Positions 1 through 34,019 of a stretch of 34,019 bases of DNA are shown here, piece by piece. The stretch is from NCBI GenBank assembly GCA_026392215.1, contig JAPLCN010000151.1, forward strand, positions 1 to 34,019. The letters are read 5' to 3'. The notes under the pieces are model-generated. The model saw only the letters and a list, made by a program, of their open reading frames with translations. It did not search any database and was not told the origin of the DNA. The first letter of the stretch is position 1; every line of letters starts with the position of its first letter. A program made the translations under genes and the position numbers. Origin of the DNA: Actinomycetota bacterium (GTDB lineage Bacteria > Actinomycetota > Humimicrobiia > Humimicrobiales > Humimicrobiaceae).

Positions 1-1330
1 CTTTAGCTTTCTTAAGCACTGTCTTTTTCCCACCTTCAACCCACTCTTTATATGAAAGCTTGTCAAATACACGGGTTGTATAATCTTCAGTTTTCCAGAA
101 AGTCCTGGTTTGTTTTGTGTTTAAAAATGTTCCCGGGCTGACTCCTACATCCATTATTGTATCAAGGCCGATTGTAGCATCATTGACATCAAAGCCTTCG
201 ACTATCCTGCCAATGGTATTTGCCACATCATCATCAATAACCGCAAGAATCGGGTTATATGCAAGCTCAGCTGTTACTCCTCCATGCATAACAATCATGT
301 TTGCACCTGAAAGTGCTGAACACATTGCAAGAGGCAGTTTTTCAGCTCCAAGCTGATAATCAACAAATTTAGAATTTGAAAATGCTGAGCCTGTGTTGTT
401 AACCGGAATCTTATATAAATCATGCCATATCTGATTATAAGCCATCTGGTGCAGCGCAATGGCAGCCGTACCAAAACTTATATCCCCTGTTGCCATGTTC
501 ATTGAAGAAACAAAATTATTTGCAATTATTCCGCATCCTGGTTTAATACACTGAAGCAGTACTATTATTGCAAGCAGCTCTGCATTATGACTGACACTTG
601 CCCCGGCTATTGTAATAGGATGAGAGCCGCCCATTATGGAGCCTGAAGCAATATAAATAGGAAAACCAGCATTTAGATATACGTATGCTGCTTCAATTGC
701 ATCCTCACAAAGTGAAAGAGGCGCTGCGCCTTCAACACATCCAAAAATCTGTGCCCCAACTGCCTGGGCTATTTTTGTTTCCCAGATATAAGAAAAAGTT
801 GGTTGAGCACCTCTTGACGGCTTGCTTGAAAATCTGTGCCTTGAAGCACAGCTTGTTGGGCAGGACATTACAGGAGGAACTCCTTCAATCTCAAAATAAG
901 GGGTATATGATGGAAAAACATGAACTGAACTTAGTGCATCAGAAACCAGTACCCCGATATTATTTTGCTCAAGTGTCGGCATGGTTACCTCACCGGTATC
1001 AATATCTGTATACCTTGCACCGGCAGAATTCATAAAATAAATTGTATTGCCTCCAACAGAAATGCCAAGTTTTGGATCTCTTGCTCTTAGATTAAAACTG
1101 GATGGAGTTTTTCTTATGCATTCCTCAACCAGATTTGAAGGTATTTTTGCAATTTTACTGTTATAGTCAACCTCGCATCCATTTTCTTTAAGCAGCTTTA
1201 GAGCTTTATCTAAGTCAAACTTAAATCCTACTTCTTTAAGTATATTAAGGGATGCCTTATGAATCTGTTCAATCTGGTTTTCTCTTAATATCTTTATTGG
1301 TTCAAAATTTCTCGTAAAACCTTTTTGCAT
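1..1330 (-). CDS. MttB-family (trimethylamine/betaine-type) corrinoid methyltransferase, C-terminus cut by window edge
   Basis: Manual translation of the minus strand from ATG at 1330 (MQKGFTRNFEPIKILRENQIEQIHKASLNILKEVGFKFD...ASGSIMGGSHPITIAGASVSHNAELLA...) is open for about 443 codons to the window edge. It is absent from the ORF track because the stop lies outside the window. RBS AAGGAG is upstream, and a corrinoid protein gene sits immediately upstream. Confidence 0.88.
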   Translation of the reverse strand, partial: MQKGFTRNFEPIKILRENQIEQIHKASLNILKEVGFKFDLDKALKLLKENGCEVDYNSKIAKIPSNLVEECIRKTPSSFNLRARDPKLGISVGGNTIYFMNSAGARYTDIDTGEVTMPTLEQNNIGVLVSDALSSVHVFPSYTPYFEIEGVPPVMSCPTSCASRHRFSSKPSRGAQPTFSYIWETKIAQAVGAQIFGCVEGAAPLSLCEDAIEAAYVYLNAGFPIYIASGSIMGGSHPITIAGASVSHNAELLAIIVLLQCIKPGCGIIANNFVSSMNMATGDISFGTAAIALHQMAYNQIWHDLYKIPVNNTGSAFSNSKFVDYQLGAEKLPLAMCSALSGANMIVMHGGVTAELAYNPILAVIDDDVANTIGRIVEGFDVNDATIGLDTIMDVGVSPGTFLNTKQTRTFWKTEDYTTRVFDKLSYKEWVEGGKKTVLKKAK

Positions 1331-1360
1331 TTTAATTCTCCTTAAATATTAAAAAATTAC

Positions 1361-2005
1361 TTAAATTCCCAATAGCTTTTTTGCAACCTTTACTCCGTCA
1401 GGAGCAGTTGCCCCATAACCGTCTGCACCGATTGAATCAGCAAATTCCTGGTTAATCGGGCTTCCGCCGATGATTACCTTTACCTTATCTCTTAATCCTT
1501 CTTTTTTTAAACCTTCAATGACGTTTTTTTGTTCCATAGCAGTTGTAGTAAGAAGAGCTGACATGGCAAGGATATCGGGCTTATTTTCTTTAACAGCTTT
1601 TAAAAACTCTTCACTTTTTACATTTATTCCTAAATCTATTACATCAAACCCGGATGCATATAAAAGTGTTGCGACCATCCCCTTGCCAATTGAATGGATG
1701 TCTCCAAAAACAGTGCCTATTACCACTTTACCTACTGCTTTCGATGACTTACCTTGCTTGTTTATTTCTTCAGTGATAATTGGAATTGCTTTTTTTAATA
1801 CTTCTGCAGCGCATACCAGGTCAGGTAAAAATAATTCTCCCTTTCCAAATGCATCCCCGATATCTCTGATTGCATCGGTTAAAGTTTTTGCAGCTTCAAT
1901 AGGATCTACTCCTGCGGCAACTGCTTTTCTTGCAGTTTCCTGCGCATTGTCAATATCAAATTCAATAACAACTTTTCTTAAATCTTCCAAAGCTTTATCT
2001 GACAA
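1361..2005 (-). CDS. Methyltransferase cognate corrinoid protein (MtbC/MttC-like)
   Basis: Cobalamin-binding signature GTVFGDIHSIGKGMVATLLYASGFDVIDLG and the N-terminal helical cap domain; adjacent to the MttB-family gene. Confidence 0.93.
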   Translation of the reverse strand: MSDKALEDLRKVVIEFDIDNAQETARKAVAAGVDPIEAAKTLTDAIRDIGDAFGKGELFLPDLVCAAEVLKKAIPIITEEINKQGKSSKAVGKVVIGTVFGDIHSIGKGMVATLLYASGFDVIDLGINVKSEEFLKAVKENKPDILAMSALLTTTAMEQKNVIEGLKKEGLRDKVKVIIGGSPINQEFADSIGADGYGATAPDGVKVAKKLLGI

Positions 2006-2062
2006 TTGATTTCCTCCATGATTTAAAATAATAAATGTAAGTCTGATTCTTTTTTTATGTCA

Positions 2063-3112
2063 TTACTTTTTGGCAAAAGTAACAGATTCACGCTCAATAA
2101 TTGTTGTAGGTATTATAATTTTTTTATCCTTAATTTCTTTCCCTTCAATAATATCTAAAAGTAAATTCATTGCGATGTTTCCCATCAAACTTTTTGGCTG
2201 CTTTAATGTTGTCAGCAGTGGTTCTGTAAACTGGCTAAATAATATATTATCAAAACCCATTACTGAAACATCTTCGGGAACTTTAAAGCCTTCATCTTTT
2301 AAAGCTCTTAGCAGCCCGAATGCAAACACATCTGCAACTGTAAGAAAAGCAGTTGGAATCTTGCCCTTTTTTAAAAAATTTCTTACAGCCTCATAGGTAG
2401 AAGTCGTCTCGTGAAGCCTCATTTCAGGGCTTATTAAAACCAGATCCGGATCAAACTTCAGGTTATTTTTTTCAAGGCCGCCCAGGTATCCTTCAAAACG
2501 CTTCCTTACAGTAGTCTGCTTGTCATAAGTAAAAGAGATATATCCTATTTTTCTATGCCCAAACCCGTAAAGATAATCAACGCAGGACTTTACTGCAGCA
2601 AAGTTATCAATAACAACCGTTGGAATACTGCTTTCCCCAAAGTCCTTGTCAAGTGAAACCACAGGCACATTTTTTTCATAAACTTTTTTTATAAATTCAT
2701 AATTATCAAATCCTGAAAAGAAAATGAAACCGTCTATAAATGAATCAAGCAAAACATTTGTTATTCTTGCTTCTTCCTTGCAGTCAAATGAAGTGCAGCC
2801 AAGTATTAGGGTATAATTTCTTTTTCGCGCGATTTTTTCTATTCCGTTTATGACTTGTGAAAAGAAAGATGAACTTATATCAGGTACAATTACTGCTACT
2901 GTCCTGGTGCTGTGAGTTCTTAGGCCTCTTGCTATAATATTCGGCCTGTAGTCCAGTTTTTCAATGGCATCCAGTACTCTTTCTTTGGTTTGTGAAGTTA
3001 CAAATCTGGTTTCATTAATTACATTTGATACAGTGGAAATTGCCACGCCTGCTTTATGCGCAATGTCTTTAATGGAAACATCTATTTGTTTTTTCTTTTT
3101 ATACTGTGCCAT
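2063..3112 (-). CDS. LacI-family transcriptional regulator
   Basis: N-terminal LacI HTH (VSIKDIAHKAGVAISTVSNVINETRFVTSQTKERVLDAIEKLDYRPNIIARGLRT) followed by a periplasmic-binding-like domain. Confidence 0.95.
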   Translation of the reverse strand: MAQYKKKKQIDVSIKDIAHKAGVAISTVSNVINETRFVTSQTKERVLDAIEKLDYRPNIIARGLRTHSTRTVAVIVPDISSSFFSQVINGIEKIARKRNYTLILGCTSFDCKEEARITNVLLDSFIDGFIFFSGFDNYEFIKKVYEKNVPVVSLDKDFGESSIPTVVIDNFAAVKSCVDYLYGFGHRKIGYISFTYDKQTTVRKRFEGYLGGLEKNNLKFDPDLVLISPEMRLHETTSTYEAVRNFLKKGKIPTAFLTVADVFAFGLLRALKDEGFKVPEDVSVMGFDNILFSQFTEPLLTTLKQPKSLMGNIAMNLLLDIIEGKEIKDKKIIIPTTIIERESVTFAKK

Positions 3113-3148
3113 TTTTACGATTAACCTGAAAATAAAAATATCTATATC

Positions 3149-3214
3149 AAAAAATCGTTTTTTAGCAGTTACTTAAGAAGTATATTATAAATTATTGAAA
3201 ATAAAAACGTTTTT
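3149..3214. promoter_or_regulatory. Candidate LacI-family operators upstream of the LacI-family gene
   Basis: AAAAAATCGTTTTTT (3149-3163) and the perfect palindrome AAAAACGTTTTT (3203-3214), both with central CG, lie within about 100 bp upstream of the regulator start (3112). Confidence 0.45.
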
Positions 3215-3349
3215 TTAAAAAATTATTTTAAGGTTTTGCTGCTAGCATATAAAAGTAATTTTCAAATCAGAGTATTATTTTTCAATAAATTAAGAAGTTA
3301 ATAAGTAAAAAGATGTTATCAAACCAAACAAATTATAGAAGATTTTAAC

Positions 3350-3400
3350 AAAACAAAAAAATAAGGGTGGGTAATCTTAACAAATAAAATTACCTACCCC
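3350..3400 (-). terminator. Rho-independent terminator downstream of the transaldolase gene
   Basis: Minus-strand GGGGTAGGTAAT-13 nt loop-ATTACCCACCC followed by TTATTTTTTTGTTTTG. Confidence 0.75.
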
Positions 3401-3531
3401 TCGTCAAACTTGCTAAATTTACAAAATACAAAATAAAATACAAAAAATTAATAATTATCTTATATTTTCCATTTAATCCTTGGTTATTAATTTATACTTG
3501 ATAGATAAATTACCTGGCAATGATTAAAAGT

Positions 3532-4728
3532 TTATTTTAATGCCTGTTTTCTTTCTGTCACATAACTTTCAATAAATTTCATTGAGTTTAAAAATTCATT
3601 TGCAGTATACTGGAATGCAGGCTGGTCAACAAAATCATCATCTTTAATGCCGTTAACATCATATCCTGCAACAAAATAAGGTATCTTAAGAAGCTTGCCC
3701 ATGATTTCCTCCGGAACTGGCTCATCCCACTTGCATGTAACATCTTTTCCCCTATATAATCCGTTGAAGTCATCAATCATTTCAGGATTAATTGTAAATA
3801 CCATGTCTGCTCCTGCTATTTTCTCTATGTGATAAACCACATCAGGATTAGGGCCTATTCTTGTAGAACAAAGAAGAAGCTTGGACTTGTAGCCATTTGC
3901 CGGATCATTTAAAATATTTAATGCCTTCTTGGCAATTGCAATGCCTGACCATCTTTTTAGCTCATCTGTGAGTTCGATCCCGGCAGATTTTGCACTTTCC
4001 TTAAATTGCTCCCTGTCTTCAAACCTTGCAAGCATTATTGTTATAACTGATCTCCATTTTGTGTAAGAAACGCCCTTGCTTTTGCCTAGCTCAAGGCCTT
4101 TTTTAACAGCTTCTGCAACCGCAATTGCCTGCGGAACATTAAATACCAGGGTTGAGTTTGTAGGGATTCCAATCGAAGTCAAAACCTGTATTACATAAAT
4201 GCCTTCTTTTGAGCCCGGGCATTTAATCATTATGTTTTCCCCTTGTTTCTTAAGTTCAAGTCCCTGCAGAAGCATCTCTCTTATATTGGTTATCTGATTC
4301 GGGTCAACCTGTGCGCTGACATAACCTCTTTTATATCCTGATTTTTCAAATAACGGCATGTAAAGTTTTGTGCCTTCTGCAGTTATTGCCTTATAAACTT
4401 CCCATGCTATCCCGTAATCTGTTTTTGCAGGATTTTCTTTAATTAATCTGTCAATAATCGGATTTACATCTTCTGGAATTAATTCCAGAACCTTGCTGGT
4501 AAGCTTGGGATTTGTAGTAACTCCGTCAAAAACCATATCATCGGGCCTGTTATAATCAAAGAGCTTGCTTAACTGGCTTTCCATTGCGTTTTTATAGCCA
4601 GGCTCGGTTTTTTCAAGCACTTTTTCTGACCAGGATTTATATATTAAAGGAGATGAGTCCCACCATACTTCCATACCCTCAGAAGTATTTGAGAGCCTTT
4701 CAATTGCTGACTCTTTATAGTTTTGCAT
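3532..4728 (-). CDS. Transaldolase-family protein (398 aa form)
   Basis: VFDGVTTNPKLTSKVLE, and the Schiff-base lysine region IMIKCPGSKEGIYVIQVLTSIGIPTNSTLVFNVPQAI. Confidence 0.85.
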   Translation of the reverse strand: MQNYKESAIERLSNTSEGMEVWWDSSPLIYKSWSEKVLEKTEPGYKNAMESQLSKLFDYNRPDDMVFDGVTTNPKLTSKVLELIPEDVNPIIDRLIKENPAKTDYGIAWEVYKAITAEGTKLYMPLFEKSGYKRGYVSAQVDPNQITNIREMLLQGLELKKQGENIMIKCPGSKEGIYVIQVLTSIGIPTNSTLVFNVPQAIAVAEAVKKGLELGKSKGVSYTKWRSVITIMLARFEDREQFKESAKSAGIELTDELKRWSGIAIAKKALNILNDPANGYKSKLLLCSTRIGPNPDVVYHIEKIAGADMVFTINPEMIDDFNGLYRGKDVTCKWDEPVPEEIMGKLLKIPYFVAGYDVNGIKDDDFVDQPAFQYTANEFLNSMKFIESYVTERKQALK

Positions 4729-4891
4729 ATTTACTCCTTAATCTCTAATTGCTTTATTTTATTATTAAATTCTTTTTTAATTCTTATATGGAATATGAAA
4801 AAATTAATCATTTTAAAAAATAAAAAATCTTTCATTTCTTTATAATATTTTTCCTGGCTAATAATGTTTAATAACAATATTTTTACCAGAA

Positions 4892-5863
4892 CTAAAGCAT
4901 TCCCTTAACAGCCTGCATTATGTTTTCTTTAGTCGGAACGCAAGCTTTCTCAAGTTTTGAATTATAAGGGATTGCAGAATTAAGTCCGCAAACTCTTTTT
5001 ACCGGAGCATCAAGAAAGTCAAATGCCTTGTCGTTTACAATTGCAAGTATATCTGATGCAACACTTCCTCTTTCTACTGCTTCTGATACAACGATCAGCT
5101 TATTTGTCTTTTTAACAGAGTTTATCAAAGCATCTGTATCTAATGGAACAAGAGTTCTGGGATCTATAACTTCACAGCTTATACCTTCCCTGGCAAGTTC
5201 CTCTGCAGCAGCAAGAGCTTTAAGCAACATTGCAGAATATGCAAAAATTGTTACGTCACTGCCTTCTCTTTTTATGTCGGCAACACCAAAAGGAATAGTA
5301 TATTCTTCTTCAGGAACAGGTCCTTTGTTTAAATAAATAGTTTTGTGCTCAATAAAAATTACAGGGTCATTGTCTCTGATTGCAGTTTTTAATAGCCCCT
5401 TTACATCGTAAGGAGTTGCAGGCATTACAACTTTAAGCCCGGGAATATGATAAAACCAGCTTTCCAGGCTTTGTGAATGCTGAGCAGCAATTCCTGTTCC
5501 TGAACCACCCTGGGTTCTTAAAACCATAGGAACGTGAAGTGCATCTCCTGTCATGAAATTAATTTTAGCAGCCTGGTTAACAATCTGGTCCATTGCAAGA
5601 GTGCAAAAATCTACAAACATTATTTCTGCAACCGGCCTGTAACCTGTTAATGCTGCGCCTATCGCACCTCCAAGAATTGCCTGCTCTGAAATAGGTGTAT
5701 TTACTACTCTTTCCGGACCATATTTTTCTAAAAGGCCCTTATATGCCCTGAATGCTCCGCCATAAACACCAATATCCTCTCCAAGTAAAAATACTTTTGG
5801 ATTTCTGTCCATCTCCTCAATGCAAGCTTCTTTTATAGCTTCCCTATATTCAATTTCTCTCAT
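4892..5863 (-). CDS. Thiamine-diphosphate-dependent 2-oxoacid/acetoin dehydrogenase E1 component, beta subunit
   Basis: MREIEYREAIKEACIEEMDRNPKVFLLGEDIGVYGGAFRAYKGLLEKYGPERVVNTPISEQAILGGAIGAALTGYRPVAEIMFVDF: canonical E1-beta N-terminus; directly follows E1-alpha. Confidence 0.93.
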   Translation of the reverse strand: MREIEYREAIKEACIEEMDRNPKVFLLGEDIGVYGGAFRAYKGLLEKYGPERVVNTPISEQAILGGAIGAALTGYRPVAEIMFVDFCTLAMDQIVNQAAKINFMTGDALHVPMVLRTQGGSGTGIAAQHSQSLESWFYHIPGLKVVMPATPYDVKGLLKTAIRDNDPVIFIEHKTIYLNKGPVPEEEYTIPFGVADIKREGSDVTIFAYSAMLLKALAAAEELAREGISCEVIDPRTLVPLDTDALINSVKKTNKLIVVSEAVERGSVASDILAIVNDKAFDFLDAPVKRVCGLNSAIPYNSKLEKACVPTKENIMQAVKGML

Positions 5864-5991
5864 TTATAGTCCTTTCAATTTGCTTAAAAATTTTTAGTTT
5901 TATTTCCACACAACTTATTATTTTAATAAACCCTATACCATTAAATAATCTAATTGATTATTTTTAAGAACAAAAAACAAAAAATAAATTC

Positions 5992-6972
5992 TTACTGATT
6001 AATTGCGACTCTTTCCAGAAATTTATCAAGTTCAGGTTCAGGGCTGTTTTCTGCAAATTCAACAGCAGCATCTATTCTTTTTTCAATTTCCTTTTCCATT
6101 TCACTGAATTGTTCTTCTGTAATAACCTTGTCTTCAATAAGTTTTTCTTTGAAATTCTTTAAACAGTCTCTGTTCTTTTTTTCATCTTCAGCTTCACCTT
6201 TTGGCCTGTACAATGCAGGATCATTTGGATGGTGTCCAAGAAATCTGTACGTCTCGGCTTCAATTAAAGACGGGCCATTGCCTTTTCTTGCATAATCCAC
6301 TGCTTTTTCAACAGCTTCATACATTGCTATTACATCACTGCCGTCTGCTTTATAACCCGGAATTCCATAACCTTTTGCTCTTGCTGCTATATCATTGCCG
6401 GCAACAGATTCTCTTGCACACATTGAAATTGCATAAAGGTTGTTTTCGCAAATATAAATTACCGGCAGTTTAAATACTGCTGACATGTTTAATGCTTCAT
6501 GGAAAACACCATTGTTTGCAGCACCGTCACCAAAGAAACAGATAATAACTCTGCCTTTCTTTTCCATTTTACAGCTAAGTCCTGCTCCAACTGAAATAGG
6601 CAGGCCGCCGCCCACAATGCCATTTGCGCCAAGCATTCCAAGCTCTGTATCAGCTATGTGCATTGAACCGCCTCTGCCTTTGCAGTAACCTGTAGATTTA
6701 CCAAAAAGTTCAGCCATCATTTTATTAAAGTCTGCACCTTTTGCAATTGCATGTCCGTGCCCTCTGTGAGTTGAAATAATATAATCTTCTTTTTTAAGTG
6801 CCATGCATGCGCCGACTGCAACTGCTTCTTCACCGATATAAGGATGCAGATAACCCCAGATTTTTGATTTCTGGTAATATTGTACTGTCCTTTCTTCAAA
6901 TCTCCTGATTTCTGTAATCTTCTTTAGCATTTCGATCTGCATTTCCTTTGATATCTTTCCCATAAAACTCAC
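5992..6972 (-). CDS. Thiamine-diphosphate-dependent 2-oxoacid/acetoin dehydrogenase E1 component, alpha subunit
   Basis: ThDP motif GDGAANNGVFHEALNMSAVFKLPVIYICENN; YISTHRGHGHAIAKG; GRGGSMHIAD. Confidence 0.94.
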   Translation of the reverse strand: MSFMGKISKEMQIEMLKKITEIRRFEERTVQYYQKSKIWGYLHPYIGEEAVAVGACMALKKEDYIISTHRGHGHAIAKGADFNKMMAELFGKSTGYCKGRGGSMHIADTELGMLGANGIVGGGLPISVGAGLSCKMEKKGRVIICFFGDGAANNGVFHEALNMSAVFKLPVIYICENNLYAISMCARESVAGNDIAARAKGYGIPGYKADGSDVIAMYEAVEKAVDYARKGNGPSLIEAETYRFLGHHPNDPALYRPKGEAEDEKKNRDCLKNFKEKLIEDKVITEEQFSEMEKEIEKRIDAAVEFAENSPEPELDKFLERVAINQ

Positions 6973-7065
6973 CTTCCAGCTTTAATTATTAATTTCCTTT
7001 TTAATTTATATTTAAGATTAATTGTCCTAAAAAACAAAACGTATTATAACAGCTTTTTTATTTTG

Positions 7066-7090
7066 TGCAAATAATTGCAACATTGCAATA
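7066..7090. promoter_or_regulatory. Candidate operator: TGCAAATAATTGCAACATTGCAATA
   Basis: Three phased GCAA repeats about 95 bp upstream of the E1-alpha start; 20/25 identical to 10980-11004. Confidence 0.4.
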
Positions 7091-7160
7091 AAAATTTAAA
7101 TAAAAAAATTTATTAAACAATATTTTAAAAAAATCAGATTGGTTTTTAAATGCAGAATGC

Positions 7161-8111
7161 TTATTTTACGAGTTTTAATATTTTTGCGGCTGCCTTGATG
7201 TCAGTTACTAAAATATTTATATATTTGCCTCTTAAAGCTCCTAAAATTGATTCAGCCTTAGCTTCCCCGCCTGCTATACCTATTGAATAAGGTATTTTAA
7301 GCAAATCCTCTGTGGAAATTGTAATCATCCTTTTATCTATTTCCGGATCGCTTATTTTACCGTTAATATCAAAAAAATGTGAGAAAACATCTCCAACCGC
7401 ATGGTTTGCATTTAGTTTTTCAAAGTCATCGCTACTAAAGCTGCCTGTCTCAATAAAAGTCGAAGTCACTTTTGGAAATATTGCTCCTATTCCTACCAGC
7501 GCAATATTTATTTTATCAAAAAAACTAAAAGTCTCTTTTATTGAAGGTTCGTTTAACAGTAAATCACGAAGATCAGGTGATTCAACTATTGCAGGTGCAT
7601 AAATAAGATGCGGCTCTGCACCGAATATGGCAGCAAGCCTTCTGGCTATATCCTGGCAATTAAGGTTTACAGACAGCTGATGTACGCCCCCGGTAACCTG
7701 GACTACATCCACATTTTTATTTATCTTGTTTGGCAGGTGGATTATAACTTCATTAACAGTAGTCCCCCAGGCAACACCGATTATGTCATTATTTTTTATA
7801 ATTTCAAGAAGGTAACTGGAAGCAGCCTGGCCCATTTTAGCCTTAAGTTCCTTATCAGAAAGCCCCAGATTATCAACAACTATCGCTCTTTTTAAATTAA
7901 GTTCCTTTTCAAGCTTGTCCTCAAATTCGGTAATATTGGTCAGCGAATCATTTATTGAAATCTGGACAATCCCGGTTTCCATAGACCTTTTTAATATCCT
8001 GTTTACCTGATATTTTGAAATTTTTATTTTTTTTGAAATATCATCCTGGGTTAAGCCGTCTTTATAATATAAAGTTGCGACTTTTACCATCAGTTTAAAG
8101 TCATACGCCAT
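7161..8111 (-). CDS. SorC/DeoR-type sugar-binding transcriptional regulator
   Basis: HTH region LYYKDGLTQDDISKKIKISKYQVNRILKRSMETGIVQISI followed by sugar-binding domain (VAWGTTVNEVI..., VQVTGGVHQLSVNLNCQDIARRLAAIFGA, IALVGIGAI). Confidence 0.92.
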   Translation of the reverse strand: MAYDFKLMVKVATLYYKDGLTQDDISKKIKISKYQVNRILKRSMETGIVQISINDSLTNITEFEDKLEKELNLKRAIVVDNLGLSDKELKAKMGQAASSYLLEIIKNNDIIGVAWGTTVNEVIIHLPNKINKNVDVVQVTGGVHQLSVNLNCQDIARRLAAIFGAEPHLIYAPAIVESPDLRDLLLNEPSIKETFSFFDKINIALVGIGAIFPKVTSTFIETGSFSSDDFEKLNANHAVGDVFSHFFDINGKISDPEIDKRMITISTEDLLKIPYSIGIAGGEAKAESILGALRGKYINILVTDIKAAAKILKLVK

Positions 8112-8159
8112 TTTTTTTATGATTATTAAATAGCAATTATTTAATTCATTAATGTTTTA

Positions 8160-8606
8160 TTATAATTTTTCAAGCTCCATTATTTTTTCAACTTTTTTTG
8201 CAGAAGGCCCGCCTTTAAATTCCAGTTCAAGCCAAACCTTTAAAAGCTCCTGCGCCGTATTCCTGCCTATTACCAGCGCGCCCATTGTCATAACCTGGCA
8301 ATTATTTGAAAGGATTGACCTCTGTGTGGAATAAAGGTCATGGCAGACTGCTGCTCTGATCCCATCAAACTTGTTTGCACATATTGCCATTCCTATACCT
8401 GTTCCGCAAACCAGGATCCCCCTGTCAAAGCTGCCATTCTGAACTTCGCGCGTGACAACTTTTGCAATATCCGGGTAATCAACAGGATCAGTTTTAAATA
8501 CTCCGAAATCCTTAAATTCAATTTTTTTCTCTTTTAAAACTTCAATTAATGCATCTTTTAGCTCTATCACTTGAGCCTGGTGATCGCAGCCAATAGCTAC
8601 CTTCAT
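8160..8606 (-). CDS. rpiB: Ribose-5-phosphate isomerase B / LacAB-RpiB sugar-phosphate isomerase
   Basis: MKVAIGCDHQAQVIELKD...GILVCGTGIGMAICANKFDGIRAAVCHDLYSTQRSILSNNCQVMTMGALVIG. Start set to ATG 8606 (preceded by AAGGAGG) rather than the track's 8651, whose extension lies in an inverted-repeat element. Confidence 0.92.
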   Translation of the reverse strand: MKVAIGCDHQAQVIELKDALIEVLKEKKIEFKDFGVFKTDPVDYPDIAKVVTREVQNGSFDRGILVCGTGIGMAICANKFDGIRAAVCHDLYSTQRSILSNNCQVMTMGALVIGRNTAQELLKVWLELEFKGGPSAKKVEKIMELEKL

Positions 8607-8628
8607 TAAATCCCTCCTTAAAATTATT

Positions 8629-8782
8629 GGGGGCGGTCTTATTTGACTCACAAATTCTCTGACTTATTAGAATGCTAATTATTCGTACAGAGTTTAGACC
8701 TGTCCAATTATATATATTACTTTCCTCCTTAAGCTTTTAAAAACCAGTTTTTAAACCTTTAAGTCAAATAAGAACCGTCCCC
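8629..8782. repeat. Inverted-repeat element (REPIN/MITE-like)
   Basis: Left arm GGGGGCGGTCTTATTTGACT (8629-8648), right arm AGTCAAATAAGAACCGTCCCC (8762-8782), near-perfect inverted repeats enclosing about 113 bp. Confidence 0.6.
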
Positions 8783-8799
8783 TTTCCTTACTTTACATT

Positions 8800-9810
8800 T
8801 TAAAAACTTTTATAGAAATTTAAAACACTGTCTGCAATTTTTTGTGAAGTAAGGCTATAATAATCCAGTAATTCTTCATAAGTCCCAACCGGTGCATATT
8901 CATCAGGGGTGCCTATGAACTTCATTTTAACAGGACAGTTCTTTACTAAAACTTCTGCAACAGCCGAGCCCAGCCCGTTGTAAATTGAATGCTCTTCAAC
9001 ACTTACTACTTTTCCGGTTTTTTTTGCAGATTTAATAACTGCTTCTTCATCTAATGGCTTGATTGTGCTCATACTTATAACTTCAGCATTTACTGCCTTT
9101 TTCTCAAGTTCATATGCTGCTTCAAGTGATTTTGAAACCATTGTGCCTACGGCAATCAAAGTTATATCACTGCCTTCTTTAACAACATCTGCCTTGCCAA
9201 GTATAAGTTCGTGATCTTCATCAAAAACTCTTTTGGCTTTTATTCTTGAAACCCTTATATAAGTAGGGCTTTTAATTTTTGCGGCAACTTCCAGAACCTG
9301 CCTGTACTCAACACCGTCTGCAGGACATATTATTGTCATATTAGGCAAAGCTCTAAGTATTCCAACTTCTTCTAAAATAGTATGGGTCGGACCCAATGCG
9401 CTGACTGAAAAACCGCTATTATTGCCGATTATTATTACATTTAATTTTGTCTTGCATATATCATCTCTGATTTGCTCAAAAGGCCTGTAAGTTGCAAAAG
9501 GCACGTATGCTGCAATTACAGGAATCTTGCCGGAAATTGCCATTCCTGCAGCTTCACCCATTCCATTTTGTTCTGCTATTCCGAATTCAAAATGCCTTTC
9601 AGGAAAAGCTTTTTGAAACGGGCCTCCGCATGCGCCTGCAGATGAGTCCATTGAAATATAAACAATATTTTTGTTTTTATTGCCTAAATCAACAAGAGCT
9701 TCTGCCATTATTTTTCTGGCATCATCGTAAATATCATTTTTTTCAATTTTTTCATTATTTAAATTTGATTTATCCAAGCTTGCACAGCTCCTCTCTGCAT
9801 GATTCTTCAA
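8800..9810 (-). CDS. Transketolase, C-terminal (pyrimidine-binding/C) subunit
   Basis: ARKIMAEALVDLGNKNKNIVYISMDSSAGACGGPFQKAFPERHFEFGIAEQNGMGEAAGMAISGKIPVIAAYVPFATYRPFEQIRDDIC. The start may instead be TTG at about 9777, overlapping the tktN stop. Confidence 0.92.
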   Translation of the reverse strand: MKNHAERSCASLDKSNLNNEKIEKNDIYDDARKIMAEALVDLGNKNKNIVYISMDSSAGACGGPFQKAFPERHFEFGIAEQNGMGEAAGMAISGKIPVIAAYVPFATYRPFEQIRDDICKTKLNVIIIGNNSGFSVSALGPTHTILEEVGILRALPNMTIICPADGVEYRQVLEVAAKIKSPTYIRVSRIKAKRVFDEDHELILGKADVVKEGSDITLIAVGTMVSKSLEAAYELEKKAVNAEVISMSTIKPLDEEAVIKSAKKTGKVVSVEEHSIYNGLGSAVAEVLVKNCPVKMKFIGTPDEYAPVGTYEELLDYYSLTSQKIADSVLNFYKSF

Positions 9811-10627
9811 CTTTGGTTATCGCATCATCAACTTCAGAATCCTTAAAATGCCAGTGGTGAAACTCATATTTATCCTCTGCAAAACAAAGGCCTTTAGCTT
9901 TTATGGTATTTGCAATTATTGCAGATGGCTTTCCTGGCTTGAACGGCACGTTTGACAATGCATCATAGATCTCTTCCAGATTATGGCCGTTTATAGTCCT
10001 TGCTTCCCATCCAAAAGCCTTGTATTTGTCTGCCATGGGATCCGAGTTCATAATATCTTTTGTACGGCCATTGACCTGAAGACCGTTTCTGTCAACAATA
10101 GCAACAAGATTATCTAATTTATGGTGGCCTGCTGACATTACAGCTTCCCAGACACTTCCCTCTGCGCTTTCCCCATCGCCAAGCATTACAAAAACTCTGT
10201 AGCATTTTTTATCAAGTTTTCCTGCATGCGCCATACCCTGGCCCACAGGTAATCCATGTCCAAGCGATCCTGTCGGAAACTCAATTCCTGGAAGAACTTT
10301 TTCATCAGGATGCATGGGAACTCTTGTATTAAAAGTATTATAAGTCCAGAGGACTTCTTCTTTAAAATATCCCTGATTTTCAAGGGTAGCATATAGCGCC
10401 ATGCACTTGTGCCCTGCAGATAAAATAAATCTGTCCCTGTCCTCCCACTTTGGATTTTTTGGGTCATGGTTTAGTATCTTGTTATATAATACTGTCATGA
10501 TGTCAAGGCTTGAAAACGCGCCTCCGATATGAGCTTCGCCAAAACGCATCATCTTCAGAATGTTTTCACGGCATTTATAAGCTCTTTGTGTTAACTGTAT
10601 AATTTCATTTTTAGTAAGATCAGACAT
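9770..10627 (-). CDS. Transketolase, N-terminal (ThDP-binding) subunit
   Basis: RENILKMMRFGEAHIGGAFSSLDIMTVLYNKIL; GSLGHGLPVGQGMAHAGKLDKKCYRVFVMLGDGESAEGSVWEAVMSAGHHKLDNLVAIVDRNGLQVNG. Confidence 0.93.
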   Translation of the reverse strand: MSDLTKNEIIQLTQRAYKCRENILKMMRFGEAHIGGAFSSLDIMTVLYNKILNHDPKNPKWEDRDRFILSAGHKCMALYATLENQGYFKEEVLWTYNTFNTRVPMHPDEKVLPGIEFPTGSLGHGLPVGQGMAHAGKLDKKCYRVFVMLGDGESAEGSVWEAVMSAGHHKLDNLVAIVDRNGLQVNGRTKDIMNSDPMADKYKAFGWEARTINGHNLEEIYDALSNVPFKPGKPSAIIANTIKAKGLCFAEDKYEFHHWHFKDSEVDDAITKVEESCREELCKLG

Positions 10628-10979
10628 TAAAACAACCGCCTTTATATATTTAGTAATTAATCAATTTCACCGGTTTTAATAAAAAAACTTATTAATAATT
10701 ACCTTAAATTATTTTTACGAAAGTATATATTTTTTGCTTTTATTGCTTTTATTTGCAACTTAGATGAAACTGTTTATAAAAATTTTATAAAAAGATTTTA
10801 CTCCATACTTCTACAATTTTATTAATTTTATATACTATATTGTTTCTATTTTAAAATAAGTAAGAAATTTCTAAATAATTTTTATATCTTAATTTATTTA
10901 AAATCAACAAATAAAAAATTTAAGAATATATAATTGCAATTTATATCACACGGCTACCTTATTTTAATTTTTTATTATA

Positions 10980-11004
10980 TGCAATTACTTGCATTAATGC
11001 AATA
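10980..11004. promoter_or_regulatory. Candidate operator: TGCAATTACTTGCATTAATGCAATA
   Basis: Same three-part TGCA spacing as 7066-7090, in the divergent tktN/PBP1A intergenic region. Confidence 0.35.
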
Positions 11005-11101
11005 TTTTTTGTTGTTGATTTTAATGATTTTATATTTAAAATAATCGTGGTATTATTCTTGTTTATATCAAAAGCAAATAAGGGTCGTATTTTTTATACA
11101 G

Positions 11102-13363
11102 ATGTCTAATATAAGAAAAAAACATAAAAATATAAAAGCGCCTAAAATTGCAGGAGTAATAATTGCCATAATTTTACTGTTTACAATTGCTAATACCGGA
11201 ATTATTGCTGCAAGCGTATTTGTCAGCAGCAGTGTTATTGTCGGCTTTTTTAAAGATTTGCCGGATATCAAAGACTTCTCCCCTATTGTAAATGCTCTTA
11301 CTTCCAGGATATATGCCTCTGACGGGAAAATGATTGGAACTTTGCATGGCGAGCAGAACAGGGAACTCGTAGCTTTTAAACAGATCCCTAAGAATTTAAT
11401 TAATGCTTTAGTCTCTATTGAAGATGAAAGGTTTTATGAACACACTGGTATTGATTTTGAAGCAATATTCAGGTCTCTTTTAATCAACCTTAAATCTGGA
11501 GAAGTTATCCAGGGAGGCAGTACATTAACGCAGCAATATATTAGAACTGTATATATACCAGCAGAGAAAACTACAATAACAATTGATCGAAAAATCAAGG
11601 AAGCTGCGCTTGCTTATCAGCTTGAAAAGATATATTCAAAAAATGATATTCTTGAAATGTATTTAAATACTGTATATTTTGGTGAGGGAGCTTATGGCGT
11701 TCAGGCAGCAGCAAAAGCTTTCTTTAATAAGAATGTTGAGGATTTGACCCTTGAGGAAAGCGCTCTTATTGCAGGTTTGCCGCAATCCCCCAGCCAGTTA
11801 TCACCATATACAAACAAGCAGGCAGCAATTGAAAGGCGAAATAATGTTCTGGCAAAAATGTATGAACTTAAATATATAACAAAGGAAGAATATGTGGATG
11901 CAGTTAAGCAACCTATAGTTTTAGAGAGAGCAAAAGAGGAGAGCACTGATTTCGCACCTTACTTTGTTGAGTATGTTAAGCAGGAACTGATAAAAAAATA
12001 CGGAGTAAGCAAAGTATTTAAAGGCGGTTTTGAAATTTATACAACTCTTGATCCGAATATGCAGATTTATGCCCAGGATGCCATTAATGAAGTCCTGCCG
12101 GATCCGGAAGATCCGACCGGTGCTATGGTAGCAATGGATCCTGCAAATGGTTATATAAAAGCGATGGTTGGAGGCAGAGACTTCAGTACCATGAAGTTTA
12201 ATCTTGCATCTCAAAGCAAGAGGCAGCCGGGCTCAACCTTCAAGGTCTTTGCATTAATTGCAGCACTTGAACAGGGTATCAGCCCATATATGACCTTTAA
12301 TCCTAACGGTCCTATTAAATTTGAAATTCCAAACAGCAAGCCATGGGAAATATCCAATTACATGGGTGAAAAATTTCCTGATTTATCTGAAATGAATATA
12401 ATTGAAGCAACAGTAAAATCTGTAAATGTTGTTTATTCCCAGCTTATTATGAGGGTTGGCGGAGATGCAGTATCAAGAATTGCAAATGCAATGGGTATAG
12501 AGACACCGCTTGAAGGCTATCCGGCTATAGGTCTTGGTGGACTGACTACCGGAGTATCTCCACTTGAAGTTTGTACTGCTTTCTCAACAATTGCTGACTA
12601 TGGAGTAAGGCATGACCCTGTCGCAATTTTAAAAGTAGTTGATAAGGATGGAAATGTGCTTGAAGAATATAAGGAGCCTCCAAAAAATCAGGTAATCTCT
12701 GCAATAAATGCTTACAGGGCAATAGAGATAATGAAACAGGTTATTGGGCGCGGTACCGGAACAAAAGCAAAGCTTGATGACAGAGAGGCTGCAGGGAAAA
12801 CCGGAACTACAGATGAATCAGAAAATGCATGGTTTACCGGATTTACTACAAACCTTGCGGCAAGCTTCTGGATGGGATACCCGGAAGAAAATAAAAAAAT
12901 GAGCAAGGTTCATGATTTAAGGGTTCAGGGCGGAGCCCACCCCGCCATGATGTGGAAACTGTTCATGGAAAAGGCAACAAAAGCATTGCCGGTTGAAAAA
13001 TTTGTAAAGCCGAAGGAAGATACTTTTATTCTTCAGATTACAACTGCTGCTGACACAGGCCAGGTAATGGTCCCAAACAGATTTACACCTTTAGAGCAAA
13101 TTTCAATAGCTAAATTTAAATATGGCACTGAACCAAAAGAGCAGGCTCCGATTACTGAAGCCGATATGCCTATGCTGCCGTTTGTGTGCCTGATGCCGAT
13201 TGAACAGGCAAACCAGATGCTTAGGGATGCAGGATTTACAAACATAGAATTTATTAATGAAGTTTATACCGGTGTACCTTCAGGTTATACTCACAGGCAG
13301 GATCCTTTATGGGATACAAAAGTTGAGAAGACAAGATTGATAAAAGTCTGGGTTAACCCTTAA
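11102..13363 (+). CDS. Class A penicillin-binding protein (PBP1A-type), with C-terminal PASTA-like domain
   Basis: Glycosyltransferase motifs EDERFYEHTGID, GGSTLTQQYIR, LEMYLNTVYFGEGAYGVQAAA; transpeptidase SQSKRQPGSTFK, SVN, GKTGTT; C-terminal MPIEQANQMLRDAGFTNIEF. Confidence 0.95.
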   Translation: MSNIRKKHKNIKAPKIAGVIIAIILLFTIANTGIIAASVFVSSSVIVGFFKDLPDIKDFSPIVNALTSRIYASDGKMIGTLHGEQNRELVAFKQIPKNLINALVSIEDERFYEHTGIDFEAIFRSLLINLKSGEVIQGGSTLTQQYIRTVYIPAEKTTITIDRKIKEAALAYQLEKIYSKNDILEMYLNTVYFGEGAYGVQAAAKAFFNKNVEDLTLEESALIAGLPQSPSQLSPYTNKQAAIERRNNVLAKMYELKYITKEEYVDAVKQPIVLERAKEESTDFAPYFVEYVKQELIKKYGVSKVFKGGFEIYTTLDPNMQIYAQDAINEVLPDPEDPTGAMVAMDPANGYIKAMVGGRDFSTMKFNLASQSKRQPGSTFKVFALIAALEQGISPYMTFNPNGPIKFEIPNSKPWEISNYMGEKFPDLSEMNIIEATVKSVNVVYSQLIMRVGGDAVSRIANAMGIETPLEGYPAIGLGGLTTGVSPLEVCTAFSTIADYGVRHDPVAILKVVDKDGNVLEEYKEPPKNQVISAINAYRAIEIMKQVIGRGTGTKAKLDDREAAGKTGTTDESENAWFTGFTTNLAASFWMGYPEENKKMSKVHDLRVQGGAHPAMMWKLFMEKATKALPVEKFVKPKEDTFILQITTAADTGQVMVPNRFTPLEQISIAKFKYGTEPKEQAPITEADMPMLPFVCLMPIEQANQMLRDAGFTNIEFINEVYTGVPSGYTHRQDPLWDTKVEKTRLIKVWVNP

Positions 13364-13542
13364 TAAACACACCCTTTTTATTATAAAATCCTTAGCCGTA
13401 ACCATTACTGTCACAGCTATATTTTTAAAAAGTGTTTAAAAATAATTTATTAAAAAAAGTCAGGTGTAATTTTAAGGTTAAAGTTATTATTTATCAAAAA
13501 AAATATTAAAATTATTAACTATTATTTAGCGGATAAAATAAA

Positions 13543-15015
13543 TTGACGGAAAAAGAAATAAGACTAAGGTTTGCCCCAAGCCCTACAGGCTATCTTCATA
13601 TTGGCAGCGCTAGGACTGCTTTTTTTAACTGGCTGTATGCAAAAAAAGTTGGGGGAAAATTCATATTAAGGATTGAAGATACTGATGTTGAAAGGCACCG
13701 CGAGGATACCATTAGTATCATACTTGATTCCATGAAATGGCTTGGTATGGACTGGGACGAAGGCCCTGATACCGGCGGAAATTACGGCCCTTACAGACAG
13801 TCCGAAAGGCTTGATTTATATAAAAAATATGCACAAAAACTGCTGGATGAAGGAAAAGCATACAGGTGTTTCTGCAGCCAGGAACAGCTAAAGAAAAACA
13901 GGGAAGAAGCTTTAAAAGTTAATGAATTTTATAAATACGACAGGAAATGCTTAAGTCTTACTCAAGAAGAAATCAGCCGCAAAATAAAATCCGGTGAAAA
14001 ATTTTCAATCAGGCTTCTGGTGCCGCGCGAAAAAATTTTATCTTTTAGTGACAATGTTTATGGAAACTTTGAAGTAAACAGCAGCAATATTGAAGATTAT
14101 ATTATTCTTCGCTCAAACGGAATGCCTACATATAATTTTTCAGTTGCTATAGATGACTGCTTAATGAAAATTACTCATGTAATAAGAGGGGAAGACCATC
14201 TTTCAAATACCCCAAAGCAGCTTTTAATTTATGATGCATTAAATTTCGGACACCCCGATTTTACTCATCTGCCAATGATTTTAGCATCAGACGGACATAA
14301 ATTAAGCAAAAGACACGGTTCAATATCTATTGAATCTTACAGGGAAGAAGGGTTCCTACCGGAAGCTGTCCTTAATTATATTGCACTTCTGGGCTGGTCT
14401 TATGATGAAAAAACAACAATTTTTTCAGTTAAGGAAATGGTAGAAAAATTTGATTTGAAATCTATCAACAAAAAAGCTTCAAAATTTGATTATGAAAAGC
14501 TTCTTTATTTAAACGGTCATTATATCAGAGAGCTTAAAGAAGACAGTCTTGAAGAAATATTAATAAACAAACTTATCAAAAAAAATGACAATTTGAAAGA
14601 TAAGGTTAATTTCTTAAAAGAAAAACTGGCAAAAATAATACCCATTACAAGAGAAAGGGTAAAAACAATTTCAGGTTATGAAAAAATACTCGTGCCTTTC
14701 TTTAATGAAATAAATTATTCTGACGATGCAAAAAATTATTTTACTAAAAAGGAAATTAACATAAAAGAAATACTTAAATCATCTGTTAAATCTCTTGAAA
14801 ATATAGATAACAATTCTTTTAATACTGAAAACATTGAAAAAGAACTTAGAGGTATTGCAGCAAAACTTCAGCTGAACCTTAAAATAATTGCTGAAGTTTT
14901 AAGGATTGCAATATGGGGTGAGCCCGTAAGCCCACCCCTTTTTGAAACTATTGAAATAATAGGCAAAAAAGCTACACTTTACCGTCTTAAAAATTATCTT
15001 AAGTCTATAGCCTGA
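13543..15015 (+). CDS. gltX: Glutamyl-tRNA synthetase, TTG start
   Basis: RFAPSPTGYLHIGSARTAFFNWLYAKK; KLSKRHGSISIESYREEGFLPEAVLNYIALLGWS. Confidence 0.96.
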   Translation: MTEKEIRLRFAPSPTGYLHIGSARTAFFNWLYAKKVGGKFILRIEDTDVERHREDTISIILDSMKWLGMDWDEGPDTGGNYGPYRQSERLDLYKKYAQKLLDEGKAYRCFCSQEQLKKNREEALKVNEFYKYDRKCLSLTQEEISRKIKSGEKFSIRLLVPREKILSFSDNVYGNFEVNSSNIEDYIILRSNGMPTYNFSVAIDDCLMKITHVIRGEDHLSNTPKQLLIYDALNFGHPDFTHLPMILASDGHKLSKRHGSISIESYREEGFLPEAVLNYIALLGWSYDEKTTIFSVKEMVEKFDLKSINKKASKFDYEKLLYLNGHYIRELKEDSLEEILINKLIKKNDNLKDKVNFLKEKLAKIIPITRERVKTISGYEKILVPFFNEINYSDDAKNYFTKKEINIKEILKSSVKSLENIDNNSFNTENIEKELRGIAAKLQLNLKIIAEVLRIAIWGEPVSPPLFETIEIIGKKATLYRLKNYLKSIA

Positions 15016-16243
15016 AAATCATTTCTTCAGGTTTTAAGTCTGCGCCGTTTTCAACAACCTTCTTAACAAAGTATGCTACTACAATCTCTTCATTTGTGGG
15101 AGTAATGTATAGCTTTACTTTAGAGTCTGGTGCTGAAATTAAAGCTTGTTTGCCGTTAAAATCTTCGTTTTTAGCCAGGTCAGGCTTGATTCCCATATAT
15201 TCCATGTTTTCAAGTATTCTTAGCCTTGTATCTTTTCCTTTTTCAGCTATGCCGCCGCCGAAAGCTATAACATCGGCTCCGCCAAGAATAGCACTGTAAG
15301 CTCCGATATATTTTCTGACACCATCAATAAATGCAGCAATGGTCATCTTGCACCTTTCATTTCCTGCTTCGCCTGCGGCATAAATTTCCCTGTAGTCATC
15401 AGTTCCAATACCGGCCATTCCTTTAAGTCCGGAATTTCCTGAAATTTCTTTTTGAGCTTCATCTACAGTCAGGCCAAGAGACTTCATTGCAAACAGCAAT
15501 CCTATCCCGTCACAGTCGCCGATTCTTGTTCCTTGTAAAAGTCCGGAGTCTGTAGAAAACTTCATGCTTACATCAACTGATTTTCCATTTTTATGCGCGC
15601 AAATTGAGCTTGAACCACCTAAATGGACTGTAATAACTTTTAATTTATCTGTGCCTTCAAGTTTGTACACCATTGCAGACATATATCTGTGGGAAGAGCC
15701 ATGGAAGCCATTTTGTTTTATTCCTAATTCCTTATACCATTTCCACGGAAAACCAAGCATTCTTCTGTATTCCGGTATTGAATAATGAAAAGAAGGTTCA
15801 AATACACCAACAAGAGGAATGTTACTGCCTAAAACTTTTTTAAACTCATCAATTGCCTCAAGATAAGGAAGATTATGTACCGGAGCAACAAATGCAAATC
15901 TTTTCAGTTCATCAAGAATTTTGGGAGTTAAAAGATTTGCCCCGTTTGTCTCCCCCAGTATTGTTTTAAAACCTACAGCTTCTATGTCTTTATACTGCTT
16001 TATAACTCCGTTTGCAATGTACCAGTCAAGAATAAGCTGTATCCCATTTTTAAACCCTACGACATTTACAATATCTCTGACAGATTCGCCGCTGCCTATT
16101 TTATGCGTGAAGTTTGACTCGCCTTCAGTCTTGATCTTATCAAGATTTGCCTCGCCAAGAGTTTTTATTTCATTTTTCCCGTTTATATCAAGAATTTTGC
16201 TTTTTAAAGAAGTGCTTCCGATATTTCCTATTGCTATAATCAT
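15005..16243 (-). CDS. Acetokinase-family (acetate/butyrate kinase-like) protein, divergent active site
   Basis: GNIGSTSLK, APVHNLPYLEAI, VFEPSFHYSIPEYRRMLGFPWKWYKELGIKQNGFHGSSHRYM, VHLGGSSSICAHKNGKSVDVSM, GTRIGDCDG, PTNEE: full-length AckA framework with substitutions. Confidence 0.85.
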   Translation of the reverse strand: MIIAIGNIGSTSLKSKILDINGKNEIKTLGEANLDKIKTEGESNFTHKIGSGESVRDIVNVVGFKNGIQLILDWYIANGVIKQYKDIEAVGFKTILGETNGANLLTPKILDELKRFAFVAPVHNLPYLEAIDEFKKVLGSNIPLVGVFEPSFHYSIPEYRRMLGFPWKWYKELGIKQNGFHGSSHRYMSAMVYKLEGTDKLKVITVHLGGSSSICAHKNGKSVDVSMKFSTDSGLLQGTRIGDCDGIGLLFAMKSLGLTVDEAQKEISGNSGLKGMAGIGTDDYREIYAAGEAGNERCKMTIAAFIDGVRKYIGAYSAILGGADVIAFGGGIAEKGKDTRLRILENMEYMGIKPDLAKNEDFNGKQALISAPDSKVKLYITPTNEEIVVAYFVKKVVENGADLKPEEMIFRL

Positions 16244-16286
16244 TTTTTATTTCCTTTCTCTATTGACTTTAGGTTCTGCCGATGAC

Positions 16287-17339
16287 TTAATAAAAAATCC
16301 TGGACATCTCGTATAAATCCAGATCCATCGGTTTGCTATTGCTAAGAACCTTTTCCATAGGTTCAGCTTTAATTATATTTCCTTCAAAACATACCATAAA
16401 ATCAAATTTTCCTTCATGAGTCAAGTCCACTGCCTTTATCCCTATCCTTGTTGCCAGAATTCTGTCGAAAGCAGTTGGCCTTCCTCCTCTTTGCAGATGT
16501 CCGAGAACTGTTACTCTTGTCTCGTAACCTGTCCGCTTTTCTATCTCTTTTGCAATAATATTTCCTATGCCTCCAAGCTGTGCCGGCGCAATATTACTCA
16601 AGCCTGGCTTTACTTCAATATGGGTATTCTTTATTTCCGGCCTTGCGCCTTCTGCAATAACTATAATACTGTAATCTTTTCCTCTTTCTCTCCTTTTCTC
16701 AATAACATCAACAACATAGTCATAATCAAACGGAACTTCCGGAATTAAAATCAGATCCGCGCCTCCTGCTACTCCGGAATAAAGGGCAATCCATCCTGCT
16801 TCCCTTCCCATAACTTCTAAAATCATGATTCTGTGATGGGATGAAGCTGTAGTGTGAAGCTTATCAATTGCATCTGTGGCTATTTCAACTGCGCTGTCAA
16901 ACCCTACCGAATAATCATTAAAGTTAATGTCATTGTCAATAGTCTGCGGAACACCGACTCCCTTTATATTGTACTGGCTAAGCCTGTGCATGATTATGTT
17001 TGTATCCTCTCCGCCGATGCATATAATGGAATCAATTGAAAACTTTTTTATATTTTCCTTAACCATTTCCACACCATTTTCAATCTTAAAAGGATTAATC
17101 CTTGCTGAACCAAGAATAGTGCCCCCTCTGTCAAGAATTCCTGAAACATGTTCCCTTTTTAGTTCTACAGCATTGCCGTTTACAAGCCCATCCCATCCGT
17201 TTTTAATTCCAACCACTTTATATTTGTAGTTTTTTGCCTTAACATATGCCGCCCTGATAATGGCATTTGTTGCAGGAGAATCGCCGCCCCCGGTAAGAAT
17301 TCCTATAGTTTTTATCTCATCCATGATCGCTCCTCTCAA
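16287..17339 (-). CDS. 6-phosphofructokinase family; phosphoryl donor uncertain
   Basis: GILTGGGDSPATNAIIRAA; IGGEDTN; PQTIDNDINFNDYSVGFDSAVEIATDAIDKLHTTASSHHRIMILEVMGREAGWIAL. Confidence 0.93.
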   Translation of the reverse strand: MRGAIMDEIKTIGILTGGGDSPATNAIIRAAYVKAKNYKYKVVGIKNGWDGLVNGNAVELKREHVSGILDRGGTILGSARINPFKIENGVEMVKENIKKFSIDSIICIGGEDTNIIMHRLSQYNIKGVGVPQTIDNDINFNDYSVGFDSAVEIATDAIDKLHTTASSHHRIMILEVMGREAGWIALYSGVAGGADLILIPEVPFDYDYVVDVIEKRRERGKDYSIIVIAEGARPEIKNTHIEVKPGLSNIAPAQLGGIGNIIAKEIEKRTGYETRVTVLGHLQRGGRPTAFDRILATRIGIKAVDLTHEGKFDFMVCFEGNIIKAEPMEKVLSNSKPMDLDLYEMSRIFY

Positions 17340-17466
17340 AGTAAAAATTAGAAAAATTAAAAAATAATAATTTCACTTTCTATTCTAACTTTAAATAAAC
17401 AAAATAAATAACATATGAAAGTAATATATCTATATATTATATTTAATATATTTAATTTTTAGCCGA

Positions 17467-18939
17467 TTATGATAATTTTTTAACTATTATTTCATTAACA
17501 ATTTGAGGATTTGCCTTGCCCTGTGTCTTTGCCATGATCCGGCCAACCAGAAATCCTATTGCTTTTACCTTGCCGGACTTATACTGGCTTACAGCATCAG
17601 GATTTTTTAAAATTACCTCATTTATTATTGCCTCAAGCTCGCCTGTATCACTGATCTGTTTCAAGCCCTTTTTTAAGATAATTTCCTGCGGGCTTTCCCC
17701 GCTGTCATACATTTCTTCAAAAACTGATTTTGCAATCTTGCTGTTAATTTCCTGTCTGTCAATCATTTTTACAAGATCAGCAAGATTTTCAGGAGAAATT
17801 TTGCTTTCTTTTAATGTTACCTGGTTCTTATTAATAAACGCACTGAAATCCCCCATTATCCAGTTACAGACAGACTTTGCATTATTGTGGTGCTTTAAAG
17901 TTTCCTCAAAATAAGAAGAAATTTCAAAATCATTTGCCATGAAGGCGCTGTCATAATCAGAAAGCCCTAAAGAATTTTTATATCTTTTTTCTCTTGCACC
18001 CGGCAGCTCAGGCAGAGCGCTTTTAATCTCATTTATCCAGTCAGGCAATATTTTCATTGGAACAAGATCAGGATCAGGAAAATACCTGTAGTCATGTGCT
18101 TCTTCCTTTTGTCTTAAAACTTTTGTAGTTTGTGTTTTATTATCATAATGCCTTGTCTGCTGAAGAACTTCCCTGCCTGACTCTAAAACATCAATCTGCC
18201 TTTCAACTTCATATTCAAGACCTTTTTGCAGGAACTTAAATGAGTTTAAGTTTTTTATTTCAGTTCTGGTGCCTAATTTATCAGTGGTTGTTAATTTTAC
18301 AGAAACATTGGCATCGCTTCTGATGCTTCCCTCCTCCATGCTGCAATCACTTACATTTAACATCAGAAGCGTATTTCTTAAAGTTATCATATACTGCTTT
18401 GCTTCTTCGGGAGATTTAATATCAGGATCTGTAACTATCTCAATAAGCGGAGTCCCGGCCCTATTAAAATCCACAATGCTGTAATCTGCTTCACTGATTC
18501 TTCCGGTTGAACCGATGTGTATTAATTTGCCGGTATCTTCTTCAACGTGTACTCTGGTAATTTTGACTTTTCTGACGTAGTTGCCCATATTTATATCAAT
18601 ATAACCGCCAACCCCTACAGGCAAGTCATATTGCGAGATCTGATAATTTTTAGGCATGTCAGGGTAAAAATAATTTTTTCTATGAAAGATACTATGTTCA
18701 CTTATACTGCAATTTAAGGCAAGGGCTATCTTTACAGCACTTTCAATAGCTTTTTTATTTACAACCGGAAGTGAACCAGGATGTCCGAGGCACACCGGGC
18801 AAGTATAAGTATTGGGCTTTTCCCCAAATGAAAGCTTGCATCCGCAAAACATTTTTGTCTCTGTGGAAAGCTCAACATGGGTTTCAAGCCCTATGACAGT
18901 CTCATATTTATTATTTAAATCTGCGGTTTTATTTTCCAC
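17467..18939 (-). CDS. gatB: Asp-tRNA(Asn)/Glu-tRNA(Gln) amidotransferase subunit B
   Basis: YETVIGLETHVELSTETKMFCGC; CPVCLGHPGSLPVVNKKAIE; DFNRAGTPLIEIVTDPD; DYRYFPDPDLVP. Confidence 0.97.
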   Translation of the reverse strand: MENKTADLNNKYETVIGLETHVELSTETKMFCGCKLSFGEKPNTYTCPVCLGHPGSLPVVNKKAIESAVKIALALNCSISEHSIFHRKNYFYPDMPKNYQISQYDLPVGVGGYIDINMGNYVRKVKITRVHVEEDTGKLIHIGSTGRISEADYSIVDFNRAGTPLIEIVTDPDIKSPEEAKQYMITLRNTLLMLNVSDCSMEEGSIRSDANVSVKLTTTDKLGTRTEIKNLNSFKFLQKGLEYEVERQIDVLESGREVLQQTRHYDNKTQTTKVLRQKEEAHDYRYFPDPDLVPMKILPDWINEIKSALPELPGAREKRYKNSLGLSDYDSAFMANDFEISSYFEETLKHHNNAKSVCNWIMGDFSAFINKNQVTLKESKISPENLADLVKMIDRQEINSKIAKSVFEEMYDSGESPQEIILKKGLKQISDTGELEAIINEVILKNPDAVSQYKSGKVKAIGFLVGRIMAKTQGKANPQIVNEIIVKKLS

Positions 18940-20372
18940 TTTACATCACTTTCTATTGCGCTGGCAATTTTTAAAACATTATCTTCCCTTAACAAGTCTC
19001 CTATTACCTGAACCCCGATAGGCAGTCCCGTTTTTGAAATTCCGGCAGGAAGAGAAATTGCGGGAATACCTGCCAGATTCACGGGTATTGTACAGATGTC
19101 GGAAAGATACATCCTTAAAGGGTCGTCTACCTTATCACCAATCTTAAATGCTGTTGTGGGAGAAGTTGGAGAAATTAAAACGTCATAAGTTGAAAATGCA
19201 TTTTTAAAATCATTGATTATCAGTGTCCTGACTTTTTGTGCCTTATCATAATAAGCATCGTAGTAACCAGCTGACAGGCAATATGTTCCAATCATAATCC
19301 TTCTTTTAACTTCCGGACCAAACCCTTCAGCTCTGGTTTTTTTGTACATTTCCCGCAACGTCCGGGCATCCATATTTCTGTAGCCATACCTTACGCCATC
19401 ATATCTTGAAAGGTTTGAGCTGGCTTCAGAAGGAGCTATTATATAATAAACGCTTAAAGCATACTCAAGGCTTGGAAGTGAAATTTCCTCAACAATGGCG
19501 CCGGATTTTTCAAGCATTTTTAAAACATTCTCAACAGATTCTTTTACTTGTAAATCAATTTCTTTAACCATTAATTCTTTTGGAATTCCAACCTTCATGC
19601 CTTTTATGTCAGAATTTAAAAAAGACTTATATCTTGGAACGTTTGTATTAATTGATGTTGAGTCAAATTCATCATAGCCCGAAATTGCTTCAAGAAGAGC
19701 CGCACAATCTTTAATATCTCTGGTAAAAGGACCTATCTGGTCAAGGGACGAAGCAAAAGCTATCAGCCCGTATCTTGAAACCCTGCCATAAGTTGGTTTC
19801 ATGCCTACCACCCCGCACAAAGAAGCAGGCTGCCTTATTGAGCCGCCTGTATCAGAGCCAAGGGAACACGGCACCTCTGAAGCTGCAACGCTTGCTGCCG
19901 GGCCACCGCTTGAACCACCTGGTACGTAATCCAAGTTCCATGGATTTCTCACAGCTCCAAAAGAAGAATTTTCATTTGAAGAACCCATTGCAAATTCATC
20001 CATATTAGCCTTTCCAACCATAAGAAAATGCTGTGCGTTAAGTTTTTTTATTACTGTTGCATCATAAACAGATATATAGCTGGAAAGTATCCTGGAAGCA
20101 CAGGTCGTTCTTACCCCTTTTGTGCAGATGTTATCTTTGATTGCTACGGGAATGCCTGTAAAATCAAATATTTCATTGCCACTTCTTATATATGCATCTA
20201 TTTCTTTGGCTTTGCTGAAGAACACATTTTTATCGAAAGTAATAAATGCATTAATTTTTTCATCCACACTTTCAATTCTTTGGGCGTAATCTTGTGCAAT
20301 ATCTAACACTGAAACTTCTTTTGATTTGATAAAACCGTTTAATTCATGAGCGCTTAAATTTATTAAATCCAA
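18915..20372 (-). CDS. gatA: Asp-tRNA(Asn)/Glu-tRNA(Gln) amidotransferase subunit A
   Basis: Amidase signature: PVAIKDNICTKGVRTTCAS, VPGGSSGGPAASVAASEVPCSLGSDTGGSIRQPASLCGVVGMKPTYGRVSRYG. Confidence 0.97.
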   Translation of the reverse strand: MDLINLSAHELNGFIKSKEVSVLDIAQDYAQRIESVDEKINAFITFDKNVFFSKAKEIDAYIRSGNEIFDFTGIPVAIKDNICTKGVRTTCASRILSSYISVYDATVIKKLNAQHFLMVGKANMDEFAMGSSNENSSFGAVRNPWNLDYVPGGSSGGPAASVAASEVPCSLGSDTGGSIRQPASLCGVVGMKPTYGRVSRYGLIAFASSLDQIGPFTRDIKDCAALLEAISGYDEFDSTSINTNVPRYKSFLNSDIKGMKVGIPKELMVKEIDLQVKESVENVLKMLEKSGAIVEEISLPSLEYALSVYYIIAPSEASSNLSRYDGVRYGYRNMDARTLREMYKKTRAEGFGPEVKRRIMIGTYCLSAGYYDAYYDKAQKVRTLIINDFKNAFSTYDVLISPTSPTTAFKIGDKVDDPLRMYLSDICTIPVNLAGIPAISLPAGISKTGLPIGVQVIGDLLREDNVLKIASAIESDVKWKIKPQI

Positions 20373-20450
20373 TAAAATCCCCTTTTAAATAAATGCAAAA
20401 AATTACTAAATGTTTTTAAAATATAAAAAATTTTTTGGCATGGCCAAAAA

Positions 20451-20741
20451 TCAGTCTATTTTGGGCACTTTAAATCCTCCACTGTCTTCCAAAGGAGCGT
20501 TTTTTAAAGATTCTTCTCTTGAAAGAGACTCCCGCGCTTTGTCCTGCCTGAAAACGTTGGAAAGCTCAAGTACCCGGGATGTGGACAAAACATCCGTTGT
20601 ATCTGCTTCTGCGATTTTTGCGATATGGCTGATTATTTTATCCAGCTGGCTTGTAATTTTTTCAATTTCCACATCACTGTATTCAAGCTCTGCCAGTTTT
20701 GCTATATGCACAATGTCTTTTCTATTTAAAATATTACCCAT
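20451..20741 (-). CDS. gatC: Asp-tRNA(Asn)/Glu-tRNA(Gln) amidotransferase subunit C
   Basis: DIVHIAKLAELEYSDVEIEKITSQLDKIISHIAKIAEADTTDVLSTSRVLELSNVFRQDK; immediately upstream of gatA. Confidence 0.93.
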   Translation of the reverse strand: MGNILNRKDIVHIAKLAELEYSDVEIEKITSQLDKIISHIAKIAEADTTDVLSTSRVLELSNVFRQDKARESLSREESLKNAPLEDSGGFKVPKID

Positions 20742-20975
20742 TTTTTTAATTCACCGCTTAAGTTTTAACAATTAAAAATATTAATTAATTCTTGGTGAAT
20801 AATTCAATTTTTAGTGAATTATTTGTTTAAATTAAGCTTAAAATTTTCTCAATTTGGCCCTTTTGGCTAATTGTTCACCAGAAACTAATTAATTCTCCAT
20901 ATTTATTACAAACAAGTAATTTTAACAAATTTTACTTCAAGTTTATATATCAAAAACGTCCCGAGCGTTATTTTT

Positions 20976-21764
20976 TTAATATATTTTTATTGAATTTAAC
21001 TGGCTGAACAAAATAAGGATCATCAGCAAATTATATATAGCATGCAAAAATATGACCGGAAAAAGAGATTTTGTCTTATGAAAAATATAAGCTAAAATCC
21101 ATCCGATTGCCAGTAGTGGCAGAAAATTATACAAATCAAGGTGAGCTGCTGCAAATAAGATTGATGAGATAAGTATTCCAGTCAATACGCCCCAGCTTTT
21201 TTTAAATCCCTGGAATAAAAAACCTCTAAAAAATATTTCCTCGCATATTGGAGCAATTACCGAAACAATGACCAGCAGCATTATTGAAGAAACATTTTTA
21301 TTGCTTACAAGCTCTTCAATCTTGCTGGAAGGAGGGGCAATTTTAAATATCCCTGTCATTAAAAAAACATAAACAAAATTTATAACAATAATTAACAGAA
21401 GCGCTAAAAATGAATACCAGATTGTTTTAATGAGGCTGTAATATTTTAAACCCAGATCCCTGCATTTGGCTCTTCTCCAGTAAATGGCATAAAACCATAC
21501 CAACCCCACCATAAGAAGTACCTGTATTCCATATAATACTGAAAAACTTAAGTTGGTTATATTGGAGCTGTTAATTCTTTCGCCAATTTTAAGCGCCATA
21601 ATAATTCGGGCAGTGCCGAAATAAATGCCGGTTAGTACTGCGATTAGAAAAAGAATTGAAAACCATATGTCTCGCAGGGTCCACTTTACTTGGGCAAGTT
21701 CGCTTTCTTTGTCTTCTTCTTTATCTTGAATATGTCTTAAATCTGATCTTCTGATTTGCGCCAT
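20976..21764 (-). CDS. CPBP-family intramembrane (CAAX-like) metalloprotease
   Basis: Hydrophobic multi-TM protein with PICEEIFFRGFLFQGFKK, FAAAHLDLYNFLPLLAIGWILAYIF and VIFLHAIYN motifs. Confidence 0.9.
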   Translation of the reverse strand: MAQIRRSDLRHIQDKEEDKESELAQVKWTLRDIWFSILFLIAVLTGIYFGTARIIMALKIGERINSSNITNLSFSVLYGIQVLLMVGLVWFYAIYWRRAKCRDLGLKYYSLIKTIWYSFLALLLIIVINFVYVFLMTGIFKIAPPSSKIEELVSNKNVSSIMLLVIVSVIAPICEEIFFRGFLFQGFKKSWGVLTGILISSILFAAAHLDLYNFLPLLAIGWILAYIFHKTKSLFPVIFLHAIYNLLMILILFSQLNSIKIY

Positions 21765-21902
21765 TATTAATTCATAATAAGATTTTTTATTATATTTCCA
21801 ATATGCAAAAAAAATATAAACTATTTTAAGGAGTTTGGACAGATAAACATATATAAATTCTATTTTTGATTACCGCTTTTTATGTACAATAATTTGATAT
21901 TA

Positions 21903-24035
<2,133 letters not shown>

Positions 24036-24194
24036 CTACAGTTTTTTAAGATATTCTTTTTTAGAAATAATGTTAAAAGATATAACTTGCCCCAGACCAC
24101 TTGCATATCTTTTTAAAATTTTTAAACTTGTTGTTACTTCACCACTTTCCAGCCTTGCCAGATGTGATTGCCGCAAATTTATTTGTTGCGCCAC
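24036..24194 (-). CDS. Small XRE/Cro-type HTH protein or truncated remnant (52 aa)
   Basis: Manual translation from GTG 24194: (V/M)AQQINLRQSHLARLESGEVTTSLKILKRYASGLGQVISFNIISKKEYLKKL*. Matches the helix 2-5 pattern of HTH_3 antitoxin-like proteins (QSHLARLESGxxxxSLxxLxxYAxxLG). Not in the ORF track (below length cut). In-frame TAA immediately upstream. Confidence 0.55.
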   Translation of the reverse strand: MAQQINLRQSHLARLESGEVTTSLKILKRYASGLGQVISFNIISKKEYLKKL

Positions 24195-24383
24195 CTTTTA
24201 AACTATCCATATCAAAATAAGATTTCAACTTATGTCAAATTTTGAAAAGTCGTCAAGTCTATAATATGATAATTAGTTTTATAGCATATTTAATACTAAC
24301 AAATTTTTACCCTGGTTTATCAATTAAATTTTCTAACTGTCAAGATATGAGTGGGCATAAAGTATCTTATTAGTAAGAATATT

Positions 24384-25220
24384 TTAAATTTTAAACCAGC
24401 TGTCATAAATCTTTGAGTAAGTCCCGTCATCTTTTAATTCTTTCATTATCTGATTTATTTTGTCTTTTAAAGGGCTGCCCTTTTTAAATACTATTGCATA
24501 TTTTATAATTGACTGGGTTTTCTGAATAAATCTATATGTTTCAGGGTCTTCATTTAATATTTTTACTCCGATTGGTATTGAAATTAAAATTCCCTGTATT
24601 TCTTCTGCCTTTAACCCTTTTATTAATGTCACGACATCATCATAGCCGGTAACTGCATAATTAGATAAAAAATCAGGGTTTAAGTCTTCAATTTCACTTT
24701 TTAACATTCCGACCTTTTTACTAGTAAGATCTTCCTTTAACTTTATATCGCTTGTGCTTAAAGTAAGAGAAATAAATTCCAGCGTATAATAGGGATCAGA
24801 AAAATCAGCTAATTTTTGCCTGTCCGGCGTATTTGTAACCCCCGAAATAATGGCATCAATGTTAGCATCGTTTATCCTGTCAAATATTTCATTCCATGAA
24901 ATCTGGTTGATTTTTAATTCCTTGCCCAGCCTTTTGGCAATTTCACCAGCGATATCTACATCAAAACCGGAAACCTTGTCTCCCATTAAAAAAGCAAAAG
25001 GCGGGAAGGTCGAATCTACTCCCACGTTAAAAAAATTACTGTATGCTGTATTTTCAGCCTCTGATGATAATGGGGTGGACTTAGAATTTGAAATATTTAT
25101 CTTACTGCACCCCTGTATTAAAAAAGATAAAATAATGGAAATTAATACAAATACTACTACTGCTGTTTTTATAATTACAAACTTATTTTTGCTAATTGTT
25201 TTTAAATTTATTAATTTAAT
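24384..25220 (-). CDS. ABC transporter solute-binding lipoprotein (polar amino-acid type, SBP family 3)
   Basis: VDSTFPPFAFLMGDKVSGFDVDIAGEIAKRLGKELKINQISWNEIFDRINDANIDAIISGVTNTPDRQKLADFSDPYY. Reading upstream in frame reveals TAVVVFVLISIILSFLIQGCSK, a lipobox signal peptide missed by the track start (GTG 25025). Confidence 0.87.
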   Translation of the reverse strand: MKLINLKTISKNKFVIIKTAVVVFVLISIILSFLIQGCSKINISNSKSTPLSSEAENTAYSNFFNVGVDSTFPPFAFLMGDKVSGFDVDIAGEIAKRLGKELKINQISWNEIFDRINDANIDAIISGVTNTPDRQKLADFSDPYYTLEFISLTLSTSDIKLKEDLTSKKVGMLKSEIEDLNPDFLSNYAVTGYDDVVTLIKGLKAEEIQGILISIPIGVKILNEDPETYRFIQKTQSIIKYAIVFKKGSPLKDKINQIMKELKDDGTYSKIYDSWFKI

Positions 25221-25320
25221 TTTACTACCTTTCTATCTTTAATATCTGGCATTACAAATCTTAAATAATCTTTTGATTGTCCAATTCCATCATGTTTATT
25301 TAAAAATTATTGTAAAATAC

Positions 25321-27270
25321 TTAAATTATTTCTTCAGGGGAAGGAAATGAAACGCTTGTTGCAAAATGATCGCTGAACGAAGGGAATATGGTAAGTTCCA
25401 GGTAATTATCCATTTTCCCGATGTCTTCTGCAATTTTTCTTTGATCTTTTGAAATCAATGCCATTTTTGCACCTATGCTGGCAGCGTTTCCTACCTGGCT
25501 TATTTTCTTTAACGGCACATTTGGAAACATTCCTATATTAATAACATTCTTTGGATCTATGTATGAGCCAAACGCTCCTGCAATAATTATTTTGTCAATG
25601 TCCGTGAAATTGATTTTTGCATTTTCAAGAAGAATTTCAATACCGGCTCTCATTGCGCCCTTTGCAAGCTGGATTTCAACAATGTCTCTCTGGTTTATAG
25701 ATATTACCTCATCACAGGAACATAATGATTTCTTAACCAGTTCCATATCTTTTTCAGAAGAGCCGTTTACGCCTTTTATGAAATCAGCTCCACAATTTTG
25801 ATTTTGCTCCATTCTTTTTATATGAAAATCGGCAATCAGAACATACTGAAGGTTACCCATATTATCTTTACATATGCATCCGCTTTCCAGATTAAACTTC
25901 CCCCTCTTATTTATAATATTTGCTTTAAGCATCTCTGCAATGGCATCTAAGATGCCTGAACCGCAAATGCCGGCAGGCTCCTTGTCATCTATTGTCTGAA
26001 TCTTAGGAATGCAGGTCTGTGGGTCTATTATCACTCTCTCTATTGCGCCGGGAGCCGCCCTCATTCCATAACGGATATGCGCACCTTCAAAAGCAGGGCC
26101 CGAAGCAGTAGAAACGCTGTAAAGTTTACCCCGGCTTATAAGGGCAATCTCTGTATTTGTTCCAATATCTATACCTATGCAATTGCCTTCCATGTTATAT
26201 AAGCTTGTGGAAAGAATCATTGCTAAATGGTCAGAACCTATAAACCCGGCAACTACCGGCATAAGATAAATATAACCCCCTGAAGCAATGTTTATCCCGA
26301 CTTCCCTTGCCTTCAAATCCAGACAGTCACTTGTTAAAGCAGGGAAAGGTGACAAGCCCAGCTGCCTTACCGGAAGCCCCAAAAATAAATGGTGCATTGC
26401 CGTATTGCCAACTAGCGTCATCTCAAGTATTTCACTTGTTTTAAGAGCGTTTGAGTCGCATAAATCTTTAACAGCTCCATTGATGGCATCAAGGACAACC
26501 TGCTGAATCTGGCTTAACTTTGAGCTGCCTTCAGATGCAAAGTCTATCCTGCTCATTACGTCTTCACCGAAACTAATTTGAGGGTTCATGACTCCTTTTT
26601 TATCAATTGTCTTTCCGGTTGACAGATCGACAAGCAGTGCAGCGATCTTTGTCGTTCCTAAATCCACGGCTATCCCAAAATTTCTGGCAGTTCTGTCTTT
26701 ACCTTCTATTAATATGATTTCACCGTTTCTCTCTGAAACAGTAATTTCCCAGCCATTTTCGCGAAGTATTTGAGGCATTTCACCCAATACATGGAAGTCA
26801 ATCCTGTTTATATCTATGCTGTGGGTATTTTTTAATGCGTCTTTTATCCTGTTAAAATCAGCTTTAACATCTTTTAGGGTTGCGCGCTCAAGTTTTATAT
26901 AATATTTTTTTACTGTCGGATCAACCTTTATATCTCTTTCCTGTCCGACAACCTGAAGCTTCTGCTCTTCGCTTAAGGAAGATGCAGGAATATATATGCT
27001 TGTATCTTCGGTAAAATCATGCTGGCATGCAAGCCTTACTCCATGTGCAATTTCTTCTTTTGAAAGCATCTTGAGCTCCTGCTCTGTCGGTTCCTTTATG
27101 CTGCCATTCATGAACATTATTCTGTCCTTGCCGCATGTACCTTTACCCCGGCAGACTGATTTGATTTCTATGCCGGCATCCTGGATGGATTTCAGGCAAT
27201 TGGCAGGACTCCCAGAAAAAAACCTTATTCCTATAGGCTCGACTTCTATTTTAATTTTATTTTTTGACAT
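25321..27270 (-). CDS. RACo-like corrinoid activation/regeneration protein (2Fe-2S-type N-terminus plus ASKHA/DUF4445)
   Basis: N-terminal SVCRGKGTCGKDRIMF...RLACQ; ASKHA motifs FGIAVDLGTTKIAALLVDLSTGKTI, VGNTAMHHLFLGLPV, GIDIGTNTEIALISRG, IIIAGAFGSYIDPKN. Confidence 0.9.
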   Translation of the reverse strand: MSKNKIKIEVEPIGIRFFSGSPANCLKSIQDAGIEIKSVCRGKGTCGKDRIMFMNGSIKEPTEQELKMLSKEEIAHGVRLACQHDFTEDTSIYIPASSLSEEQKLQVVGQERDIKVDPTVKKYYIKLERATLKDVKADFNRIKDALKNTHSIDINRIDFHVLGEMPQILRENGWEITVSERNGEIILIEGKDRTARNFGIAVDLGTTKIAALLVDLSTGKTIDKKGVMNPQISFGEDVMSRIDFASEGSSKLSQIQQVVLDAINGAVKDLCDSNALKTSEILEMTLVGNTAMHHLFLGLPVRQLGLSPFPALTSDCLDLKAREVGINIASGGYIYLMPVVAGFIGSDHLAMILSTSLYNMEGNCIGIDIGTNTEIALISRGKLYSVSTASGPAFEGAHIRYGMRAAPGAIERVIIDPQTCIPKIQTIDDKEPAGICGSGILDAIAEMLKANIINKRGKFNLESGCICKDNMGNLQYVLIADFHIKRMEQNQNCGADFIKGVNGSSEKDMELVKKSLCSCDEVISINQRDIVEIQLAKGAMRAGIEILLENAKINFTDIDKIIIAGAFGSYIDPKNVINIGMFPNVPLKKISQVGNAASIGAKMALISKDQRKIAEDIGKMDNYLELTIFPSFSDHFATSVSFPSPEEII

Positions 27271-27685
27271 TCTTCTCTATTTCTTCTTTAATGAATTTTT
27301 CGAAATCTGCGCCGGTTTTCATTAAATTTGCTAATTCTCCGTCTTTGTTTGATGGTTTTATTTTTCCAATCCATCCTTCGTTGTAGCATGATTCATTAAT
27401 GAGCTCCGGAGAATCGTCCAGATCGTTGTTTAATTCAATGACTTCTCCTGAAAATGGAGCAAAAACCCTGCCGACCCATTTGCCTGATTCAAGGCTTGAT
27501 ATTGATTTGCCCTGTTCAACCTTTGCACCTTTCATAGGAAGCTCAATATATACTATTTCTCCTGACATTTTCTGAAAATAGTCCGTAGCTCCAAATAATA
27601 TATTGCCATCCTCTAAAATTTTTGCCCAGAAATGATTTTTTTCATAATACAAATCGTCCGGAAATTCATAGTTTTCAATATTCAT
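27257..27685 (-). CDS. GcvH-like lipoyl carrier protein
   Basis: FGATDYFQKMSGEIVYIELPMKGAKVEQGKSISSLESGKWVGRVFAPFSGEVIELNNDLDDSPELINESCYNEGWIGKIKPS; lipoylation-type lysine in ESGKW. Confidence 0.9.
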   Translation of the reverse strand: MNIENYEFPDDLYYEKNHFWAKILEDGNILFGATDYFQKMSGEIVYIELPMKGAKVEQGKSISSLESGKWVGRVFAPFSGEVIELNNDLDDSPELINESCYNEGWIGKIKPSNKDGELANLMKTGADFEKFIKEEIEKNVKK

Positions 27686-27830
27686 TAATTAAACCTCCTG
27701 TTTTACAGTTTAAGTTTTTATTTAATAACCCAGTCATAAAAAAATATTTTTATAATTTTAACTTAATTAGTCCATAATATATACAAAATCAATTAAGAAT
27801 TTAAGCTTTAAACATGACAAAATTTATTTT

Positions 27831-29042
27831 TTAAAGCTTCTCGCTCTGAATGCTTTGCAAAACAAGTTCAGGAAGATCTATTACCTTAACTTTGGCATTA
27901 GTTTCTTTTTTCTTCTTTTTAAGAGAAGCGTCTATTGTCCTGTTGCACTGCTGGCATGAAGTTACTACAATATCTGCACCTGTTTCTATTATTTCATCTG
28001 CTTTTGCAAGCGCAATTTTTGATGCAAGCGCCTGATTGACTGATTCAAGGTTCCCTCCCCCGCCGCAGCAGTTTGCTAGTTTTCTGTTTGCAGCCATATC
28101 AATAAAATCAATTCCCGGAATGCTCTTTATTACATCTCTTGGCTCCGCGTAAATTCCTGAATTTCTTCCCAGATCACAAGGGTCATGATATGTAATTTTG
28201 CCGGAAAGAGGACCCAATTTTATTTTTCCTTCTTTTATAAGCCTTAACAGATATTGTGAAATATGAAGTATCTCAAAATCAACCTTTTCACTTAAGTATT
28301 TTGGATATTCATGCTTCCATGTGTGATAGCAGGAAGGACACGATAAAACAAGAAGCTTTGCACCTTTTGATTTAACCGCGTCTATATTGTGCTTTGCCAG
28401 GTCCCCAACTACATCCTTTATACCTGAATTTATAAGAGGAAAACCGCAGCACCATTCTTCCTCTCCAAGTAAAGTATAGTCAACTTTTGCGCTGTCAAAA
28501 TCCTGAACAATTGAACGCGGTATCCCAAATGATCTTGGAGAAAAAGAGGAAACGCACCCTACAAAATAAACTACTTCTGCTTTCGCTTTAACATATTTTT
28601 CCGGTTCGCCTTCCGGCAGCTGCGCTGCCCAGTCAAGCCTGCCGGTATTGCTGTCAAAAGTTACATTGTAAGCTTTTTTTATTCTCTCCTTTAATATATC
28701 AAGAACCTGGGGATATTTATGAGCATCAATTAAGTCTGACTTGGCTGTGCTGATCATCTCATCAAGCTTAACTCCGCTTGGACATTCGCTCGTGCATATA
28801 TTGCAGGCTGTGCATGTAAAAAGCTTTTCGGAAATCTTATCACTATATTCAATCTTTCCTTTGCTGATTGCCTCAAGTAAGCTCATTTTCCCTCTCGGGG
28901 CAAGGCTTTCATCTAAAGTCTGCTTGTAAATCGGGCAGTAAGCAAGGCAGGTTCCGCACCTGCTGCAGCTGTAAAGTTCATCGCCCTTTTCAAGTATGGC
29001 AAATTTTTCCTTTTTATTTTTTATTTTAACTTCTGATTCCAA
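27831..29042 (-). CDS. GlcF/HdrD-like Fe-S protein with two ferredoxin motifs and two CCG domains
   Basis: CSRCGTCLAYCP and CTACNICTSECP; CCG motifs WCCGFPLINSG...SCPSC and NCCGGGGNLE...SCQQC. Confidence 0.92.
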   Translation of the reverse strand: MESEVKIKNKKEKFAILEKGDELYSCSRCGTCLAYCPIYKQTLDESLAPRGKMSLLEAISKGKIEYSDKISEKLFTCTACNICTSECPSGVKLDEMISTAKSDLIDAHKYPQVLDILKERIKKAYNVTFDSNTGRLDWAAQLPEGEPEKYVKAKAEVVYFVGCVSSFSPRSFGIPRSIVQDFDSAKVDYTLLGEEEWCCGFPLINSGIKDVVGDLAKHNIDAVKSKGAKLLVLSCPSCYHTWKHEYPKYLSEKVDFEILHISQYLLRLIKEGKIKLGPLSGKITYHDPCDLGRNSGIYAEPRDVIKSIPGIDFIDMAANRKLANCCGGGGNLESVNQALASKIALAKADEIIETGADIVVTSCQQCNRTIDASLKKKKKETNAKVKVIDLPELVLQSIQSEKL

Positions 29043-29109
29043 AGTTTTTCCTTTTTTAAAATTTATTTTAAATTTTCCTGATCTGTTTCTTAAACATTAA
29101 AACTTTTAC

Positions 29110-30495
29110 TTAAGCATCCCAGGTGCATTTCATTTTCCCGGGATTTAATATATTGTTCGGGTCAAAAGAATTCTTAATTTTTTTCATCAGATCATAAACA
29201 GGCTTACTGATCTCAAGCTTCAGATATTGGGCTTTGGTAATCCCGATGCCGTGTTCTCCTGAAAGTGTGCCTCCAAGGGCAATAGTAACTTTAAAAATTT
29301 CTTCAATTACCCTTTCAGTTTTTTTGGATTGTTCAGGAATCCTTAAATCTGTAAGGATTGTAGGATGCAGATTGCCGTCACCTGCATGGCCGAATGTTCC
29401 TATCAGCATTCCGTATTTCTTTGCAATTTCATTTACTGCTTCTACCAGTTCAACTATCCTGCTTCTCGGGACAGTTGCATCTTCAAGTATAGTGGAAGGC
29501 CTGATTCTTGAAAGCGAGGAAAGGGCTGCTCTTCTTGCCGACCAGAGTTCATCTCTTTCCTGTGCACTTTTTGCCTGCCTTACTGAAAGGGCGCTATTTG
29601 ACCGGCATACCTTCATTACAATGCCAGCTTCTATTTCAACTGCGCCTTTTTGTCCGTCAACCTCTATTAAAAGCATTGCTCCTACCGTTCTGTCGAGGCC
29701 AATCTTTAAGAAATCTTCAATTGCATTAATGGTCACTTTATCTACTATTTCAAGTGTTGCAGTTATAACTCCTTCGGCCACTATGTCACGCACTGTTTTT
29801 GCTGCATCAGTCATGTTTTTAAAAAATGCAAGGATGCTGGCTCTGTCAGCAGGAACAGGAAGAAGCCCGAGAGTTGCTTTGGTAATTATTCCAAGTGTCC
29901 CTTCAGAACCGCACATCAAATCTACCAGGTTGTATCCGGTGACTGCTTTTACAGTATTTGTACCCATATTTACTATTTCACCGGTTGGAAGAACTACTTC
30001 AATAGAATTTATATAGTCTTTTGTAACTCCATACTTTAATCCCCTTAAGCCTCCGGCATTTTCGGCAATATTTCCCCCTATTGTTGAGCTTTTCATACTG
30101 CCCGGATCTGGCGGGTAAAACAGTTTTAAGTGCTCAACAGCTTTACTGACATTTTCAGTTATGACTCCTGCTTCCACTGTTGCCAGCAAATCTATGGGAT
30201 TTATGTCAATTATTTTATTCATAGCAACCATTACAAGGCTGATGCCGCCTTCAACTGCAAGACAGCCTCCGCTTAATCCTGTTGCCGCACCTCTCGGGGT
30301 TACCGGAATTGTGTATTCATTTGCCAGTTTCATTATCCGGCTTATCTGTTCTGCGGTTTTAACTTTAACAACAACATCGGGCATATATTCCAGCCTTGTA
30401 GAGTCATAGCTGTAAGTTAATCTTTCTTCAAAAGAAGTAATAACATTTTCAGGATTAACTATTTGTTCAAGTTCGGCGGTGTAATTCTTATCCAT
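29110..30495 (-). CDS. FAD-linked 2-hydroxyacid oxidase/dehydrogenase (GlcD/D-lactate dehydrogenase type)
   Basis: VTPRGAATGLSGGCLAVEGGISLVM; FYPPDPGSMKSSTIGGNIAENAGGLRGLKYGVTKDY; GTFGHAGDGNLHPTIL; GGTLSGEHGIGITK. Confidence 0.95.
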   Translation of the reverse strand: MDKNYTAELEQIVNPENVITSFEERLTYSYDSTRLEYMPDVVVKVKTAEQISRIMKLANEYTIPVTPRGAATGLSGGCLAVEGGISLVMVAMNKIIDINPIDLLATVEAGVITENVSKAVEHLKLFYPPDPGSMKSSTIGGNIAENAGGLRGLKYGVTKDYINSIEVVLPTGEIVNMGTNTVKAVTGYNLVDLMCGSEGTLGIITKATLGLLPVPADRASILAFFKNMTDAAKTVRDIVAEGVITATLEIVDKVTINAIEDFLKIGLDRTVGAMLLIEVDGQKGAVEIEAGIVMKVCRSNSALSVRQAKSAQERDELWSARRAALSSLSRIRPSTILEDATVPRSRIVELVEAVNEIAKKYGMLIGTFGHAGDGNLHPTILTDLRIPEQSKKTERVIEEIFKVTIALGGTLSGEHGIGITKAQYLKLEISKPVYDLMKKIKNSFDPNNILNPGKMKCTWDA

Positions 30496-30685
30496 TTGTT
30501 ATTATCAGGTCCTTTACAATAATTTTTATAAAAAAATATTTAAAATTATTATCTATTCCTGGGCAAATTGCAATAATAGGCGCTTACAATAAATTTTAAG
30601 AAAGGCTAATTTAAAAAATAGTCTGATTTTGCCTTAAATTAAATAATATTAAAAAGATACGAAATACCGGTTTTAAAAATTATCA

Positions 30686-31960
30686 CTAAATCACCGGTAT
30701 GGTATATGGCCCTTCTGGAATAACATTAATAGTTGCATTATTGCCATACTTTTTTAAGCCGGCATTTACTGCTTCTTCAATTGAATTTACAATTTTTATT
30801 GTTGAATAAGGTATTTTATACTGACTTGCCAACATGCAAGGACTATATAAATTAATTTCAGCTTTTCTTCTTGCCTTTACCAATTCTTCTAATTCCCACT
30901 GATCTATTTCAAAATAATTAGGGTTTTTTATCTTATTAATAAATACTTCTAAATCAACTTCCTGTGTTATCAGATCAATAAATTCCTTGCTTCCTATTTC
31001 CTCATTGCATTCTGAAGCTATTATTATCATCCCATCGTTTTTTACAGCAGGAAGTGAACAAACCATGCCTTTTACAGCCTGATACAACGTTGCATCCAGT
31101 GGAAGTCCTCCTCCTGAAGTTATAACAATATCAGCTTCCCCTTTTATCATGGCGCGGCTTGAATTGCTGCAAAATAAGGCTCCTTTATTAAATGCTTCTT
31201 CCAAATCTCCGCTAAAAACTCCTGTAACGTCTCTGTTCTTGTTAATTGTAACGTTGACAATAAAATCAACGCCCGCTTTTTTGGCAATTTCAGTTGATTC
31301 CAGATGAAAAGGATTATTCTCAAGATTAGCGTTGGAAGCGTAATGGGATTCAAGAATTTCAGGACCGTGAAAATGCTTGAACATATCCAGATAGCTTATG
31401 CCAGGGCATATAGCTTTTCTTCCACCCGAAAAACCTGCCATGAAATGCGGTTCAATAAGGCCTGTAAGTATTCTGAAATCACATTCAAGATAAGCTTTGT
31501 CAATAATTATAGGGGTACCTTTTTTTGTTTTACCTATATATTCGCAGGTTTCTCTTTCCCTTGCATAATGGTTGACAATCCTGTAGTTTTCCTTGACGGA
31601 TGTGCCAACAAGACTTTCAAGCTCTTCATTAAGGTTTGGCCTGTGAAGACCTGTTGCAATCAGTATCGTAATCTGTTCTTTTTTTATGCCATAATTTTCA
31701 AGCTCTCCCAGCAGAACTTCGAGGATTAATTTTGTTGGAACAGCTCTTGTAGAGTCAGAAATCACTATGCATATTTTTTGTCTGCCTTTTACTTTTTCTT
31801 TAAGAGCAATGCTGCCTGTCGGATTACTAAAGCTTTCTATTAAAGCTTTTTTTGTGTCTGCTATCGGGGTTGCGCCTTTGCTTTCAATTATTTCAAGCAA
31901 ATTTCTCTCATTTATTTCAAATTCCAGACCAACATTACCATAGCTTAATTTTATTTTCAT
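30686..31960 (-). CDS. LarA-like nickel-pincer racemase (DUF2088 family)
   Basis: ICIVISDSTRAVPT, ILIATGLHRPN, LIEPHFMAGFSGGRKAICPGISYLDMFKHFHGP, ADIVITSGGGLPLDATLYQAVKGM. Confidence 0.9.
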   Translation of the reverse strand: MKIKLSYGNVGLEFEINERNLLEIIESKGATPIADTKKALIESFSNPTGSIALKEKVKGRQKICIVISDSTRAVPTKLILEVLLGELENYGIKKEQITILIATGLHRPNLNEELESLVGTSVKENYRIVNHYARERETCEYIGKTKKGTPIIIDKAYLECDFRILTGLIEPHFMAGFSGGRKAICPGISYLDMFKHFHGPEILESHYASNANLENNPFHLESTEIAKKAGVDFIVNVTINKNRDVTGVFSGDLEEAFNKGALFCSNSSRAMIKGEADIVITSGGGLPLDATLYQAVKGMVCSLPAVKNDGMIIIASECNEEIGSKEFIDLITQEVDLEVFINKIKNPNYFEIDQWELEELVKARRKAEINLYSPCMLASQYKIPYSTIKIVNSIEEAVNAGLKKYGNNATINVIPEGPYTIPVI

Positions 31961-32017
31961 TTTTTTCCTTAAACCTGATATTTTATGAATTTAATTATTA
32001 AATTATAAAAACTTACA

Positions 32018-32059
32018 CTATTTTATTTTTTTTGTCATTCTTTGACAAGAATAAAATAG
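32018..32059. repeat. Interrupted inverted repeat between BMC-T and larA-like genes
   Basis: CTATTTTATT (32018-32027) / AATAAAATAG (32050-32059) enclosing TGTCATTCTTTGACA. Confidence 0.5.
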
Positions 32060-32195
32060 GTTAAGAAATGTGGAAAATAAACAATTATCTTTAAAAAATT
32101 ATGGAACTTGCGTAAAGGAATTTGCATAAATAAAATATAGTAATCAACTTAATTTTTTATTTAAAAAAATGCATGTTTTTGCTTAACTGTAACTT

Positions 32196-32744
32196 TTAGA
32201 TAACTGCCCGGTACAGGCTTGGATGCGGTGAAGCAATGATCTGATAGTCAACAAGAAAATCTTTTTCCTGCGCATATTTTATTCCAGCCATTACTGATTC
32301 TTTTACCGAAGATATATCTCCGTTAATAATGCAGAAATTTTTACCGCCCAATGCTCTGGCAATCCTTATTTCAACCAAATCAACATCCGAAGCTTTTACA
32401 GCCATATCGGCGGCAACAATAATAGAAGGAGAAGTTAATGTTTCAATAACGCCGATAGCCTTAAATTCCTCTATAATGGTAGTTTGAGTCATTGCAGATA
32501 TTACCTGCGGATACACATTTGCAATGGTTACTGCATCTACTATGAATTTTTCGCTTTCATATAATATGGTATTAAATGAATTCTGCACTTCACTTGCCCC
32601 GCCTGAAAAAAGAATATAATATTTTCCAGGGCAAATGCTTTTTGCATCAACAATATTTACTTCAGAAGCTTTAACAATAATATCTACAGCAGCTATTCCA
32701 ACTGCTATGCTTCGAAATTCTACTATGCCTATTGCTTTTTCCAT
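32196..32744 (-). CDS. Tandem-BMC-domain shell protein (BMC-T, PduT-like)
   Basis: Two BMC domains: AIGIVEFRSIAVGIAAVDIIVKASEVNIVDAKSICPGKYYILFSGG and AIGVIETLTSPSIIVAADMAVKASDVDLVEIRIARALGGKNFCIINGDISSVKESVMAG. Confidence 0.93.
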   Translation of the reverse strand: MEKAIGIVEFRSIAVGIAAVDIIVKASEVNIVDAKSICPGKYYILFSGGASEVQNSFNTILYESEKFIVDAVTIANVYPQVISAMTQTTIIEEFKAIGVIETLTSPSIIVAADMAVKASDVDLVEIRIARALGGKNFCIINGDISSVKESVMAGIKYAQEKDFLVDYQIIASPHPSLYRAVI

Positions 32745-32883
32745 TAACTTGTTACCTTCAATAAAAAATTATTTTTGGCCCAATATACAGATCAAGACTT
32801 GTTTAGCCTTCAAATGGCGCACTGCATTAATCAATAAATTGCTCTTGACAGTTTGTGCGTCACATTTTTAAAATATTTTGCGC

Positions 32884-33282
32884 TTATTTCTTTTCGGCTT
32901 TTTTTTCTTCAGTGCCTGCTGCTTTTGCCGGAGCTGGTGCAGCCTTTGCTGCGTTTACAGGTTTCGGAGTTCTTGCTTTAGGTATTGTCCCTCTGCCTGA
33001 TCTTACACATTTTCCGGAAATTATCTTGTCAAGCTCCTGATGCGGTCTTGGGATAATATCTGTAGCCAGCACTTCAGAAACTCTTTTTGCAGCAATTGTT
33101 CCGGCTTCAACTGCTGATTTAACTGCAGCAACTTCGCCCTGGCATATAACTGTAACAATTCCGCTTCCAATATAAGCTTTGGATATCATAACAACATCTG
33201 CTGATTTTACCATGGCATCAGATGCTTCAACTGCGCCAACAAGCCCTTTAGTCTCAATTAATCCGATTGCTTCACTATTCAT
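32884..33282 (-). CDS. Single-BMC-domain hexameric shell protein (BMC-H, PduA/EutM-like) with low-complexity C-terminal tail
   Basis: EAIGLIETKGLVGAVEASDAMVKSADVVMISKAYIGSGIVTVICQGEVAAVKSAVEAG; tail GRGTIPKARTPKPVNAAKAAPAPAKAAGTEEKKAEKK. Confidence 0.95.
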   Translation of the reverse strand: MNSEAIGLIETKGLVGAVEASDAMVKSADVVMISKAYIGSGIVTVICQGEVAAVKSAVEAGTIAAKRVSEVLATDIIPRPHQELDKIISGKCVRSGRGTIPKARTPKPVNAAKAAPAPAKAAGTEEKKAEKK

Positions 33283-33349
33283 TTATTTTATTCTCCTTTT
33301 AGAAATAAAAGATTATTTTACTTATGTTTAAAATTCTTTTAAAAATTAC

Positions 33350-34019
33350 TTATTTTACAAAGTTCATTGAACCGTAAATTGAAAGCCTTCTTTGTCTTGT
33401 AAATGACCTTGGTGTAGTGCAGCCTTCTCCTGTTGCCCCTGCAATTGTCCATGACGTACCGCCGTTGTGCAAATCTCCGCCGGACCTTTGAGAGGAACCG
33501 TTTACCTGTACCGTTGTTGTATTAACTTCCTGCGCATAGTATGTAATTCTTTCAATATTTGTTGAATGGATAACTGCAGTATGTTTAAAGTTGTGTTCTA
33601 CCCTGCAAGCAATTCTTACGCCTTCTTCAAAGGTATTGACTATTACCATTGGAAGAATAGGCATAAGCTGCTCGTGCTGAACCAGAGGATGCGTTTCATC
33701 ATTTGCAACAAAAACTGCAAGCCTTAAATCATCTCTGGCATTAATACCTGCCTGCTTCAAAATAATCGCACAATTTTTTCCCATAAGTTTCTTGTCGATT
33801 TCACCATTTTTAACAACAAGATTTGTAACTCTTTGAGCCTCTTCGGCATTTAATACAAGACAATTGTTTTTGCCGAATTCACTTAACAGTTTATCTGCAA
33901 CAGATCTCATGCAGATAAGCACTTTTTCTTCATTACAAAGTATGTTGTTGTCAAAAGAAGAGCCGGCAACTATTTCCCTTGCAGCTCTGGCAATATCTGC
34001 AGTGTCATCAACAAAAACC
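33350..34019 (-). CDS. CoA-acylating aldehyde dehydrogenase (PduP/EutE type), N-terminus beyond window
   Basis: The frame is open to the window edge beyond the track ATG: VFVDDTADIARAAREIVAGSSFDNNILCNEEKVLICMRSVADKLL..., with the FDNNxxC active-site region; C-terminus ATGEGCTTPRSFTRQRRLSIYGSMNFVK. Confidence 0.92.
   Translation of the reverse strand, partial: VFVDDTADIARAAREIVAGSSFDNNILCNEEKVLICMRSVADKLLSEFGKNNCLVLNAEEAQRVTNLVVKNGEIDKKLMGKNCAIILKQAGINARDDLRLAVFVANDETHPLVQHEQLMPILPMVIVNTFEEGVRIACRVEHNFKHTAVIHSTNIERITYYAQEVNTTTVQVNGSSQRSGGDLHNGGTSWTIAGATGEGCTTPRSFTRQRRLSIYGSMNFVK

Follow-up and report, generated by a model that had tools for sequence, protein, structure and literature searches.

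The closest described relatives of the locus analysed here are the PVM and PVM-like bacterial microcompartments (BMCs), the fucose-rhamnose metabolosomes of Planctomycetota and Verrucomicrobiota (Axen 2014, PMC4207490; Sutter 2021, PMC8217296). Based on the accessible text of these two surveys, they share with our locus the signature enzyme, a class II aldolase (PF00596), along with an acylating aldehyde dehydrogenase (ALDH), PduL, BMC-H and BMC-P, and with some relatives of our locus also DeoR; neither accessible text mentions a racemase, glycolate oxidase or glycolate. PVM chemistry runs from L-lactaldehyde through lactyl-CoA and lactyl-phosphate to L-lactate (PMC8857213). The GRM5 fucose/rhamnose BMC of Clostridium phytofermentans (PMC3557285) resembles ours in that a single locus holds the shell genes, a class II aldolase and an ALDH of the PduP type; a PduS-like protein has been proposed for it, and its intermediate is lactaldehyde. 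The SPU BMCs of Atribacterota (PMC6281690, PMC7542362), whose hosts are likewise anaerobic subsurface bacteria, also combine a sugar-phosphate aldolase (here DeoC) with ALDH, PduL and PduS. A lactate racemase beside an LctD-family FAD-dependent D-lactate dehydrogenase (D-iLDH) is known from the lct clusters of acetogens and butyrate producers (A. woodii LctD; Anaerobutyricum, PMC8914356), in which missing racemase, where there is no L-iLDH either, is associated with failure to use L-lactate.

In the searchable literature, excluding the supplementary tables of BMC catalogs, we found no paper that brings together a microcompartment, a lactate racemase and an aldolase. The sole match for microcompartment and lactate racemase was, judged by title and abstract, a C. 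ljungdahlii transcriptome, and the query Humimicrobi* with microcompartment returned no match.

Gene content of the locus

The window, the whole stretch of 34,019 nt that was analysed, is one entire contig of a metagenome-assembled genome (MAG). Based on open reading frame calls, with gene families assigned via Pfam and NCBIfam, ALDH, BMC-H, BMC-T, LarA, GlcD and GlcF follow one another in this order on the minus strand, and GcvH-like and RACo-like genes come next (Table 1). The co-directional row from ALDH to GlcF described in an earlier note on this DNA was recovered by both reading frames and domains, except that GlcF lies outside the interval 29110-34019 given for it. The module is also longer than was described there, as it takes in GcvH and usually RACo, neither of which had been listed.

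The right end of the window overlaps contig C15 of the same MAG in a 514-bp dovetail (97%). C15 carries two BMC-P genes, PduS, BMC-T, a class II aldolase, BMC-H, PduL and the N-terminus of ALDH. The expectation that the signature enzyme would be found to the right of the window was borne out: it is the class II aldolase, accompanied by PduL, PduS and further shell genes.

Table 1 Features of the locus in the window and on the overlapping contig C15
Feature	Coordinates	Strand	Evidence
Acylating ALDH (EutE/PduP type), C-terminal part	33350..34018	-	Pfam Aldedh, NCBIfam PRK15398; runs off contig
BMC-H hexameric shell protein	32884..33282	-	PF00936, 76 bits
BMC-T trimeric shell protein, PduT type	32196..32744	-	Double BMC domain
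LarA, nickel-pincer-nucleotide 2-hydroxyacid racemase	30686..31960	-	Pfam Lar_N + LarA_C
GlcD-like FAD-dependent D-2-hydroxyacid dehydrogenase	29110..30495	-	FAD_binding_4 + FAD-oxidase_C
GlcF-like iron-sulfur subunit	27831..29042	-	Two 4Fe-4S + two CCG
GcvH-like H-protein	27257..27685	-	PF01597, 127 bits
RACo-like ASKHA reductive activase of corrinoid proteins	25321..27270	-	PF14574, PF17651, PF17650
Amino-acid-type solute-binding protein	24384..25025	-	PF00497
ALDH N-terminal part	C15, L003:6992-8290		Bears N-terminal encapsulation peptide
Class II aldolase	C15 4429-5292		PF00596, 160 bits

In PduT, the cysteine of the pore motif binds a 4Fe-4S cluster. The closest PDB matches of the window BMC-T are 3nwg, 3pac and 3n79 (PduT), and the cysteine of its pore motif SICPGKYY is kept in all 17 genomes that have the gene. 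The catalytic motif FDNNILC of ALDH is conserved. Encapsulation peptides are present at the C-terminus of the aldolase and at the N-termini of ALDH and PduL; the amphipathic aldolase peptide was found in 13 of the 14 family members checked, the 14th being cut by a contig end. No such peptide was found on LarA, GlcD or GlcF, so these enzymes probably act outside the shell, in the cytosol.

The aldolase scores under every NCBIfam cut-off. When aligned with E. coli FucA, it keeps the equivalents of Glu73 and the Zn-binding histidines but not Tyr113. The surroundings of the other class II aldolases inspected showed no kinase for fucose or rhamnose. Contig C154 encodes ribulokinase AraB and AraD (L-arabinose type) together with a FucI-family isomerase that scores below cut-off, and contig C203 carries DeoR, ABC and class II aldolase genes; neither set is decisive for the BMC substrate.

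With its class II aldolase (PF00596) bearing an encapsulation peptide, acylating ALDH, PduL, BMC-H and BMC-P, the locus has the gene set by which PVM-like BMCs are recognised. It falls outside PVM in the strict sense, which has a lactate/malate-dehydrogenase-type gene for NAD+ recycling and is not known to include BMC-T: our operon has PduS and two PduT-type BMC-T genes, and neither an alcohol dehydrogenase nor a lactate/malate-dehydrogenase-type gene was found in it. A further difference from PVM is that LarA, GlcD, GlcF, GcvH and RACo stand in the same operon as the BMC genes. Compared with GRM5, neither a gene for a glycyl-radical propanediol dehydratase nor one for an alcohol dehydrogenase was seen in the row, and an oxidative lactate branch would take the place of the reducing 1,2-propanediol branch. 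Compared with SPU, the aldolase is of the class II, FucA-like kind rather than DeoC, there is no RpiB in the row, and LarA-GlcDF is added.

LarA and GlcD-GlcF

The residues R72, H106, H172, K182, H198, Y293, Q294 and K297 are invariant in 13 LarA orthologs. Judged from the sequence, the catalytic residues of LarA (the catalytic histidine pair and the Lys, His and Arg that bind the nickel-pincer nucleotide) are all intact. The best PDB match is LarA_Ip (9eid/9eia). The specificity residues of the window LarA, F173, M174, W355 and E356 (F,M,W,E) fit the LAR type (F,F,W,E/Q) or the SAR type, and the pocket residues rule out the malate, 2-hydroxyglutarate and gluconate types. LarA scores 398 bits, below the 460-bit cut-off of the NCBIfam lactate racemase equivalog and also under the MAR and LarAH10 cut-offs. 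It is therefore classed as a member of the LarA superfamily, and its putative lactate specificity is read from the pocket residues only. Of the LarA maturation enzymes that the earlier note had suggested checking, LarC is present in the genome; a search of this MAG gave no LarE, which 26 of 35 genomes of the family have. We rejected the idea that loss of LarE implies a dead LarA, because LarE occurs in the same genus and the LarA residues are intact.

GlcD is nearest to the A. woodii D-lactate dehydrogenase LctD among solved structures (PDB 7qh2_C, E=5e-99). No EtfAB partner lies beside it; in contrast to the lct clusters, the partner is a GlcF-type Fe-S protein, no lactate permease was seen in the gene row, and the genes are joined to a BMC operon. 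An LctD paralog linked to Etf is encoded separately in the family. GlcF, whose best NCBIfam match is TfrB (196 bits), has two 4Fe-4S motifs and two complete CCG cysteine motifs of the heterodisulfide-reductase type, all kept in relatives.

Conservation of the operon

The same gene order recurs, at 55-90% protein identity, across many genera of a single family of Actinomycetota (Ca. Humimicrobium and its kin), which is more than chance would give. The genes from aldolase to LarA are unbroken on single contigs in eight genomes of seven genera (G002, G005, G009, G012, G016, G021, G023, G028). BMC-T2 lies directly upstream of LarA in 16 of the 16 loci that show this side, with gaps of -4 to 10 bp in G005, G008, G023, G026 and G028. 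An operon break between 31960 and 32196, named beforehand as an observation that would speak against the link, is therefore absent: none is conserved among relatives, and the BMC genes belong with LarA-GlcD-GlcF to a single conserved operon. Within the genus of the window, 158-276 bp separate BMC-T from LarA, and one promoter-like match in the gap makes an additional internal promoter possible there.

Co-occurrence of BMC genes, LarA and GlcDF in related genomes, the other point raised beforehand, is strong (Fisher test, 25 genomes; aldolase versus LarA, p = 0.0002; aldolase versus GlcD, p=0.006). The divergence of LarA and GlcD follows that of the shell proteins and ALDH (r=0.72-0.87). Two genomes, G016 and G011, have an operon that lacks GlcDF and retains LarA. 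The G016 operon additionally encodes a sugar ABC transporter and a TIM barrel resembling sugar epimerases, and that of G028 has DeoR and butyrate-kinase-family genes. In the family loci inspected, no LarA orthologue was found away from shell genes.

A KSB1 genome (G081) also has LarA at an aldolase-BMC locus. None of the 20 other LarA loci inspected in this phylum adjoins a BMC; a widespread LarA-BMC link in KSB1 was thus rejected, and G081 is counted as one independent case.

Proposed pathway

We consider it probable that the locus is a PVM-like metabolosome operon, its downstream half in the window, extended by a lactate-oxidation module that takes the released acid to pyruvate. The genes present, their order and conservation, the intactness of the catalytic residues and the encapsulation peptides were established directly; the substrate identity, the direction, the cytosolic place of LarA-GlcDF and the electron acceptors are inferences. 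Within the shell, the aldolase would cleave a deoxy-sugar 1-phosphate to DHAP plus an aldehyde, for which L-lactaldehyde is the likeliest candidate. ALDH would convert this aldehyde to the acyl-CoA and PduL the acyl-CoA to the acyl-phosphate, from which a kinase would free the 2-hydroxyacid, most likely L-lactate. Because the operon lacks an alcohol dehydrogenase, the electrons of lumenal NADH probably exit via PduS and through the two PduT-type trimers with their Fe-S pores. Outside the shell, LarA would turn L-lactate into D-lactate and GlcD-GlcF would oxidise this to pyruvate, a pairing of racemase and D-iLDH for which the lct clusters are a precedent (PMC8914356).

LarA-GlcDF, with or without GcvH, could instead be an ordinary module for uptake and oxidation of external lactate that only shares the BMC transcript. 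Modules of racemase and D-lactate dehydrogenase without a BMC are well known, a spirochaete (L161) has GlcD-GlcF-LarA with no BMC genes nearby, and the missing encapsulation peptides fit as well. We nevertheless regard this as unlikely, given the family-wide order with gaps down to translational overlap, the lack of LarA orthologues away from shell genes in the loci inspected, the absence of a visible permease from the row, and PVM biochemistry that yields L-lactate, the substrate of the racemase (PMC8857213).

The same architecture could also serve glyceraldehyde and glycerate, with LarA interconverting L- and D-glycerate ahead of GlcDF or a kinase. Some LAR-type enzymes do prefer glycerate, such as LarAH43, which has Gln at the T359 position (PMC11770544), and the aldolase has no assignment to a 6-deoxy substrate. 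The window LarA has Glu at this position (Gln in one relative), as in the lactate-active LarAH51, and GlcD is nearest to a lactate dehydrogenase, which makes glycerate quite improbable. Glycolaldehyde from a ketopentose 1-phosphate, with GlcDF as a glycolate dehydrogenase leading to glyoxylate, glycine and the H-protein and LarA acting on another acid, appears very unlikely. GlcD does match the glycolate oxidase model TIGR00387 at 501 bits, GcvH adjoins GlcF, and the epimerase-like TIM barrel of G016 is of a pentose type. However, the GlcD score is under the 567.9-bit glcD equivalog cut-off, with LctD as the nearest match, achiral glycolate would make a racemase superfluous although LarA persists even where GlcDF is lost, and G024 has a glycine cleavage operon of its own (see below).

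If the lactate pathway is correct, a single operon would give an aldolase-type metabolosome its complete oxidative exit, from the aldehyde via the acid to pyruvate, in which a nickel racemase matches an L-product to a D-specific dehydrogenase. The host is an uncultured, apparently anaerobic member of the Actinomycetota, for which we found no earlier BMC report. The pathway would predict a substrate for a LarA subfamily, carry BMC pathways past the shell, and make electron export by PduS/PduT testable as a means of lumenal NADH recycling.

GcvH and RACo

GcvH is found wherever the operon has GlcDF and the downstream side is visible, and it is lost along with GlcDF in G016 and G011. Its lipoyl-lysine motif SSLESGKWVG is invariant in the alignment. 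No GcvT or GcvP adjoins it, and the G024 lineage, which has a separate, complete GcvT-H-PA-PB operon, keeps both H-proteins (35% identical). The G024 case weakens, without dismissing, an identity as the glycine cleavage H-protein. Speculatively, and with little confidence, GlcD-GlcF-GcvH may be a three-part 2-hydroxyacid:lipoyl-protein oxidoreductase, in which the CCG clusters of GlcF would hand electrons from D-lactate on to the lipoyl group carried by an H-protein dedicated to this purpose. Such a role would resemble that of the sHdr lipoate-binding protein, here attached to a metabolosome, and would link a lipoyl protein with a GlcDF enzyme.

RACo overlaps GcvH by 14 bp and is retained where GlcDF-GcvH is lost. 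Contig C154 encodes what we take, from the sequences, to be a corrinoid protein and an MttB-like methyltransferase, candidate partners of RACo. The solute-binding protein lies 3' of RACo in most relatives, in a loose association.

A PVM-like locus apparently split across two contigs

The source MAG (2.15 Mb) comprises 207 contigs, and the window is one of them in full (C18). Its right end shares 514 bp (97% identical) with an end of contig C15 (8291 bp; locus L003), and the two are oriented as contigs broken within the ALDH gene should be. We infer that the two join, which is supported by relatives that hold the same genes on one contig. The order on C15 is BMC-P, BMC-P, PduS (RnfC-like), BMC-T, class II aldolase, BMC-H, PduL and the ALDH N-terminus, with a BlaI-like regulator ahead of the BMC-P genes on the opposite strand. 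Thus, the signature enzyme, which the earlier note placed right of the window, is a class II (FucA-like) aldolase, accompanied by the PduL and further shell genes it suggested seeking there. We therefore conclude that the BMC locus is PVM-like, resembling the Planctomycetota/Verrucomicrobiota fucose-rhamnose metabolosome.

The row proposed from sequence alone, a BMC operon running into LarA-GlcD-GlcF, is present on the minus strand with its genes in place, except that GlcF falls outside the range proposed. Beyond GlcF follow an H-protein-like gene (GcvH), a RACo-like activase and then a solute-binding protein.

Elsewhere in the source genome, lone BMC-H genes on contigs C77 and C58 may contribute satellite shell proteins to this compartment; that on C77 lies directly 5' of a gene whose product looks like a uroporphyrinogen-decarboxylase-family methyltransferase. 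In several genera a second BMC-P pair, just 5' of the BMC operon, adjoins folD and formate-tetrahydrofolate ligase (one-carbon metabolism).

Coordinates of features in the window, the source genome and relatives
Feature	Location	Positions	Strand	Remark
GlcF	window	27831-29042	minus	
GcvH-like	window	27257-27685	minus	after GlcF
RACo-like corrinoid activase	window	25321-27270	minus	14-bp overlap with GcvH-like
Promoter-like match	window	32048-32020		
Lone BMC-H	C77 (L012)	2989-3252		
Methyltransferase-like	C77	3331-4452		
Lone BMC-H	C58 (L013)	2940-3212		
Second BMC-P pair	L065	13978-17554		
Second BMC-P pair	L075	14349-17615		
Second BMC-P pair	L071	16611-17999		
Second BMC-P pair	L067	7135-10566		
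Second GlcF-like, membrane protein	L071	13146-15658		G028
LarA, double-BMC gene	L157	9959-12578		
LarA, double-BMC gene	L160	6465-9154		
EtfB-EtfA-LctD	L209	196-3735		
EtfB-EtfA-LctD	L304	4035-7539		
EtfB-EtfA-LctD	L305, L306			
GcvT fusion	L300	3901-6522		G024
Corrinoid protein, MttB-like	C154 (L310)	1123-3307		

Conservation of the extended operon

The family sample comprised 35 genomes from 15 genera; the relatives are Actinomycetota according to named genome records, one of which is Ca. Humimicrobium oleiphilum UBA1414. Aldolase is present in 18 genomes, orthologous LarA in 15 of the 25 searched, and orthologous GlcD in 15. An uninterrupted aldolase-to-LarA stretch occupies a single contig in members of seven genera (genomes G002, G005, G009, G012, G016, G021, G023 and G028). 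The direct 5' neighbour of LarA is the PduT-type shell gene BMC-T2 at all 16 loci having that side, and GlcD adjoins LarA in 13 genomes; G016 and G011 are without GlcD-GlcF-GcvH and keep LarA, followed by RACo.

The earlier note's reading depended on co-occurrence in relatives and on an unbroken operon between 31960 and 32196. Presence of aldolase is associated with that of LarA (13/1/2/9, p=0.0002) and GlcD (12/6/3/14, p=0.006), p-values that are only descriptive because genomes of one family are non-independent and gaps in the MAGs make absences uncertain. Between pairs of genomes, LarA and GlcD diverge in step with ALDH, PduL and BMC-T2 (r=0.72-0.87). BMC-T2 and LarA are separated by 235 bp in the window and by 158-276 bp across its genus, and the distance shrinks to 10 bp (G008), 3 bp (G023, G028) and -4 bp (G005, G026), which argues against a break. 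Neither a lack of co-occurrence nor a conserved operon break, the observations that would have spoken against the earlier note, was seen. The window's gap holds a promoter-like match, and a scan of it returned no terminator-like site. We conclude that the BMC and LarA-GlcDF row is a real, conserved extension of a known BMC kind, apparently new to the literature.

Among 80 loci from a scan of LarA relatives in named genomes, LarA adjoins an aldolase BMC outside the family only once, in genome G081 of the KSB1 lineage (L128: SSF transporter, LarA, PduL, BMC-P, BMC-H, ALDH, PduS, BMC-T, aldolase). This LarA is 45% identical to that of the window and up to 71% identical to other KSB1-phylum LarAs, and no further BMC was seen at 20 inspected KSB1-phylum LarA loci (some on short contigs); thus, the link there arose separately, once. 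At two other loci (L157, L160), with aldolase and ALDH absent nearby, LarA precedes one gene that encodes two BMC domains, followed by an enolase/mandelate racemase superfamily-like gene and an apparent amidohydrolase-aminotransferase-like fusion.

Enzymes and proposed pathway

LarA retains equivalents of the residues that bind NPN and carry out catalysis (R72, H106, H172, K182, H198, Y293, Q294, K297), and its closest solved homolog is a broad-spectrum short-chain racemase from Isosphaera pallida. Its specificity quartet is F, M, W, E; under published rules lactate racemases have F, F, W, E/Q, and these positions rule out a malate, 2-hydroxyglutarate or gluconate type. The score against the NCBIfam lactate-racemase model (398 bits) is below the cut-off (460), and the lactate assignment is therefore putative. 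Of the lar maturation genes sought, LarC is in this MAG and LarE was not found in it; LarE is encoded by three genomes of the same genus and by 26/35 across the family. GlcD scores under the glcD equivalog cut-off and has A. woodii LctD as nearest solved structure. GlcF carries two 4Fe-4S and two full CCG motifs, with TfrB as best NCBIfam match. At another locus, G011, G016, G023 and G024 each carry a second GlcD paralog (~42% identical) as part of an EtfB-EtfA-LctD unit; the source genome gave no second GlcD match at the threshold used.

In PVM compartments L-lactaldehyde passes through lactyl-CoA and lactyl-phosphate to L-lactate (PMC8857213), and in lct clusters a D-specific iLDH with an adjoining lactate racemase permits L-lactate use (PMC8914356). 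Together these suggest a sugar-to-pyruvate scheme in which, within the lumen, a sugar 1-phosphate would yield DHAP and L-lactaldehyde, the latter proceeding to lactyl-CoA and lactyl-phosphate; a kinase would then form L-lactate and, outside the shell, LarA would convert it to D-lactate and GlcDF this to pyruvate.

The sugar substrate, including lactaldehyde release, is putative. The aldolase keeps equivalents of the catalytic Glu73 and the zinc-binding His residues of FucA; Tyr113, also compared, is not kept, and every NCBIfam score is under cut-off. The G028 operon also holds a butyrate-kinase-family gene and DeoR. That of G016 includes a TIM barrel resembling sugar epimerases and an ABC transporter of the Rbs type. 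These additions fit sugar uptake and acyl-phosphate use.

Family-wide, amphipathic encapsulation peptides occur at the C-terminus of the aldolase (e.g. KELVEIIQSTVTNILKQ) and the N-termini of ALDH (DEKLIEQIVRNVVENV) and PduL (MDTEKLIHDVVKSVMRKL); the termini of LarA, GlcD and GlcF have no comparable extension. Both BMC-T are PduT-like, with the CPGK pore-motif cysteine kept in nearly all members. Since PduS is present and alcohol dehydrogenase absent from the operon, NADH would most likely be recycled as in the known PduS/PduT pair, with electrons leaving by way of these two proteins. On the 5' side of its BMC operon, G028 encodes another GlcF-like protein together with a membrane protein of 435 aa, possibly cytochrome-b-like and with no Pfam match; these may form a membrane exit for electrons.

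The operon GcvH has an invariant lipoyl motif (SSLESGKWVG), accompanies the operon GlcDF in every case where the region downstream is also covered, and is missing from G016 and G011 together with GlcDF. A complete GcvT-GcvH-GcvPA-GcvPB operon lies at another site in G024, and its H-protein is only 35% identical to the operon GcvH. Thus, the latter could be a dedicated lipoyl partner of GlcDF. The source genome's other H-protein resembles the 'GcvH-related' kind, adjoining putative zinc-binding proteins. The glycine cleavage operon of G024 opens with a GcvT that carries a fused serine-hydroxymethyltransferase-like domain; G029 has a like gene. Contig C154 of the source genome encodes what is probably a B12-binding corrinoid protein and also a methyltransferase resembling MttB; judged by sequence, both are candidate partners of the RACo-like activase.
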